Assembly: GCF_900182835.1 (NCBI RefSeq)
Contig: NZ_FXUB01000003.1
Coordinates: 1 to 64,000 of the forward strand
Reading direction: 5' to 3'
DNA length: 64,000 nt
Source: Desulfurobacterium pacificum
Lineage (GTDB): Bacteria; Aquificota; Aquificia; Desulfurobacteriales; Desulfurobacteriaceae
Under the pieces are notes generated by a model, which had not been told where the DNA came from, did not search any database, and saw nothing but the letters and a program-made list of their open reading frames with translations. Made by a program: the position numbers and the translations under genes. Positions 1 to 64,000 of the stretch are shown piece after piece. How positions within the stretch are numbered: position 1 is the stretch's first letter; each line of letters begins with the position of its first letter.

Positions 1-88
1 TGTAGCTATAGAAGAAGGGTTAAGATTTGCTATTCGTGAAGGTGGAAGGACGGTAGGTGCTGGAGTAGTTACAGAAATTCTTGATTAA
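1..88 (+). CDS. tuf: Elongation factor Tu, C-terminal end (partial)
   Basis: Only the last 28 codons are present; the 5' part lies before the window. The frame starting at base 2 ends in GGRTVGAGVVTEILD and a TAA stop, which is the classical EF-Tu C-terminus (domain III). EF-Tu delivers aminoacyl-tRNA to the ribosome as a GTP complex. It stands upstream of rpmG and tRNA-Trp in the arrangement tuf-rpmG-trnW-secE-nusG, common in bacteria, which supports the call despite the short fragment. Confidence 0.93.
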   Translation, partial: VAIEEGLRFAIREGGRTVGAGVVTEILD

Positions 89-103
89 TAAGGGGAGACA
101 AAG

Positions 104-268
104 ATGGCTAAGAAAGGACCTCGTGAGATAATACAGCTTGCTTGTACTGAGTGTAAGAGAAGAAACTATTCAACTACAAAGAATAAAAGGAATACACCGG
201 ATAGACTTGAGTTAAGAAAGTATTGTCCGTGGTGTAACAAACATACCTTGCATAGAGAGGTGAAATAG
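104..268 (+). CDS. rpmG: 50S ribosomal protein L33
   Basis: A 54-residue protein starting with ATG, 9 bases after a GGGGAG ribosome binding site. It has the L33 fold signature and four cysteines (C14, C17, C41, C44) in two CxxC pairs, so it is the zinc-binding (C+) form of L33. It is a structural component of the large ribosomal subunit. It lies 15 bases after tuf and 21 bases before tRNA-Trp and is probably co-transcribed with both. Confidence 0.95.
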
Positions 269-289
269 TTTATATTTCACCTCGCAGGT

Positions 290-365
290 AGGCCAGTAGC
301 CCAATTGGCAGGGCACCGGACTCCAAATCCGGCGGTTGGGGGTTCGAGTCCCTCCTGGCCTGCCA
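290..365 (+). tRNA. trnW: tRNA-Trp (CCA)
   Basis: A 76-base cloverleaf. The 7-bp acceptor stem pairs AGGCCAG with CTGGCCT, the anticodon loop is CTCCAAA (anticodon CCA), the T-loop is GGTTCGAGTCC and CCA is encoded. It sits between rpmG and secE, as in many bacteria. Confidence 0.96.
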
Positions 366-454
366 TTTATTTTTGTTCCTTTTCCTTATAAAATCCCCAA
401 ACAATAAATTGATATTTTTGTTATTTGCCCTGTTAAGGGTAAACTGGAGGGAGA

Positions 455-637
455 ATGTCACCTCTGCAATTTTTAAAGGAAGTAAAAGAGGAATTAGACA
501 AGGTCACTTGGCCTTCTAAAGAAGAAGTTGTTGAAGCCACTATAGGTGTTGTCTTTTTCTGTGCAGTAGTAGCTGTTTACTTCTGGATATTGGATTTTAT
601 ATTTGCTCAGGGGCTTCAACTGATAATCGCTAAATAA
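455..637 (+). CDS. secE: Preprotein translocase subunit SecE
   Basis: A 60-residue short-form SecE. It has the amphipathic N-terminal helix motif EVKEELDKVTWPSKEEV (about residues 9-25) followed by one transmembrane helix (about 29-52). It is the small essential partner of SecY in the protein-conducting channel of the inner membrane. ATG follows a GGAGGGAG binding site. nusG begins 13 bases downstream, the standard secE-nusG pair. Confidence 0.96.
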   Translation: MSPLQFLKEVKEELDKVTWPSKEEVVEATIGVVFFCAVVAVYFWILDFIFAQGLQLIIAK

Positions 638-650
638 GGGAGATAAAGTA

Positions 651-1391
651 ATGGGTGATAAGAAGTGGTATTCGCTTCACGTTCAGTCTGGATTTGAACA
701 TAGAGTGAAAGCTAACATTATGAAAGCTTTAAAAGAAGAAGGGCTTGACGATAAAGTTGAAGAGATATTCGTACCTGCCGTTGAGAAAGTTGTTTTCAAG
801 GTTAAAGGAAAGGAAAAGGGGGAATTACCGTTAAGGTCTGAAGAGCCTAAGGTTTATGAGTTGGAAGGAGAAGAAGGAAAAAAAGTTGTTTTTAGAATAG
901 AAGGTGGAAAAGTTTGGGTAGAGTCTTGTGAGTGTGAGAAAAAGAAATGCATTCCAGACAAACCCATAGAAAAAGTAGGACAAAAGATAAAATGTCCCGA
1001 AAACAAAGTAGAAGCTAAAATAGAGTTAAGAGATAGATTATATCCAGGCTATATCTTCATAAAGGCTGACCTTGATAAAAATCTTCAAAGCGTTATCAGA
1101 AGAGTTCCAAGAGTGTTGGGCTTTGTAAGTGCTGCAGGTAAGCCAGTTGTGGTTCCTGAATCAGAAGTGGCAGCAATAAAAGATAGGCTTAAGAAAGGAA
1201 TTCCTAAGGTCAAGAAGTTTAAGTTTGAAGTCGGTGATAAAGTCAAGATTAAAGAGGGACCGTTTATTGGATTTGAAGGTGCAATTTCTGAGATTGACGC
1301 CGAACGCGAAAAGGTTATAGTTTTGGTTAACATTTTTGATAGACAAACTCCAGTTGAATTGGAGTTTGACCAGATTGAAAAAATAAGCTAA
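651..1391 (+). CDS. nusG: Transcription termination/antitermination factor NusG with inserted domain
   Basis: 246 residues against about 180 in E. coli. The NGN domain begins at [13 protein letters not shown] (residues 4-16) and resumes at [14 protein letters not shown] (127-140). A C-terminal KOW domain spans about residues 191-246. Between the two NGN parts lies an insertion of about 75 residues (roughly 46-122). Inserted domains at this place are known in Aquifex and Thermotoga NusG. This one carries four cysteines (C93, C95, C100, C115) that could bind a metal, which is inference. NusG binds RNA polymerase and couples it to Rho or the ribosome. It lies between secE and rplK, in conserved order. 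Confidence 0.95.
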
Positions 1392-1410
1392 AGATACGGC
1401 GGAGGATATT

Positions 1411-1836
1411 ATGGCTAAAAAGGTCGTGGCGGAAGTTAAGTTGCAACTTCCTGCTGGTGAAGCAACGCCAGCACCACCTGTTGGTCCTGCTTTAGGTCAG
1501 CATGGTGTTAACATTATGGAGTTTGTAAAAGCCTTTAACGCTGCAACAGCAGACAAGAAGGGACTAATTATTCCAGTTATCATTACTATTTATGCTGATA
1601 GGTCTTTTACTTTTGTTCTTAAGACCCCACCAGCTTCTGTTCTTATTAAGAAGGCAGCTGGAATTGAGAAAGGTGCTCATCAGCCTAAAAAAGAGTGGGT
1701 TGGTCAAATTACGAAGGAACAACTCAGACAGATTGCTGAGCAAAAGATGCAAGACCTGAACTGCTACGATATAGAAGCAGCGATGAGAATTATCGCTGGA
1801 ACAGCGGAAAACATGGGTGTAAAAGTAGTTGATTAA
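1411..1836 (+). CDS. rplK: 50S ribosomal protein L11
   Basis: 141 residues, the usual length. The N-terminal motif [17 protein letters not shown] and the C-terminal rRNA-binding domain ending in [13 protein letters not shown] are both typical. L11 builds the GTPase-associated centre with 23S rRNA. ATG follows GGAGGAT. It is 19 bases after nusG and upstream of rplA. Confidence 0.98.
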
Positions 1837-1892
1837 CTTTTATTTTTACCACCTTTTAGGTGGGAGGCAATAAAAAGCCGAAGGAGGAAAAG

Positions 1893-2615
1893 ATGCCGAA
1901 GCATGGAAAAAAGTACATGAACGCCCTTGCGTTGGTGGATAGGAACAAGCTCTATCCACTTGATGAAGCCATTTCTCTCGTCAAGAAGATGGCTGATGTA
2001 ACTAAGAGGAATTTTGACCAGACAGTAGAAATGGCGGTCAGACTGAACGTTGACCCTAAATACCAAGACCAGATGGTTAGGGGAAGCGTTGTTCTACCTC
2101 ACGGTTTAGGGAAGGAAAGAGTAGTTGCCGTTATTGCTCAAGGAGAGAAGCTGAAGGAAGCTCAAGAAGCTGGTGCAGATTACGTTGGCGGTGACGACCT
2201 TATTCAAAAAATTCAGCAGGGCTGGCTTGACTTTGATGTTCTGATTGCTACTCCTGATATGATGAGTAAAGTTGGTAGGTTGGGAAGAATCTTAGGTCCG
2301 CGCGGGCTTATGCCTAACCCTAAAACTGGAACAGTTACTTTTGATATAGCGAAAGCTGTAAAAGAAGCAAAAAGTGGTAAGGTTGACTTTAAAGTTGAAA
2401 AGGCAGGTATCGTTCACGCTCCTATAGGAAAAGTTTCTTTTGATGAACAAAAACTGCTTGAGAACGCTGTTGCTTTGATGAAAGCGATTTTGGCTGCTAA
2501 GCCTTCAGGTGCTAAGGGGCAGTATGTAAAGAGCGTTGCCGTTTCTGCTACTATGGACCCAAGCGTAAAAGTTGATATTTTTGATGCCATTAATAGAGCA
2601 CAGACTGCTGAGTAA
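1893..2615 (+). CDS. rplA: 50S ribosomal protein L1
   Basis: 240 residues. The start is placed at the ATG giving MPKHGKKY, which follows a strong AAGGAGG site; an upstream in-frame ATG at 1860 lacks one and would add 11 unlikely residues. The family signature [17 protein letters not shown] is present in the middle of the protein. L1 forms the mobile L1 stalk; in other bacteria it also represses its own operon. It ends just before the promoter and leader that serve rplJ. Confidence 0.97.
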
Positions 2616-2617
2616 GG

Positions 2618-2645
2618 TTGACAATTTTTAAATTTTGAATAAGAT
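2618..2645 (+). promoter_or_regulatory. Probable sigma-70 type promoter for rplJL-rpoBC
   Basis: A perfect TTGACA (2618-2623) is followed by a 16-base AT-rich spacer and TAAGAT (2640-2645). It starts 2 bases after the rplA stop and lies just upstream of the L10 leader, where an internal promoter is expected. The -10 matches consensus at four of six positions. Confidence 0.6.
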
Positions 2646-2647
2646 TA

Positions 2648-2770
2648 GCGCTGCAGTTTTACGTAAGCGGTCGTAGAGGGTAGGTGCGGAAAGCTTAAAT
2701 GCCGACAGGCAGCCTACTTGAGACCGGAGAGTCCATCTTTCCGTCCAATCCCTCCCTCTACGTCCCGCCT
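2648..2770 (+). promoter_or_regulatory. L10 (rplJ) mRNA leader
   Basis: A structured leader between rplA and rplJ. CGTAGAGGG (2672-2680) pairs exactly with CCCTCTACG (2754-2762). Inside, GTAGGT (2680-2685) can pair with GCCTAC (2712-2717). This long-stem, multi-arm layout upstream of rplJ resembles the L10-leader RNA family. By analogy, the L10-L12 complex would bind it and repress translation of rplJL. Confidence 0.75.
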
Positions 2771-2794
2771 TAAAACCTTCAGGAGGTAACTCCG

Positions 2795-3328
2795 TTGAAA
2801 ACGAGAAAACATAAAGAACAGATAGTTAAGGAATTAAAAGAGAAATTTGAAAAAGCTCCTTTAGTAATCCTTACCAACTTTCAAGGAATGACGGTAGCTG
2901 AAAGTAACGCTCTCAGACGCAAACTTAGAGAGGCTGGTGCCGAATATAAGGTTGTAAAGAACACGCTTATGAGGTATGCGTATCCGGGTACTCCTGTTGA
3001 ACAAATTAAGGATGCCTTTGTAGGTCCTACCGGAATTGTGTTTGCCTTTGAAGACATCGTTGCAGCTGCTAAAGCCTTAAAAGAGTTCATGAGTGGTGAT
3101 GATTCTAAATTACAGTTTAAAGCTGCCGTTGTAGAGGGTAAAGTTGCTGATTATGAAATGATTAAGCAACTTGCAGAGCTTCCATCAAGAGAAGAGCTTC
3201 TTGGTCAACTTGCGTTCACTCTTAAATATCCTGTTAACGCTATTGCTTGGTCTCTTGAGAACCTATTTACAAAACTCGTTACAGTTCTTGAAAACGTTAA
3301 GGCTGAGAAAGAAGGAGCTAACGCTTAA
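2795..3328 (+). CDS. rplJ: 50S ribosomal protein L10
   Basis: 177 residues starting at TTG, 8 bases after AGGAGG, with the typical N-terminus MKTRKHKEQIVKELKEKFEK. The body contains the NTLMRYA rRNA-contact motif, and a C-terminal helix serves as the platform for L7/L12 dimers. L10 anchors the ribosomal stalk. The structured leader upstream suggests autogenous control with rplL. A TTG start on a highly expressed ribosomal gene fits the frequent non-ATG starts in this window. Confidence 0.97.
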   Translation: MKTRKHKEQIVKELKEKFEKAPLVILTNFQGMTVAESNALRRKLREAGAEYKVVKNTLMRYAYPGTPVEQIKDAFVGPTGIVFAFEDIVAAAKALKEFMSGDDSKLQFKAAVVEGKVADYEMIKQLAELPSREELLGQLAFTLKYPVNAIAWSLENLFTKLVTVLENVKAEKEGANA

Positions 3329-3358
3329 AAATTTAGAATTAACCATAGGAGGAGTAAA

Positions 3359-3745
3359 ATGGCTGAAATCACAAAGGAGCAGATTATTGAAGCTATCAAA
3401 AACATGACAGTTCTTGAGCTTGTTGACCTCATCAACACAATTAAAGAAGAGTTTGGTGTTTCTGACATGCCTGTTGTAGCTGCTGCTGGTCCTGTAGCTG
3501 CTGGTGGTGCCGCTGGAGCTGCTGCTGAGGAGAAAACTGAGTTTGATGTAATCCTTAAAGCTCCAGGTGCTAAGAAAATTAACGTAATTAAGGTAGTTAG
3601 AGAAATTACAGGACTTGGACTTAAGGAAGCAAAAGAGCTTGTTGACAATGCTCCAAAGCCTGTTAAGGAAGGAGTTTCAAAAGAGGAAGCTGAGGAAATC
3701 AAGAAGAAGCTTGAAGAAGCCGGTGCTGAAGTAGAAATCAAGTAA
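3359..3745 (+). CDS. rplL: 50S ribosomal protein L7/L12
   Basis: 128 residues. It has the N-terminal dimerisation helices, an Ala/Gly-rich hinge (about residues 40-58) and the C-terminal factor-binding domain with the motif [20 protein letters not shown]. It is the multicopy stalk protein that recruits EF-G and EF-Tu. ATG follows an AGGAGG site. The next gene, rpoB, is separated by 116 bases holding a structured RNA. Confidence 0.98.
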
Positions 3746-3758
3746 GCTTGCACTTTAC

Positions 3759-3820
3759 AGCAGACAGGAATATAATTTACCTGCCGGGAGACTGCCTATG
3801 GGGGTAGTCTCCCTTCTGCT
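3759..3820 (+). promoter_or_regulatory. Structured rplL-rpoB intergenic RNA (attenuator or processing site)
   Basis: AGCAGA (3759-3764) pairs with TCTGCT (3815-3820) and encloses a GC-rich hairpin: GGGAGACTGCC (3786-3796) with its partner at 3803-3813 and one G-U pair. A weak third arm is CAGG/CCTG (3765-3768/3780-3783). No run of T follows, so this is not a clean intrinsic terminator. In E. coli the same gap holds an attenuator and an RNase III site; a similar role here is inferred. Confidence 0.5.
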
Positions 3821-3861
3821 ATTTAGCCCACCAAAAACCTTAAACAAAGACGAGGTCAAGT

Positions 3862-6800
3862 ATGGGAAAAGTTAAAAAAACTGCTCCTTCCAAAGAAAAA
3901 ATCTCTATAAAATCTTTACCAAGAAAGAGTTTTGCTAAAAGGGAAGAAAAGTTCCCAATTCCTGACTTACTTCAATTCCCTTTTGAATCTTACGAGAGAT
4001 TCCTGCAACTTAACAAAGCTCCTCATGAAAGGGAAAATGTAGGGTTGGAATCTGCGTTTAGACAGGCATTTCCTATTGTGGATGAGGCGACAGGCGTTGA
4101 GATACATTATAAAGGTTATGAAATAGGTGACTGGTACTGTAAGTGTGGAAGATTTCAGGGACTTGGTGGTAAGGGAGTAGTTTGTCCGAAATGTGGAATG
4201 GAAGTTGTTTTCCGTCCTAAATATTCTCCCGATGAATGTAAAGAAAGAGGAATAGATTATTCTGCTCCTTTAAGAGTTCTCTTTGAGCTTCACGTATGGC
4301 AGAAAGACCCAAAAACCGGTGGGAAGATAGCTCCTATTATTAAAGAAAATAAAATGTACTTTGGTGAGGTTCCCCTTATGACTGAAAGGGGAACTTTTAT
4401 TATAAATGGTACTGAAAAAGTTGTTGTTAGTCAGCTTCATAGGTCTCCGGGTCTTTTCTTTAAGAATGAAGTTTCTAAAACCACTCAAGTCGCTCGTATT
4501 ATTGATATTGCGAGTATTATTCCTGCAATGGGTTCATGGCTTGAGTTTGAAATACCCCATAACGAAGTTCTCTACGCCAAGATAGATAGAAAGAGAAGGT
4601 TTATTGGAACTTACCTTTTAAGAGCTTTTGGTATCAGAACTGATGAAGAGATTTTAGATATATTCTACGGCGATAAGATAGAAACGTTTAGAGTAGAGAA
4701 CGGTGAGATAGTAAACGTTGAAACCGGGGAAGTTAAGTCTCAAGAAGAACTTACTGGATATTATTTAGTTTCCGATATTATTGACCCTGAAACGGGAGAA
4801 GTTATACAGGAAGCTTATGAAGAACTTTCTACAAGTTCCAGAAAACTTCCGGAAGGAGCAGAGTTTAAGGCTATAAATAAAAAATCCACCCCCTACGGCG
4901 CCGTCATTGTCAACACTCTCAGAAAAGAGAAGAGAGACAGAGTTAGAGAGAAGATAGAAGACCCTCTCATTGCTGCCTACGTCGAAATATTTAGAAAGGT
5001 AAGACCAGGTGATACGGCAACTGTTGAGGGCGCCAAAAAGCTATTTGAATCCATGTTCTTTAGCACTAAAAACTACGACCTTTCCCGCGTTGGAAGGGCA
5101 AAAATCAACGAGAAAGTCTATCCGAAAGAGAAACTTGAAAAAATTACAAAGGAAGACCTCAAAAACATAGATTGGCTACCACCTTTAAGAGTTGCAAAGG
5201 ATATCTGCAACGAAGAAGGGGATATCGTTGTTCCAGCCGGTACTTTGATAAACGCAGAAACTGCTTTAAAGCTTTCTGCTCTTCCTAACGTAGAAGAAAT
5301 TCCGGTAGAACCTGACTACGACGATGCCGGAAGGATTCTTCACAAGGCAGATATTGTAGGCGCCATTAAAGCTCTCCTTGAAGTTCACGCAGGTATTAGA
5401 GAATACGATGATATAGACCATTTAGGTAACAGAAGGGTTAGAGGCGTTGGCGAACTTGCCGAGATAGCCTTTAAGTCCGGTCTTTTCAAACTTGAAAAGG
5501 CTGTTAAGGAAAAGCTTGCCGTTGCAGATATAGATTCTGTAATGCCTCAAGACCTTATCAATCCAAGAACAGCTTTAAATCCGCTAAAAGAATTCTTTAC
5601 ATTAACTTCTCTCTGTCAGTTTATGGACCAAACTAACCCACTGGCAGAAACCACTCATAAAAGACGTCTATCCGCTTTAGGTCCCGGCGGTTTAACGAGG
5701 GAAAGGGCTGGATTTGAAGTTCGTGACGTTCACCCGTCCCACTACGGTCGTATCTGTCCTATTGAAACGCCAGAAGGACAGAACATCGGTCTTATCAACT
5801 CTTTAACAACTTACGGAAGGATAAACTGGCTCGGATTCCTTGAAACTCCTTACAGGAAAGTTGTTGATGGAAAAGTTACAGATGAAATCGTTTATATGAC
5901 TGCAGATGAAGAGGAAAACTACGTTATAGCCCAGGCTAACGCGCCTCTTGATGAGAACGGCTACATTGCTGCCGATACAGTAATGGCACGTCATAAGGCA
6001 GAGTTTAAACTGGTTCGCAGAGAAGAAGTTCAGTTTATGGACGTTTCACCAAAACAGGTCTTTTCCGTTTCTGCTTCTCTCATTCCGTTCCTTGAACACG
6101 ACGACGCTAACCGTGCCCTCATGGGTTCAAACATGCAGCGTCAGGCTGTTCCTCTTATAAAGACGGAAGCTCCGTTTATCGGAACGGGAATGGAGGAAGA
6201 AGTTGCACTCTACAGCCGTTCTGCAGTTGTAGCTAAAAGGTCTGGCGTTGTTGAAAGCGTAACTGCCGATAAAATCATTGTAAGGGTTGATCCGGAAGAG
6301 ATAGAAGAAGGCGGAATCTCCGTTGATACAGGGTTTGACGTTTATGAACTTAAGAAATTCCAGAAATCCAACCAGAAAACCTGTATTAACCAGAGACCTA
6401 TCGTTAGAAAAGGTGATAGAGTTAAGAGAGGACAGATAATTGCTGACGGTCCCTCAATGGATAACGGCGAATTAGCTTTGGGTAAAAACGTTTTAGTTGC
6501 CTTTATGCCCTGGAGAGGTTACAACTTTGAGGACGCCATTTTGGTTAGTGAAAGGCTCTTAAAAGACGATGTCTATACTTCTATTCATATACAGGAATTT
6601 GAGTGTGAAGCAGTTGAAACTAAGCTTGGTAGGGAAGAGATAACAAGAGACATTCCAAACGTTCCTGAATCTCTTCTCAGAAACCTTGATGAATCTGGAA
6701 TTGTAAGAATAGGAACGTACGTTAAACCTGGAGACATTTTAGTTGGAAAGGTTACACCGAAAGGAGAACAGGTTCTCACACCTGAAGAGAAACTCCTTCA

Positions 6801-8193
6801 GGCGATTTTCGGTGAGAAAGCTAAAGGCGTTAAAGATTCCTCCCTTTACGTTCCTCACGGCGTAGAAGGTGTAGTAATTGACGTTAAGATTCTTTCCAGA
6901 AAGGGTGAGAAGAAAGACCCAAGAACTCAGCTTATAGAAGCCGAAGAAAAGGCTAAGTTAGAAAGAGAGAAGCAGGAAGAAATCGCTTTAATCAAGAAAG
7001 ATAGAGACAGAAAGGCTGCAGAAGTCATTTTGGGTAAGAGGGTAAAAGAAGACGTAAGAGATGCTTCCGGTAACCTTCTGATTTCTGCCGGTGAAGAAAT
7101 CACAGAAGACAACGTTGAACAGCTTGTGTTCTTCGCCCTCAGAAAGCCTTCCATTATAGACGACGACAAAGTTGCAGAAGAACTCAAGAAGATTCGTCTC
7201 AAAGCAGTAGATAAGATTGCTTTAATTGAGAACATCTATGAAGAGAAAAAAGCTGCCCTTGAAATGGGACACGACCTTCCTGCCGGCGTTAACAAGAAGG
7301 TTAAGGTTTACATAGCTACAAAACGTAAGCTCACTATCGGTGATAAGATGTCCGGTCGTCACGGTAACAAGGGTGTTATCTCTCAGATTAGACCGGTTGA
7401 GGATATGCCGTTCCTTGAAGACGGAACACCTGTTGACATAGTTCTTAACCCACTTGGTGTTCCTTCCCGTATGAACGTTGGACAGATTCTTGAAGTTCAC
7501 CTTGGTCTTGCTGCTAAAGAGCTTGGTAAGAAGATTGAACGTCTTATGAAAGCAGGACTTGACAAGGTAAGAGAGGAGATTAAGGCAATCTACAACGATG
7601 AAAGAATCAGTAAGCTTATAGATTCTCTTTCTGATGATGAGTTGAGAGAAGTTGCCAAGAAACTTTCTAAAGGCATTAAGTTTGAGTCTCCAATCTTTAA
7701 CGGTGCTAAAGAAGAGGAAATTAAAGAGCTCTTGAGAAGAGCTGGACTTCCTGAAACCGGACAGCTTACGGTTTACGACGGTTTAACAGGTGAACCGTTT
7801 GACCAGAACGTGACTGTTGGTTACATGTATATGCTTAAACTCATTCACCTTGCTGACGATAAGATTCACGCTCGTTCAACTGGTCCTTACTCTCTCATTA
7901 CTCAGCAGCCTCTTGGCGGTAAGGCTCAGTTCGGTGGACAGAGATTTGGTGAAATGGAAGTTTGGGCGCTTGAAGCTTACGGTGCTGCTTATACACTTCA
8001 GGAAATGCTCACCGTTAAGTCTGACGACGTTGAGGGTCGTTCAAGAGTTTATGAAGCAATCGTTAAAGGTAAATACTCCTTTGAGCCAGGACTTCCGGAG
8101 TCGTTCAACGTTCTCGTGAGAGAACTCAAGGCTCTTGCTCTTGACGTAAGGTTCATCAAAGAGATGGAAGAGGAAGAAGGTACTGAAAATTAA
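3862..8193 (+). CDS. rpoB: DNA-directed RNA polymerase subunit beta
   Basis: 1443 residues, about 100 more than E. coli. Landmarks in order: [21 protein letters not shown], the rifampicin region, [29 protein letters not shown], and [13 protein letters not shown] near the C-terminus. Extra segments lie at about residues 440-520 and 1015-1135 (charged coil, insertion-like). Unusually, residues 88-118 form a zinc-ribbon-like insertion with C93, C95, C108 and C111. It has the same CxC-x12-CxxC spacing as the RpoC zinc domain and lies just before the conserved DYSAPLRV segment. It is the catalytic-core partner of RpoC. A terminator-like hairpin follows the stop codon. Confidence 0.98.
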
Positions 8194-8198
8194 TTGTA

Positions 8199-8224
8199 GC
8201 GGGTAGGTTTCCTGCCCGCTTTTT
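8199..8224 (+). terminator. Terminator-like hairpin between rpoB and rpoC
   Basis: A 9-bp stem GCGGGTAGG (8199-8207) / CCTGCCCGC (8211-8219) with a TTT loop and one wobble pair, followed directly by TTTTT. It has the form of an intrinsic terminator, but it stands inside an essential operon, so read-through or attenuation must occur if it functions. Confidence 0.6.
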
Positions 8225-8251
8225 AAACCATTATTGATACAGGAGGTTCCT

Positions 8252-11200
8252 GTGAGCAAAAGAGAAATCGTGTTTTCTGAAGAACCCAAAACCTTTGATT
8301 TTGATGCGATTGAAATTGGTCTTGCATCTCCGGAAAAGATTAAGGAATGGTCTTACGGCGAAGTTAAGCTTCCGGAGACGCTTAACTATAGAACTTTAAA
8401 GCCTGAAAGGGACGGTCTTTTCTGTGCCAGAATTTTCGGTCCTGTTCGTGACTGGGAGTGTTTGTGCGGTAAGTACAGAGGTTCTAAATATGCCGGCGTT
8501 GTTTGTGATAGATGTGGTGTTGAAGTAACGCTTTCTAAAGAGAGACGTAGAAGGTTTGGGCATATAGAGCTTGCTGCTCCGTGTACGCATATCTGGTACG
8601 TTAAGTCTGTTCCGAGTAAGATAGGTGCGTTATTAGGACTTTCTGTTAGAGAAGTGGAAAGGGTTGTTTACTTTGAAAGCTATATCGTTTTAGACCCGGG
8701 AGATGAAGAAGAAACAGGACTTGAAAGATTCCAGATTCTTACAGAAGAAGAGTACAGGGAAAAAGTAGAAGAGTTGGGCGAAGAAGCTTTTGAAGTAGGT
8801 ATTGGAGCAGCGGGTATAAAAGAAGCTTTGAAAAGAGTTGACCTTGAGGAGCTTGCAGAAGAGCTCCGCGAAGAAATTAAAATGTACTCCGGTGAGATTT
8901 CTTCTATTAACGCTGACCTACAGAAGCGTCTTCCTAACGTTTTTAAGGCTGCTGTAGATACTCTTGCTTATTATACAGGACTTTCTGAAGATACGATTGT
9001 TGGAATTGTAAAGAACGTTTTGGTTGTTGTTACTGACCCAGGAGATTCAGGCTTAGATAAAGGACAGATTATTGACTATAACGAATATAAGAAACTCAGA
9101 GAAAAGTTCTCAATAGAAGTAGAAAAAGGTGGAAAAGCTTTAGAGTGGTACGTTGACTTCTTGGTTGAGCAGGGCAAGATACAGAGTAAGGAACTTGTAA
9201 AGGAAGAAATCAGAAGAGCTACAAGAAAAGATACAACAGAAGCTAAACTTAAAAAACTTGTTAGAAGATTGAAGATTGTTGAAGCTTTCTTGAAATCCAA
9301 CAACAAACCTGAGTGGATGGTTCTTGAAGTTTTACCCGTTCTTCCACCAGAACTCCGTCCACTTGTTCCACTTGAAGGTGGAAGGTTTGCAACTTCTGAC
9401 CTTAACGACCTCTATAGGCGCGTAATTAACAGAAACAATAGACTTAAAAGGCTTATAGAGCTTGATGCTCCTGACATTATTATTAGAAACGAAAAGCGTA
9501 TGCTTCAAGAAGCTGTTGACACTTTGATTGATAACGGAAGAAGAGGAAGACCGGTTAAGTCTTCTAAGGGACATCCTCTAAAGTCCCTTTCTGACGTTTT
9601 AAGAGGTAAGCAGGGTAGATTTAGACAGAACTTATTAGGTAAGAGAGTTGACTACTCCGGTCGTGCCGTTATCGTTATTGGTCCTGAACTTCAGATGCAC
9701 CAGTGCGGTCTTCCAAAGATAATGGCGCTTGAACTCTTCAAGCCGTTTATTTACAGAAGGCTTGAAGAGAAAGGTTACGCCAACACGGTTAAACAAGCCA
9801 AGAAAATGGTTGAAAGGCAGGAGCCTGAGGTTTGGGAGTGCCTTGAAGAAGTGATTAAGGAGCATCCAGTTCTTCTCAACCGTGCGCCGACGCTTCACAG
9901 GGTTTCCATTCAGGCGTTTGAACCTGTCTTGGTTGAAGGTAAAGCTATTAAGCTTCACCCGCTTGTTTGTACGGCGTTCAACGCAGACTTTGACGGTGAC
10001 CAGATGGCGGTTCACGTTCCGCTTTCCTTGGAGGCACAGCTTGAAGCCTATACTTTGATGCTTTCTACTCAGAACATTCTCTCACCTGCACACGGTAAGC
10101 CGTTAGCTGTTCCATCTCAGGATATGGTTTTAGGTCTCTACTATATGACTCTTGAAAAACCTGGAGCTAAAGGAGAAGGAAAGGTATTCTCTTCTATAGA
10201 TGAAGTTCTTAAAGCTCTTGATTTGGGCGAAGTTGAGCTTCACGCGCGCATAAAGGTTAAGATACCTGCCGAAAAGAGTGCTTCTGGAAAACCTGAAGTC
10301 GTTACTACTACTGTAGGTAGAGTGAAGTTCAATACGTTGCTTCCTGAAAACTATCCTTTCATCAATAAGGTTATGACCAAGAAAGCGGTTGCTGAGCTTA
10401 TCGCCGACATTCATAAGAAGATGGGTAACGAAGTAACAGTTGATATGCTTGATAGAATCAAAGAAGCTGGATTTATTCAGGCTACTTTAGGTGGACTTTC
10501 CATTGGAATAGATGACCTTCACATTCCGCCTTCTAAGAAAGAGCTTATTGAAAGAGCCAAGAAAGAAGTTGCTGAGATTGAGGAAGGATACAGAAAAGGA
10601 CTTCTTTCTAAAGATGAGCGTTACAACAAGATAGTTGATATATGGACAAGAGTTACTGAACAGCTTACTCGCGATATGATGGATTACATGAAAACCCACG
10701 ACCTTAACTCCCGTGGAAGATTGCCTAACGACGGTAGGTTTAACCCTGTGTTTATGATGCTTCAGTCTGGTGCTCGTGGTAGCCAGACACAGATTCGTCA
10801 GCTTGCCGGTATGAGAGGTCTTATGGCTAAGCCTTCCGGTGAGATTATTGAAACGCCGATTATTTCTAACTTCCGTGAAGGGCTGACAGTTCTTGAGTAC
10901 TTTATCTCAACTCACGGTGCGAGAAAAGGTCTTGCAGATACTGCTCTTAAAACTGCAGATGCTGGTTACCTTACAAGAAGGTTGGCAGACGTTGCTCAGG
11001 ATGTAATCGTTACTATGGAAGATTGTGGATGTGATGACGGTATAGAAGTTTCTGCTCTCATGGAAGCTGGTGAAATCGTTATTCCACTTGCCAAGAGGAT
11101 TGCCGGAAGGTATGCAGCGGAAGATATCGTTGACCCTGTAACTGGCGAAATTTTGGTTAAGAAGGATGAAGAGATTACAGATGAAGTTGCTCAGAGAATA

Positions 11201-12661
11201 GAGGACTTAGGTATAGATACGGTTAAGATTAGGTCTGTTCTTACCTGCCGTGCTCCGTTTGGTGTTTGTGCTAAATGTTACGGTAGAGACCTTGCGAGAA
11301 GAAGACCAGTTCAACTTGGAGAGTCTGTCGGTATTATTGCTGCTCAATCTATCGGTGAACCGGGAACGCAGCTTACGATGCGTACGTTCCACATTGGTGG
11401 TATTGCTATGCGCGGTGCTGAAGCATCTGAATACAGAGCCAAGCATGCTGGCGTTGTAAGGATATTTGACGTCAATACAATTACAGATAAAGAAGGCAGA
11501 GTAATTGTTATCAACAGAGCAGGTAAGATTGCGGTTGTTGATGAGAAAACAGGTAAACATTTAGAGCGTTATGACCTTCCTTACGCTGCTATTTTGAGAG
11601 TTAAAGATGGAGACAAGGTTGAGCCTGGGCAGATTTTAGCTGAGTGGGACCCTCACGCTATTCCTATCTTGGCACTCAGGAAAGGCATTGTTAGATATAA
11701 AGACATCATTCCTGGTGTTACTGTTTCTGAAACAGAACCAGTAGTTCTTGAATACAGAACTCTTCCTTACGAACCAACGATAGAACTTGTAGATGAAAAT
11801 GGTGAAGTAGTTGACTTCTATCCGCTCCCTGTTGGTGCTCGTATAATGGTTAAGGAAGGGCAGAAAGTTGATATCGGTGAACAGCTTGCAAGACTTCCGA
11901 GAAAGATTGGCGGAACTAAAGACATTACAGGTGGTCTTCCAAGAGTTGCAGAGCTCTTTGAAGCGAGAAGACCGAAAGATACAGCTATTTTAGCTGAGAT
12001 TAGCGGTAAGGTTTACATAGAAACGGAAAGAAACAAGAAGATTATTACGATTCTTGACCCTGAAACGGGAGTTAAGAGAGAGTACGAAGTTCCGAAAGGA
12101 AAATACATTTACGTTAGAACTGGTGACTACGTTAAGGCTGGAGAACCTCTTACAGACGGGCAACTTAATCCTCACGATATCTTGAACATTTTAGGTGAGC
12201 GTGCAGTTGCAAGGTTCTTGCTTGATGAAGTTCAGTCTGTTTACCGCGCTCAGGGTGTTGATATCAACGATAAGCACTTTGAAGTGATTATCAGGAAGAT
12301 GCTCTCTAAAGTAAGGATTGAGGATACTGGTGATTCCGATTTCTTAGTTGAAGAGGTTGTTGACAGGGAAGAGTTTGAAAGAGTAAGAGAGCAGTTGTTT
12401 AAAGAAGGTAAGAGACCGCCTAAGGCGAGACCTGTTCTTACAGGTATTACAAAGGCAGCCCTTTCTACAGATTCCTTTATCTCTGCTGCTTCATTCCAGG
12501 AAACTACAAGAGTTCTTTCTGAAGCTGCTATAGCTGGTAAAAGGGATTACTTGAGAGGATTGAAGGAGAACGTAATTATTGGAAGACTTATCCCTGCTGG
12601 AACTGGTAGAAAGGAATACAGGAAGGTTACGTGGCAGTACTGTGAAGAAGCTAAAGAGTAG
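8252..12661 (+). CDS. rpoC: DNA-directed RNA polymerase subunit beta'
   Basis: 1469 residues from the GTG at 8252, preceded by AGGAGG; a TTG 18 bases upstream has no ribosome site. The zinc-binding domain is at residues 70-88 (C70, C72, C85, C88), the catalytic Mg motif NADFDGD at 577-583, and the second zinc site ([17 protein letters not shown]) lies in the C-terminal third. Residues about 212-320 are an insertion in the clamp region relative to E. coli. It seems to repeat the preceding DPGD-containing segment. rpoC is followed by a strong terminator, so the rplJ-rpoC transcript ends here. Confidence 0.98.
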
Positions 12662-12685
12662 GTTCCTAAAGAATTTGAGTTTTCA

Positions 12686-12711
12686 AGGGGGAGTTATCTC
12701 CCCCTTTTTTT
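12686..12711 (+). terminator. Intrinsic terminator after rpoC
   Basis: A perfect 8-bp stem AGGGGGAG (12686-12693) / CTCCCCCT (12698-12705) with a TTAT loop, followed by a seven-T run. It lies 25 bases after the rpoC stop. Confidence 0.92.
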
Positions 12712-12716
12712 ATTGT

Positions 12717-12722
12717 TATAAT
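12717..12722 (+). promoter_or_regulatory. Candidate -10 element for the TatA-like gene
   Basis: A consensus TATAAT just after the rpoC terminator and 31 bases before the TTG start of the small gene at 12753. No convincing -35 was found, so the call is tentative. Confidence 0.4.
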
Positions 12723-12752
12723 GAAATTGTAAAACTGAGTTGGAGGTGGTAG

Positions 12753-12929
12753 TTGCTTTTTAAAATTTTCGTTCTTTTAGTTGTGGTTGGCGTAATTTTT
12801 GGTTGGGATAAAATTATTAACCTTGTAAAAGCTTTCTTTAAAGCCAAGGAGGAGTTTAAGAGAGGTTTGGAAGAGGAAGTGGAGGAGGAGAAAAAGGAAG
12901 AGAAACCGGTTATAAAAGTCGTGAAGTAA
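12753..12929 (+). CDS. TatA-like small membrane protein
   Basis: 58 residues from a TTG start, with GGAGG 6 bases upstream. The layout is a short N-terminal transmembrane helix (residues 2-16), a Phe-Gly hinge (16-17), an amphipathic helix (about 18-38, with the KAKEEFKRGL segment) and an acidic stretch (residues 40-50). This is the TatA/TatE plan. TatA proteins form the twin-arginine protein-export pore at the inner membrane. The residues after the FG (WDKII) differ from the usual KKLPEL, so a divergent TatA or another small single-pass protein is possible. No tatC is in the window. Its stop codon abuts the stop of the convergent LysM gene with no spacer. Confidence 0.55.
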   Translation: MLFKIFVLLVVVGVIFGWDKIINLVKAFFKAKEEFKRGLEEEVEEEKKEEKPVIKVVK

Positions 12930-13943
12930 TTACTTTAAAACCTCAAGAGGATTAATGGGATATACCTTGTTCTTATAGACTTTACTTATTTCAAAATATA
13001 CACCAGGTTTTCCCCAGTCTCCTGAGGTTCCCGCAGTACCTATAACTTCTCCTCTTTTTACAACCTGCTTCGGTTTTACGAAAATCTGGTCAAGGTTGCT
13101 GTAGACTGTTCTATAACCTTCCGGGTGCTGAATAATTACGGTTTTTCCGTAGGCTTTAAGGAAATGGTCTTCTTTGCCGGCAAATTTAACTATGCCTGTT
13201 TCTGCAGCTCTGACTTTTTGCCCTACTTTTCCAATTATGAATATACCAGGATACCCTTTTTCTCTGACGGTTGGGTCAACCCTTCCATCAAGGGGGAAAT
13301 GAAACTCTATAGGTCTGTTGAGTTTAATCACGTCTCTGTAGCCTACTAAAATTTTCAATTTTTGTCCCGGTCTGATGATGTAAGGTTTTCTTAGGTGGTT
13401 AAGTCTAATAATCATTCTTGGAGATACGCGGAACTTCTTGGCTATTTTAAGGATAGAGTCTCCTCTCCTTACCCGATAATATTTGTAAACTGGAACTTTC
13501 ATTAAGCCGTTAGGGGAGTACTTTACTTCATTTTTGGATGAAGAAATTTTTTGAGATTTGTAGGTGGGGTGTGGTGTTTTGGTGGGGATTTTTAGTTTTT
13601 GCCCTACATAAATGACGTTTTTTTTCAGGTGGTTTATCCTTTTTATTTCGCTTACGGTAGTTCCAAAGCGTTTTGCTAACTTTTTGAGTGAGTCTCCTCT
13701 TTTGACCTTGTAGATTATGTATCTCTGTTTGTTTTTTTCACTGCTTGAAGGAATTTTAAGTTTTTGCCCTGGATATATAACGTTGCTTTTCAGGTGATTT
13801 ATTTTTTTTAACGACGTTACCGTTGTATGGAATCTCTTTGCTATTTTTCCTAACGAGTCGCCTTTTCTGACGGTATAGGTAAGTGCATTAGCAGTTGATA
13901 CTGTTATTAGAAACGCGCTAATAAAGGATAATAAAGTCCTCAT
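12930..13943 (-). CDS. Exported LysM-repeat protein with degenerate LytM/M23 domain (NlpD-like)
   Basis: 337 residues. A signal peptide (about 1-20) is followed by three LysM peptidoglycan-binding repeats (22-64, 75-120, 153-200) and a C-terminal M23-type domain (214-335). The zinc ligands of active M23 endopeptidases are missing. The HxxxD site reads YPGIF (231-235) and the HxH site reads GVY (314-316). Such degenerate LytM proteins (EnvC, NlpD) activate cell-wall amidases rather than cut the wall themselves. That role is inferred here. It overlaps acyP upstream by 26 bases and is the last gene of the leftward operon. Confidence 0.85.
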   Translation of the reverse strand: MRTLLSFISAFLITVSTANALTYTVRKGDSLGKIAKRFHTTVTSLKKINHLKSNVIYPGQKLKIPSSSEKNKQRYIIYKVKRGDSLKKLAKRFGTTVSEIKRINHLKKNVIYVGQKLKIPTKTPHPTYKSQKISSSKNEVKYSPNGLMKVPVYKYYRVRRGDSILKIAKKFRVSPRMIIRLNHLRKPYIIRPGQKLKILVGYRDVIKLNRPIEFHFPLDGRVDPTVREKGYPGIFIIGKVGQKVRAAETGIVKFAGKEDHFLKAYGKTVIIQHPEGYRTVYSNLDQIFVKPKQVVKRGEVIGTAGTSGDWGKPGVYFEISKVYKNKVYPINPLEVLK

Positions 13944-14196
13944 ACTGACCTCTTGGTTCTGAAAATGTGTATTCTACGTTCTTAACGTCTGCAAAATAAG
14001 GTCCTTCGTAGAGTTTTTCTAAGAGTTCTTTAAGTTTTTCTTCTTCTCCTTCGGCGTAAACTTCAACTCTACTGTCTGGTAGATTCCTTACAAAACCTTT
14101 TAAACCTAAGGAACGTGCTACTCTTTTTGTAAAAGCTCTGTATCCAACTCCTTGAACTCTACCTGATACGAATGCGTGTAAAGCTTTTACAGCCAT
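13918..14196 (-). CDS. acyP: Acylphosphatase
   Basis: 92 residues, the family length. The active-site motif SGRVQGVGYRAF contains the catalytic arginine, and the second signature GFVRNLPDSRVEV contains the catalytic asparagine. It hydrolyses carboxyl-phosphate bonds of acyl phosphates. It overlaps the patatin gene upstream by 10 bases and the LysM gene downstream by 26 bases, indicating translational coupling. Confidence 0.95.
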   Translation of the reverse strand: MAVKALHAFVSGRVQGVGYRAFTKRVARSLGLKGFVRNLPDSRVEVYAEGEEEKLKELLEKLYEGPYFADVKNVEYTFSEPRGQYEDFIILY

Positions 14197-14936
14197 TTTT
14201 CAAAACCCTCTATTGCTTTTAGGGTTTTTCTATAGCCTTCGTAGAAAAACTCTTCAACTTTTGAAAAGTCAAACTGTGAGTAATTAAACTTATAAGAAAC
14301 CATGATATCACAATATCTATGCCTTGATTCTTGATTTTCAAGTATTCCAGCCAAAGACGCTCGCAAAGATACATCTAAAATGGAATTCGGGTTAAATTTT
14401 TTGGAAGGAGTGTTAGCGTTGGAACATATGTTCAGAGAGCAACCGTAAGCTTTTGGTGCTTCGGCGGGAAGGCAATTTCTTATACCACCATCAGCGTAAA
14501 AATTTTTTCCTATTTTGACAGGAGCAAAGAGAGGGGGAACGCTGCAAGAAGCTACAGTTGGTTTAATGACTTTTCCGTAGTTTATGAATTCAACTTTTAG
14601 TGTCTTAAGGTTGATTACTGTAACGGTAAGAGGAATCTTTAGCTCGTTAAAAGTTATGTCACCGATTAGCTCTTTGAGTTTTGCTTCTAATCCGGAAAGC
14701 TTGAAAAATCCTCCCCTCAAACACGGCTTTGCTAATTCTCTCCACTTTGTAGTTTTCGCTATTTCAAGAATCTCTTCTGGCGAGAAACCTGCGCAGTACA
14801 AAAGACCCACTACTGCACCGGCGCTTGCACCGCTGACTACCGATGGAACAATTCCTTTCTCTTCAAGGGCTTTTAAAAAACCGATGTGGGCGACTCCCTT
14901 AACGAAGCCGCCCGATAGAGTAACGCCGATTTTCAT
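14187..14936 (-). CDS. Patatin-like phospholipase family protein
   Basis: 249 residues of the small bacterial RssA/NTE type. The oxyanion loop SGGFVKG (residues 8-14) is followed by the nucleophile elbow GASAG with Ser38. The second catalytic residue is in the DGG motif (FYADGGIRN, about residue 135-145). It is a predicted serine lipid acyl hydrolase with a Ser-Asp dyad; its substrate is unknown. It starts one base before the end of the UPF0173 gene and overlaps acyP. Confidence 0.9.
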   Translation of the reverse strand: MKIGVTLSGGFVKGVAHIGFLKALEEKGIVPSVVSGASAGAVVGLLYCAGFSPEEILEIAKTTKWRELAKPCLRGGFFKLSGLEAKLKELIGDITFNELKIPLTVTVINLKTLKVEFINYGKVIKPTVASCSVPPLFAPVKIGKNFYADGGIRNCLPAEAPKAYGCSLNICSNANTPSKKFNPNSILDVSLRASLAGILENQESRHRYCDIMVSYKFNYSQFDFSKVEEFFYEGYRKTLKAIEGFEKWL

Positions 14937-15629
14937 TTAAAATTCCAGTTCTTTACCTGGATTGAGGACTAACGATTTAATACCCCTGCTTTCAACTAAC
15001 TCTTTGAACTTTTCAGGGTCTGCATCAATTATAGGCCAGGTTTTAAAGTGCATTGGAACAGCCACTTCAGGTTTCACCAACTCTGCAGCTATTACTGCAT
15101 CTCTTATATCCATCGTAAAGTTTCCGCCTATTGGGAGCAAAGCGATAGAAACTTTTTCGTACTTTCCAATAAGTTCCATATCAGCTATAAGACCTGTATC
15201 GCCTGCGTGGTAAATGGTTTTTCCTTCCACTTCTATGAGCATTCCGCATGGGCAACCGAGGGTTTTAACTTCTCCGTCCTCTATTACGGAGCTGCCGTGG
15301 GCTGCGGGAACTAACTTAACCCTCCCGAACGGAAAAGTATAGCTTCCGCCGATGTGCATTGGGTGAATGTTTTCAACGCCTTTCAGGTTGCAGTACTGAC
15401 ATACTTCAAATATGGAAACTACCGTTGCGCCTGTCCTTTTAGCGATTTCTATCGTATCACCTAAATGGTCTCCGTGGGCGTGGGTAACGAAAATGTAATT
15501 TAAGTCGCTGAAATCTTCAGGTTTTGCAATGTTCCAAGGGTTACCGTTTAAAAATGGGTCTATAAGTGCTTTTATACCTTCACCTTCAACATAAAAGGCT
15601 GAGTGTCCTAAATACCAGAGCTTTGCCAT
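14937..15629 (-). CDS. Metal-dependent hydrolase, UPF0173 family
   Basis: 230 residues of the metallo-beta-lactamase superfamily. LGHSAFYVEG is at the N-terminus, the metal motif THAHGDHLGD is near residue 50, and later ligands lie in YHAGDTGL and VPMHFKTWP. This matches the UPF0173/YtkL-type family, whose substrate is not established. ATG follows AAGGAGGG. It is directly adjacent to the patatin gene in the same leftward operon. Confidence 0.9.
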   Translation of the reverse strand: MAKLWYLGHSAFYVEGEGIKALIDPFLNGNPWNIAKPEDFSDLNYIFVTHAHGDHLGDTIEIAKRTGATVVSIFEVCQYCNLKGVENIHPMHIGGSYTFPFGRVKLVPAAHGSSVIEDGEVKTLGCPCGMLIEVEGKTIYHAGDTGLIADMELIGKYEKVSIALLPIGGNFTMDIRDAVIAAELVKPEVAVPMHFKTWPIIDADPEKFKELVESRGIKSLVLNPGKELEF

Positions 15630-15675
15630 GGCACCCTCCTTAGTGGTTGGGAAAAAGTTCAGACAAAAGGAACGA

Positions 15676-15771
15676 TTATTGTTCTATAGGACTCAGTGCG
15701 TAAAGCATTGCAAAAATTGCGAAGAGAGCTACAATGGTAAATGATGCAAACATCAATATATCCAAGTTCAT
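15676..15771 (-). CDS. Putative 31-residue membrane peptide
   Basis: A short open frame of 31 residues: ATG preceded by a perfect AGGAGG (5-base spacing), a TAA stop, and nearly all of its length (about residues 5-25) one hydrophobic helix with an acidic N-terminus (MNLD) and the C-terminus SPIEQ. It lies between the Roadblock gene (36 bases) and the UPF0173 gene (46 bases) in the same direction. The strong ribosome site and clean membrane profile argue that it is translated. It resembles no family I recognise; single-helix subunits of respiratory complexes look similar in general terms only. Confidence 0.5.
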   Translation of the reverse strand: MNLDILMFASFTIVALFAIFAMLYALSPIEQ

Positions 15772-15807
15772 GTAAGCCTCCTGAATTATACTCCTTCAAG
15801 AACCCTC

Positions 15808-16167
15808 CTACAGCGCTTCAACGATTTCAGGGAGCTTGGAGCGAACCCTGAACCTCACTTTGCCGTAAAGGGCATCCTTTTTAGCTAATACAACTAAGTA
15901 CGTTTCATTCACCAATTTGTAAGCGAATAAAACGTGATTGGTTGTAAACATAATAAGTTCTTCGAGGTCTTCCTTCTCATCTGAGACGTCCTGAATTAGC
16001 TCTATAAGCCTGTTTAGTGGATGAACTAACTGAACGGCTATTTCTTCAGCATCTATGCTGTCGCCCTCTTTTACATAGTTATAAACGATTATGCCCTCTT
16101 CATCTATTACTGAGAGGGCGACAATTTCAGGGTTCGCATCCGCAATGTTTTTTAAAAGTTCCTCCAT
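15808..16167 (-). CDS. Roadblock/LC7-domain protein
   Basis: 119 residues with the Roadblock/LC7 fold pattern: an N-terminal helix, then a strand pair around IVALSVIDEEGIIVYNY (about residues 14-30), a long central helix, and strands HVLFAYKLVNETYLVVLAKK. Such proteins dimerise and act as regulators or scaffolds for small Ras-like GTPases (MglB with MglA). No GTPase is next to it; the MglA-like gene is at 40543. It is 8 bases downstream of asd, so it seems co-expressed with amino-acid biosynthesis genes. Confidence 0.75.
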   Translation of the reverse strand: MEELLKNIADANPEIVALSVIDEEGIIVYNYVKEGDSIDAEEIAVQLVHPLNRLIELIQDVSDEKEDLEELIMFTTNHVLFAYKLVNETYLVVLAKKDALYGKVRFRVRSKLPEIVEAL

Positions 16168-16175
16168 TTTCCCCT

Positions 16176-17192
16176 CTAAACAAGTCCTTTTTCAACGAGC
16201 AGCTCGGCTATTTGAACAGCGTTGAGAGCTGCTCCTTTCCTCAGGTTGTCCCCCACAACCCAGAGGTTGAGTCCGTTTTCTATTGTATCATCTTTCCTTA
16301 TTCTACCAACTAAAACGTCGTCCTTGCCTGCAACATCTATCGGCGTTGGATACTGCAGGTTTTCAAAGTCATCAATGACTGTTACACCTGGAGCTTTTGA
16401 GAGAACCTCTCTTGCTGTTTCAACGGATATCGGAGATTCAAATTCAATATTTATGGCTTCTGAATGACCAATAAATACTGGAACTCTTACACACGTTGGA
16501 GAAACTTTTATTTCGTCGTCGTGCATGATTTTCTTCGTTTCGTTTATCATCTTTATCTCTTCTCTCGTGTAGCCGTCAGGGAAGAACTTATCTATATGGG
16601 GAACGCAGTTGAACGCTATCTGTTTTGGTATTTTGTTTGGAGGCGGAACGGGTTTTCCTTCAAGAACAGCTCTTGACTGTTCTTTTAATTCTTCAATTGC
16701 CTGTGCGCCAGCGCCGGAAACGGCTTGGTAAGTAGCAACAACAACTCTTTTTATTCTTGAAACGTCGTACAGCGGTTTTAAAACTACTACCATTTGGATT
16801 GTAGAACAGTTGGGGTTAGCGATTATTCCCTTATGCCACTCAACGTCTTCTGGATTAACTTCAGGAACAACGAGGGGAACGTCAGGCTCCATTCTAAAGG
16901 CAGAGCTGTTGTCTATTACTACTGCTCCCCTTTTAACAGCTTCTGGTGCGAACTGCTTGCTCCTGTCACCGCCGGCAGAAAAGAGGGCGATATCTATTCC
17001 TTCAAAGCTTTCCGGCTTTAGTTCTTCTACCGTTATTTCTTCTCCTTTAAACTTCAGCTTCTTTCCTGCTGAACGGGCAGACGCTAAAAGCTTTATTTCA
17101 GAAACGGGAAAGTTTCTCTGCTCAAGAGTTTTTATCATTTCCTGTCCGACTGCCCCGGTTGCACCGACAACGGCTACTCTGTAACCTTTCAT
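16176..17192 (-). CDS. asd: Aspartate-semialdehyde dehydrogenase
   Basis: 338 residues. The NADP-binding glycine loop VGATGAVGQEM is at the N-terminus, the catalytic-cysteine motif NPNCSTIQMVV near residue 130, and the active-site histidine segment RVPVFIGHSEA in the C-terminal half. It reduces aspartyl phosphate to the semialdehyde for Lys, Thr, Met and diaminopimelate synthesis. ATG follows AGGAG. It is 9 bases after leuB and 8 bases before the Roadblock gene, in one leftward operon. Confidence 0.97.
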   Translation of the reverse strand: MKGYRVAVVGATGAVGQEMIKTLEQRNFPVSEIKLLASARSAGKKLKFKGEEITVEELKPESFEGIDIALFSAGGDRSKQFAPEAVKRGAVVIDNSSAFRMEPDVPLVVPEVNPEDVEWHKGIIANPNCSTIQMVVVLKPLYDVSRIKRVVVATYQAVSGAGAQAIEELKEQSRAVLEGKPVPPPNKIPKQIAFNCVPHIDKFFPDGYTREEIKMINETKKIMHDDEIKVSPTCVRVPVFIGHSEAINIEFESPISVETAREVLSKAPGVTVIDDFENLQYPTPIDVAGKDDVLVGRIRKDDTIENGLNLWVVGDNLRKGAALNAVQIAELLVEKGLV

Positions 17193-17201
17193 CTTAAACT
17201 C

Positions 17202-18281
17202 CTACATCTTCTTAATTTCTTCAGCTATGAGGTCTCCCATCTCTTCAGTTGATACCAGCTTTGTTCCTTCGGAGTAGATATCTCTTGTTCTGTAGCCTTT
17301 TGCTAAAACGTTCTTAACTGCTGTATCTATTGCCTTTTCAACTTCCGGCATGTCAAAGGAATAGGTAAACATCATTCCAACGGAGTTAATTGTGGCTATT
17401 GGGTTTGCGATGTTCTGTCCTGCGATGTCTGGCGCTGAACCGTGAATTGGTTCGTAGAGTCCTATCTTGCCGCCGATGGACGCAGAAGGCAGCATTCCTA
17501 GCGAACCTGTGAGCATTGCGCAGGCGTCGGAAAGAATGTCGCCGAATATGTTGGTTGTGACGATTACATCAAACTGCTTTGGATATCTGATTATCTGCAT
17601 TGCTGCGTTGTCAACGTACATGTGCTCAAGTTCAACGTCTTCGTAATCTTTGTGGACTCTTTCAACTACTTCTCTCCAGAGGACTGTTGCCTCTAAAACG
17701 TTTGCCTTGTCAACGCTCGTTACTTTTTTGTTTCTCTTTCTTGCAACTTCAAAAGCAACTTTTGCGATTCTTTCAACTTCGTGCTCGTAGTAACGAAGCG
17801 TGTTTATTCCAACCTTTTCATCTCCATCGACGAAAATTCCCCTGGGGATGCCGAAGTAAACGCCGCTTGTAAGCTCTCTAACTACCATTATGTCAACGCC
17901 TTTTACCACTTCTGGCTTTAGTGTAGAGGCGTCTATCAATTCATCGTAAAGTTTAGCTGGTCTTAGATTAGCAAATGCGTTGAGGAGCTTTCTCATTCCA
18001 AGGAGCGCTCTTTCGGGGCGAATCTCAAATGGGAGGTTATCCCACTTCGGTCCTCCTACTGCACCTAAGAGAACGGCGTCGGAAGATAGGATTATCTCTT
18101 TTGTTTCTTCGGGAAACGGGATACCTGTTTCATCTATTGCTGCACCGCCGATTAAAGCGTATTCGTATTTGAGCTTTACGCCGAACTTTTCTGAAACGGC
18201 GTCCATAACTTTTACTGCCTGCTTGACTATTTCTGGTCCTATCCCATCGCCCGGTAAGACCGCTATTTTGAACTCTTTCAA
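17202..18281 (-). CDS. leuB: 3-isopropylmalate dehydrogenase
   Basis: 359 residues with a TTG start after GGAGGG. It has the N-terminal [13 protein letters not shown], the substrate-loop arginines ERALLGMRK, and the NAD/metal region [20 protein letters not shown]. It oxidises 3-isopropylmalate to 2-oxoisocaproate in leucine synthesis. It lies 10 bases after leuD. Confidence 0.97.
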
Positions 18282-18291
18282 CTTGCCCTCC

Positions 18292-18795
18292 TTACTTGAG
18301 ACCTAACTTTTGTTTTGCGTATTCCATAAGTCCGCCTGCTTCCATGATTTTTCTTATGTCCGGCGGAATTGGGTTGGCTTTGAATTCTGTTCCTTTTGTT
18401 ACGTTTTTGATTACGCCGGTTTCCGGGTTTATTTCAACGATGTCTCCTTCTTCTATTCCTTCTACAGCTTCTGGAGATTCAAATATTGGAAGACCGATGT
18501 TGATACAGTTTCTGTAAAAGATTCTTGCAAAGGATTTTGCTATTACTGCAGAAACGCCTGCTGCTTTTATGGCTATTGGAGCGTGCTCTCTTGAAGAACC
18601 GCAGCCGAAGTTCTTGCCGGCAACGATGATGTCGCCTTTTTGAACTTTATTGGGAAATTCCGGGTCTGCGTCTTCCATTACGTGTTTTGCTAATTCTTGA
18701 GGGTCTGAGGTGTTTAGGTATCTTGCGGGAATGATTTCGTCTGTGTTGATATCGTCACCGAATTTAAATGCTCTTCCTTTTAAGGTTTCGGACAT
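18292..18795 (-). CDS. leuD: 3-isopropylmalate dehydratase small subunit
   Basis: 167 residues, matching the short LeuD type of thermophiles and archaea. Signature segments are [17 protein letters not shown] and [17 protein letters not shown]. It pairs with LeuC (not in the window) to isomerise 2-isopropylmalate. It is the first gene of the leftward leu-asd operon, with GAGGA before ATG and a good promoter 32-60 bases upstream. Confidence 0.96.
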
Positions 18796-18826
18796 TTGTT
18801 CCTCCTGAGATAAACTTGTTAGGGGA

Positions 18827-18855
18827 ATTATAGCTTGTGAAGGAGGGAAGGTAAA
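18827..18855 (-). promoter_or_regulatory. Promoter for leuD-leuB-asd operon
   Basis: On the minus strand, TTTACC, a 17-base spacer and a perfect TATAAT. It is placed 31 bases before the leuD ATG and downstream of the tRNA-Gly gene. Confidence 0.7.
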
Positions 18856-18885
18856 TGGTGGGGATTTTAGGAGGGGAAAATAAAA

Positions 18886-18962
18886 TGGAGCGGGCGACGG
18901 GATTCGAACCCGCGACCCTCAGCTTGGAAGGCTGATGCTCTAGCCAGCTGAGCTACGCCCGC
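18886..18962 (-). tRNA. trnG: tRNA-Gly (TCC)
   Basis: A 77-base cloverleaf with acceptor GCGGGCG/CGCCCGC, anticodon loop CTTCCAA (TCC) and encoded CCA. It is the last member of the Thr-Tyr-fMet-Gly cluster. Confidence 0.95.
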
Positions 18963-18966
18963 TCAT

Positions 18967-19043
<77 letters not shown>

Positions 19044-19047
19044 TCAG

Positions 19048-19133
19048 TGGTGGAGGGGGCAGGATTCGAACCTGCGTAGGCGTAAGCCGGCGGATTTACA
19101 GTCCGCTGCCTTTGACCACTCGGCCACCCCTCC
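19048..19133 (-). tRNA. trnY: tRNA-Tyr (GTA)
   Basis: 86 bases with a long variable arm, acceptor GGAGGGG/CCCCTCC, anticodon loop CTGTAAA (GTA) and encoded CCA. Confidence 0.95.
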
Positions 19134-19138
19134 ACGTA

Positions 19139-19215
19139 TGGTGCCGGCTGAGGGAGTCGAACCCCCGACCTGGTGATTACAAGTCACCCGCTCTAGCCAG
19201 CTGAGCTAAGCCGGC
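19139..19215 (-). tRNA. trnT: tRNA-Thr (TGT)
   Basis: 77 bases with acceptor GCCGGCT/AGCCGGC, anticodon loop CTTGTAA (TGT) and encoded CCA. It is the first tRNA of the cluster, just downstream of a strong promoter. Confidence 0.95.
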
Positions 19216-19233
19216 ACATCGTGGACGCAGAAT

Positions 19234-19261
19234 AATATAGGTTTCAGCTTGTGGCTGTCAA
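19234..19261 (-). promoter_or_regulatory. Promoter for the Thr-Tyr-fMet-Gly tRNA cluster
   Basis: On the minus strand, a perfect TTGACA, a 16-base spacer and TATATT, ending 18 bases before tRNA-Thr. The -35 box lies inside the last codons of pdxA, so this promoter overlaps coding sequence. Confidence 0.75.
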
Positions 19262-20182
19262 GAGGTCTATTGCCGTTTTTACGGCTAACTGGAAGCTTTC
19301 AGGGTTTGCTATGCCTTTGCCTGCTATGTCGTAGGCTGTTCCGTGGTCAACGGAAGTTCTGATTACGGGAAGTCCTAACGTTACGTTTACCGAGTTTCCG
19401 AACCCCAAAAGTTTTATTGGAATTAGTCCCTGGTCGTGATACATGCAGAGGACTACGTCAAACTCTCCTTTTACGGCTCTTACAAAGACGGTATCTGAGG
19501 AGATGGGTCCTACGGCGTTTATTCCTTCACTTTTTGCCTTTTCTACTGCCGGCGCGATTATTTTTATTTCTTCGTCTCCGAACAGTCCACCTTCGCCTGC
19601 GTGGGGGTTGAGAGCTGCAACGGCGATTTTTGGGTTTTTGAGGGTTTTGTGGATGAGGTGGAGGGTGGTGAGGATTTTTTCTTCGGTGATGAGTTTAGGA
19701 ACGTCTTTTAGAGCTACGTGGGTGGTTACTAAAACGACTTTCAGCTTTTCGTTTGCCAGCATCATTGCAAAGTTTTTTGTGCCAAAGAGGTGAGCTAAAA
19801 ATTCTGTGTGGCCGGGGAATTTAAATCCGCCCTTTGCTGCGGTTTCTTTGTTTATGGGGAGGGTAACGATTGCGCTTATTTTTCCTTTTTTAGCGTCTTC
19901 AACTGCTTTTTTTATGTACTCTATCTGTGCTTTGGCTGCGTCAAAGTCTGGTTTTCCAGGAACTGTTGTTTTAAGCGGATAGGTTTCTATTAAGCTGGCG
20001 TTTGGGGGTAGATTGAAAGGAAGATTTAACGCTTTAGCGTAGTATGAAAGGGCGCTTTTAGAGCCGTAGATAAGGAATTTATAGGGAAGGGAGCGAAGGA
20101 AGTTTAGAGATTTTAATAGTATTTCGCTCCCTACGCCTGAAGGGTCACCTAACGTTATGCCTATTGCTGTTGGTTGTTGTAT
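19244..20182 (-). CDS. pdxA: 4-hydroxythreonine-4-phosphate dehydrogenase, likely AUA start
   Basis: 312 residues if read from ATA at 20182; E. coli PdxA has 329. The N-terminus [20 protein letters not shown] matches the PdxA start. Later signatures are VTLPINKETAAKGGFKFPGHTEFLA and LCMYHDQGLIPIKLLGF. The frame has no ATG, GTG or TTG between an upstream in-frame TGA and the internal ATG at 19765, which would delete the first 139 residues. An AGGAGG lies exactly 7 bases before the ATA. It makes the precursor of pyridoxal phosphate. It overlaps the coiled-coil gene by 22 bases. A sequencing error (ATG read as ATA) is the main alternative. Confidence 0.9.
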   Translation of the reverse strand: MQQPTAIGITLGDPSGVGSEILLKSLNFLRSLPYKFLIYGSKSALSYYAKALNLPFNLPPNASLIETYPLKTTVPGKPDFDAAKAQIEYIKKAVEDAKKGKISAIVTLPINKETAAKGGFKFPGHTEFLAHLFGTKNFAMMLANEKLKVVLVTTHVALKDVPKLITEEKILTTLHLIHKTLKNPKIAVAALNPHAGEGGLFGDEEIKIIAPAVEKAKSEGINAVGPISSDTVFVRAVKGEFDVVLCMYHDQGLIPIKLLGFGNSVNVTLGLPVIRTSVDHGTAYDIAGKGIANPESFQLAVKTAIDLLTATS

Positions 20183-20445
20183 TTTTCTACCTCCTGAAGG
20201 GTTTCCTCTGCTCTTCTTAAGAATTCAGAAGCTATTTTTTCGCTTAGGTTTTTGAGGTCGTTGCTGAGCTGACGGAGTTTGTATTTTAGCTCTATGTTTT
20301 CCTGTTCTAACTCTTCTACTCTGTTTTCAAGGTTTGCGATTTTTTCTTCATACTGCTGGACGAGCCCTGTTACGAAGCTGTTTATGTAGCTGTTAAGTTT
20401 TTCAAGTTCGTTTTTAACTTCCTGATTTATGTTTACGTTATCCAT
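20161..20445 (-). CDS. Small coiled-coil protein, function unknown
   Basis: 94 residues, almost entirely alpha-helical with heptad hydrophobic spacing (about residues 9-85), rich in Glu, Lys, Gln and Asn, with no membrane segment or cysteine. ATG follows GGAGGG. It overlaps ribBA by 8 bases and pdxA by 22 bases, so it is translationally tied to B-vitamin genes. It resembles division-associated coiled coils such as ZapB only in general composition; I do not recognise a family. Confidence 0.75.
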
Positions 20446-21676
20446 TGTTTCCCTCCTTTAGGTTTAATAGGTGTCCTAACTTTTCTTTTTTTGTTTTAAG
20501 ATAATTTATGTTGTGTTCGCAAATTCCAACTTCTAACGGAACTCTTTCAACGATTTCAAGACCGTAACCTTCAAGCCCGATGAGTTTTTTGGGGTTGTTT
20601 GTCATCAGGCGCATCTTTCTGACGCCTAAATCTCTTAATATCTGCGCGCCTATGCCGAAATCTCTCATATCGGCTGGGAAGCCTAACTTTTCATTCGCTT
20701 CTACCGTGTCAAAGCCGTGGTCTTGAAGATGGTAAGCTTTGATTTTGTTGACGAGCCCTATGCCCCTGCCTTCCTGCCTTAGGTAAACGATAACGCCTTT
20801 GCCTTCTTTTGAAATCATTTCCATTGCCTTGTGAAGCTGGGAGCGGCAGTCGCACTTTAAAGAGCCGAAGACGTCGCCTGTGAGGCATTCAGAGTGGACT
20901 CTTACCAAAACGGGTTCGTCCCCTTTTATTTCACCCATTGTAAGGGCTACGTGTTCTTTGCCGTCAACGAGGGAGGTGTAGGCGTGGATTTTCCAGGTGC
21001 CGTAAGGTGTTGGGAGGTTCGCTTCAGCTTCTTTCCTTACTAAGCTTTCGCTTTTCATTCTGTATTCTATAAGGTCGGCGATGGAGATGATTTTTAGGTT
21101 GTGCTTGCGGGCGTAATCTATCAATTTGGGAAGGCGCATCATAGTGCCGTCTTCATCCATAATTTCGCAGATAACGCCTGCCGGGTAGAGCCCTGCGAGT
21201 CTTGCAAGGTCAACGGCTGCTTCTGTATGTCCTGAGCGTTTAAGAACTCCTCCCTTTCTTGCGCGCAAGGGGAAGACGTGACCGGGCTTCACGAAATCTT
21301 CTGGTTTGGCGTCTGGAGAAACTGCTCTTTTTATAGTTATTGCTCTATCGTGTGCAGAAATACCGGTAGTAGTTCCAAACTTGGGGTGAGCGTCAACAGA
21401 AACACAAAAGGCTGTTTCTTTAGGGTCTGTTGGTTTAGGAGTCATGGGTTCAAAGCCTAATTCGTCACACCTTTCTTCTGGAAGAGCAAGGCAGATTAAT
21501 CCCCTTCCGAACTTTGCCATAAAGTTTATGGCTTCTGGCGTTACTTTTTCTGCTGCTATTACCAAGTCGCCTTCATTTTCTCTATTAGGGTCATCAACGA
21601 CTATAACAATATTTCCTTTCCTAATTTCTTCTATTGCTTCTTCCACTCTGTCTAAGGGGAATCTGCCCTTTACCAT
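20438..21676 (-). CDS. ribBA: Bifunctional 3,4-dihydroxy-2-butanone-4-phosphate synthase / GTP cyclohydrolase II
   Basis: 412 residues with two fused enzymes. The N-terminal RibB domain (about 1-205) has [16 protein letters not shown] and GHVFPLRAR. The C-terminal RibA domain has the zinc cysteines in [14 protein letters not shown] and the motif RQEGRGIGL. Both start riboflavin synthesis, from ribulose 5-phosphate and GTP. The gene begins immediately after clpP (one base apart) and overlaps the coiled-coil gene. Confidence 0.97.
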
Positions 21677-22279
21677 TTATTCTCCTCTCTTTGTGAGGAC
21701 TTTGTCTATTATGCCGTATTCTTTTGCTTCTTCAGCGCTCATAAAGAAGTCTCTGTCTGTATCTTTTTCTATTTTTCTCAGGGATTGTCCTGTGTGTTTT
21801 GAAAGTATTTCGTTGAGCATTTTCTTAAGTCTTAAGATTTCTTTAGCGTGAATTTCTATGTCTTTTGCCTGTCCTTGAAATCCACCTAATGGCTGGTGAA
21901 TCATTATGCGGGCGTGAGGCAGAGCAAATCTTTTACCTTTAGCCCCTGCTGCTAAAAGGACTGCACCCATGCTTGCTGCCTGTCCCATGCATATCGTTAC
22001 AACGTCCGGTTTAATGTATTGCATGGTGTCGTATATGGCGAGTCCTGCAGTTACCACTCCACCGGGGCTGTTTATGTAAAGGTAAATGTCTTTTTCAGGG
22101 TCTTCTGCCTCTAAAAAGAGGAGTTGAGCTACTATAAGGTTTGCGATGTGGTCATCTATTGGCGTTCCGAGCATTATGATTCTGTCTTTTAAAAGTCTTG
22201 AATAGATATCGTAAGCTCTTTCGCCTCTACCTGTTTGTTCAATAACTATGGGAACGAACTGATTTAAGATTTCTTCCAT
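21677..22279 (-). CDS. clpP: ATP-dependent Clp protease proteolytic subunit
   Basis: 200 residues. The catalytic triad is visible as Ser103 (GQAASMGA), His128 ([10 protein letters not shown]) and Asp177 (DTDRDFFMS). It forms the 14-mer peptidase that works with ClpX or ClpA. ATG follows GGAGGAA. It is upstream of ribBA with no gap. Confidence 0.97.
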
Positions 22280-22326
22280 CTGATTCCTCCAGTGTGCTTT
22301 TTGAATTAATAAATCTATGCAAATTT

Positions 22327-23838
22327 TTAGGTTGTGGTTTCTCTGTAACTTAAAGCTTCTGCTATGTGTTTTAATTCTATCGTGTCGCAGCTATCAAGGT
22401 CTGCTATTGTTCGCGATAACTTCAGAATTCTGTTAAAACTTCTTGCAGAAAGTCCGAAGGATTTGACAGCCTGAAGGAGCATATTTTCTGCTTCCTGCGT
22501 TAGTTTGCAGAACTGCTTTATCTCTTTTCTTCCCATTTGACTGTTGAATTTGATTTTTGAGTTTTGAAAGCGTTTCTTTTGAATTTCGTGAGCTTTGATT
22601 ACTCTTTCCCTTATCTTTTCTGATGATTCTCCTTCTCTTTTGTCTTTTAACTCTTCTGGTTTAACTGCTGGAACAGTTATGTGAATGTCTATCCTGTCCA
22701 TAATAGGACCCGAGATTTTTGACATGTATTTCTTTATTTGATGGGGGGAACAGGTGCATTGGTGGACAGAGTCGGGGAAACCGTAGTATCCGCACGGGCA
22801 AGGGTTGGAGGCGCCGACCAGTGAAAAGCGGGCAGGGAAAGTGTAGGTGCCGGAAGCCCTTGAAATTGTGACAAAACCGTCTTCTAACGGTTGTCTTAAG
22901 GATTCTAAAGCTGAGCGTTTAAATTCTGCCATTTCGTCTAAAAATAAAACGCCGTTATGTGCAAGGCTCACTTCACCAGGTTTTACAGAGTTACCGCCAC
23001 CAATCAGAGAAACGTCAGAGCATAGTGCGTGAGGGCTGCGGAAAGGTCTTGAAGCAACGGGGATTTCTGACGTTAACCCTGCCACGCTGTATATTTTACT
23101 AGTTTCTACGATTTCTTCTTCTGTCATTGGAGGAAGTATTGTGGGGAGTCTTCTTGCTAACATCGTTTTTCCAGAACCAGGAGGACCCACCATAAATACG
23201 TTGTGATGTCCTGCTGCAGCTATTTCCAGAGCCCTTTTAGCCTGATACTGTCCTACAATTTCTGACATATCAACGTTAAAAGAAAAGCGGTTGTATATTT
23301 CCTTTTTCTCTGCTGGTGGTATTTGGATGTCGCCGTTTAAGAAGGCAGCAGTTTCTACTAAATTTTTTACGGGGATAATTTCTATTCCTTCAATGAGCAA
23401 AGCTTCTTCAACGTTTTCCGGCGGGACGATGAGTCCTTTAAATCCTTCCTTTTTTGCCATTATGGCGGCAGGCAATACGCCTTTGACTCTGTTTACCTCC
23501 CCTTTTAAACCCAATTCTCCAGCTATTACGTATTCGTTTAGTTTATCCTGAGAGAGAATGCTGGAGCTGGCAAGAATTGCAAGGGCTATGGGGAGGTCGT
23601 ACAGCGTTCCTTCTTTCTTTAGGTCTGCCGGTGCGAGGTTAACGACGATTCTTTTTGTGGGGTATGGATAGCCGGAATTTATTATTGCTGCACGGACTCT
23701 TTCTCTGCTTTCTTTTACTGCTGAATCTGGTAAGCCCACTACGGTTGTGCCGGGAAGCCCTCTGCTTGCGTCAACTTCAACGGTGACTTTAACGGCTTCA
23801 ACTCCTAAAGTAGTAAAGCTCCAGGTTTTTGAAACCAT
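22327..23838 (-). CDS. comM: ComM/YifB family Mg-chelatase-like AAA+ ATPase
   Basis: 503 residues. The N-terminal Lon-S5-like fold domain runs to about residue 165, then an AAA+ core with Walker [16 protein letters not shown] and Walker [12 protein letters not shown]. Four cysteines in the NPCPCGYYG and CTCS segments are typical, as is the Mg-chelatase C-terminal domain. ComM is a hexameric helicase that aids branch migration in natural transformation. It shares a stop/start overlap with the secreted-protein gene upstream. Confidence 0.93.
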
Positions 23839-24176
23839 TAACGCTCCCTTACGTTGCTCTGGTTGATTTTCCCTTCTTTGATAAATTCCAGCGAGAATGG
23901 CGGAGAAAGCTTTATCACGGTGTAGATAACTTCAATGGAATTATCCGGAAACTTTTTTGTGGGAGTAACAATTTGGGAATGCTTTAGTTTTCTTCCCTTA
24001 TAAACTTTTCCGTCAGGTGTAAAGAAGAAAACTTTAACGTTTTTACTTTTAGTTTTTAGCGTTATGAAAGGGCGGAAGTAGATAATGCCGTTTTTTTGAA
24101 ATCTTAACCATCCTGTTTCGTTGGCTAATGCGGGCAGTGAGAGTAGTAAAGTTAGTAGAATGAGAAAACTTTTCAC
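23838..24176 (-). CDS. Hypothetical secreted protein
   Basis: 112 residues from a GTG start. It has a clear signal peptide (MKSFLILLTLLLSLPALA, cleavage near residue 18) and a mature part rich in beta-strand, Lys and Phe with no cysteine. No family is recognised. The stop overlaps the comM start, so the two are probably co-translated; whether they are functionally related is unknown. Confidence 0.7.
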   Translation of the reverse strand: MKSFLILLTLLLSLPALANETGWLRFQKNGIIYFRPFITLKTKSKNVKVFFFTPDGKVYKGRKLKHSQIVTPTKKFPDNSIEVIYTVIKLSPPFSLEFIKEGKINQSNVRER

Positions 24177-24202
24177 ATCCCACCTTTGTTTTTATGTTTA
24201 AA

Positions 24203-24279
24203 TGGTCGGGGCGACCCGACTTGAACGGGCGACCTCTGGCCCCCCATGCCAGCGCGCTACCAGGCTACGCCACGCCCCG
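24203..24279 (-). tRNA. trnP: tRNA-Pro (GGG)
   Basis: 77 bases with acceptor CGGGGCG/CGCCCCG, anticodon stem CTGGC/GCCAG, loop ATGGGGG (anticodon GGG) and encoded CCA. Confidence 0.93.
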
Positions 24280-24291
24280 ACGCAAGCTATA

Positions 24292-24319
24292 AATATAGCG
24301 TGTTTATATTGTGTTGCAA
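24292..24319 (-). promoter_or_regulatory. Promoter for tRNA-Pro(GGG)
   Basis: On the minus strand, TTGCAA, a 16-base spacer and TATATT, ending 13 bases before the tRNA. The layout is the same as for the other two tRNA promoters in the window. Confidence 0.65.
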
Positions 24320-24320
24320 G

Positions 24321-26174
24321 TTATTCTATAGTCATTATTGCTTCATCTGGGTTAACGTTGTCACCTACCTGAACGTAGATTGCTTTAACCGTTCCGCTGA
24401 TTGGAGCGTGAAGTTCGTTCTGCATTTTCATCGCTTCTACAACTGCAACGACGTCACCTTCGTTTACCTTATCTCCTTCTTTTACCTTTATGTCAACTAC
24501 TTTTGCAGGCATTGGTGATGTTACGTCTCCTTCTTTCGTTGCCCTTGGACGCTTGGAAGAGCTTGTGAGTTCTCCTTTAATTTCAACCTCTTCGCCGGTT
24601 GGAACGACTTCAACTAACGGTTCAACCATAACTTCTTCAAGCCTTCCGTCAATCTTAATGAAGTAAGGTTTTTTGCCGTCTTTTCTGTGTCCTACACCTG
24701 CAATCTTTACGTGGTAGCTTTCGCCGTGAACGTTGACTATAAACTCTGTTGGAGCAAGCCTTTGAGGACATCTAGATTGTTCTTCTTCTTCCATATCGTG
24801 AAGGTCTTCTTCGGAAATTGCCGGGATTTCTCCTTTTTCAACCTTTTCTCTCCATTCAAAGAACTCTTTTGCAACTTTCGGGAACAGGCAGTAGGAAAGA
24901 ACGTCTTCCTCGCTTCTTGCAAGGTCTTTTATCTCTTCTCTGCACTTATCAAGTTCAGGCTGTAAGAGGTCTGCCGGTCTGCAAGTGATAGGTTCTTCGT
25001 CTCCTAACACTTTCTTTATGATTTCTTCTTTTATAGGTGCCGGCGGTCTTCCGTATAAGCCTTTTACGTAGTTTTTGGTTTCTTGAGTAATCATCTTGTA
25101 ACGTTCGCCTGCTAAGACGTTTAAAACTGCTTGAGTTCCAACTATCTGGCTTGTTGGCGTAACGAGTGGCGGGTATCCTAGGTCTTCTCTTACTCTTGGG
25201 ACTTCTTCTAAAACTTCTTCTAACTTGTCTAAAGCGCCCTGCTCTTTTAGCTGGTTGACGAGGTTTGAAATCATGCCGCCAGGTATCTGGTGTTCAAGAA
25301 CGGCTGCATCTATACCTTTAAAGTCTATGTCGTATTTCTTGTATTTCTTGCGGACTTCTTTAAAGTGGGCTGCCATTTTTTTCAGGGCTTCTTTGCTGAG
25401 GTCAACGCCGTAGCCGAACTCTTTTAGGACGTAAGCCATAGTTTCTGTTGCTGGATGGGAAGTATCAGAAGCAAGAGGTGAAATGGCAACGTCTATCATA
25501 TCTGCGCCGGCTTCTATTGCTTTAAGCTGAGCCATTTCTGCCATTCCGCTGGTGCAGTGAGTATGTATGTGAACGGGAAGTCCGACTTCTTTTTTCAGCG
25601 CTTTAACCAAAGAGTAAGCCTTTTCGGGTGAAAGAAGTCCTGCCATGTCTTTTATGGCTATGATGTCGGCGCCCATCTCTTTATATTCAAGGGCTAACTC
25701 TATGTAAAGGTCTTCGGTGTGGACAGGGCTTATCGTGTAAGAGATTGCACCTTCTACGATTTTGCCCATCTCTTTTGCCGTTTCTACGGCAACTTCTACG
25801 TTTCTTAAGTCGTTTAGGGCGTCAAAGATTCTGAAAACGTCTATACCGTTTTCCGCGGCTTTTCTGACGAAAGCTTTTACTACATCATCGGGATAGTGTC
25901 TGTAACCAACTAAGTTTTGCCCTCTTAAAAGCATTTGCAGGCGGGAGTTCGGCATGAGTTTTCTTAAAGTTCTCAGCCTTTCCCAGGGGTCTTCTCTTAA
26001 AAATCTCAGGCATACATCAAAGGTAGCACCGCCCCAGCATTCAACAGACCAAAAGCCCGCTTTGTCTATTACGGGGGCGATTTCTACCATATCTTTCGTT
26101 TTCATTCTCGTTGCAAAGAGCGACTGGTGGGCGTCTCTTAAGGTTACGTCTGTAAATTCTATCTTTCTTCCCAT
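24321..26174 (-). CDS. pycB: Pyruvate carboxylase subunit B (biotin-carrying; oxaloacetate-decarboxylase-alpha-like)
   Basis: 617 residues. The carboxyltransferase domain (TIM barrel) begins VTLRDAHQSLFATRMKT; a conserved PYC/OADA middle domain follows, with a C-terminal biotinyl domain in which the acceptor lysine is in VEAMKMQNEL. It transfers carboxyl from biotin to pyruvate, giving oxaloacetate. In Hydrogenobacter the close homologue CfiA acts on 2-oxoglutarate, so the acceptor substrate cannot be settled by reading. It is 12 bases downstream of pycA. No membrane decarboxylase subunits (OadB/G) are nearby, which favours a carboxylase. Confidence 0.88.
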   Translation of the reverse strand: MGRKIEFTDVTLRDAHQSLFATRMKTKDMVEIAPVIDKAGFWSVECWGGATFDVCLRFLREDPWERLRTLRKLMPNSRLQMLLRGQNLVGYRHYPDDVVKAFVRKAAENGIDVFRIFDALNDLRNVEVAVETAKEMGKIVEGAISYTISPVHTEDLYIELALEYKEMGADIIAIKDMAGLLSPEKAYSLVKALKKEVGLPVHIHTHCTSGMAEMAQLKAIEAGADMIDVAISPLASDTSHPATETMAYVLKEFGYGVDLSKEALKKMAAHFKEVRKKYKKYDIDFKGIDAAVLEHQIPGGMISNLVNQLKEQGALDKLEEVLEEVPRVREDLGYPPLVTPTSQIVGTQAVLNVLAGERYKMITQETKNYVKGLYGRPPAPIKEEIIKKVLGDEEPITCRPADLLQPELDKCREEIKDLARSEEDVLSYCLFPKVAKEFFEWREKVEKGEIPAISEEDLHDMEEEEQSRCPQRLAPTEFIVNVHGESYHVKIAGVGHRKDGKKPYFIKIDGRLEEVMVEPLVEVVPTGEEVEIKGELTSSSKRPRATKEGDVTSPMPAKVVDIKVKEGDKVNEGDVVAVVEAMKMQNELHAPISGTVKAIYVQVGDNVNPDEAIMTIE

Positions 26175-26186
26175 TCTTTCCTCCGT

Positions 26187-27605
26187 TTAAAGTCCATGGT
26201 GGGCAGCGATTGCTGCCGAGATTGCAAGCGCGAGGACTTCTGGGTCTGTTTCTTTGATGAATGTGAAGTCCTTGATTTTTCTATCTATGAATGAAGTGTC
26301 AAATTGTCCTTTGACGAATTCTGGGTCATTGAGAATCTTTTTGAAGAACGGTATTGTTGTTGGAACGCCTCTTATTACGAATTCCCCCAATGCTCTGCGG
26401 GAACGCCTTATGGTTTCGTCCCAGTTTCTTCCCCAGACTATCAGTTTTGCGACCATTGAGTCGTAGTAGGGGGGAATCTTGTAGCCTTTGTAAACGACGC
26501 CGTCTATACGGACGCCGATTCCGCCGGGGGAGTAGTAGGCTGTTATAGTTCCCGGGCATGGGACGAAGTCTCTTGTTGGGTCTTCTGCGTTTATTCTGAA
26601 CTGCATTGCAAAGCCGTATATGTTAACGTTTTTCTGTGAGAAGGATAGTCCCATTCCGGCGGCGATTCTTATCTGTTCCTGGACGATGTCTATACCTGTT
26701 ATTTCTTCTGTTATCGTGTGTTCTACCTGAAGTCTTGGGTTTACTTCCATAAAGTAGAAGTTGCCGTATTTGTCCATCAAGAATTCCCACGTTCCTGCGC
26801 CGTAGTAACCTATGGCTTTTGCCGCTTCTACGCATATTCTTCCGAGCCTTTCCCTCTGCCTTTTGGTTAGCACGGGAGAAGGTGCTATTTCAAGAACTTT
26901 CTGGTGTCTTCTCTGAAGGGAACAATCTCTTTCGCCTAAGTGGACGACGTTTCCGTGCTTGTCGGCTAATATCTGGATTTCGATGTGGCGGGGATTTTCT
27001 ATGTATTTCTCTATAAATACTTCGCCTTTACCGAAAGCTGCTTCTGCTTCTTTTACGGCTATTGTGAACTGGTTTTCCAACTCCTTTTCGTTTCTTGCAA
27101 CTCTCAATCCTCTACCGCCGCCGCCGTGCGCAGCTTTTATCATTACCGGGTAGCCTATCTTTTCGGCTATCTTCTTTGCTTCGCTTAAGTTTTCTATCGG
27201 CTCTTCGCTTCCTTCTGCAACGGGAACGCCTAATTCTTTCATTAGCTTTTTGGCTTCTATTTTTGAACCAAACATTTCAAGGTGTTTTGCGTCTGGTCCT
27301 ATAAATTCAACGCCGTGCTTTCTCGCGTAACGGGCAAAGTCTGCCCTTTCTGATAGAAATCCGTATCCGGGGTGGATTGCATCTGCGCCAGCTCTTTTTG
27401 CGATATCCACTATTCTGTAATAGTTTAGGTAGGCTTTTATTGGGTCACCGTGAATCAGGTAGGATTCGTCTGCTTTTTTAACGTGGAGAGAGTTTACGTC
27501 TGCTTCTGAATAGATTGCTACGGTTTTTATTCCTAATTCCTTGCAGGCTCTTATTATTCTCGTTGCTACTTCGCCTCTGTTGGCTATGAGAACTTTTTTA
27601 AACAT
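26187..27605 (-). CDS. pycA: Biotin carboxylase / pyruvate carboxylase subunit A
   Basis: 472 residues from the ATG giving MFKKVLIANRGEVATRI, with GGAGGG 8 bases upstream; a longer in-frame reading from 27683 would add 26 residues inside pgpA. ATP-grasp features include the glycine loop AAHGGGGRGLRV, GERDCSLQRRHQK and the catalytic MEVNPRLQVEHTITE. It carboxylates biotin with ATP and bicarbonate for PycB. The start overlaps the pgpA stop (TAATG). Confidence 0.93.
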   Translation of the reverse strand: MFKKVLIANRGEVATRIIRACKELGIKTVAIYSEADVNSLHVKKADESYLIHGDPIKAYLNYYRIVDIAKRAGADAIHPGYGFLSERADFARYARKHGVEFIGPDAKHLEMFGSKIEAKKLMKELGVPVAEGSEEPIENLSEAKKIAEKIGYPVMIKAAHGGGGRGLRVARNEKELENQFTIAVKEAEAAFGKGEVFIEKYIENPRHIEIQILADKHGNVVHLGERDCSLQRRHQKVLEIAPSPVLTKRQRERLGRICVEAAKAIGYYGAGTWEFLMDKYGNFYFMEVNPRLQVEHTITEEITGIDIVQEQIRIAAGMGLSFSQKNVNIYGFAMQFRINAEDPTRDFVPCPGTITAYYSPGGIGVRIDGVVYKGYKIPPYYDSMVAKLIVWGRNWDETIRRSRRALGEFVIRGVPTTIPFFKKILNDPEFVKGQFDTSFIDRKIKDFTFIKETDPEVLALAISAAIAAHHGL

Positions 27606-28057
27606 TAAAGTAGCCCTCCGATTGCTCTTAATATTAGTGCGGCAATAATACCGGCTATTGCGTCGTCTATTGTGATTCCCCATCCGCCTGGGAGTTTTTC
27701 AAAGTAGCGGATAGGAGGAGGTTTCATTATATCAATTACTCTGAATAGAATGAGTCCTAAAAAGACGAGTTTAAGGTTGTGGTAGGCGTTAAGCCCTAAA
27801 AAGGTTATTTCCATTCCCAAGACTTCGTCTATTACTACTTCGTCCGGGTCTTTGTTGCCTAACTTTTTTGCTAAATAGTCGGAGGAAATTACGCTGAGGA
27901 TGAACGTTATTGCGATGATTAGAAGTTGTGCTTTCAGGTTTGGAATCCAGAATAAATAAATTAAAATTGCTGCAAATATTGAGCCCCACGTTCCTGGCAT
28001 TTTGGGAAGTTTGCCTGTAAAGCAGGCAGTTGCAATGAATTCCATTAGCCAGTTCAT
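27605..28057 (-). CDS. pgpA: Phosphatidylglycerophosphatase A
   Basis: 150 residues with several membrane segments. Motifs typical of PgpA are GKLPKMPGTWGS near the N-terminus, DEVVIDEVLGM in the middle, and GGWGITIDDAIAG near the C-terminus. It dephosphorylates phosphatidylglycerophosphate to phosphatidylglycerol at the inner membrane. ATG follows AAAGGAG. It is the first gene of the pgpA-pycA-pycB run. Confidence 0.93.
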   Translation of the reverse strand: MNWLMEFIATACFTGKLPKMPGTWGSIFAAILIYLFWIPNLKAQLLIIAITFILSVISSDYLAKKLGNKDPDEVVIDEVLGMEITFLGLNAYHNLKLVFLGLILFRVIDIMKPPPIRYFEKLPGGWGITIDDAIAGIIAALILRAIGGLL

Positions 28058-28066
28058 TAGAACTCC

Positions 28067-28095
28067 TTTGTGGTAATTAGTTGAAGTATTATACT
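28067..28095. promoter_or_regulatory. Divergent promoter region pgpA / lipoprotein
   Basis: The 74 bases between the divergent genes contain a minus-strand TATAAT (28088-28093) for pgpA and an overlapping plus-strand TATACT (28090-28095), with a weak TTTGTG 17 bases upstream at 28067. The -10 boxes share bases, so the two promoters could compete. Confidence 0.4.
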
Positions 28096-28131
28096 TTATA
28101 GTGTTAGTAAAACATGGAGGGAGGTTTGAAG

Positions 28132-29940
28132 ATGAGGAAACTTTTAACAGTTGCTACATTGTTGGTCTTTTTGGGTTCCTGTGGTGGAGGAGGAAGTAGT
28201 GAGAGTTCTGTTAATAGTGCTTCTATAACGGGGGTTGCTGTTGATGGATATTTAGAAAATGCCACAGTTTGTTTTGACTTGAATGATAACAACAAGTGCG
28301 ATGAGGGCGAGCCTGTAGCGTACACTGATGAAAATGGAAAATTTTTATTAAAGGTTCCAGGTTCAGAAATTGGTAAGCATAGAGTTGTAGTTGAAGCGAT
28401 AGAAAATGTAACGAAAGACAATGGGACGGCAGTGCTCGGAAATTTTACTTTGCTTTCTTTAACGGGTAACTACACGGTAGTTTCTCCTTTAACTACAGTT
28501 GCTGCTTACCTTGAAGAAAATGGAACAGTTTCTGGAGATGTAGCAGGAGAAATACTTCAATCTTTTGCCCCAGGGCTTCTTGGTGATAGTTCTATGGTTG
28601 TTGAAGATTACATTAAAACGGGACAAATGCAAGTTGCCGGTCTGGCAAGGAATTTAGCAAGACTTATGATTCAGTTGAGAAAATTGGGGCTTGATGAAAA
28701 TCAAATTTATGCTTATGCCGTTTTAAAATTTCCGCAGATTGCTGTTTTAAGTGAGAATGATACAGCTTTTGAAAATTGGTTAAATAGCCTTGATAATAAG
28801 ACGATGATTGAGTCTGAGCTTGAGTTTGCGGAAGAAGCGAAAATGGGGAAAGTTTTTTCTAACGGCACTTTTTATAATTTTGTGGTTGATTGGGATAATA
28901 ATACCGGTATTAATTTTATTTCTTTAAGGAAGTCTGTTTTTTCAGATTTGAGTAGTGGCAGTGGGGAAGTTGTTTTCTACGGCTCTGATATTGATGGTAA
29001 TGATACTGAGTATCCTGATATTTTGGTTAATTCAACTTCCGATGTCAGTAACTGGAGCAGAAAATACAGTTTTAGCTTAGAGCTTGATAATGGAAGTTTG
29101 GTTTTTGATAACGTAACATCTTTTGATAATGAAGGGCTGGTTTCTGATAACGAAACGTTTAGAGTAGTAGCTGTTTCGAAAATAAACCTTTCCGGGATTA
29201 CACTGAATTATAAGTATATATTTCCCGACGATAGAGATACAGAGATTTATAGATTAGGGCTTAATGATTTTAAGGTAACTTTTAGTAACGGAACGGCATA
29301 TTTGCTGTCTCTTGTAAGTGATAGGGGAGTTAAAGATATGTATCTGTTTGATGAGACTGCAGCCAATCAGATTATAAAAGCTTTGAGAAACTGGTATTCG
29401 CCTGCTGAGAATCTATATGGAAAAACTTTGTATCATTTTGTTATAGACTGGGATAATTCAACGGGTAATCATTTTGTAAGTCTTAGAAAAGATGTCTTTC
29501 AGATTAACATTGACAGTGGTAACGGAACTTACGATGTTTACAGGTTTGATATTGATGACAATGCTACTTCGTATATAGATCTTGTAGTAAATAATGTTGA
29601 TGATGTGACTAACTATGATTGGTTACCTGACTATGATTTTAACGCCACCATTTACGATGATGGAGAAATCGGGCTTAATGGAACTAACGGGAACTATAAA
29701 GTTATAAGCGTGGTTAAACGTAATCTTGAAGGTGAGCAATTGCCTGCTTATGAAATATTTATTGATGAAAAACAAGATTCAGCGGATCTTGAGGATTTAA
29801 ATCTTCAGAACTGGGGTGCGACGTTTAGCAGAGGGTATGAGTATATTGTATGGATTGATAACGGGACATCTGTGATTCCAAGGTATCTTTTTGACGAGAA
29901 TGCCACCAATCAGATTATTCAGCAGTTACCTCACCAATAG
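28132..29940 (+). CDS. Lipoprotein with tandemly duplicated domain, function unknown
   Basis: 602 residues from the ATG giving MRKLLTVATLL, after GGAGGGAGG. The lipobox FLGSC puts the lipidated cysteine at residue 17. A Ser/Gly linker leads to a carboxypeptidase-regulatory-like segment with a calcium-loop-like DLNDNNKCDEGE. Then come a helical region and two copies of a domain of about 175-180 residues (about 239-420 and 428-602). They share FVVDWDNNTG/FVIDWDNSTG, ISLRKSVF/VSLRKDVF and a closing LFDE-A-NQII motif. It is Asp/Asn-rich and probably surface or periplasmic. A G8-T-C5 tract follows the stop. Confidence 0.8.
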   Translation: MRKLLTVATLLVFLGSCGGGGSSESSVNSASITGVAVDGYLENATVCFDLNDNNKCDEGEPVAYTDENGKFLLKVPGSEIGKHRVVVEAIENVTKDNGTAVLGNFTLLSLTGNYTVVSPLTTVAAYLEENGTVSGDVAGEILQSFAPGLLGDSSMVVEDYIKTGQMQVAGLARNLARLMIQLRKLGLDENQIYAYAVLKFPQIAVLSENDTAFENWLNSLDNKTMIESELEFAEEAKMGKVFSNGTFYNFVVDWDNNTGINFISLRKSVFSDLSSGSGEVVFYGSDIDGNDTEYPDILVNSTSDVSNWSRKYSFSLELDNGSLVFDNVTSFDNEGLVSDNETFRVVAVSKINLSGITLNYKYIFPDDRDTEIYRLGLNDFKVTFSNGTAYLLSLVSDRGVKDMYLFDETAANQIIKALRNWYSPAENLYGKTLYHFVIDWDNSTGNHFVSLRKDVFQINIDSGNGTYDVYRFDIDDNATSYIDLVVNNVDDVTNYDWLPDYDFNATIYDDGEIGLNGTNGNYKVISVVKRNLEGEQLPAYEIFIDEKQDSADLEDLNLQNWGATFSRGYEYIVWIDNGTSVIPRYLFDENATNQIIQQLPHQ

Positions 29941-29949
29941 AATTTTTCT

Positions 29950-29966
29950 GGGGGGGGTCCCCCTTT
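29950..29966 (+). terminator. Weak G/C-tract hairpin after the lipoprotein gene
   Basis: A run of eight G (29950-29957), one T and five C (29959-29963), followed by TTTCTTT. It can fold as a short stem only by using G residues as the loop. It may be a weak terminator or only a homopolymer tract. Confidence 0.35.
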
Positions 29967-29981
29967 CTTTGAGGAATTTTA

Positions 29982-31199
29982 ATGCTTTTGTTTGAAAGGT
30001 ATTTTCAGGATAAAGAGTTTATCTGGAAGCCTGGGCTGGAGAGGATAAAGCGGGCTGTTAGAGAGATTGGAGGAAAGAGTTATCCATCAATTATCGTTGC
30101 GGGGACGAACGGTAAGGGTTCTACCTGTCATTTTATTGCCGAAATCTTGAAAAAGCACGGTTTAAGAGTTGGTTTGTTTACATCGCCTCACCTTTTCAGG
30201 TTTAGCGAGAGAATTAAGGTAGATTTAAAGGAAGTTAACGATGAGGCTTTAGATAAAGCTTTTTATGAGGTTAAAGGTGTTGTTGAGAAGCATGAGTTAA
30301 CTTATTTTGAGGCTTCGCTGATTTTGGCTTTAAGGGTTTTTGAGGAATTTAAGGTTGACTGTGCCGTTTTTGAGGTGGGGCTTGGCGGAAGGCTTGATGC
30401 TACTAACGTTTTAGACCATGAAGTTGGAGTTATAACGACTGTGGGATTAGACCATCAAAGTTATTTAGGTGACACTCTTGAGGAGATTTTTGCCGAAAAG
30501 CTGGCGGTTTTGAAGCCTGGTATGGTGGGGGTGGTGTCTAGAAACGACTTGGGCGTTTTGAAAAAGTTTTCTGATAGGTTTCCTGAAGAAACTTACTTTT
30601 ATGGAGCTGATTTCTGGGAAGATGAGGTTTCTGTTTCTCTTTCAGGGACGAGCTTTTATTACATGAGTCAGGTGCCTGTTTCTTTGAAGGTTGTAGGAAA
30701 GCATCAGTCTGTTAACGCTGCCTGTGCGCTAAAAGCGTCTCACGTTTTTGTTGAAAGGTTTTTGGAAAGGAAGTTTTTTATACCTCAATCTATTGATGTT
30801 ACTTTGAATGGAAGGTTTGAGGTTTTGAGGCAAAATCCCCCCCTCCTCTTCGATGTCGCCCACAACGAAGACGCTTTAAAATCCCTCTTTTCTACGCTTA
30901 AAGAGCTGAACGTTCGCGCTTCTGTTTTCTACGGCGGGTTAAGGGATAAAAATCAATTAGTCAACTTGCGAGTGGTGAAGGAGTATTTAGACTGGAGCGG
31001 CGGAGAGTTTTACGCCGTTTCAATTGACAATGAGAGGGGACTGAAGGCGGAAGAAATCCTTGAAATTGCAAAGAGTTTGGGAATTAAGGGTGAAAAGGTT
31101 GAAAGGATTGAGGTGGGGAGGGTGGATTTTCCTGCCGTTGTTACGGGTTCTTTTTACCTTATAGATAAAATTAAGAGTGAACGGGAATTGCAGGAATAG
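29982..31199 (+). CDS. folC: Folylpolyglutamate synthase / dihydrofolate synthase
   Basis: 405 residues of the Mur-ligase superfamily. ATP loop AGTNGKGSTCHF is near residue 41, followed by FTSPHLFRFSERIKV, the metal-binding EVGLGGRLDATNV, and a C-terminal domain with LLFDVAHNEDAL. It adds glutamate to dihydropteroate and folates. It heads a rightward run with the overlapping unknown/AbiEii pair and truD. Confidence 0.94.
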   Translation: MLLFERYFQDKEFIWKPGLERIKRAVREIGGKSYPSIIVAGTNGKGSTCHFIAEILKKHGLRVGLFTSPHLFRFSERIKVDLKEVNDEALDKAFYEVKGVVEKHELTYFEASLILALRVFEEFKVDCAVFEVGLGGRLDATNVLDHEVGVITTVGLDHQSYLGDTLEEIFAEKLAVLKPGMVGVVSRNDLGVLKKFSDRFPEETYFYGADFWEDEVSVSLSGTSFYYMSQVPVSLKVVGKHQSVNAACALKASHVFVERFLERKFFIPQSIDVTLNGRFEVLRQNPPLLFDVAHNEDALKSLFSTLKELNVRASVFYGGLRDKNQLVNLRVVKEYLDWSGGEFYAVSIDNERGLKAEEILEIAKSLGIKGEKVERIEVGRVDFPAVVTGSFYLIDKIKSERELQE

Positions 31200-31202
31200 A
31201 AA

Positions 31203-31676
31203 ATGAAATACCTTACAGACTTTGAAGCGTTGAACTATCACGGATACGACTGGCACTCTTTTGCTTTTGAAAAAGAGCGGGAATATCCGCAAGAGGTAAG
31301 AGAGTGGGCAGGAGACTACGGTATAGAAAAGCGGGGGGAAAGGGAAATAGCATCACCTATCAGAGCCTTCCTTGACCACCTTTTCTATACGATACGGTTT
31401 ATGAAGTTAGTTCCTACTTACCGAATAGAAGACCTGCTGTTTAGTGATGAAGAAGAGAAAGAGATACTTCAAAAGGTAGAAGAGCTGCTTGAACCGGTCT
31501 TGAACGACGAAGAAAGGGAACTTTTGCACAGGTGGAAGAGGTTTAACGCAGGGGGAAATTATGAACCTGTCAATAGATTCCTCTCTCAAAGAGAAGCTTG
31601 GAGAAAAAAGTTTAGAAAGAATAGAAGTAATGATGAAGATTTTAGAGAGCGTCTCAGAAAAGCCTTTGGTCTTTAA
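31203..31676 (+). CDS. Unknown protein overlapping an AbiEii-like gene
   Basis: 157 residues, highly charged (Glu, Arg, Lys) and mostly helical by eye, with no signal peptide, membrane segment or cysteine. It starts 3 bases after folC with a modest AGGAA site. Its last 116 bases are also read in another frame as the start of the AbiEii-like gene, so its C-terminal 38 residues are overprinted. I recognise no domain. By position it could be the partner (antitoxin-like) of the nucleotidyltransferase, but it lacks an evident winged helix as in AbiEi. Confidence 0.65.
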   Translation: MKYLTDFEALNYHGYDWHSFAFEKEREYPQEVREWAGDYGIEKRGEREIASPIRAFLDHLFYTIRFMKLVPTYRIEDLLFSDEEEKEILQKVEELLEPVLNDEERELLHRWKRFNAGGNYEPVNRFLSQREAWRKKFRKNRSNDEDFRERLRKAFGL

Positions 31677-32229
31677 AGGCGGAAGTGCCTTGATGCTCTT
31701 TTATAGACTTGACCGTTTTTCAGAAGACTTGGATTTTGATTCGCCTTACCCTGTAAGTGTAAACAGTCTGGTGAAATTTTTGGAAAAGTTGGGAGAGGTT
31801 TCTGTTAAAAAGGATACTTCTACCGTAAAACGCCTGATGTTAAAACCTTTTGGTAAAGATTTTTCTATAAAGGTAGAAGTTTCTTTGAGAGATTACTCTC
31901 CTGTAGATAAACCTATAAGAATTGGAAAGGAGCTGTCGGTTTACAGTATTAATGACTTTTTCCTGCAAAAGCTTTCAGCTCTTATTCACAGAAGGAGGGC
32001 AAGAGACCTTTACGATTTGGGATTTATCGTGAAAGAATACGGAGAATATTTAAGTCCGCAGAACAAAGAGAAATTCCTGTCTGCCTTTCGGGATAAGATG
32101 GAAATTTACGACCTGATACCTTTATTCGTTGAGGAATTTCAAACGGATAGATTTTTATCCGATAGCGACCTTTTGAAATCTGTGGAAAGATTGATGTCTT
32201 TTTACGAAAGAGAGCGGGAAAATTTGTGA
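31561..32229 (+). CDS. AbiEii/AbiGii-type nucleotidyltransferase (DUF1814-like)
   Basis: 222 residues. The family signature is clear: FKGGSALMLFYRL (residues 38-50) then DRFSEDLDFD with the metal-binding aspartates, followed by KVEVSLRD and the late motif RRRARDLYDLGFI. AbiEii proteins are nucleotidyltransferase toxins of abortive-infection systems (MenT relatives), but the family also includes solitary members of unknown role. The ATG follows GGGGG and gives about 37 residues before the GGS motif, normal for the family. It overlaps the upstream unknown gene by 116 bases. Confidence 0.85.
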   Translation: MNLSIDSSLKEKLGEKSLERIEVMMKILESVSEKPLVFKGGSALMLFYRLDRFSEDLDFDSPYPVSVNSLVKFLEKLGEVSVKKDTSTVKRLMLKPFGKDFSIKVEVSLRDYSPVDKPIRIGKELSVYSINDFFLQKLSALIHRRRARDLYDLGFIVKEYGEYLSPQNKEKFLSAFRDKMEIYDLIPLFVEEFQTDRFLSDSDLLKSVERLMSFYERERENL

Positions 32230-32255
32230 GCAATTTCTAACAGGGAGAGGGAGAC

Positions 32256-33131
32256 TTGCTGTTTTTGTGGAAAAGAGAAAAACCTGAAGACTTTATAGTA
32301 AGAGAGATTTCTGATATACCGCTTGAGGAAAACGGCGGCTTCTACATTTACCTTCTTGCAAAGCGCGGGATTTCAACCAAAGAGCTGGCGAAAGAGCTAA
32401 AGTTTTCCTACGCAGGTTTGAAAGATGCCTTTGCCTTAACGTTCCAAAAAGTTTGCTTTGATGCTTATCAGGGGGACTTTGTAAGAAAGGGGCTTGAAGG
32501 CGGAAAGTGGTTTATCCTGAAGTTCTTGGGGAAAGCGAAGAGGAAATTGAAAATCGGTCAGCTTAAAGGAAATAAGTTTGCCGTTAACGTTTCAGGCTTT
32601 CCTTACGAGCTTAAAACTTCTTTTATCAACTACTACGACGTTCAGAGAATTGCAAACAACCACGATAGAGGGAAAAGGGTAATCCTTGCCGTTTTAGAGG
32701 GAAAAAAGAAAAGGCTAAAATGGCTGGAAAACTTTTTAGTTGACGCCTACCTTTCTTACCTGTGGAATAAAAGCCTTGAACTTTGCTTAAAAGAGCTGAC
32801 TGATGGAATTTATATTGAAGAGAAGGGCGAAAAGTTTTTCATTCCCTCTCAGATTGATGAAGAGAAGCTGCCGAAATTCTGGACAATTTTGGGATACAAG
32901 AAGAAATTGCTTCATTCACAACCTTATTACGAGAAAGTTTTGAAAGAAGAAGGTTTTGAGCTGGAAGAGTTTATTTCCATTTTGAGGCTGATGAAAATCA
33001 AGGGTGACTATCGGATGACTTACGTCAGGGTGAGAGAGCTTAAAGAGGTGGCGGGGAGGATTTTTTTCTTTCTGCCTAAAGGCGCTTACGGGACGATGTA
33101 TTTAAAGCACATTCAAGCGGAGATGAGATGA
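32256..33131 (+). CDS. truD: tRNA pseudouridine(13) synthase TruD, short form
   Basis: 291 residues from a TTG start after GGGAGAGGG. TruD motifs: PEDFIVREI at the N-terminus, YAGLKDAFALTFQK with the probable catalytic Asp57, GNKFAV, and NYYDVQR (usually NYYGxQR). Length is below the usual 340 or more, mainly through a reduced insertion domain. It modifies U13 of tRNA. The stop overlaps the following radical SAM gene. Confidence 0.88.
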   Translation: MLFLWKREKPEDFIVREISDIPLEENGGFYIYLLAKRGISTKELAKELKFSYAGLKDAFALTFQKVCFDAYQGDFVRKGLEGGKWFILKFLGKAKRKLKIGQLKGNKFAVNVSGFPYELKTSFINYYDVQRIANNHDRGKRVILAVLEGKKKRLKWLENFLVDAYLSYLWNKSLELCLKELTDGIYIEEKGEKFFIPSQIDEEKLPKFWTILGYKKKLLHSQPYYEKVLKEEGFELEEFISILRLMKIKGDYRMTYVRVRELKEVAGRIFFFLPKGAYGTMYLKHIQAEMR

Positions 33132-33967
33132 AAGAATTTCTTTCGCCGTGCGTTTTGTGTCCGAGAGAGTGCAGGGCGTTGAGAGATAGAGGGGAAGTTG
33201 GTGTTTGCGGGGTTAAAGATAAACCTATGGTTTCTTCTGCCTTCCCTCATTTTGGTGAAGAGCCGGTTTTGGTTGGCTGGGGCGGTTCGGGGACGATTTT
33301 CTTTACAGGTTGCAACCTAAAGTGCGTTTTCTGTCAGAACTACGAGATTTCCCACCTTCTTGAAGGTGAATACATAGAGGTTGAAGAGCTTGCTGCGATA
33401 ATGCTGAAGCTTCAGGAAATGGGATGCCACAATATCAACTTGGTTACGCCTACCCATCAGGTTCCTTCTATATTTGAGGCGGTTGAAATGGCAAAGAGCA
33501 GGGGGCTTAAACTACCGATAGTTTATAACTGCGGCGGTTACGAAAGTGTTGAGGTTTTAAAGGAGTTAAGCGGACTGGTTGATATTTACATGCCCGATAT
33601 AAAGACGTTTAGCGGAGAGTTTGCAACAAAATACCTGAAAGCGCCGGACTATCCAGAAGTTGTCAAAGAAGCCGTTCTTGAAATGTTCAGTCAGGTTGGG
33701 CATTTAAAGGTTAACGAATTCGGGCTGGCAGAAAAAGGGTTAATGATAAGACACCTGGTAATGCCCGGCTGGACGGAAGACAGCAAAGAGATTTTGCTCT
33801 GGATAAGGGACAATTTGGGCGCTGAAACTTACGTTAACGTTATGGAGCAATACTTTCCAGCCTACAAAGCTTGTGACTATCCGGAAATCTGCAGGCGCGT
33901 TACGAAAGAAGAGTTTGAGGAAGTTTACTCTTTTGCCAAGAACCTTGGTTTGAGGTTGGCGGTTTGA
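33128..33967 (+). CDS. Radical SAM protein, PflX-like (COG1313-type)
   Basis: 279 residues. Upstream cysteines in CVLCPRECRALRDRGEVGVCG (residues 8-28) precede the radical SAM cluster motif CNLKCVFCQNYEIS (CxxxCxxC). The sequence GTIFFTGCNLKC and PTHQVPSIFEAV are typical of the PflX/pyruvate-formate-lyase-activating-like group, whose substrate is unknown. No pyruvate formate lyase is in the window. It overlaps truD and the dihydrouridine synthase by 4 bases at each end. Confidence 0.88.
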   Translation: MKEFLSPCVLCPRECRALRDRGEVGVCGVKDKPMVSSAFPHFGEEPVLVGWGGSGTIFFTGCNLKCVFCQNYEISHLLEGEYIEVEELAAIMLKLQEMGCHNINLVTPTHQVPSIFEAVEMAKSRGLKLPIVYNCGGYESVEVLKELSGLVDIYMPDIKTFSGEFATKYLKAPDYPEVVKEAVLEMFSQVGHLKVNEFGLAEKGLMIRHLVMPGWTEDSKEILLWIRDNLGAETYVNVMEQYFPAYKACDYPEICRRVTKEEFEEVYSFAKNLGLRLAV

Positions 33968-34899
33968 AAATAGAGAGAGAAGTTATCCTTGCTCCTATGG
34001 CGGGCTACACTCACTCTGCTTTTAGAAGGCTTTGCAGAAGGCTTGGTGCCGACAGGGTTTATTCAGAGCTTATGAACGCAACGGGGATAGTGTTTAAGGG
34101 TGAAGAGAAAGAACTTATCTACTTTGTGGATGAGGAAAGACCGATACACCTTCAAATTTACGGCAGGAACGCCGAGGAAATAGCAGAGGCATCTTTCAAG
34201 ATTGCTGAAAAATATAAGCCGGAAGCGATAGACATTAACTTTGGCTGTTCTGTTAAAAAGGTTTTAAAGGCCAAGGCTGCCGGTTATCTCTTGCAGTTTC
34301 CGAAAGTTATGGGGGAAATAGTTAAAGAAACGGTAAAAGCCTTAAAACCTTTAGGTATTCCCGTTACTGCGAAAATCAGGCTGGGCTTTTACGAGGATAC
34401 GTTAGAGGAGATAGCTGAAGAGCTTTTAAGTGCCGGCGTTTCTGCCATTGCCCTCCATCCAAGGCGTGCCGTTGATGGATTTTCCGGCGTTGCAAACTGG
34501 GACAGAGTGAGGGATTTAAAGAGGATTGCCGACAGCGTGCCTGTGATAGGCAGCGGAGATGTAAGGCACTGGCGGGAGATTGACCAGAAGTTTGAAGAAA
34601 CCGGTTGCAACGGCGTAATGCTTGGCAGGGCTGCCGTTTCTAATCCCTGGATTTTTAAAGAGTATAGAGAGAAAAGGGATTTGGAAGTTGGATTAAAGGA
34701 GAGAGTAGAGTTTGTTCTGGAAGAGCTTGAAATGATGTGGGAATACTTTGATAGAGAAAGAGCCTGTAAGGTTATAAAGGCGCAGATAAGCCAGATATTT
34801 AAAGGAATAAGAGGAAAGGCGCGCCTTAACGACCTCGTAATGAGGAGCAAAAGCTGTGAGGAGCTTACTTCTCGCCTGAAAGAGATAGCATCTCTTTAA
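33964..34899 (+). CDS. dus: tRNA-dihydrouridine synthase
   Basis: 311 residues from a TTG overlapping the previous stop. An FMN-binding TIM barrel with LAPMAGYTHSAFRR at the N-terminus, the conserved cysteine region INFGCSVKKVLKAKAAGYLL (Ser where Pro is usual), TAKIRLGFYED and MLGRAAVSNPWIF. It reduces uridines in the tRNA D-loop; the subtype (DusA/B/C) is not clear. The 3' end overlaps the convergent hflX by 35 bases. Confidence 0.92.
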   Translation: MKIEREVILAPMAGYTHSAFRRLCRRLGADRVYSELMNATGIVFKGEEKELIYFVDEERPIHLQIYGRNAEEIAEASFKIAEKYKPEAIDINFGCSVKKVLKAKAAGYLLQFPKVMGEIVKETVKALKPLGIPVTAKIRLGFYEDTLEEIAEELLSAGVSAIALHPRRAVDGFSGVANWDRVRDLKRIADSVPVIGSGDVRHWREIDQKFEETGCNGVMLGRAAVSNPWIFKEYREKRDLEVGLKERVEFVLEELEMMWEYFDRERACKVIKAQISQIFKGIRGKARLNDLVMRSKSCEELTSRLKEIASL

Positions 34900-35944
34900 T
34901 TTTTTCTTTTAACTCGTCAAGCCCTTCCTTCTTTAAAGCAGAGATGCACACAAGCGGTGAATCTTCGGGGATTATTCCTGCCGTCTTTTCTCTTAAAGCT
35001 TCTATATCAAAGTTTTTAACCTTGTCTATCTTGTTTGCAACAAAGATTTTGGGCTTGTCCCAGCTATTGAGTTTTTTAAGAACCGCTTTGACGGATTTTA
35101 GTTCTTCTTCAATCTTTTCCGATGAGACGTCAAAAACGATTAGAAGGAGGTCTGCTTCTTTTACTTCTGAAAGGGTTGCGTGGAATGAAGCTACAAGTTC
35201 GTGGGGCAGGTTTTTTATAAATCCTACCGTGTCTGAGATGAGAACTTTTTCACCGTCTAAAAAGAGTGAGCCGGTTTTAACGTCTAACGTGGCAAAGGGC
35301 ATGTCTTTTATGAAAACATCTTTGCGGGTGAGGGAGCGGAGGAGGGTGGATTTTCCGGCGTTTGTGTAACCTACGATTGAAACGGTTTTGAACCCTTTAC
35401 GTTTTCTGCCTTCTCTGACTAGTTCCTGTCTTCTTATCAGGTTGTTTATTTCCTGGCGGAGTTTGTGGATTTTTCTTCTCAGCGCTCTTGCTTCCTTTTC
35501 TGTCTGGGTTTCACCGGGTCCTCTCGTTCCAACGCCACCACCGAGTCTTGACATTGCCTTTCCCATTCCTCTTATGTGAGAGAGCTTGTAGTAAGATTTA
35601 GCTAACTCTACCTGTAGCTTTGCCTCTTTCGTTTTTGCCCTTCTTGCAAAGATTTCCAGGATAACTTCCGTTCTGTCCATTACAGGAATGCCGGTTATCT
35701 CTTCAATGTTCCTTTTTTGCGAATAGGTTAACGGATGGTATGCGACAATTAGCGTGGCGTTCTTATCTACTTCTTCCAATTTTCCTTTGCCTATGTAGGT
35801 TGAAGGAGAAAAAGACCTTCTCTTCTGGATGACTGTCTGAATTACTTCTCCGCCTAACGCTTCAATTAAACCTTTCAATTCTTCTGTATCTATTTCTTCA
35901 CCTTTTCTTTGAACGGCAACTATTGCTACTCTTTCCTTTTCCAT
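34865..35944 (-). CDS. hflX: GTPase HflX
   Basis: 359 residues. The N-terminal HflX domain includes YIGKGKLEEV, then a Gly-rich linker RLGGGVGTRGPGETQTE and a G-domain with GYTNAGKSTLL (G1), DTVGFI (G3) and ANKIDKV (G4). It binds the 50S subunit and splits stalled or heat-damaged ribosomes. The start follows GGAG. It is convergent with dus and divergent from ebfC. Confidence 0.96.
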   Translation of the reverse strand: MEKERVAIVAVQRKGEEIDTEELKGLIEALGGEVIQTVIQKRRSFSPSTYIGKGKLEEVDKNATLIVAYHPLTYSQKRNIEEITGIPVMDRTEVILEIFARRAKTKEAKLQVELAKSYYKLSHIRGMGKAMSRLGGGVGTRGPGETQTEKEARALRRKIHKLRQEINNLIRRQELVREGRKRKGFKTVSIVGYTNAGKSTLLRSLTRKDVFIKDMPFATLDVKTGSLFLDGEKVLISDTVGFIKNLPHELVASFHATLSEVKEADLLLIVFDVSSEKIEEELKSVKAVLKKLNSWDKPKIFVANKIDKVKNFDIEALREKTAGIIPEDSPLVCISALKKEGLDELKEKIKEMLSLSGEK

Positions 35945-36006
35945 TGTATTAACTCCAATTAAAACGTTTAATCATTATTTATAATGGGCTTTTTATAAGA
36001 AGCAAG

Positions 36007-36035
36007 TTGTGATTTATTTACAAATTTTTTACAAT
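36007..36035 (+). promoter_or_regulatory. Promoter for the ebfC-recR-por operon
   Basis: TTGTGA (36007-36012), a 17-base AT-rich spacer and TACAAT (36030-36035), 32 bases before the ebfC ATG. Confidence 0.65.
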
Positions 36036-36067
36036 TAAGCCAAATCTGACGTTCGGAGGAAAATTTA

Positions 36068-36400
36068 ATGTTTAAAGGTGGAATGGGTAATTTAAACCAA
36101 TTGATGAAAGTTGCCAAACAACTGCAAGCTCAAGCTGCTAAGATAAAAGAAGAGATTGAGAATAAGGAGTTTGTAGGAACTGCCGGCGGTGGCGCCGTTA
36201 AAGTTGTTGCAAAGGGTTCTGGCGATATCGTTTCTGTTGAAATATCTGATGATTTGATAAAGAGCGGTGACAAAGAGATGATTCAAGACCTTATAGTTGT
36301 TGCCGCCAATCAGGCTTTGAAGGAAGGTAGAGAAGAGCTTGCAAGAGAGTTAGGCAAAGTAACAGGTGGTCTGGGAATAGATATTGGAGGTCTTTTTTGA
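36068..36400 (+). CDS. ebfC: Nucleoid-associated protein, YbaB/EbfC family
   Basis: 110 residues: N-terminal helix (GNLNQLMKVAKQLQAQA), the conserved core GGGAVKVVAKGSGDIVSVEI and a C-terminal helix. It is a small DNA-binding dimer, usually paired with recR as here. ATG follows GGAGG. It overlaps recR by 4 bases. Confidence 0.95.
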   Translation: MFKGGMGNLNQLMKVAKQLQAQAAKIKEEIENKEFVGTAGGGAVKVVAKGSGDIVSVEISDDLIKSGDKEMIQDLIVVAANQALKEGREELARELGKVTGGLGIDIGGLF

Positions 36401-37002
36401 TATATCCCGAAGCCCTTGAGTATTTGATAAAGTTTTTCTCTGAAGTGCCTGGAATAAGCGAGAGGGCAGCAGAAAGGGCTGTTCTTTACTTGTCTAAGGC
36501 TGATGAGGAAAAGAGGAAACTGGTTATAAATGCCTTAAGGGAAGTTGAATCTTTGAGAAGATGTGCTGAGTGTGGTCTTCCAACTACTGACGTTTTATGT
36601 GAAGTTTGTAAAGATGAAAGTAGAGATAGAGAAACTGTTTGCGTTGTAGAGCAACCGCGTGATGCAGCTATAATTGAGAAGCAGGTTGGATATAAAGGAC
36701 TTTATCATGTTTTGGGTGGTGTTATTTCACCTCTTGAAGATATAGGACCAGAAGAACTTAACGTTAATTCTCTGGTCAGGAGGATAAAGGAGAAAGGGAT
36801 AAAGACGGTAATAATAGCCTTAAATCCAACAGTTGAAGGTGAAGCTACAGCTAAGTTCCTTCTTAATAAGTTGGATGGTCTGGGAGTAAACGTTTACAGG
36901 ATAGCTTACGGTCTGCCTTATGGTGCAACAATGGATATGGCTGATGAGTTAACCATAAAGAAGGCTTTTGAAGATAGGAAACTATTATGCGGAGGAAAGT
37001 AA
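36397..37002 (+). CDS. recR: Recombination mediator RecR
   Basis: 201 residues. It has a helix-hairpin-helix N-terminus, a four-cysteine zinc finger (CAECGLPTTDVLCEVC, about residues 56-71), a Toprim domain starting VCVVEQPRDAAI, and a C-terminal KKAFEDRK tail. It acts with RecO/RecF in gap repair. The stop TAA overlaps the ATG of porG. Confidence 0.96.
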   Translation: MIYPEALEYLIKFFSEVPGISERAAERAVLYLSKADEEKRKLVINALREVESLRRCAECGLPTTDVLCEVCKDESRDRETVCVVEQPRDAAIIEKQVGYKGLYHVLGGVISPLEDIGPEELNVNSLVRRIKEKGIKTVIIALNPTVEGEATAKFLLNKLDGLGVNVYRIAYGLPYGATMDMADELTIKKAFEDRKLLCGGK

Positions 37003-37568
37003 TGATAGAAATCAGATGGCACGCCCGTGGAGGTCAGGGTGCTGTAACTGCTTCTAAGATTCTTGCCAGTGCTGTTATAAGGGAAGGGAAGTATGCTCAG
37101 AGTAACCCAGATTACGGAGCTGAGCGTTCAGGTGCTCCTTTGAGAACTTACAACAGAGTTTCTGAAAAGCCAATAACCCTACACTGCATGGTTTTAAATC
37201 CTGATATTGTTGTTGTGGTTGACCCAACGTTGCTTAGAAGCGTTCCGATTTTAGAAGGAACCGATGAAAATGCAGTTTTGGTTATAAATACCAACAAATC
37301 TCCTTCAGAAATAAGAGAGAAGTTGGGAATTGAGGGAAGGAAAATCTATACGGTTGATGCCACAAAGATTGCTATGGAAGAGCTTAAAAGACCGCTTATG
37401 AACATACCTATGCTTGGTGCTCTTGTTAAGGCTTTAAACGGCATTGTTGATATAAAAACGGTTGAGGAAGATATAAAGAAAACTTTCGGAAAGAAGGTTT
37501 CAGAAGAAATTCTTAGCGCTAACATCAAAGCACTTTACAGAGCTTATGAGGAGGTAAAGTCAGAATGA
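37002..37568 (+). CDS. porG: Pyruvate:ferredoxin oxidoreductase gamma subunit
   Basis: 188 residues from the ATG at 37002, 5 bases after GGAGGA; an upstream GTG/ATG reading adds five residues. Motifs HARGGQGAVTASKILA and DYGAERSGAPLRTYNR define the gamma subunit. It is part of the four-subunit enzyme that links pyruvate and acetyl-CoA plus CO2 through ferredoxin, probably used for carbon fixation here. The start is coupled to recR (TAATG). Confidence 0.94.
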   Translation: MIEIRWHARGGQGAVTASKILASAVIREGKYAQSNPDYGAERSGAPLRTYNRVSEKPITLHCMVLNPDIVVVVDPTLLRSVPILEGTDENAVLVINTNKSPSEIREKLGIEGRKIYTVDATKIAMEELKRPLMNIPMLGALVKALNGIVDIKTVEEDIKKTFGKKVSEEILSANIKALYRAYEEVKSE

Positions 37569-37858
37569 TTAAAGGATGGAAAGATTTACCTATAGGTGGC
37601 GTTCTTCCAGAGCCGGGCACCAGTGAAAAGTACAATACTGGTGAGTGGAGAGCGTGGAGACCGGTTTTTGAAAAAGATAAGTGTGTTAACTGTATGATTT
37701 GCTGGGTTTTTTGTCCTGATTCTTGTATTTTAGTGGAAAACGAGCAAATGGTTGGTGTTGATTACGACCACTGTAAAGGATGTGGTATTTGTGCCCATGA
37801 ATGTCCAACAAAAGCTCTTGAAATGAAACCTGAATATCTCTTCCGTGAGGAGGACTGA
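37565..37858 (+). CDS. porD: Pyruvate:ferredoxin oxidoreductase delta subunit (ferredoxin-like)
   Basis: 97 residues with two [4Fe-4S] motifs: CVNCMICWVFCPDSC and CKGCGICAHECP. It carries electrons from the TPP site to ferredoxin. It overlaps porG by 4 bases and is 2 bases before porA. Confidence 0.95.
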   Translation: MIKGWKDLPIGGVLPEPGTSEKYNTGEWRAWRPVFEKDKCVNCMICWVFCPDSCILVENEQMVGVDYDHCKGCGICAHECPTKALEMKPEYLFREED

Positions 37859-37860
37859 TT

Positions 37861-39066
37861 ATGAAACCTGAACTTATAAAGGAAGTAACTTATGTTCCAT
37901 ATTCGGGTAACATGGCAGCAGCGGAAGCTATGAGGCAGATAAATCCAGATGTTGTTGCTGCGTATCCTATTACTCCGCAAACCGAACTTATGCAGTTTTT
38001 TGCGGATTTTGTAGCTAACGGACTTGTAGATACTGAGTATATACCTGTTGAGAGTGAACACTCGGCTATGTCTGCCTGTGTTGGTGCAGCTGCAGCAGGT
38101 AGTAGATCTATGACGGCGACGGCAGGTCCAGGGCTTGCCTACATGTGGGAGATTCTTGGAATAGCTTCTGGTATGAGACTTCCTATTACAATGACTGTTG
38201 TTAACAGAGCGCTTTCTGCTCCTATCAACATTCACGGCGACCAGTCTGATATGATGGGAGCAAGAGATCAGGGCTGGATTATGCTTTTCTCTGAAAACGC
38301 CGAAGAACAGTATGATAACTTGATTCAGGCAATAAAGATAGCGGAAGACGAAAGGACAAGATTACCGGTTATGGTTGGAATGGATGGTTTCGTTATATCT
38401 CACGCTATTGAAAGAGTTAGGCTTTTGCCCGATAAAGCAGTAGAGGAATTTGTGGGTGAACCTAAAGTGATGTATTCCCTTTTGGACGTTGATAATCCTG
38501 TAACTCACGGTGCTGTTGCTATGACCGATTCTTATATGGAGTTTAAACGCCAGCAAAGAGATGCTATGGAAAAGGCTTACAAAGTGATAAGAGAAGTTGG
38601 AGAAGCTTTTGAAGAAGCGTTTGGAAAGAGGTATGAACATATAGAAACTTACAAGATAGATGATGCCGATTACGTTTTAATTGTTATAGGTTCTGCAGCT
38701 GGAACGGCTAAGTTTGTAATAGACAGGATGAGAGAAAAGGGTGATAAGGTGGGGCTTATCAAGATTAGAACCTACCGTCCGTTCCCTTACTATGATGTTA
38801 TGGATGCAATAGAAAGCTCTAACTGCAAGGCTATTGGCGTTTTTGATAGAGCTGAAACTTTTGGAGCAGTTGGAGGTCCTCTCTTTAGCGATATAGCTGC
38901 TGCAATGTACTTGAGAGGAAAGAGCTATCCTATGATTGATTTTATCTACGGTTTAGGTGGAAGGGATACTAACGTTAATCATATAGAGGAAGCTATAGAT
39001 AAAGTTAAAAAGTTGGCAGCAGGTGAAGAAGTTCCGCTTACTAACTACCTTAACCTAAAAGAGTAA
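37861..39066 (+). CDS. porA: Pyruvate:ferredoxin oxidoreductase alpha subunit
   Basis: 401 residues. Motifs are AYPITPQTELMQFFADF, EYIPVESEHSAMSACVGA and TATAGPGLAYMWEIL, followed by the typical domain II ending in GGRDTNVNHIEE. It forms the active site with porB. ATG follows GAGGAG. Confidence 0.96.
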   Translation: MKPELIKEVTYVPYSGNMAAAEAMRQINPDVVAAYPITPQTELMQFFADFVANGLVDTEYIPVESEHSAMSACVGAAAAGSRSMTATAGPGLAYMWEILGIASGMRLPITMTVVNRALSAPINIHGDQSDMMGARDQGWIMLFSENAEEQYDNLIQAIKIAEDERTRLPVMVGMDGFVISHAIERVRLLPDKAVEEFVGEPKVMYSLLDVDNPVTHGAVAMTDSYMEFKRQQRDAMEKAYKVIREVGEAFEEAFGKRYEHIETYKIDDADYVLIVIGSAAGTAKFVIDRMREKGDKVGLIKIRTYRPFPYYDVMDAIESSNCKAIGVFDRAETFGAVGGPLFSDIAAAMYLRGKSYPMIDFIYGLGGRDTNVNHIEEAIDKVKKLAAGEEVPLTNYLNLKE

Positions 39067-39077
39067 TGGAGGAAATA

Positions 39078-40058
39078 ATGGCTCAGGTTAACGCTTCTGA
39101 AGTTAAGATACCGCCTTTGAAGAAACTTACAAACTATCCGGAAAAACTTGCTCCGGGTCATAGGCTTTGTGCCGGATGCGGTGCTTCCATAATAATAAGA
39201 CAGATGTTTATGGTAGCTAACGCTTTAGGCTATGAACTTGTTATAGCTAACGCTACTGGTTGCGTGGAAGTTTGTACAACTATCTATCCTTACACTGCGT
39301 GGCGTTCTCCGTGGATACACAACGCTTTTGAGAATGCAGCTTCAACTATTGCGGGAGTTGAGGCTGCCTATAAGGCTTTAAAGAGAAAAGGAAAGCTTCC
39401 TACTGATAAGAAAATCAAGTTTGTAGCTTTAGGCGGTGATGGCGGAACGTACGATATCGGTTTCCAGGCTCTTTCCGGAGCTTTAGAGAGAGGGCATGAC
39501 TTTATCTACGTTTGCTACGACAACGAAGCTTACATGAATACAGGAATTCAGCGTTCTTCAGCTACTCCTAAATACGCCAATACCACGACTCAGCCTGTTG
39601 GAAAGTGTAGTTTAGGTAAACCTCAACATAAGAAGTGGATGCCTGAAGTCGCAGCAGCTCACGGCATTCCTTACGTTGCTCAGGTTTCACCTTCTCACTG
39701 GAAAGACTTCTTTGAGAAATTTAAGAAAGCTTTGCTGACTGAAGGACCTTCTTACGTTAACGCTTTTTGTGTTTGTCCGAGAGGATGGCGTTCAAAAGAA
39801 GAGGAAGGAATGACTATAGCCAAGTTAGCTGTTGAAACTAACTACTGGCCCCTATTTGAAGTTGAGAACGGTAAGTGGAGAATAACTCATAGACCAAGAA
39901 ATCCAAAACCGGTTGCAGAGTTTTTGAGAAAACAGGGTAGGTTTAAGCACTTGTTCAAGCCGGGAAATGAGGATAGAATAGAGGAAATTCAAAGAGAAGT
40001 TGATAAAAGATGGGACTGGCTTAACAAGATGGAAGAACTTACTAATAGGGAAGAGTGA
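39078..40058 (+). CDS. porB: Pyruvate:ferredoxin oxidoreductase beta subunit
   Basis: 326 residues from the ATG at 39078, 5 bases after TGGAGGA; an ATG at 39066 lies on that site itself. Cluster cysteines appear in RLCAGCGASI, with more in TGCVEVCTT and a late CVCPRGW. TPP is bound by GGDGGTYDIG and DNEAYMNTG. It completes PorGDAB. The stop overlaps the start of the Roadblock gene (TGATG). Confidence 0.95.
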   Translation: MAQVNASEVKIPPLKKLTNYPEKLAPGHRLCAGCGASIIIRQMFMVANALGYELVIANATGCVEVCTTIYPYTAWRSPWIHNAFENAASTIAGVEAAYKALKRKGKLPTDKKIKFVALGGDGGTYDIGFQALSGALERGHDFIYVCYDNEAYMNTGIQRSSATPKYANTTTQPVGKCSLGKPQHKKWMPEVAAAHGIPYVAQVSPSHWKDFFEKFKKALLTEGPSYVNAFCVCPRGWRSKEEEGMTIAKLAVETNYWPLFEVENGKWRITHRPRNPKPVAEFLRKQGRFKHLFKPGNEDRIEEIQREVDKRWDWLNKMEELTNREE

Positions 40059-40531
40059 TGCTGAGTTTAAAGCCGGAAGAAGATAAAGAATTAAGAGAAC
40101 TGCTTACGAAGTTGGCGAACGATAGTAAGTCAAAGATAGTGTTTTTTATAGACAAAGCAGGGCAACTTATAAGCCGGAGTGAATCTCCGGCTTTTTCTTC
40201 AGATGATATTACGTTTGCATCTTTAACTGCGGGAAACGTTGCTGCTTCGGAAGCGCTTTCTAAGCTTTTGGGTGAAAAGAATTTAAGTCATATGTTTACC
40301 GAGACTGAAGATGAAGGTATCTACATGATAGTTGTTAAAGAGAAGTATATTTTAGTTGTTATCTTTGACAAAAACGTCTCCAATTTGGGTATTGTAAGGG
40401 TAAAGATTAAGAAATACTATGACAAGATTGCAGAAATTATGGAGAGAGTGGAGCGAAGAATTAAAGAAGAAACTATGGTTTCTGAAACGATAGATGTTGA
40501 TGACATAGATTTAGATGCTTTATTTGAGTAA
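40058..40531 (+). CDS. Roadblock/LC7-domain protein (MglB-like)
   Basis: 157 residues from ATG 40058, or 158 from the adjacent GTG. The Roadblock pattern is visible: helix, KIVFFIDKAGQLISR strands, a helix with FASLTAGNVAASEALSKLLG, then IYMIVVKEKYILVVIFDK. The C-terminal tail is acidic (DVDDIDLDALFE). MglB-type proteins are GTPase-activating partners of MglA; the MglA-like gene starts 11 bases downstream. It is translationally coupled to porB, which is an unusual place for a polarity regulator. Confidence 0.85.
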   Translation: MLSLKPEEDKELRELLTKLANDSKSKIVFFIDKAGQLISRSESPAFSSDDITFASLTAGNVAASEALSKLLGEKNLSHMFTETEDEGIYMIVVKEKYILVVIFDKNVSNLGIVRVKIKKYYDKIAEIMERVERRIKEETMVSETIDVDDIDLDALFE

Positions 40532-40542
40532 GGGGTTAATTA

Positions 40543-41130
40543 ATGCCATTCGTTAATTTTGCCACTAAAGAGATAAACTGCAAAATAGTTTACTACGGTC
40601 CTGGTTTGTCCGGAAAGACCACCAATATTAAGTGGATTTACGACCATATAAAGCCTGAAAATAAAGGAGAAATGATTACTCTTGCGACAGAAACGGAAAG
40701 AACTCTTTTCTTTGATTTCGTTCCAATAGAAGTTTCTAACGTAAGAGGATTTAAGGTAAGATTTCACCTGTATACTACGCCTGGACAAATTATCTATCAG
40801 GCAAGCAGGAAGTTAATTTTAAAGGGCGTTGATGGTATAGTCTTCGTGGCTGATTCTCAGGAAGAAAGGCATGATGCTAATCTTGATACTCTTGACGATA
40901 TGATAGAAAACTTGAGAGAGTACGATATAGATATAGCTTCAATTCCTTTGGTCTTTCAGTACAATAAGAGAGATTTGCCGAATATACTTCCTGTTGATGT
41001 TTTGCGTAGGGATTTGAATAGGTGGGATAGACCCGATTTTGAAGCTATTGCTAACAAGGGTATAGGCGTTTTAGAAACTTTTAAAGAGATAACAAAACAA
41101 GTTTTGAAAACCTTGAAGAAGAATACGTAG
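40543..41130 (+). CDS. mglA: MglA-like small Ras-family GTPase
   Basis: 195 residues. G1 loop YYGPGLSGKTTN (P-loop near residue 20), a G3 region reading TTPGQIIY (the MglA-type TxPGQ in place of DxxGQ) and G4 QYNKRDLP (NKRD). N-terminus MPFVNFATKEINCKIVYYG is characteristic of MglA. It is a polarity switch in gliding and flagellated bacteria, with the MglB-like gene directly upstream. bioB begins on the next base. Confidence 0.95.
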   Translation: MPFVNFATKEINCKIVYYGPGLSGKTTNIKWIYDHIKPENKGEMITLATETERTLFFDFVPIEVSNVRGFKVRFHLYTTPGQIIYQASRKLILKGVDGIVFVADSQEERHDANLDTLDDMIENLREYDIDIASIPLVFQYNKRDLPNILPVDVLRRDLNRWDRPDFEAIANKGIGVLETFKEITKQVLKTLKKNT

Positions 41131-42063
41131 GTGGAAAGAGATATCATTCTTGACGTTCTAAATGCGTCTAATTTTAGGTTCTGGGAGTTTTTCTTTGCAG
41201 CGTTTAATCTTAGAAGGATTTTCTTTAAGGATTTTGTTGAAACGTGTGCCATTCTAAATGCAAAAAGCGGTAGATGTCCTTCTGATTGTAAGTTCTGTGC
41301 TCAGTCTGTTAAGTATAACGTTCCTATTAAAACTTATTCTTTACTTTCAAAAGGGGAGCTTGTTGCTCATGCCTTAAAAGTTTTTGAAAAGGGTATAGAT
41401 AGATTCAGCTTTGTGACGAGTGGTGTTTCTCTGTCGCAAAGAGATATAAAGGTAATTGGTGAAGCGATAGAAGAGATTCTTTCCGTTGTTCCTTCTGCAA
41501 AGATATGTGCTTCTTTGGGACAGTTGACAGAGGAGGATTTGAAATTTTTGAAATCGTGTGGTTTGAGACGATACCACCATAATTTAGAAACTTCAAAAGA
41601 GTTTTATCCTAAAATTTCTTCCTATCAGAGGTGGGAGGATAGGTTTAGAACTGTTTTGATGGCGAAAGAGGTGGGGCTTGAGGTGTGTTGTGGGGGGATT
41701 TTTGGATTGGGAGAGTCTGAAGAAGATGTAGTTTCTTTTGTTAAGAGTTTAAAGGAACTTGAAGTTGATTCTGTACCTGTGAACTTCCTTAAACCTATAA
41801 AAGGGACACCTTTGGAAAATGTAAATTTTCTGACGCCTTTGAAGTGTTTAAAAATACTCGTGTCTTTAAGATTGGCGATGCCTTCCACGTCCATCAGAGT
41901 TTGCGGTGGAAGGGAATACAACCTTAGAGATTTACAAGCCTTTTCTATTTTAACAGCTGATGCTTTGATGGTGGGCAACTATTTGACAACGAAAGGTAGG
42001 AACCTTCAAGATGATGAACTAATGATAAAAGATGTAGGATTGAAAAGCCATTTGAAAGTTTGA
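41131..42063 (+). CDS. bioB: Biotin synthase
   Basis: 310 residues from a GTG that directly follows the mglA stop; no separate ribosome site is evident, so translation may be coupled. The radical SAM cysteines are in SGRCPSDCKFCAQS, followed by GVSLSQRDIK and YHHNLETSKEFYP. It inserts sulfur into dethiobiotin. Biotin is the cofactor of the pycAB carboxylase in this window. Confidence 0.93.
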   Translation: MERDIILDVLNASNFRFWEFFFAAFNLRRIFFKDFVETCAILNAKSGRCPSDCKFCAQSVKYNVPIKTYSLLSKGELVAHALKVFEKGIDRFSFVTSGVSLSQRDIKVIGEAIEEILSVVPSAKICASLGQLTEEDLKFLKSCGLRRYHHNLETSKEFYPKISSYQRWEDRFRTVLMAKEVGLEVCCGGIFGLGESEEDVVSFVKSLKELEVDSVPVNFLKPIKGTPLENVNFLTPLKCLKILVSLRLAMPSTSIRVCGGREYNLRDLQAFSILTADALMVGNYLTTKGRNLQDDELMIKDVGLKSHLKV

Positions 42064-42065
42064 GA

Positions 42066-42142
<77 letters not shown>

Positions 42143-42152
42143 TTGAGTTGAA

Positions 42153-42230
42153 TGGTCGGGGCAGCCCGATTTGAACGGGCGACCTCGTGCTCCCAAGGCA
42201 CGCGCTCTAACCAAGCTGAGCTATGCCCCG
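42153..42230 (-). tRNA. trnP: tRNA-Pro (TGG)
   Basis: 78 bases with acceptor CGGGGCA/TGCCCCG, anticodon loop CTTGGGA (TGG) and encoded CCA. It is the second proline tRNA of the window and reads CCN codons by wobble. Confidence 0.95.
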
Positions 42231-42245
42231 AATTTGACAGTGCAA

Positions 42246-42274
42246 AATATAGGAAATTAAAAAAGATTTGGCAA
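42246..42274 (-). promoter_or_regulatory. Promoter for tRNA-Pro(TGG)-tRNA-Arg(TCT)
   Basis: On the minus strand, TTGCCA, a 17-base spacer and TATATT, 15 bases before tRNA-Pro and just after the panD stop. Confidence 0.65.
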
Positions 42275-42280
42275 GGGGAA

Positions 42281-42664
42281 TTAGACTTCTAAACTTCTTC
42301 CGCTGTTTCTAAATACTTCTACTGGTTTATTGTTTTCATCAACTAAAACAACAGTAGGAGAGAATCCATCTATTTCATCTTCTTCAAGCTCGCAGTAGCT
42401 CACAATGATTACTAAATCTCCTTTTTGGACTTTCCGTGCAGCTGCTCCGTTTAAGCATATTTCTCCGCTGTTTGGCGCTCCAGGGATTACGTAAGTGGAG
42501 AATCTTTCTCCGTTGTTGATATTGTAAATATCAACCTTTTCATAGGGTAGTATATCTGCTAATTCCAAAAGCTTGCTATCTATTGTTATACTGCCCTCGT
42601 AGTTTAAATCTGCGCCTGTTACTGTTGCCCGGTGGATTTTGGATTTGAACATAATTCTTTTCAT
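42281..42664 (-). CDS. panD: Aspartate 1-decarboxylase
   Basis: 127 residues. The self-cleavage site is visible in NYEGSITID (Gly-Ser bond near residue 25), from which the pyruvoyl cofactor forms. The N-terminus [16 protein letters not shown] aligns with known PanD starts, and the [19 protein letters not shown] motif follows. It makes beta-alanine for pantothenate and coenzyme A. A good promoter lies upstream. It is divergent from the Memo-like gene. Confidence 0.96.
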
Positions 42665-42697
42665 TCCACCTTCTCCTATCTGGTCTGTTCGCAGCTA

Positions 42698-42726
42698 AAT
42701 ATATTTCAATGTGTGATTTATGTAAA
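42698..42726 (-). promoter_or_regulatory. Promoter for panD
   Basis: On the minus strand, TTTACA, a 17-base spacer and TATATT, ending 33 bases before the panD ATG. Confidence 0.65.
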
Positions 42727-42805
42727 CTGTGGAAGATTATCAATTGGTGCTAAAGGAAGAAAATAGCCTAAATTAAGGAAGTGAAGCTATTAAAAGGGGG
42801 AGGAT

Positions 42806-43609
42806 ATGGTTAGGTATCCGGCTGTTGCAGGTCAATTTTACCCTGCTGATAGAACGGAACTTGAGCAGTATATGAAAAGTTTCTGTAGGAAGGACGTTCC
42901 GAAAGTAAAGGCTAGAGCTATTGTTGTTCCTCATGCTGGTTATATGTACTCGGGAAGGGTCGCCGGTGAGACTTATAGTAGAGTAGAGATACCGCCCGTT
43001 AACGTTGTTATGGGACCAAATCATACTGGACTTGGTGCGAGAGTTTCCGTTTATCCTGAAGGTGTTTGGGTGACCCCTTTTGGGGAGGTTCCTGTAAATA
43101 GTGGTGTTACTGCTGAGCTTGTAAATTATTACCCTTACACAGCGGATACAGCTGCGCACCTTTATGAGCATTCTCTTGAGGTACAATTGCCTTTCTTGCA
43201 ATTCTGCTCTGGTTTTAGGGAGGATTTATCCATTGTCCCTATTACTTTTCAGCATATTTCTTATGCAGATTGCGAAAAGGCAGGTGAAGGGTTGGCAAGT
43301 GCAGTAAAGGATGAAGATAGTTTGATAGTTATTAGTACAGACTTTTCCCACTACGTATCTCAGGAAGAAGCGAACAAGTTGGATTCCTTTGCTATTGATG
43401 CGATATTAAACCTTGACCCTGAAGAGCTTTACAGGAGGGTTGTTACTTATAACATATCTATGTGTGGTTTTGTTCCTGCAACTGTGGGAATTATTGCTGC
43501 TAAGTTGTTGGGAGCTACGGAAGCAGAATTGGTTATGTACAGAACGTCCGGTGACGTGACGGGAGATTACTCTTACGTTGTTGGTTATGCTGGAATCATC
43601 ATATATTAA
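42806..43609 (+). CDS. Memo-like protein (AmmeMemoRadiSam B family)
   Basis: 267 residues. Motifs of the Memo family, related to class III extradiol dioxygenases, are visible: RYPAVAGQFYPAD at the N-terminus, VVPHAGYMYSGRVAGETY, VMGPNHTGLG, EHSLEVQLPFLQF and STDFSHYVS. The histidines are the presumed metal-site residues. The bacterial reaction is not established. In many genomes it sits with an AMMECR1 protein and a radical SAM protein; neither is adjacent here. ATG follows GGGGGAGGA. Confidence 0.92.
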   Translation: MVRYPAVAGQFYPADRTELEQYMKSFCRKDVPKVKARAIVVPHAGYMYSGRVAGETYSRVEIPPVNVVMGPNHTGLGARVSVYPEGVWVTPFGEVPVNSGVTAELVNYYPYTADTAAHLYEHSLEVQLPFLQFCSGFREDLSIVPITFQHISYADCEKAGEGLASAVKDEDSLIVISTDFSHYVSQEEANKLDSFAIDAILNLDPEELYRRVVTYNISMCGFVPATVGIIAAKLLGATEAELVMYRTSGDVTGDYSYVVGYAGIIIY

Positions 43610-43610
43610 A

Positions 43611-43646
43611 TATGATAGAATTGCGTAAAAATTCTTTTATAGAATT
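43611..43646 (+). promoter_or_regulatory. Candidate promoter and operator of the ArsR-trx operon
   Basis: TATGAT (43611-43616) could serve as a -10. It is followed by a dyad AATTCT (43630-43635) / AGAATT (43641-43646) with a 5-base spacer, and by another GAATT half-site at 43618-43622. The dyad ends one base before the ribosome site of the ArsR-type gene, a plausible autoregulatory operator. Confidence 0.45.
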
Positions 43647-43657
43647 GGGAGGATAAA

Positions 43658-43930
43658 TTGAGCGATTGTGAAAAGGTGGCGGAGATTTTAAAAGCCTTGG
43701 GGCATCCTACGAGAGTGAAAATAATAAAGTATTTAGCCGATGGTGAGAAATGCGTGAAAGAGATATGGCAGGAGCTTGAAATACCTCAGCCTACCGTATC
43801 TCAGCATATCAATATTTTGAAAAACGCTGGAATTATCTCTTATAAAAAGGATGGGGTAAAAACTTGTTATAAGATTGAAGATCCAAGAGTTATAGATATT
43901 ATTAAACTATTATCTGAAGAGGAGGTATAG
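43658..43930 (+). CDS. ArsR-family transcriptional regulator
   Basis: 90 residues from a TTG after GGGAGGA. A winged helix-turn-helix with LKALGHPTRVKIIKYL, recognition helix IPQPTVSQHINILKNAGII and wing KKDGVKTCYKI. Three cysteines (C4, C32, C70) are present. C32 lies where metal-sensing ArsR proteins have their ELCV cysteine, and cysteine pairs also occur in redox or sulfide sensors of this family. It is 5 bases upstream of trxA, so control of the thioredoxin genes by a thiol or metal signal is inferred. Confidence 0.88.
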   Translation: MSDCEKVAEILKALGHPTRVKIIKYLADGEKCVKEIWQELEIPQPTVSQHINILKNAGIISYKKDGVKTCYKIEDPRVIDIIKLLSEEEV

Positions 43931-43935
43931 TTAAC

Positions 43936-44262
43936 ATGGCACAGGAAATTAGGACTGTTGAAGAATTTGAAAGAGAAGTTTTGGCTTCCGACATTCCAGT
44001 TTTGGTTGATTTTTGGGCTCCTTGGTGTGGACCTTGTAGAATGTTGGCTCCTACAATAGACAAGTTAGCAGAGGAGTATGCAGGTAAAGTGAAGGTTGTT
44101 AAGGTGAATACGGATGAACTTCCTATGGTTGCTATGCAGTACGGTATAAGAGGTATTCCAACGGTGATGCTTTTTGTTAATGGAGATGTGGCAGATGTTA
44201 AGGTAGGTCTTCAACCAGAGGCTGTATTTAGAGACATGATAGAGAGGGTAATTGGAGAATAG
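43936..44262 (+). CDS. trxA: Thioredoxin
   Basis: 108 residues with the active site WAPWCGPCRM, the conserved cis-proline segment RGIPTVMLF and normal length. It is a cytoplasmic disulfide reductase, reduced by the TrxB encoded 2 bases downstream. ATG follows GAGGAGG. Confidence 0.98.
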   Translation: MAQEIRTVEEFEREVLASDIPVLVDFWAPWCGPCRMLAPTIDKLAEEYAGKVKVVKVNTDELPMVAMQYGIRGIPTVMLFVNGDVADVKVGLQPEAVFRDMIERVIGE

Positions 44263-44264
44263 AG

Positions 44265-45191
44265 ATGAAAGTATGGGATACCGTTATAGTTGGTGCCGGT
44301 CCTGCGGGGCTGGCAGCTGGTATTTACGCAGGAAGGTCAAGACTTTCTACTTTGATTTTAGACCAGATGATGCCGGGAGGGCAGCTTCTCATAACTGAGC
44401 AGATAGAGAACTATCCCGGCTTTTCTGAAGGGATAACGGGTTTTGAACTTTCTGAAAAGATGAGGGTTCATGCTGAAAAGTTTGGAGCAGTTTTTGAAAA
44501 TGGACAGCCTGTTACTTCTGTTGATTTAGATGGTGATATTTTCGTCATTAGGACTGATTCAGGAGAGATAAAGGGAAGAACGGTTATTTGGGCAGCAGGC
44601 TCTGTTCCGAGAAAACTTAACGTTCCTGGAGAAGCTGAATTTGTAGGTAGGGGTGTTTCCTACTGTGCTGTTTGTGATGGTGCGTTTTTCAAGGATAAAG
44701 TAGTTGCAGTTGTAGGAGGAGGTGATTCCGCTTTAGAAGAAGCGCTCTACTTGACGAAATTTGCTAAGAAAGTTTATCTGATACACAGGAGAGATGCTTT
44801 CAGAGCTGTGAAGATTATTCAGGATAGAGTGTTTAATTGTGAAAAGATAGAACCTCTTTTTGATAGAGTGGTTGAATCTATTAATGGAACGCAATTCGTT
44901 GAATCTCTTACTCTAAAGAACGTTAAAACTGGAGAAAAAGAAGAGCTTCCTGTTGATGGTGTGTTTATTTTTATCGGTAATGAACCTAACTCTGCTCCTG
45001 TTGCGCACCTTGTAGATACAACGGAACAAGGGTTTATAATTACCGATGAGGAAATGGCGACTAAAACGCCGGGCTTGTTTGCAGCCGGTGATGTTAGACA
45101 TAAATCTTTAAAACAGGTTGTTACCGCTGCTGCTGATGGTGCTATAGCAGCAATGTCTGCTACCAAATACCTTGAGGAGAAGGAAGGTTAG
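44265..45191 (+). CDS. trxB: Thioredoxin reductase
   Basis: 308 residues. FAD-binding GAGPAGLAAGIYAGRS at the N-terminus, active-site disulfide CAVCDG, NAD(P)-binding GGGDSALEEALYL and the C-terminal FAAGDVRHKSLKQVVTAAADG. It reduces TrxA. It is followed 1 base later by a TlpA-like gene, suggesting a thiol-redox operon. Confidence 0.97.
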   Translation: MKVWDTVIVGAGPAGLAAGIYAGRSRLSTLILDQMMPGGQLLITEQIENYPGFSEGITGFELSEKMRVHAEKFGAVFENGQPVTSVDLDGDIFVIRTDSGEIKGRTVIWAAGSVPRKLNVPGEAEFVGRGVSYCAVCDGAFFKDKVVAVVGGGDSALEEALYLTKFAKKVYLIHRRDAFRAVKIIQDRVFNCEKIEPLFDRVVESINGTQFVESLTLKNVKTGEKEELPVDGVFIFIGNEPNSAPVAHLVDTTEQGFIITDEEMATKTPGLFAAGDVRHKSLKQVVTAAADGAIAAMSATKYLEEKEG

Positions 45192-45192
45192 T

Positions 45193-45768
45193 ATGAAGAG
45201 GTTTTTGGCTTTAGCTGTTTTATGTTCTCTTCTTTCTTTTTTTAGCTGTGGAGAAAAGAAAGAAACTCCATCTCATAAGGTAACAGAAAAACAGAAGGAG
45301 AACGGTTATAAGGCTTACGACTTTACCTTTACTGATATTAACGGTAAAAAGCATAAACTTTCAGATTTCCGCGGTAAAGTTGTAATTGTTCAGTTTTTTG
45401 GAACGTACTGTCCACCGTGTAAAGCAGAGATTCCGGTGCTTGAAAGTATTTATAAGAAGTATGCCGGGAAGGTTGTTGTTATAGGGTTGGCTGTTGATGA
45501 TGTGGGTGATACGCCTGAAAATCAAAAATTGTTTGTTGAAAAAGCTTTAAAGCCTTTTGTTTCTGAAATGGGGATAACGTATTTAGTTGGTCCTGCTCCT
45601 GAAAAAGCTTGGGAGGCTTATGCCTATAAGGTGGTGGGTTTGGATTCTATTCCACAGACTTACATAATAGATAAGCATGGTTATCTCAGGTACTATGAAA
45701 CTGGATTTATGCCTTCCTATGCTTCCCTTTTTGATGAAGCTGTGAGGAAGCTTCTGCAGGAAAAATGA
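45193..45768 (+). CDS. TlpA/ResA-like thiol-disulfide oxidoreductase lipoprotein
   Basis: 191 residues from ATG 45193 (MKRFLALAV). The lipobox LSFFSC predicts lipidation at about Cys19. The thioredoxin fold has the active site GTYCPPCKAE, with the cis-proline segment DSIPQTYIIDKHG. It acts on the periplasmic side, often in cytochrome c or envelope thiol reduction. It lies at the end of the ArsR-trxA-trxB run and overlaps engB by 4 bases. Confidence 0.9.
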   Translation: MKRFLALAVLCSLLSFFSCGEKKETPSHKVTEKQKENGYKAYDFTFTDINGKKHKLSDFRGKVVIVQFFGTYCPPCKAEIPVLESIYKKYAGKVVVIGLAVDDVGDTPENQKLFVEKALKPFVSEMGITYLVGPAPEKAWEAYAYKVVGLDSIPQTYIIDKHGYLRYYETGFMPSYASLFDEAVRKLLQEK

Positions 45769-46349
45769 AGATAAAAAACGTAAAGCTGTATAAAACGGTT
45801 TACGTGCCGGAGGACTTACCTCAGACGCCCTACAGAGAAGTTGCTTTTGTGGGGCGTTCTAACGTTGGAAAATCCTCCCTCCTCAACACCTTAGCCAACA
45901 ACTTCAAATTAGCGAAGGTCAGCTCCGAACCGGGGAAAACCCGCTCCATCAACTTCTTTTTAGTTGACGGCAAGTTCTTTTTGGTTGACCTGCCCGGCTA
46001 CGGCTTTGCAAAAGTTCCCTTTTCTGAACAAAAGCGCTGGAGAGACCTTATAGAAAGTTATCTAAAGGAGAGGGACACCTTAAAGCGCGTTTTCCTCCTT
46101 GTAGATTCAAGGGTCGGTCCTACAGAGAAAGACGTTCAGATGAAAGAATGGCTTGACTTTTACGGCATTCCCTACACGATTGTTGCTACGAAAGTTGATA
46201 AACTTAAAAAATCTGAAAGGGTAAAACTGAAGTCAAAAATAGAAAAGGGATTCGGGGATTCTAACGTTACGGTTATTCCCTTTTCTGCAAAGACGAGAGA
46301 GGGCAGGCAGGAAGTCCTGAAAGAGATAAAGAAAGCTTTAGAGAGCTGA
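45765..46349 (+). CDS. engB: Ribosome-biogenesis GTP-binding protein EngB/YsxC
   Basis: 194 residues. G1 FVGRSNVGKSSLLN, G2 region PGKTRSINFF, G3 DLPGYGFAK, G4 ATKVDKL. It is needed for late 50S assembly. The start overlaps the preceding stop, and recN begins 1 base after its own. Confidence 0.96.
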   Translation: MKIKNVKLYKTVYVPEDLPQTPYREVAFVGRSNVGKSSLLNTLANNFKLAKVSSEPGKTRSINFFLVDGKFFLVDLPGYGFAKVPFSEQKRWRDLIESYLKERDTLKRVFLLVDSRVGPTEKDVQMKEWLDFYGIPYTIVATKVDKLKKSERVKLKSKIEKGFGDSNVTVIPFSAKTREGRQEVLKEIKKALES

Positions 46350-46350
46350 A

Positions 46351-47907
46351 ATGATAGAGGAACTCCGCCTTGGAAACTTTGCCTCAATAACGGCTGAGCT
46401 TGATTTCTCACCGAACTTCAACGTGATAATAGGCGAGACGGGGGCGGGAAAATCCCTCCTTCTAAGCGCTATCTCTTTTTTAAAGGGTGATAAATTATCG
46501 TTTCCTGCTGAAGAGTGTTTCGTTGAAGCCGTTTTCTCAACCCCTGAAGGTGAAGTGTTCGCCCGCAGGGAGATAAAGGCAGGACGTTCAAGGTGCTTTT
46601 TAGACGGCATGAGAGTTCCCCAAAAGCTACTTGCAGAGAGAGTTTCCCCTTTAATCGTTTTTCAGTCGCAAAGGCAGTCAATAGAGCTTTTAAAACCTTC
46701 CGTTCAGCTTGAGATTCTTGACAGGCTTGCGGAAAATGAGGAGTTACCTTCCGTTTACAGAGCCAAGTTTGAGGCGTTCAAAAAAGAAAAAGAAAAGTTG
46801 GAAGAGCTTGAAAGAAAAGTTCAGGACAGAGACAGGCAGATAGACATACTTAAGTTTCAGATTGAGGAGATAAGGGAGGCGAATTTAAGGGAAGGGGAGG
46901 AAGAGGAGCTTCTTGAACTGAGAAACCTTTTGAGGCAGTCTGAAAAAATCAAGGAAGTTAAAGAGCTTGTGAGGGTTCTTATCTACGAAGGGGAAGGTTC
47001 GGCGCTTGAGAGGATTTCCGAAGTTATAAGCAGGCTTGAAAAGATTGAAGGAAGCGAAGAGCTTTTGGAGCGTCTGCGGAACGCCTACTACGAGTTAGAA
47101 GATATCTGTTCTGAGATTGAAAGGAAGCTTTACGTTCCCGATGAAGAGGTCTCTTTAGACGAGATAGAGGATAGACTTTACGAGATAGAGAAGCTAAAGA
47201 GGAAATACGGTTCTTCTATTGCCGAGATTAACGCGTTTTTGAAGGAAGCGGAAGAGAAACTCTACACTCTTGAAAACCTTGAGTTTGAAATTGAAGAGGA
47301 GAGGAAAAGGTTAGAAGCTCTGGAAGCGGAGTTGAAAGAGTTGGCTTCCGAAATATCGGAAAGGAGAAAGAGAGCTGCTGAGGAGTTTGAAGCTTACGTT
47401 GTTTCAACGCTGAAAGAGCTTGGAATGCCTGAAGTGAGGTTTAAGGTTGAGTTTAGAGAGAAAGAGCTTTCAGCTACGGGAGTTGATGAGGTTCAGTTTC
47501 TCTTTTCCGGTAACCCTTCTCTGCCTCTTTCGCCGCTGTCGGCTTCTATTTCTGGTGGAGAGCTTTCCCGTTTTCTTCTGACTATTCTCTCTAAGGTTTC
47601 TGTTCCTGGAGTTACAATGGTTTTTGATGAGATAGATGCGGGTATGAGCGGGAAGACCCTTTCTCTTGTTGCAGCGAAGTTAAAAGAAATTGCTAAGAAC
47701 CAGCAGGTGATTGCGGTAACTCACTCTCCCCAGGTTGTTGCTGCAGCTGACAGAGTGTTTAAGGTGGAGAAGAAAAACGGAAACGTTGCGGTTAGAGAGG
47801 TCAAAAAGGAACAAATTGAGAGAGAAATTGCTATAATGATTTCTGGCGATTTAACGGATAAAAGCCTTGAGGCTGCCCGTGACCTTATAAGAAGATGGGA
47901 GGAGTGA
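46351..47907 (+). CDS. recN: DNA repair protein RecN
   Basis: 518 residues, SMC-like. N-terminal Walker A IGETGAGKSLLL, a long coiled-coil middle (about residues 140-350), ABC signature SASISGGELSRFLL and Walker B VFDEIDAGMSGKT. It tethers DNA ends in double-strand break repair. The stop overlaps the ATG of the antiporter gene. Confidence 0.95.
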   Translation: MIEELRLGNFASITAELDFSPNFNVIIGETGAGKSLLLSAISFLKGDKLSFPAEECFVEAVFSTPEGEVFARREIKAGRSRCFLDGMRVPQKLLAERVSPLIVFQSQRQSIELLKPSVQLEILDRLAENEELPSVYRAKFEAFKKEKEKLEELERKVQDRDRQIDILKFQIEEIREANLREGEEEELLELRNLLRQSEKIKEVKELVRVLIYEGEGSALERISEVISRLEKIEGSEELLERLRNAYYELEDICSEIERKLYVPDEEVSLDEIEDRLYEIEKLKRKYGSSIAEINAFLKEAEEKLYTLENLEFEIEEERKRLEALEAELKELASEISERRKRAAEEFEAYVVSTLKELGMPEVRFKVEFREKELSATGVDEVQFLFSGNPSLPLSPLSASISGGELSRFLLTILSKVSVPGVTMVFDEIDAGMSGKTLSLVAAKLKEIAKNQQVIAVTHSPQVVAAADRVFKVEKKNGNVAVREVKKEQIEREIAIMISGDLTDKSLEAARDLIRRWEE

Positions 47908-49253
47908 TGGAGGTCGGAGGATTACTTCACGCGTTTAACGTTCACCTTTCTAAAACGGAATTAGCGGAGCTTTCGGTTCTGCTTTTCGTTGTAACTTACG
48001 CGATGATTCTTCTTGAAAAGTTCTTTCACAGAACGATTGCTGCTCTCGTAGGTGCTTCTCTGGCTTTAGTTATAGGCGTTATTACGCCTGAGAGAGCGTG
48101 GGAAGCGATAGACCAGAATACGATTCTGCTTCTTTTCGGAATGATGAACATCGTGACGGTGATGGGGAAGAGTGGATTTTTCCACATAGTTGCGGCGAAG
48201 GCGGTAAAGCTAACTAAGGGTTCGCCGAGCAGGGTGTTGTGGATTTTCTCCCTTTTAACTGCGTTCTTTTCTGCCTTCCTTGATAACGTTACAACGGTGC
48301 TTTTTATGGCGCCTGTTATGATTAACATAGCTGAAAGGCTAAAGCTTAATCCTATTCCTTATCTGATAGCCATCGTTTTGGCTTCAAACACGGGTGGAAC
48401 GGCTACGCTGATTGGTGACCCGCCGAACATTATCATTGGAAGTATTGCCGGTAAGACGTTTAACGATTTCCTTTATGAAGTTGCGCCTTACGCAATTCTT
48501 GCTTTCATTTTAGGACTTATCGTTATGCATCTAATGATGGCTAAGGGTGGATTTCTTGAGGCTAAAGCTTCTCCTGAAGAGTTGAAAGAGATTCTTTCAG
48601 GTGAGGTGGATGAGTCTTTGTTAGATAGAAGACTGATGAAGAAGTCTGTTGGCGTCTTTTTGGTCACTATAGTTCTCTTTATCGTTGGACACAACATCGG
48701 TCTTGAACCTGGCGTTATTGCTCTAATGATGGCTACAATCTTAGCTTTTATCAGTGGTCTTTCACCTGCGTGGATTTTGGAAAAGGTGGAATGGACAACG
48801 CTCATATTCTTTATGGGACTCTTTATGGTTGTTGGTGCTCTTGAAGTAAACGGCGTTTTTGAAGACGCTGCTCACTGGCTCATAAAAGAAATAGGAGACA
48901 ACATCCATCACGGTATTTTGATTGTAGGTTTCGTTTCCGCCTTGATTTCGGGATTCGTTGACAACATTCCGTTTACCATGTCTATGGCTTACGTATTAAA
49001 GGGTATGGAAGCTCAGATGGGAAGCGTAATGGACCCTCTCTGGTGGGCTCTTTCTTTGGGAGCTTGTTTGGGAGGAAACCTGACCCTTATAGGTGCTTCT
49101 GCCAACATCGTTACTGCTGATATAGCTGAGAGGAACGGCTATAAGATAGATTTCTTCAGATTTATGAAGTACGGAACTCCCGTTGCTGCGGTTACAGTTA
49201 TAGTTGCGATACTGCTCTTCTACGTTGAGCATGCAGTTTTCGGAGGTTTCTAA
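47907..49253 (+). CDS. NhaD/ArsB-type sodium:proton antiporter or anion permease
   Basis: 448 residues from the ATG at 47907 (TGATG overlap with recN, GGGAGGA site); an ATG at 47895 would start inside recN. About 11-12 membrane helices. Conserved half-site motifs are AFFSAFLDNVTTVLFMAP and the later GFVDNIPFTMSM, with SNTGGTATLIGDPPN and NLTLIGASANIV repeats, as in the inverted-repeat ion transporter superfamily. NhaD-type Na+/H+ exchange is most likely; the substrate is not proven. Confidence 0.85.
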   Translation: MEVGGLLHAFNVHLSKTELAELSVLLFVVTYAMILLEKFFHRTIAALVGASLALVIGVITPERAWEAIDQNTILLLFGMMNIVTVMGKSGFFHIVAAKAVKLTKGSPSRVLWIFSLLTAFFSAFLDNVTTVLFMAPVMINIAERLKLNPIPYLIAIVLASNTGGTATLIGDPPNIIIGSIAGKTFNDFLYEVAPYAILAFILGLIVMHLMMAKGGFLEAKASPEELKEILSGEVDESLLDRRLMKKSVGVFLVTIVLFIVGHNIGLEPGVIALMMATILAFISGLSPAWILEKVEWTTLIFFMGLFMVVGALEVNGVFEDAAHWLIKEIGDNIHHGILIVGFVSALISGFVDNIPFTMSMAYVLKGMEAQMGSVMDPLWWALSLGACLGGNLTLIGASANIVTADIAERNGYKIDFFRFMKYGTPVAAVTVIVAILLFYVEHAVFGGF

Positions 49254-49254
49254 T

Positions 49255-49761
49255 ATGAACTTGATTGAGAGAATTTTTGAGTCGTTTCTCTGGCGTTCAA
49301 GGCTGATGGTTTTGTTTGCCGTTATCTTTTCTCTTTTGGCTTCTTTAGGTCTTTTTATCGTTGCATCAATTGAAATTTTTGAACCTATAGAAAAGCTTTT
49401 TGTTAGCGGTTTTCACATTTCTGCTGAAGACCACGAGAAGCTTGTAGGTTCTATTGTTGGAGCGATAGACCTGTTTCTGATAGCCACAGTTCTCATTATC
49501 TTCTCTTTGGGTCTTTACGAACTCTTTATCAGTAAGATAGATGAAGCTGAGAACGATGAAAAATCCTCCCGCATCCTTGCCATCCACAGCCTTGACGACC
49601 TGAAAGAGAAGTTGGCAAAAGTTGTTCTCATGGTTCTTATCGTAACTTTCTTTAAATACGCCATTCATATAAAGTACGAAACTCCACTTGAAACCCTCTA
49701 CTTAGCAGTTGGCGTCTTGATGCTTGCCCTTGCACTTTACTACAGCCACAAAAGTCACTAA
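49255..49761 (+). CDS. YqhA-family membrane protein (UPF0114-like)
   Basis: 168 residues from ATG 49255; an in-frame upstream reading would extend into the antiporter gene. Four predicted membrane segments: about 14-38, 64-88, 114-130 and 140-160. The start RIFESFLWRSRLMVLFAV and the segment LDDLKEKLAKVVLMVLIVTFFK match the YqhA family of unknown function. It lies 1 base after the antiporter gene and 14 before fliG. Confidence 0.8.
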   Translation: MNLIERIFESFLWRSRLMVLFAVIFSLLASLGLFIVASIEIFEPIEKLFVSGFHISAEDHEKLVGSIVGAIDLFLIATVLIIFSLGLYELFISKIDEAENDEKSSRILAIHSLDDLKEKLAKVVLMVLIVTFFKYAIHIKYETPLETLYLAVGVLMLALALYYSHKSH

Positions 49762-49775
49762 AAGCAGGATAGGAA

Positions 49776-50813
49776 ATGGCAGAAGAAAAAAAAGAAAAAC
49801 ACAAGACGGAGCGGATTACAGGCACTCAAAAAGCTGCAATTCTCATACTGACGTTGCCTGAAGATATAGCGGTTAACGTGATAAAAAACCTCAAAGAGCA
49901 TGAGATAAGCAGGTTAGCTAAAACCATTCTCACTTTAGGAACGATAAAGAGAGATATGGTGAAGTTGGTTCTTCAGGAGGCTCACGACGAACTTGCAGAG
50001 ATTGCGCCGCTTAAAACGGCTCCAGAAGAGGTAAGGAGACTTTTAGAAAAAGCTCTTCCGCCTGATAAGTTCCAGCAGCTCATAGAAGAAACGATGCTTA
50101 CAGAGTCAGGTAAAGTGATATTTGAAGAGCTTCAAAAGATGGACCCAAAGTTCATAGCCAAGCTTATAGAGAAGGAACATCCGCAGATTATTGCAATTAT
50201 TCTCTCTCAACTAAAACCTGCTAAAGCTGCAGAGGTTATTCAGTACCTGCCAAAACGTTTAGGCGTTACCAACGTTCAGGAAGAGGTTATAAAGAGACTC
50301 GCCCAGCTTGAAAAAGTTTCTATGAACACGTTAAAACTTGTAACTGATGCTCTGGAAGATGAATTGGCTTCTATCGGTGCAGGTAAGGAGCAAACTCTCA
50401 GCGGTATAGATATTGCTGCTGAAATAGTTAACAACCTGCCGAAAGAGGTCGCTCAAGAGCTTCTTGATGAAATCAGGAAGGAAAATCCTTCCCTTGCCGA
50501 TGCCATTGAAGAAAGGATGTTCAAGTTTGAAGATATCGTTAAGCTTGATAACAGGGCAATTATTGAAATACTCAAGGCAGTTGATAAGAACGACCTGCTT
50601 CTTGCCCTCAAAGGTGCGCCTGAAGAGATACTCAACAAGTTCCTTTCCAACATGTCTAAGCGTGCTGCCCAAATGTTCCTTGAAGACCTTGAGGCTCTTG
50701 GTCCTGTAAAGAAATCCGATGTAGAAAAGGCAAGAAAGAAGGTTATCGCTGTCATTAAGAAGCTTGCGGAAGAGGGTAAAATAGAACTTGGCGGTTCGGA
50801 AGAGTTGATTTAG
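49776..50813 (+). CDS. fliG: Flagellar motor switch protein FliG
   Basis: 345 residues. The N-terminal FliF-binding region TGTQKAAILILTLPED, middle domain with KLIEKEHPQIIAIILSQL, and C-terminal torque domain with FEDIVKLDNRAIIEILK. It forms the upper C-ring and contacts the stators. It is the first gene of the flagellar run. Confidence 0.97.
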   Translation: MAEEKKEKHKTERITGTQKAAILILTLPEDIAVNVIKNLKEHEISRLAKTILTLGTIKRDMVKLVLQEAHDELAEIAPLKTAPEEVRRLLEKALPPDKFQQLIEETMLTESGKVIFEELQKMDPKFIAKLIEKEHPQIIAIILSQLKPAKAAEVIQYLPKRLGVTNVQEEVIKRLAQLEKVSMNTLKLVTDALEDELASIGAGKEQTLSGIDIAAEIVNNLPKEVAQELLDEIRKENPSLADAIEERMFKFEDIVKLDNRAIIEILKAVDKNDLLLALKGAPEEILNKFLSNMSKRAAQMFLEDLEALGPVKKSDVEKARKKVIAVIKKLAEEGKIELGGSEELI

Positions 50814-50826
50814 GGGAGGATTTTCG

Positions 50827-51882
50827 TTGTCTGAAGAGTTCCTTTCTCAAGAAGAGATAGATGCTCTGTTAGGTGGTGGAGAGTCAAAGGAGGAAGAACC
50901 TAAAGAGGAGATAGCTCCTTTTGACTTTTCGCAGGTTGAGCAGATAAAAAAAGGGGGCGTTCCTGGATTAGAGCTCATTTTTGAAAGGTGGGTAAAAAGC
51001 TTCAGAGACGAAATAAGAAGGCTCGTTCCCCAGGTGGGAATGGTGACGAAAGAATCCGTTTACATAACGCGCTTTAACAATTTTATGATTAAAATTCCAA
51101 TGCCTGCCAGCTACAGTATCGTCGCGATGAGACCTTTTAAAGAAAACTTCCTTTTCATACTTGATTCTCGTCTTGTTTTTGTCGTTATAAGCGTTATGTT
51201 CGGAGGACCTGCTCAGCCCTTCAAGATAGAGGGGAGAGAATTTACCAAACTGGAAACGAGAATAATAGACGACCTTGTAAAAATCTCTTTGAGGACTTTT
51301 GAGAACGTTTGGAAGGACGTTTACCCGGTAGAACTTGAGCTTCGTTCTATAGAGCTTAACCCCTCTCTTGCAAGAATCGTTTCCGGAAATGAGAAGGTAA
51401 TTGTTGTTGAGTGTATGATGGATATTGACGGATATGAAGCGCCTTTCTTTTTCTGCTTCCCGCAGGGCATGTTTATGCCGATAAAAGAGTTAATCTTTTC
51501 CGAATCCCTTTTTGCTGAAAAAGACCCTATCTGGGAGAAGCATTTACACGAAAAGTTACTTAAGACGAATTTAAACGTATCCCTTGAACTTGCGAGGAAG
51601 CACTTTACGGTGAGAGATATCCTTTCCTGGTCTGAAGGTGACCGTTTGCAGCTTAACGTTTCTAAAGATGACATACTTAAACTTTACGTTGAAGGAAGTC
51701 CGAAATTTTATGCTAAACTTGGAAAGGTCAGGGACAGATACGCTGCCATGATAATTGACTACATTAATGGAGAAGAGGATGGCAGAGGAAGAGAAGAATC
51801 AGCAGGAGAATCAGGAAAATCAGGAGAATCAGGAAGAGAAGAGTCAGGAAGAACTGGCGAAGGAGTGGGAGGAAGCGCTTAA
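50827..51882 (+). CDS. fliM: Flagellar motor switch protein FliM
   Basis: 351 residues from a TTG. The N-terminal CheY-binding motif reads FLSQEEIDALLGGG, followed by the CheC-like middle domain and the C-terminal SPOA domain, which ends near residue 316. The last 35 or so residues are a Gly/Ser/Glu/Arg-rich tail that is out-of-frame overlap with the start of fliN. The tail is absent from typical FliM and arises from the overlapping frame. Confidence 0.95.
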   Translation: MSEEFLSQEEIDALLGGGESKEEEPKEEIAPFDFSQVEQIKKGGVPGLELIFERWVKSFRDEIRRLVPQVGMVTKESVYITRFNNFMIKIPMPASYSIVAMRPFKENFLFILDSRLVFVVISVMFGGPAQPFKIEGREFTKLETRIIDDLVKISLRTFENVWKDVYPVELELRSIELNPSLARIVSGNEKVIVVECMMDIDGYEAPFFFCFPQGMFMPIKELIFSESLFAEKDPIWEKHLHEKLLKTNLNVSLELARKHFTVRDILSWSEGDRLQLNVSKDDILKLYVEGSPKFYAKLGKVRDRYAAMIIDYINGEEDGRGREESAGESGKSGESGREESGRTGEGVGGSA

Positions 51883-52303
51883 ACAGCAGCAAGAGTCTTC
51901 TTCCGGTGAGGGAGAGTCGGAAGAAGATATCATGAGCGCTTGGGAAGAAGCGCTTAAACAGCAGCAGGGGGAGTCTTCTTCTGAAGCTGAAAGTGAAGAA
52001 GAGGTTAGTGAGGAGATTCCAGAAGAACTAAAGGAAGAGCAGGAAAGATTTGAACTTTTAAAGGATATACCTTTAGAGATAACGGTTGAGATTGGTAGTG
52101 CGTCTTTGCCTTTAGAAGAGATATTGCGTCTTCATCCTAACAGTATTGTGGAGCTTGATAGGTACGTTAACGAACCTGTTGATATAAAAATCAACGGTAG
52201 GTTAGTTGCCAAAGGTAAACTCTACACAGTAAAGGAAAACTTTGGTATAAAGATTACTCAGATAATTACGCCTGAAGAGAGGCTGAAGCTTTTAGAGGAG
52301 TGA
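51779..52303 (+). CDS. fliN: Flagellar motor switch protein FliN with repeat-rich N-terminus
   Basis: 174 residues from ATG 51779 (GGAG 6 bases upstream). The C-terminal SPOA domain (about 100-174, LKDIPLEITVEIG ... NFGIKITQII) is canonical. The N-terminal 95 residues are low-complexity Gln/Glu/Asn/Ser-rich. They include triplet repeats (QEN) and a 25-residue repeat with the shared core EEALKQQQ. The first 104 bases overlap fliM in another frame. FliN forms the lower C-ring. Confidence 0.93.
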   Translation: MAEEEKNQQENQENQENQEEKSQEELAKEWEEALKQQQESSSGEGESEEDIMSAWEEALKQQQGESSSEAESEEEVSEEIPEELKEEQERFELLKDIPLEITVEIGSASLPLEEILRLHPNSIVELDRYVNEPVDIKINGRLVAKGKLYTVKENFGIKITQIITPEERLKLLEE

Positions 52304-52306
52304 TTT

Positions 52307-53023
52307 ATGTCTGTTGCACTGCAATCTCTCTACGTTCTTGCGTCCGGCGGTGAGAGAGCTTTAGAACAGCTTGACGTTACAGCTAACAATATAGCTAACG
52401 TTAATACTCCCGGTTTCAAAAAGATATTTGAAGAGGAGATGTCTCAGCATATACCTAACAATAAAGGTGATGCTTACAACTTGCTTATATTCCCCCGCTT
52501 TAAAGCTACTCACGTGATTCTCACACAGGGAGCTTTAAAGAAAACGGGGAATCCGTTAGACCTTGCGTTGAAGGGAGAAGGATTTTTTGCTGTTAAGACA
52601 AAAACCGGTGAGGTTTACACGAGGAACGGACATTTTTTCCTTTCACCAGATGGAAGGTTAATAGATGCGAACGGAAATCCTGTTCTTTCAATAGATGACC
52701 AGGAAATTATCCTCAATCCTGATAAACCTGTTACTGTTACGAAAGATGGTGTTATCTATCAGGGAAATGAGCGTGTTGCTGTTTTAAAAATTGTTAACTT
52801 TCAAAAGATAGCGCCTTTAGGAAGTTCTTATTACAAGGGGCAGGGAACGCCTCAGGCTACTGATGCTGCAGTTTTGCAGGGTTACCTTGAGTCTTCAAAC
52901 GTTGACCCGGTTAAGGAGATGGTCGCTTTAATAGAAGCGCAGAGGCGTTTTGAAATGTACGGCAATCTTATAAGAGGACTTGATAGGTTAAATGAGAAGA
53001 GCAATGAGATTGGTAGAGTTTAA
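52307..53023 (+). CDS. flgF: Flagellar basal-body rod protein FlgF
   Basis: 238 residues of the flagellar rod/hook family. N-terminal motif LDVTANNIANVNTPGFKK, and C-terminal GYLESSNVDPVKEMVALIEAQRRFE. It is shorter than FlgG and is placed just before it, which fits the proximal rod FlgF. ATG follows AGAGGAG. Confidence 0.9.
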   Translation: MSVALQSLYVLASGGERALEQLDVTANNIANVNTPGFKKIFEEEMSQHIPNNKGDAYNLLIFPRFKATHVILTQGALKKTGNPLDLALKGEGFFAVKTKTGEVYTRNGHFFLSPDGRLIDANGNPVLSIDDQEIILNPDKPVTVTKDGVIYQGNERVAVLKIVNFQKIAPLGSSYYKGQGTPQATDAAVLQGYLESSNVDPVKEMVALIEAQRRFEMYGNLIRGLDRLNEKSNEIGRV

Positions 53024-53034
53024 GGGAGGGAGCT

Positions 53035-53835
53035 ATGCTTAGGGCTTTGTGGACTTCAGCTTCCGGTATGGAAGCTCAGCAAACGAATTTAGATGTTATT
53101 TCTAACAACATAGCTAACGTGAATACTGTTGGTTTCAAGAAATCAAGGGCAAACTTTGAAGATTTGATATATCAGGACATCAGAGACCCGGGCGTTATGA
53201 GTTCAGATGAAAATAGAGTCCCTTCCGGTATTCAGATAGGTCTCGGGGTGAAGGTTTCTGACGTCAGCAAGATATTTACGCAAGGTTCTCTGATGAAAAC
53301 CGATAAGCCTTTAGACGTGGCTATTCAGGGGAAGGGATTCTTCAGGATAGAACTTCCCGGTGGGGGTTACGCTTATACGAGGGCTGGGGATTTCCAGCTT
53401 GACGATGAAGGTTACATCGTTACCCCTGAAGGCTATAGGTTGTCTCCTAACATTCAGATTTCTTCACCGGAAACGGTAGTTAACATTTCTATAAGCCCAA
53501 ACGGTAAAGTTTACGTGGTTAGGAATACAGGGGGGCAGGAGGTTACAGAAGAGGTTGGTAACATAAAACTTTACAGATTTATCAATCCTGCCGGTTTGAA
53601 AGCTATTGGAGGTAATCTGTTAGTTCAAACAGACGCCTCTGGTGAAGCTATAGAAGGTGACCCTAACACTGATGGTTTCGGCAAGTTAGCGCAGGGCTTT
53701 TTAGAAGCTTCAAACGTTAACATAGTAGAAGAGATGGTGAATCTAATTGTTGCGCAGAGAGCCTATGAGATAAATTCTAAGGGAATAATAACCGCTGATG
53801 AAATGCTTAGGACTGTTGCGTCGCTTAAGTCTTAA
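53035..53835 (+). CDS. flgG: Flagellar distal rod protein FlgG
   Basis: 266 residues. MLRALWTSASGMEAQQTNLD and SNNIANVNTVGFKKSRANFE at the N-terminus, and ASNVNIVEEMVNLIVAQRAYE plus MLRTVASLK at the C-terminus are diagnostic. It builds the distal rod through the cell wall. Its 3' end overlaps flgA by 38 bases. Confidence 0.97.
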   Translation: MLRALWTSASGMEAQQTNLDVISNNIANVNTVGFKKSRANFEDLIYQDIRDPGVMSSDENRVPSGIQIGLGVKVSDVSKIFTQGSLMKTDKPLDVAIQGKGFFRIELPGGGYAYTRAGDFQLDDEGYIVTPEGYRLSPNIQISSPETVVNISISPNGKVYVVRNTGGQEVTEEVGNIKLYRFINPAGLKAIGGNLLVQTDASGEAIEGDPNTDGFGKLAQGFLEASNVNIVEEMVNLIVAQRAYEINSKGIITADEMLRTVASLKS

Positions 53836-54760
53836 TTTCCTTTTCCTCTTTGTTTTTTTCTTTGCTGTGTCGGCTTTTGGCGCTGACGTTGTTTTAAAGG
53901 ACAAAGCTAAAGTCAGTTCCGATTTTGTGTACTTGAAGGACATTGCCGTTATCAAAGGTTCACCGGTTGAAAGACAGGTTCTTTCGGGTATTGTTGTTTC
54001 CGATTCTCCCTACCTCTGCCGAACGAAGGTTTTAAACGTTAATGACGTAAAGAACAGAGTTATTGACTTTCTTAAAAAGAACGGAGTTAACGTTAAGGTA
54101 AGTTTTAAAGGGTCTCCTATTGTTGAAGTTAAGCGTTTGTGCGCGGAGTTACCTGCTGATAAAATCTCGCAGCGGTTAAAGAGTTTGATAGAAAAGGAAT
54201 ATCCGGGCTATATCTTTGTTTCTGCTTCTGTGCCTCATATCACGTTGCCCTATTCTAACTTTAAGACGGTTATTTCTATTCAGTCTTTGGGAGATTATTA
54301 CGGGCGTGCCTTATGTCAGGTGGTTGTAAATGGAAGCGTTGTTAAAAGAATCTGGATTCCCTTTAGAGTTGAAAGGAAGGTTAGCGTTGTAGTGGCAAAA
54401 AGAGTGATTCCTAAGGGGAAGGTAATAAGTGGTGCCGATGTCGTGGTTAAAGGTATCCCTCAAAGTAAAGCGAGAGACGGAATCGCTTCTCTTTCTGAGG
54501 TAGTCGGAAAGGTTGCTAAGAGGGATTTTAGGGCAGGGGAAGTTATAAAGAGGAGAGATTTAGTTCCTAACTTTATCGTTTTTAAGGGTAAGCCTGTAAA
54601 AGTTATATACGATAGCGGAGGAATTCATATAGAGCTTTTGGGCGTTCCTATGGAAAATGGGGCTTTAGGGGATATAATAAGAGTTAAAAACATTTCTACT
54701 GGAAAACAGCTGATATGCAAGGTTATTGGAAAAAATACCGTTACCTTTGTATCTCACTAA
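53798..54760 (+). CDS. flgA: Flagellar P-ring formation chaperone FlgA
   Basis: 320 residues from ATG 53798; a TTG at 53816 is an alternative. A signal peptide (LFLFVFFFAVSAFG) precedes the mature part. The C-terminal SAF domain has VVAKRVIPKGKVISGADV, RDFRAGEVIKRRDL and the typical terminus region. It assists P-ring assembly in the periplasm. It overlaps flgG (38 bases) and flgH (46 bases) in different frames. Confidence 0.92.
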   Translation: MKCLGLLRRLSLNFLFLFVFFFAVSAFGADVVLKDKAKVSSDFVYLKDIAVIKGSPVERQVLSGIVVSDSPYLCRTKVLNVNDVKNRVIDFLKKNGVNVKVSFKGSPIVEVKRLCAELPADKISQRLKSLIEKEYPGYIFVSASVPHITLPYSNFKTVISIQSLGDYYGRALCQVVVNGSVVKRIWIPFRVERKVSVVVAKRVIPKGKVISGADVVVKGIPQSKARDGIASLSEVVGKVAKRDFRAGEVIKRRDLVPNFIVFKGKPVKVIYDSGGIHIELLGVPMENGALGDIIRVKNISTGKQLICKVIGKNTVTFVSH

Positions 54761-55404
54761 CCCTGATTGCTTTGTTTTCTTGCGGTTCTGAAGAGAAGGT
54801 GAAGGTTGTTTATTCTCCACCACCTCCGCCGCCGGCTTATTCCCCGAAAGCTGCTTCTCCAGGTTCGCTGTTTAACGGCTATGACAATCTGTTTTCGGAT
54901 GCTAAGGCTCATAACATTGGTGATATAGTAACTATAAAGGTTTATGAATCACTTTCCGGTTCAGGCAGCGCCTCTACTACTACCGGTAAGCAGACGACTT
55001 TTGATATTAACGTTAATAAGCCCACGATTTTAGGTAAGGAAGTTCCTGGAAAAACGAAAAATCCCCTCCTCAACTTCTCCACCTCTCCCAAAACCGACTT
55101 CAAGGGTCAAAGTTCAACGAAGAGAGATGCCAAACTCATAGCTACGATAACGGCGAGAGTGGTAAAAGTTTACCCGAACGGTAACCTTTACATAGTTGGA
55201 GAGAAGATTATAAAGATTAACGACGACGTTCAGGTGCTTAAAATTTCCGGTATAGTCAGACCTTCCGATATAGAGCCGGATAATTCCGTTTCTTCCTCTA
55301 AAATTGCTGATATGTACGTTGAGTATAACGGTAAAGGTTACGTGAACGAAAATCAGCGTCCTGGTTGGCTTGCAAGGTTTCTAATGAAAATCTGGCCCTT
55401 TTAA
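54715..55404 (+). CDS. flgH: Flagellar L-ring protein FlgH (lipoprotein)
   Basis: 229 residues. The lipobox LIALFSC gives a lipidated cysteine near residue 23, then a proline run (PPPPPP), SLFNGYDNLFSDAKAHNIGDIVTI and the C-terminal VRPSDIEPDNSVSSSKIADM. It forms the outer-membrane bushing, so the organism has a Gram-negative envelope. It overlaps flgA. Confidence 0.95.
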   Translation: MQGYWKKYRYLCISLTLIALFSCGSEEKVKVVYSPPPPPPAYSPKAASPGSLFNGYDNLFSDAKAHNIGDIVTIKVYESLSGSGSASTTTGKQTTFDINVNKPTILGKEVPGKTKNPLLNFSTSPKTDFKGQSSTKRDAKLIATITARVVKVYPNGNLYIVGEKIIKINDDVQVLKISGIVRPSDIEPDNSVSSSKIADMYVEYNGKGYVNENQRPGWLARFLMKIWPF

Positions 55405-55413
55405 AGGAGCGCT

Positions 55414-56502
55414 ATGTTTGGAAGATTGCTACTGCTTTTCTTTCTGTTGACAGCTACGGCATTCGGAGCGAAGGTAAAGATAGGGACGGAAGTTAACGTT
55501 GTTGGCGTTAGACCCAACTACCTGACCGGATACGGTATTGTTGTTGGGCTTGACGGCACCGGTGATGGAACGACCAGCGTTTTTACTTTGCAGAGCATTG
55601 CAAACATGCTTCGCAAGATGGGTATTTACGTTGACCCTAAGAGCGTGAAAACGAAAAACGCTGCGGCAGTGATTGTTACTGCTAAGTTGCCTCCTTTCGC
55701 AAAGCCTGGTATGACTTTTGACGTTGAAGTGGCTTCTTTAGGAGATGCGAAAAGTCTTGCCAACGGCGTTTTGATAAGGACGCCCCTTTTAGGACCTGAC
55801 GGCAAAATTTACGCTTTTGCTCAAGGTCCCGTTTCAACAGGAGGAGGTTATACCGAATCAAACAAAGGGGGTAAGGTACAGAAGAACTTTTCCACTACCG
55901 GAATTATCCCGAACGGTGGTATTGTTGAAAGGGCGCTTCCTTTTGAACTTAGCGATGAAAAGACGCTGACTCTTACCTTGAAGCATCCCGATTTTTCTTT
56001 AGCCAATGAGATAGCAACGGTCATTAACAGGCACTTTGGAAAGAAGTTGGCAGACGCTGTGGATTCAGCTACTGTAAGAGTGAGCTATCCTGAAAACGTT
56101 GATAGGGTGAAGTTCATTTCCGAAGTCTTGAACCTGCAGATAGATACGACTCCGGAACCTACCGTTGTTATCTATGAAAGGACGGGAACGGTAATAATGA
56201 GTGGAGATATTAAGATAGACCCGCCCGTTTACGTTTCTCACGGCAACATTTACGTTTCGGTTACCAAGACGCCTGTTGTTTCTCAACCGCCGCCGTTTTC
56301 AAGCGGTAACACCACCGTTACTGAAAAGGTTACAACAACGGTAAAAGAAGAGAAGGGGAGGATTTTTTCTATCAATTCTCCTTCTTTAAGGGATTTGGTT
56401 AAGGCTTTAAACGAGCTTGGCGTTTCACCAGGTGACCTGATAGCAATTATTCAGGCTATAAAAGCAGCCGGTAAATTACACGCTAAAGTTATAATAATGT
56501 AG
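55414..56502 (+). CDS. flgI: Flagellar P-ring protein FlgI
   Basis: 362 residues with a signal peptide (about 1-18). Family motifs include LTGYGIVVGLDGTGDGT, ANMLRKMGI, NAAAVIVTAKLPPFAKPG and the C-terminal LRDLVKALNELGVSPGDLI. It forms the peptidoglycan ring around the rod. ATG follows AAAGGAG. Confidence 0.96.
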   Translation: MFGRLLLLFFLLTATAFGAKVKIGTEVNVVGVRPNYLTGYGIVVGLDGTGDGTTSVFTLQSIANMLRKMGIYVDPKSVKTKNAAAVIVTAKLPPFAKPGMTFDVEVASLGDAKSLANGVLIRTPLLGPDGKIYAFAQGPVSTGGGYTESNKGGKVQKNFSTTGIIPNGGIVERALPFELSDEKTLTLTLKHPDFSLANEIATVINRHFGKKLADAVDSATVRVSYPENVDRVKFISEVLNLQIDTTPEPTVVIYERTGTVIMSGDIKIDPPVYVSHGNIYVSVTKTPVVSQPPPFSSGNTTVTEKVTTTVKEEKGRIFSINSPSLRDLVKALNELGVSPGDLIAIIQAIKAAGKLHAKVIIM

Positions 56503-56521
56503 CTTTCAAAGGGGGTGTTTT

Positions 56522-56818
56522 GTGCTTCCTGAAGTGGAGATGGCAAAAAGCTATTGGGATTTAACTTCTATTGAGCAAGAAAAGAAGCTTAAAGATGTTG
56601 CGAAAGAGTTTGAGGCGTACTTTTTCAGAGTTTTTCTAAAAGAAGCGGAAAAGACGATACCGGAAGGTTTGTTCAATAGCTCGTTTGCAGCCAAGTTTTA
56701 CTTAGATATGTTTTCCATGCAGCTTTCTGAAGTTATCGCTCAAAAAGACCCACTTCATTTTGATTCTTTTTTTGAAAAAGCAATCAAAGCCTACCAGAGT
56801 TATGGAAAGGAAGGCTGA
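56522..56818 (+). CDS. flgJ: FlgJ-type rod-binding protein, N-terminal domain only
   Basis: 98 residues from GTG. The sequence KKLKDVAKEFEAYFFRVFLKEAEKTIP matches the rod-cap domain of FlgJ. The C-terminal muramidase domain of enterobacterial FlgJ is absent, as in many non-proteobacteria. Its stop overlaps the flhA ATG. Confidence 0.85.
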   Translation: MLPEVEMAKSYWDLTSIEQEKKLKDVAKEFEAYFFRVFLKEAEKTIPEGLFNSSFAAKFYLDMFSMQLSEVIAQKDPLHFDSFFEKAIKAYQSYGKEG

Positions 56819-58902
56819 TGAAAGAGACGCTTTCTCTTTACTACACTAAATTTTACAAATATTCCGATGTTCTTTTTGTCGTTCTTATACTTGCGATTTT
56901 GGCTTCAATGATACTCCCTATTCCTCCGTTTGTTCTGGATATTCTTTTAACAGCCAGTATTACATTTTCTCTCATTATCCTTATGGTGACTGTTTACGTT
57001 AACCACCCCCTTGAACTTTCTTCTTTTCCTTCTTTGCTTCTTTTAGCTACTCTTTTTAGGTTGTCCCTTAACGTTGCTACTACAAGGAGGATACTCCTTC
57101 ACGGTAATGAAGGTCCTGACGCTGCAGGTAGCGTTATTAAGGCTTTTGGCGAGTTCGTTGTCGGTGGCAATTACGTTGTCGGTCTTGTAGTGTTTTTCAT
57201 CTTGGTTGTTATTAACTATATCGTTATAACGAAAGGAACTGAACGTATTTCTGAAGTGGCAGCAAGGTTTACGCTTGATGCGATGCCTGGAAAGCAGATG
57301 AGTATAGATGCAGACCTTAACGCAGGATTGATAGATGAGCAGGAGGCAAGGAGGCGGAGAGAGGAAATAGCAAGAGAAGCAGACTTTTACGGCGCTATGG
57401 ACGGTGCTTCAAAGTTCATTCGTGGTGATGCTATAGCAGGGATAATTATTACCTTTATCAACATTATAGGTGGTCTCATAATAGGTGTTTTTCAACATCA
57501 CATGAGTTTTGCAGATGCAGCAAAAACGTTTACCCTTCTAACTGTAGGTGATGGTCTTGTTTCTCAAATTCCTTCACTAATTACCTCTACAGCTGCCGGT
57601 TTAATGGTAACAAGAGCTGCCGCTGAAACCGATTTAGGTCATGAGATATTTAAGCAGTTAACGAGCTACTATAAACCGCTTTTTATGGCATCTTTGGCTC
57701 TTGCTATTATGGCGATAGTTCCCGGCATGCCTACCGTTCCTTTCGCACTTCTTTCTGCACTTATAGCTGCTGTGGCTTACATGATATATCAGTCTGAAAA
57801 GCAGAAAGAGATAGAAGAAGCTGAGAAGAAAGCTCGTGAACTTTTAAAACAATCACAGAAAGCGGAAGAGAAACCTGAAGATATTGTTGTTCAACCCGAG
57901 CCTCTTGCTTTAGAGATAGGTTATTCGCTTATTCCTTACGTTGATGAGTCGCAGAACGGAGAAATCGTAAAGAAAATAAGAAATTTGCGTAAACAGATAG
58001 CCAAGGAGTTGGGGATAATAGTGCCTCTTATTCATTTAAAAGATAACCTTGAACTTAAACCCGGCGAGTATCGGATTCTGTTAAGGGATGTGGAAATAGC
58101 CAGAGGTGAGGTTATTCCGGGTAAATATTTAGCTATAGATACTGGAGGAACGAAAGGGAAGATAGAAGGTATTCCTACTAAAGAACCTGCATTCGGTTTA
58201 ACTGCTTACTGGATAGACGAGAGTCAAAAAGATAGAGCCAAACTTTTGGGTTATACAGTAGTTGACGTTCCTACCGTTATAGTTACTCATCTATCGGAAG
58301 TCATAAAGAAACATGCTCATGAAATCGTTAGTAGGATAGAAGTTAAACAGTTAGTTGATAATCTTTCTAAAAAGTATCCTGTGGTAAAAGATATAGTTCC
58401 TGAGATTGTTCCTTACGGAATTCTTACAAAAGTTGTTCAAAATTTACTCAGGGAAGGAATTCCAGTGAAAGATTTGCTTACTATTATTGAAGCGGTGTCT
58501 GATAATATAGAGAAAACGAGAGACCCGGACGTTTTAACTGAGTTTGCGAGGCAGGCTCTTTCAAGGCTTATTACGAGTCTTTATGCGAAAGATGGAGTTA
58601 TAACTGCTCTTTCTCTATCTCCGGAAGTTGAAGATTATATTGTGGAGAAGGTTAAGCAGAACAACGGTTATTTGCCTCCTCTTGATCCTGTATTTGTTCA
58701 GAATTTGGTAAAAGCTGTAAGCCAGAACGTTGAAAAGTTTATAATTAACCAGATAACGCCGGTGATATTGACCTCTCCGGCTGTTAGGAGATACGTAAGG
58801 CGCATATTAGAGCCTTACCTTCCAAGCGTTGCTGTGCTTTCTTATACGGAAGTAGAACCAGGCGTTAAGGTTAACCTAATAGGGACGGTTAAAACAGAAT
58901 GA
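56818..58902 (+). CDS. flhA: Flagellar export gate protein FlhA
   Basis: 694 residues. Eight N-terminal membrane segments (to about residue 325), the FHIPEP-like loop with RFTLDAMPGKQMSIDADLNAGLI, and a large cytoplasmic domain with YGILTKVVQNLLREGIPVKD. It is the main channel-associated subunit of type III export. It overlaps flgJ (1 base) and flhF (4 bases). Confidence 0.97.
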   Translation: MKETLSLYYTKFYKYSDVLFVVLILAILASMILPIPPFVLDILLTASITFSLIILMVTVYVNHPLELSSFPSLLLLATLFRLSLNVATTRRILLHGNEGPDAAGSVIKAFGEFVVGGNYVVGLVVFFILVVINYIVITKGTERISEVAARFTLDAMPGKQMSIDADLNAGLIDEQEARRRREEIAREADFYGAMDGASKFIRGDAIAGIIITFINIIGGLIIGVFQHHMSFADAAKTFTLLTVGDGLVSQIPSLITSTAAGLMVTRAAAETDLGHEIFKQLTSYYKPLFMASLALAIMAIVPGMPTVPFALLSALIAAVAYMIYQSEKQKEIEEAEKKARELLKQSQKAEEKPEDIVVQPEPLALEIGYSLIPYVDESQNGEIVKKIRNLRKQIAKELGIIVPLIHLKDNLELKPGEYRILLRDVEIARGEVIPGKYLAIDTGGTKGKIEGIPTKEPAFGLTAYWIDESQKDRAKLLGYTVVDVPTVIVTHLSEVIKKHAHEIVSRIEVKQLVDNLSKKYPVVKDIVPEIVPYGILTKVVQNLLREGIPVKDLLTIIEAVSDNIEKTRDPDVLTEFARQALSRLITSLYAKDGVITALSLSPEVEDYIVEKVKQNNGYLPPLDPVFVQNLVKAVSQNVEKFIINQITPVILTSPAVRRYVRRILEPYLPSVAVLSYTEVEPGVKVNLIGTVKTE

Positions 58903-60038
58903 ACGTGAAGGTTTATGAGGGAAAGGATTTTGAATCTGTGGTAGAAAAAGCGAAAAAAGAGTTGGGAGAAGATGCTTATATTCTTTATTACGAGGTAGAG
59001 AAGAGGGGGATTCCACCTTTCAGAAAAAAGTACTTTAGAGTGTTTTTCTCTGTAAACGGTGGGAAGCAGAAAGAGGGAGAGAGCGTTCAAGAGATTCAGA
59101 AAGTTGAAAAAGAGATAGAAGAATTAAAACAGTTAGTTTCAGAAATTAAAAATGCTGTAGAGAATCAATCAAGCGTTCCTTTGCCTGTTCCAGAACATAT
59201 TGACAACGGCGTGTTTTTAGGAAAAGAGATACTTACTGAGTTTACAGGAGACGCTGTTGAACTGATACAGATTTTAGTTAAAAAAGGAGTTAAACCTGAA
59301 GTTGCTGCTGAAATTGTTAAAGAGTCCTGTGGACTTGATATAGAAACTGAAAAGCTTGACCTTAATACGTCTTCCTTTAAAGAAGCTCTTTTAAAAGGTA
59401 TTTCTGCAAAAATTAACTTTACAGGAGATTTTCAGCCTAAAGAAGGAGAGAAGGTTGTTTACGCTTTTGTAGGTCCTACAGGTGTTGGTAAGACGACCAA
59501 CCTTTTTAAGTTGGCTTCAAAATTTGTTATAGAGGAAGACCTAAAAGTTGGAATAATAACAACTGACACGTTTAAAGTGGCTGCCGTTCAGCAGGTTAGA
59601 GAGTATGCTCACGTTCTTAATATTCCCTACTTTGTTGTTTCCGATTCAAAGAAAATGAAAGAGGTTATGGAAAAGATAGAAGACTTGGACGTTATTCTTA
59701 TTGATACTGTTGGTAGGAGTCATTACGACTACTGGCGATTGGGAGAAATAAAGGTTACTCTGTCTGGATTGAACGTACCTTTAAACGTTGTTTTGCTTGT
59801 AAGCTGTAATTACGAAACTTCTGAAGCTGTAGAGGTTGTTAACAGGTATAGGTCTTTCTTTCCAGTGAACGCTCTTTTCTTAACGAAGTTGGATGAAACT
59901 TCTAAGCCGGGTAACTTGCTCAACTTACCGTTTATAACTTCTTTGCCTCTTTCTTATATTAGTACCGGGCAAAGGGTTCCTGAAGACTTGAAAGTTCTTT
60001 CTCCTGAAGTTATTACAGACATTCTGTTAGGGAAATAG
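58899..60038 (+). CDS. flhF: Flagellar biosynthesis SRP-type GTPase FlhF
   Basis: 379 residues. A charged N-terminal part, then the NG domain with G1 VGPTGVGKTTNLFKLA, TTDTFKVAAVQQVREYA, G3 DTVGR and G4 TKLDE. It sets flagellar number and place together with FlhG, whose gene starts on the next base. Confidence 0.96.
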   Translation: MNVKVYEGKDFESVVEKAKKELGEDAYILYYEVEKRGIPPFRKKYFRVFFSVNGGKQKEGESVQEIQKVEKEIEELKQLVSEIKNAVENQSSVPLPVPEHIDNGVFLGKEILTEFTGDAVELIQILVKKGVKPEVAAEIVKESCGLDIETEKLDLNTSSFKEALLKGISAKINFTGDFQPKEGEKVVYAFVGPTGVGKTTNLFKLASKFVIEEDLKVGIITTDTFKVAAVQQVREYAHVLNIPYFVVSDSKKMKEVMEKIEDLDVILIDTVGRSHYDYWRLGEIKVTLSGLNVPLNVVLLVSCNYETSEAVEVVNRYRSFFPVNALFLTKLDETSKPGNLLNLPFITSLPLSYISTGQRVPEDLKVLSPEVITDILLGK

Positions 60039-60890
60039 ATGAATAGTCAATTGGAGAGTTTAGCTAAAGCTATCAAGAGGAAGAAAAAGAAAAAGAAGCG
60101 GTGTAAGGTAATAACTGTATCAAGCGGTAAAGGCGGTGTTGGTAAAACGGGAGTTTCCATTTCTTTAGCCTACGCCTTGTCTTCTATTTTTGGTAAAAAA
60201 GTGCTTCTACTTGATTGCGATATTGGGCTTGGGAACGTTCACGTTGTTTTAAATTTAAGACCGGATAAGAGTATTCGTTCTTTGCTTAACGGCGAAAAGA
60301 TAGAAAATGTGATTCAGAGCGTAAAAGGACTTGATGTTATTTTGGGTTTTTCTGGGATAGAGAGTTTCATTGATTTTGAGTCTTTTGAATCGGCAGATTT
60401 TATCTACCAGTTGGAAAAAGTTTTTGAGAATTACGATTACGTGGTTATAGATAACGCAGCTGGTCTAAATAAGCAAACGGTTAGTTTTTCAAGAATTGCC
60501 GATTCTACTTATATCGTTACTACACCCGAACCGACTGCTTTAACGGATGCTTACGCTTTTGTTAAGTCTATGTACAAGCTGTACGACTATAGCAGCTTTA
60601 AGGTAATCATCAATATGTGTGCTTCCAAGAGAGAGGGCTATAAAACTTATGAAAGGTTGAGAGATTCGGCTAAAACCTTTTTGGGACTTAACTTGCCTCT
60701 TGTGGGAATCTTACCGTTTTCAGAAAGGGTAAAGGAATGTTTGTTGAAAAAGAAATTGATTCTTGAATCTTATCCTTCAGACCCTTATTCTTTGGAAATT
60801 AAGAGGATTGTTCAGCTTGAGGTAGGTGAGATTATTAAAGAGGATTTAAAGGAGGGATTTATCAGCAGGTTGTTAGGTTTCTTAAAGTGA
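60039..60890 (+). CDS. flhG: MinD-like ATPase FlhG
   Basis: 283 residues. A basic N-terminus (KRKKKKKK), deviant Walker A SSGKGGVGKTGVSISLA, then LLDCDIGLGNVHVVL and VVIDNAAGL. It counts flagella by acting on FlhF. It lies directly between flhF and fliA, the usual order. Confidence 0.95.
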   Translation: MNSQLESLAKAIKRKKKKKKRCKVITVSSGKGGVGKTGVSISLAYALSSIFGKKVLLLDCDIGLGNVHVVLNLRPDKSIRSLLNGEKIENVIQSVKGLDVILGFSGIESFIDFESFESADFIYQLEKVFENYDYVVIDNAAGLNKQTVSFSRIADSTYIVTTPEPTALTDAYAFVKSMYKLYDYSSFKVIINMCASKREGYKTYERLRDSAKTFLGLNLPLVGILPFSERVKECLLKKKLILESYPSDPYSLEIKRIVQLEVGEIIKEDLKEGFISRLLGFLK

Positions 60891-60904
60891 GAGGGATTGG
60901 TTAG

Positions 60905-61516
60905 ATGTACAAAAAGTCAAAAAAGGAAATCGTACTGGAAAACCTACCGTTGGTTAAAAAGGTGGCGAGTAAAATTTACAAAAGGCTTCCTGATAATACT
61001 CTTGAGTTTGAGGAGCTGGTAAACGTTGGAGTTATTGGTTTGATAAAAGCTATAGATAAGTATGATGAGAATAAGGCTAAATTTTCTACCTATGCTTATA
61101 TAAAGATAAGGGGGGAGATTTTAGATTTTTTGAGAAAGTTGGATTTTGTTTCCAGGGGAGTTAGGGAGAAGATAAAGAATGGAGAGATTGAGGATATAAA
61201 GGGCGAAGCAGCAGTTTTTCTTAGTATAGAAGAAGCTCTTTTTGGAGATGATAGTACCTTGACTTTGGGCGATACGCTTGCTTCTGCAGATGATTCTCCT
61301 GAAGATATAGTTGTTTTAAAGGATTTGAAGGAAGCTTTAGCTAAGGCGATATCGCAGCTTAACGATAATGAAAAACTTGTACTTCAACTTCTTTTCGTTG
61401 AAGAATTTGATTTGAAGTCTGCAGCGGAAGTTATGGGAGTTTCAGTTTCCCGAGTTTCTCAGATTAAAAAGGCTGCTCTTTTAAAGTTAAGAGAGTACTT
61501 GAAAGATTCTGTATAA
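60905..61516 (+). CDS. fliA: Flagellar sigma factor FliA (sigma-28), shortened region 3
   Basis: 203 residues against about 236-250 in the family. Region 2 is intact (LEFEELVNVGVIGLIKAIDKY and STYAYIKIRGEILDFLR), and region 4 has the helix-turn-helix DLKSAAEVMGVSVSRVSQIKK. Between them, after DFVSRGVRE, the usual region 3 of about 60 residues is cut to about 20-25. It would direct RNA polymerase to late flagellar promoters. The neighbours flhF, flhG and fliK support the flagellar role. Confidence 0.88.
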   Translation: MYKKSKKEIVLENLPLVKKVASKIYKRLPDNTLEFEELVNVGVIGLIKAIDKYDENKAKFSTYAYIKIRGEILDFLRKLDFVSRGVREKIKNGEIEDIKGEAAVFLSIEEALFGDDSTLTLGDTLASADDSPEDIVVLKDLKEALAKAISQLNDNEKLVLQLLFVEEFDLKSAAEVMGVSVSRVSQIKKAALLKLREYLKDSV

Positions 61517-61546
61517 TAGAAGCAGGTTTTATTTGGGAGAATAGAG

Positions 61547-62971
61547 ATGATTAATCTCCTCTCGTTATTTTTTTTCAACGGTAAAAGTTTAAAGAGTATA
61601 AGTAAGGGGAAGGAAACTACTGTTGAATCTGTGGGAAGGGCGGGAGGTTTTGAGCAGTTATTACAGCTGTTTGATTCTAAGGAAGTTAAGGGTATCGGTA
61701 CTGATAAGCAGAGAAAAGAGATAGCCGACGTATTTTCAAAGTTTTGTAGTGCAGGAAAAAGAGAATTTAAGGTTCTGAATTTGAATAGTGAAAATAAGAA
61801 AAAAGTTAAAAGAAAAGAACTGTTAGGAAATGAGTTTAAATTGGTAAGCTTTGAAAAGGAAGGGCAAGAAAAAATTAAAAATAGCGCCATAGGTGGGCTG
61901 AAAAATAGAGTGTTCACTTTGAAGCCGAAAGAAGGGGGAGTGGAAAGTAAGGTTAAGGTTAGTGTTAGGGGGCTTAGTGGGAAGGGGGAAGATAAAAAGA
62001 ATGGTATTGCGGTAAGTGTTAAAGTGAAAAGAGAAGAAAAAGGGCAGAGAGAGAAAGTTAAAAAGGAAGTAAAAATTAAAGCTTCTCATCAAAATTCTCA
62101 GCAGGTAGCTCCGGCGATTTTTAAAGGTGAAGAGGTAAAAAAAGGGAAAAGAAAGTCTGTAGTTTTTGATAGGGTTTTGAAGGCTCCGGAAGAGAGGAAC
62201 GACAGAATTTACGCAGAGATTGTTCCAAACGTTGTTTCAAAGCCTGTTGGTAATTTAAATGTTGATAAAACTCCTCTGCAATTGGAAGTTAGTTTAGAGA
62301 AGAAAAGGAAAGTTAATGGTAATTATGTTGAGAATAAAAAGTTAAAACTGAAAGGTGAAAAAATTCTTTTATCGGAAAGGGCGAGAAAGGCGGTTAAGAC
62401 TTTAGCTGTGAAAGAGAAAAAAGAAAAGAAAGTTGTCCGTTTGCCGTTTGATGTGAGGAATGTTAAGGAATTTGTTCTCAACGTTTCAGAAAGGGAACAG
62501 GTATCGCGAATTGTTGATGCTGTCAGGCGGGATTTTTCCTTTACTTCGGTGGTTCAACATAGGAGTGAAAAAAGTGAAGTTCCTGTGATGAATAACTTTA
62601 CCTCTAACTATCAAAACATTCCACTGCACGATGTGAGTAATCCTTCGTTTTCTAGTTACTCTCAGAGCGGTAATTCTAACGACCAGACTTTTACTCAAGG
62701 TAAGGAAAATAATGGCTTGTTTCAGAATTTTTCTCAGTTTGAGATAAACCTTGAGCAGTTTTCAATGAAGGCTACTTATCGTACCGGTTTTATAAATCTG
62801 CAGCTTAACTTTTCTAATTTATCAATGGTTGATTCGGCTTTAATAGAAGAGGTTAAAAACGTTATCCGTTCTATGAATATGGGAGGGACCTTTACGTTTA
62901 AGGTAAAAGGAAAATCACTTTATTCCGGTAGGGTTGAAAAAGAAAAAGGCTCAGTAGAACTTAGAGTATAA
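61547..62971 (+). CDS. Flagellar hook-length control (FliK-like) protein, tentative
   Basis: 474 residues. A very long Lys/Glu/Val/Arg-rich, poorly structured N-terminal part (about 1-350) and a compact C-terminal domain (about 395-474) with MKATYRTGFINLQLNFS and MGGTFTFKVKGKSLYSGRV. This plan (disordered ruler region plus folded C-terminal switch domain) and the place after fliA suggest FliK, but the sequence is not close enough to be certain. Confidence 0.5.
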   Translation: MINLLSLFFFNGKSLKSISKGKETTVESVGRAGGFEQLLQLFDSKEVKGIGTDKQRKEIADVFSKFCSAGKREFKVLNLNSENKKKVKRKELLGNEFKLVSFEKEGQEKIKNSAIGGLKNRVFTLKPKEGGVESKVKVSVRGLSGKGEDKKNGIAVSVKVKREEKGQREKVKKEVKIKASHQNSQQVAPAIFKGEEVKKGKRKSVVFDRVLKAPEERNDRIYAEIVPNVVSKPVGNLNVDKTPLQLEVSLEKKRKVNGNYVENKKLKLKGEKILLSERARKAVKTLAVKEKKEKKVVRLPFDVRNVKEFVLNVSEREQVSRIVDAVRRDFSFTSVVQHRSEKSEVPVMNNFTSNYQNIPLHDVSNPSFSSYSQSGNSNDQTFTQGKENNGLFQNFSQFEINLEQFSMKATYRTGFINLQLNFSNLSMVDSALIEEVKNVIRSMNMGGTFTFKVKGKSLYSGRVEKEKGSVELRV

Positions 62972-62974
62972 AAG

Positions 62975-64000
62975 ATGAGAGCGCTGCTGTTAGTATTGGT
63001 GTTTTTTTCGTTTTTTTTACCGCTGCAAGGATTTGCCAAACTTGAAAAAGGTTCTTCCTTGAATCTTGAAAGAGAAAAGATTCTGTTTCAAAGGGGATTG
63101 AGGCAGTTTAAAATAGGCTCTTATTCAACTGCTCTTGAGTATTTTCTCAAAGCTTTAAAGCCTAACTCTCCGTATTACAGGAAAGCTCTTTTAATGCTTG
63201 CCAAAACCTACTACGCTATAGGTAGGAAAACGGGGGAGAAAAAATATCTGTGGCAGGCACTTAATTATATTCAGCTTTACTTCATTACTTTTAAAGAAGA
63301 TGAGCAGCTTCCTTGGGACTACTATTACACTAAAGCGAAGATTTATGAATCTTTGGGTTTCTATGAGCAGGCTTTAGCCCTTTATAGGGTTGCTTTTTTG
63401 GCTGCGAAGACCGAGGATGAAAAGATAAAAACAACGGTGGGGATTATAAGAACAGCGGTGTGGATAAGAAGACCCGATATGGCAGATGAGTATTACATAC
63501 TTATATCCACTTCTAATTTCATAACGCCGCAGGAAGATAAAGAATTGGAGTTTGTACGTGGTTTAATGCTGTTTAGCAAGGGAAGGTATAAAGAAGCTCT
63601 GCCGTTTTTCTTTAAAGTTTATAGGCAGTATGAAAATTATTTAATAGATAATCCGGAGTATTACTATTACGTAGCCGAAAACGTTTATAGAACCGGAAAT
63701 TTAAAGTTAGCAGAGCAGCTTTTTAGAAGGATAGTAAGTCTTACTAAAGACCCTTTGGTTGTGAGGAAGTCTATTTTAAGGTTGGGGGATATTGAACTTA
63801 GGAGGGGAAATAGGAAGTTAGCTTTTGTTTACTACTATTCGGTGATTAGAGATTATCCTGAAACGCAGGAAGCTCAGGTTGCTCGTCTGAAGATAATTCC
63901 TATGATGAAGTATCCAGAGATTAAGTACAGGACGGAGCTTACGAAAGATAAAGCATTTAAAGACCCTATAAAGTATGTGGCTCAAATTTTAGTAAATTAT
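62975..64000 (+). CDS. Secreted TPR-repeat protein (partial, runs off the window)
   Basis: 342 codons are open to the window end. A signal peptide (MRALLLVLVFFSFFLPLQGFA) is followed by several tetratricopeptide-like repeats: QFKIGSYSTALEYFLKAL, YESLGFYEQALALYRVAF, LFSKGRYKEALPFFFKVY and VYRTGNLKLAEQLFRRIV. It probably acts in the periplasm as a protein-binding scaffold. It starts 3 bases after the FliK-like gene, so it may be a motility gene; its exact function is unknown. Confidence 0.8.
   Translation, partial: MRALLLVLVFFSFFLPLQGFAKLEKGSSLNLEREKILFQRGLRQFKIGSYSTALEYFLKALKPNSPYYRKALLMLAKTYYAIGRKTGEKKYLWQALNYIQLYFITFKEDEQLPWDYYYTKAKIYESLGFYEQALALYRVAFLAAKTEDEKIKTTVGIIRTAVWIRRPDMADEYYILISTSNFITPQEDKELEFVRGLMLFSKGRYKEALPFFFKVYRQYENYLIDNPEYYYYVAENVYRTGNLKLAEQLFRRIVSLTKDPLVVRKSILRLGDIELRRGNRKLAFVYYYSVIRDYPETQEAQVARLKIIPMMKYPEIKYRTELTKDKAFKDPIKYVAQILVNY

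Follow-up and report, generated by a model that had tools for sequence, protein, structure and literature searches.

A long out-of-frame fliM–fliN overlap common to the Desulfurobacteriaceae, probably a product of stop-codon loss

Long overlaps between neighbouring genes on the same strand, in phase 1, have been attributed to 3′ elongation of the upstream gene and explained without selection (Fonseca 2013, PMC3887535; likewise Sabath 2008, PMC2542354; both according to the portions of the papers available). In a 2008 survey covering 338 genomes, no co-directional overlap longer than 60 bp proved real, and 56 bp was taken as the longest (PMC2478687, from the accessible part of the text). The overlap of the flagellar switch genes fliM and fliN described here resembles those of the first two papers, as far as their available portions go, in strand, in phase and in the apparent extension of the upstream gene, presumably after stop loss, to the next stop inside the downstream gene. 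It differs from them in being common to a whole family and in running through a stretch that is stop-poor because it encodes the Glu/Gln/Lys tail of FliN. Like the overlaps in the accessible part of the survey, it is co-directional and conserved among related genera; unlike them, it measures 104 nt here and up to 137 nt in relatives, and the sequence of its upstream tail is unconserved.

The orthologous junction is found, in the same phase, in the 8-nt fliM–fliN overlap of Hydrogenothermaceae and of vent metagenome-assembled genomes (MAGs) labelled Campylobacterota. At those loci, unlike in the family studied here, the fliM stop lies at fliN codons 2–3 and the FliM tail is absent. Kihara reportedly described, in 1996, a FliM–FliN fusion mutant of Salmonella. 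There, as here, the C-terminus of FliM is altered at the fliN junction, but the mutant is a fusion of both proteins, whereas the present genes differ in frame and are expected to give two proteins. Among the titles and abstract openings listed from the literature on long overlaps and on FliM and FliN of the family, none names a fliM–fliN overlap for Desulfurobacteriaceae. The overlap is ordinary in kind and unusual in length and conservation.

The locus lies in a 64,000-nt stretch of the Desulfurobacterium pacificum genome (the window); the genome (Aquificota, Desulfurobacteriaceae) is assembled in 11 contigs totalling 1.59 Mb and is 99.9% complete. The window FliM exceeds the curated cut-off of TIGR01397 (226.9 bits against 219.6) and carries domains PF02154 and PF01052, the latter at residues 243–313. 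FliN matches PF01052 (83.4 bits, cut-off 23.8) and TIGR02480 (86.8 bits, cut-off 84.05, scored on the frame from 51755). The original prediction, made from the letters of the window, that the two genes are coding in two frames was borne out, as was its figure of 104 shared bases (Table 1). Its span began at 51755, which is a mechanical TTG start; the ATG at 51779 is preferred. Across the junction region FliN reads NQQENQENQENQEE and FliM reads ESAGESGKSGESGREESGR.

Table 1. Features at the fliM–fliN junction (window coordinates)
Feature	Position	Strand	Remarks
fliM	50827..51882	+	starts at TTG; core conserved as far as about aa 313 (51765), followed by 38 additional aa
FliM C-terminal tail past core	51766..51879	+	38 aa; residues 316–351 with pLDDT <50
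Shine–Dalgarno-like stretch of fliN, within fliM	51769..51778	+	GGAGAAGAGG before ATG 51779
fliN	51779..52303	+	ATG start, 174 aa; start common to relatives
fliM–fliN overlap	51779..51882	+	104 nt, phase 1
fliN codon 2 (GCA)	51782..51784	+	in 8-nt-overlap loci this codon ends in T, and T plus the next GA forms the fliM stop
AATCAGGAR-type tract (NQQENQENQENQE in FliN)	51797..51835	+	inside the overlap
First W motif of FliN (SQEELAKEWEEALKQQQ)	51842..51892	+	contains the FliM stop TAA (51880–51882)
Second W motif of FliN (SEEDIMSAWEEALKQQQ)	51917..51967	+	beyond the overlap; direct repeat of the first, 75-nt spacing
Internal in-frame ATG of fliN	51932..51934	+	possible alternative start

The extent of the overlap depends on where fliN begins. 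Its frame is open from TTG 51755 to 52303, with ATGs at 51767 and 51779. Judged from the sequence, the start appears better placed at ATG 51779 than at TTG 51755, because a GGAG stretch precedes it (scored with a 6-nt spacer) and because the family alignment begins there, at MAEEEK. Were the true start instead ATG 51932, past the fliM stop, there would be no coding overlap at all. 5′ extension of the downstream gene, through a frameshift or a mis-called start, was the commonest class of long co-directional overlaps (409 of 715 in the accessible part of PMC2478687), Thermotoga is reported to make a shorter FliN from an internal start (PMC4832279, available in part), and 12 of 19 family loci have an in-frame ATG before the last copy of the tryptophan (W) motif of the FliN tail. 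Such a mis-start is nevertheless very improbable: FliN codon positions 1 and 2 are strongly conserved within the overlap, in loci L005, L008 and L009 no further in-frame start occurs upstream of the last 70 codons, and 51932 has no good Shine–Dalgarno sequence (score 3). A minor second start may exist besides that at 51779.

By family we mean a kinship group of genomes bearing the names Desulfurobacteriaceae, Thermovibrio and Desulfurobacterium, with one genome per species. FliM was matched in 19 of its 22 genomes; the search gave no match in G010, G013 or G001, the last being the sole genome of the same genus, in which the search for FliN gave only a 17%-identity match containing a stop. Every one of the 19 family loci has a long overlap in phase 1, of 35 nt in G017 and 53–137 nt in the other 18, exceeding 56 nt in 17 and 60 nt in 16. 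As to presence, 19 of 19 family genomes with a FliM match is beyond chance.

The original prediction proposed looking for separated genes in relatives, and separate or near-separate fliM and fliN do occur there. At the 46 other readable loci the overlap ranges from −55 nt (L060, which would have 8 nt with a GTG start, fliN starts having been picked by an automatic rule) to 26 nt. None of the 46, which include near-copies such as L021 and L074 with identical FliM cores, reaches 30 nt, and 20 have exactly 8 nt. The same rule shifted the fliN start of L007 by one codon, giving 137 nt and not 140 nt. The nearest relatives, a sister family, have fliM–fliN gaps of 2 and 4 nt, and L072, recorded as Desulfurobacteriaceae yet placed in the sister family, is without the long overlap. 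These comparisons draw on 75 loci, at 10 of which (seven of them Aquificaceae or labelled Aquificota) no fliN was found downstream of fliM, leaving 65 (19 family, 46 others). We used 45 of 80 named loci, the remaining 35 being duplicates of genome loci or distant relatives.

On a FliM tree of 59 rows, rooted at the midpoint and omitting six proteobacterial rows, the 19 long-overlap rows fall on one side of a single branch (support 98/97). A single change to the long state is recovered in 97% of 200 bootstrap trees. On this tree the long overlap arose once. All 19 family loci have the features of 3′ elongation: the genes lie on the same strand in phase 1, and FliM is longer than its outgroup orthologs, with a tail that is without counterpart in the aligned outgroup rows. 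The FliM stop falls within fliN at all 19, and a probable loss of the original stop is read from the sister groups. By the ortholog-length test of PMC2478687, as given in the accessible part of that paper, the tail would count as a 3′ extension and as unlikely to be functional, a reading that we share.

A separate observation on the same tree concerns MAGs labelled Campylobacterota, several of them Nitratiruptor (L046, L050–L052, L057–L060, L062–L065). Their FliM proteins are 57–61% identical to that of the window and group among Aquificota rows, which points either to gene transfer or to mislabelled bins.

We propose, with a probability of roughly 80%, that the family inherited a long same-strand overlap made by loss of a stop codon, and that the FliM tail is a tolerated passenger, not a new functional part. 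In the ancestor of the family, fliM would have ended near the fliN start, as it does in sister groups, with its stop either 8 nt into fliN or immediately ahead of the fliN ATG. This ancestral stop would then have been lost, its identity and the time of its loss being presumptive. With fliN codon 2 no longer ending in T, the next possible stop (NNT-GA, at codons 2–3) would be missing too. Ribosomes finishing fliM would thus read on out of frame through fliN to the next chance stop, for 35–137 nt, across the stop-poor, Glu/Gln/Lys-rich start of FliN. Constraint would stay on the FliN frame, with its W motif, and the FliM tail would drift in sequence and length with the FliN codons and their indels, the local NQE tract included. 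The tail would presumably be made and tolerated without having a function.

The codons at the junction are consistent with this course of events. All 20 loci with an 8-nt overlap have the junction ATG-NNT-GA, where the last base of fliN codon 2 and the first two of codon 3 form the fliM stop, and codon 2 is AGT in 18 and GCT in two. In the family, codon 2 is GCA (12 loci), GCG (4), GAG (2) or ACA (1); because it never ends in T, the NNT-GA stop cannot form. A change from GCT to GCA is silent in FliN, whereas one from AGT is not, and the silent step is only one possible route to stop loss. At four outgroup loci (L017, L038, L040 and L077) codon 2 is already GCA and the fliM stop lies just before the ATG. 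Either ancestral state, the 8-nt overlap or the stop before the ATG, gives a long overlap once the stop is lost.

How far such an overlap runs depends on FliN. A stop in the FliM frame inside fliN requires a FliN codon ending in T before a codon beginning AA, AG or GA, and these are rare because the FliN tail consists mostly of codons for Glu, Gln and Lys, none of which has T as its last base. When codons were redrawn synonymously so as to keep the FliN protein of this genome, 34% of draws gave an overlap of at least 104 nt (P 0.34). When codon 2 was kept as well, 72% did, and the median draw was 104 nt, as observed. For this genome the length of the overlap is not beyond chance expectation. 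Across the 19 family genomes, the probability of a draw at least as long, with the protein kept, runs from 0.048 (L010) to 0.57. With codon 2 also kept, the mean mid-P is 0.33 and 15 of 19 values fall below 0.5. Potential stop positions in the FliM frame are realised at 19 of 85 sites within the overlaps and at 288 of 693 after them. Overall, FliM tails match or somewhat exceed the expected length, and the excess arises in part because the first stop was lost and because the rows are related.

Codon-position differences between genome pairs, a different set of pairs for each block, reveal which frame is held. Differences at FliN positions 1, 2 and 3 are 0.05, 0.06 and 0.41 in the first W block where it lies in the overlap (1,116 comparisons). 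They are 0.38, 0.11 and 0.59 for codons of the same motif outside the overlap (300 comparisons), 0.41, 0.26 and 0.58 for the last W block, also outside it (2,601), and 0.21, 0.08 and 0.56 for the SpoA block (12,654). Within the overlap the FliN frame is conserved. Position 3 of FliN is position 1 of FliM, so FliM changes amino acid where FliN changes silently, and among FliM codon positions the first varies most.

Counter to a purely passive tail, the W block shows fewer third-position differences inside the overlap (0.41) than do SpoA (0.56) or W blocks outside it (0.58–0.59), silent change lies slightly below control, FliM-frame stops are fewer in the overlap than after it, and 15 of the 19 tails are longer than their mid-expectation. 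When codons are compared within amino-acid strata, the overlap shows 0.86 times the silent change of the remainder of fliN (0.76–0.97 by a column bootstrap that takes columns as independent and ignores shared ancestry). The ratio is 0.88 (0.75–1.01) without the first six codons and 0.84 (0.71–0.98) in a subset of 13 genomes whose controls come from the same 78 pairs. In the other deep branch, represented by four genomes, it is 1.17 (0.75–1.88); L012 and L015 belong to neither subset. In the alignment behind these ratios, the first W copy of genomes that have three is paired with linker, and the effective sample is small because the rows are related. We read these values as at most weak constraint on the FliM frame in the overlap, and weak selection on the tail may be acting.

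It is conceivable that the tail is functional. The slight deficit of silent change, the shortage of FliM-frame stops relative to the region downstream and the occurrence of the overlap wherever in the family FliM was matched (19 of 19 genomes) would agree with this. Yet the composition of the tail differs by branch, being Gly/Glu-rich in some and Ser/Thr/Asn-rich in others (by eye), its length past the matched core varies from 16 to 49 aa across family loci, and FliM first positions vary most. In the structural model of FliM its confidence is also low (pLDDT mostly near 30–40 within the span in Table 1), and the tail is predicted to be disordered. From these sequence patterns, a functional tail seems unlikely.

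Alternatively, the overlap may be kept for expression, replacing coupling of termination and reinitiation by independent initiation and thereby changing the FliM:FliN ratio. Distances of −8 to +10 nt are treated as putatively coupled, and a spacing of 20 nt is reported nearly to abolish reinitiation (PMC10666635, available in part). The family fliM stops lie 35–137 nt past the fliN start, against that putative range, and the C-ring holds more FliN than FliM, given as 3:1 (PMC11087270) or 4:1 (PMC4161238) in the accessible parts of these papers. As coupling of this kind reportedly requires stop and start to be nearly in contact, it may have been lost when the overlap became long. Counter to selection for such an effect, the Shine–Dalgarno sequence is no stronger in the family (by eye), and accessibility of the start region is, if anything, lower (mean 0.55 in the 19 family loci against 0.66 in the 46 others, uncorrected for relatedness). 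A hairpin over the fliN start of this genome, pairing CUGCCAU with AUGGCAG, was considered as a coupling device and rejected, being not significant (z −1.22) and not shared by relatives. We regard maintenance for expression as quite unlikely, and we retain stop-codon loss with a passenger tail as the preferred account.

The original prediction had centred on a 9-base repeat tract. An AATCAGGAR-type tract is present, at 51797–51835 in place of the proposed 51801–51840, and reads AAT CAG CAG GAG / AAT CAG GAA / AAT CAG GAG / AAT CAG GAA, that is, three AATCAGGAR units and one interrupted unit. Tandem Repeats Finder reports it at 51803–51835 with period 9 and 3.7 copies at 87%, which falls short of a long, near-perfect array. 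Three measures of slippage at the DNA level disagree. Identity at lag 9 is 0.857, where synonymous redraws give 0.85 (P 0.60), lag 18 gives five identical codons (P 0.05), and the use of CAG for every Q and AAT for every N among the overlap codons gives P 0.0016, the most favourable of three measures picked post hoc. By lag-9 identity the tract is no more repetitive than its protein demands, and it is a local detail.

Relatives separate the tract from the overlap. An N/Q-rich stretch of varied length precedes the first W motif in L001, L002, L010, L013, L018, L022, L023 and L025, and L015 has a different long linker there. Nine family loci (L003–L009, L011 and L014) have little or nothing before the motif and no N/Q tract, and their overlaps are 80–137 nt long, so the tract is rejected as the origin of the overlap and is not supported as its core. 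The claim that changes in length alter both proteins together holds between species: the FliN stretch before the first W motif spans 4 to 30 codons in the 18 family loci keeping that motif, and all 19 family overlap lengths equal 2 modulo 3. A more ambitious version would make the tract a contingency locus, in which slippage tunes both switch proteins within populations. In its favour, nine-base units preserve both frames and the stretch varies in length among species. With only 3.7 imperfect units, lag-9 identity no higher than the protein requires and the tract missing from nine family loci, we consider it extremely improbable.

Both proteins do have low-complexity ends, as proposed. That these ends are new fits FliM alone, because the FliN tail with its W motif occurs in sister families without the long overlap. 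The motif, approximately [SDN]QE[ED]LAx[EQ]WEx[AM][LA]xxQ, recurs in several copies in the N-terminal tail of FliN. Counted over 65 loci with our own loose pattern, which accepts F for W, there are two copies in 12 family loci, three in six and none in one. Counts are two in both sister-family loci, two to five in 25 Hydrogenothermaceae and unplaced Aquificota loci, zero to three in 13 loci labelled Campylobacterota and zero to two in six proteobacteria; a stricter pattern counts fewer, for example none in most Campylobacterota-labelled loci. Of the 18 family loci with a first copy, 13 have it wholly or partly within the overlap. At L012 (G017), the locus with the 35-nt overlap, the shortest, FliN lacks the first W motif and in the second carries R in place of W.

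The last copy is the widely conserved one, its W (residue 55) being shared by 90% or more of the 47 FliN proteins aligned, and phmmer aligns the second copy of the window FliN with LDDLWADALNEQ of Salmonella FliN. In Salmonella C-ring models FliN residues begin at 45, 59 or 63 (PMC11087270, available in part), so the modelled residues start after the motif. The model of the window FliN has long helices across the W motifs, predicted with modest confidence. At E up to 0.001 it gave 19 PDB matches, all to FliN, FliY or FliM–FliN chains, and these provide no site for the motif. For FliN_N (PF16973), no match to the window FliN was listed at E up to 10, a search whose filters drop most matches above 0.1; among five FliN proteins scanned there were only sub-threshold matches, in Nitrosomonas (E 0.54) and Thiomicrorhabdus (E 4.6). 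The titles and abstract openings listed from the literature on the FliN N-terminus or a repeated motif name no repeated FliN motif. The motif is a lead, not a finding; in a reading that we think improbable, the array would be a multivalent binding tail for a putative C-ring partner.

The junction offers a clean natural experiment on the need for selection behind long overlaps, because the long state has a single origin, sister groups are in the short state and most family overlaps exceed the surveyed limits of 56 and 60 bp. It also suggests that both core switch proteins tolerate variable, disordered ends, and it draws attention to a W motif of variable copy number in the FliN tail.

Two further observations concern this genome. 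FliH (PF02108) was searched for in the genome, which is 99.9% complete and has flagellar genes, and nothing was found; the profile matched three of 14 control genomes (E. coli, B. subtilis and T. maritima). The genome may lack FliH or have a highly divergent form of it. Near the flagellar genes of the window, open reading frames taken from their furthest starts give same-strand overlaps at 53798–53835 (38 nt), 54715–54760 (46 nt) and 49204–49253 (50 nt), and two more, by the same convention, lie at 31561–31676 (116 nt) and 27605–27683 (79 nt). The pair at 54715–54760, putatively flgA and flgH (by eye), is plausible as a true overlap.
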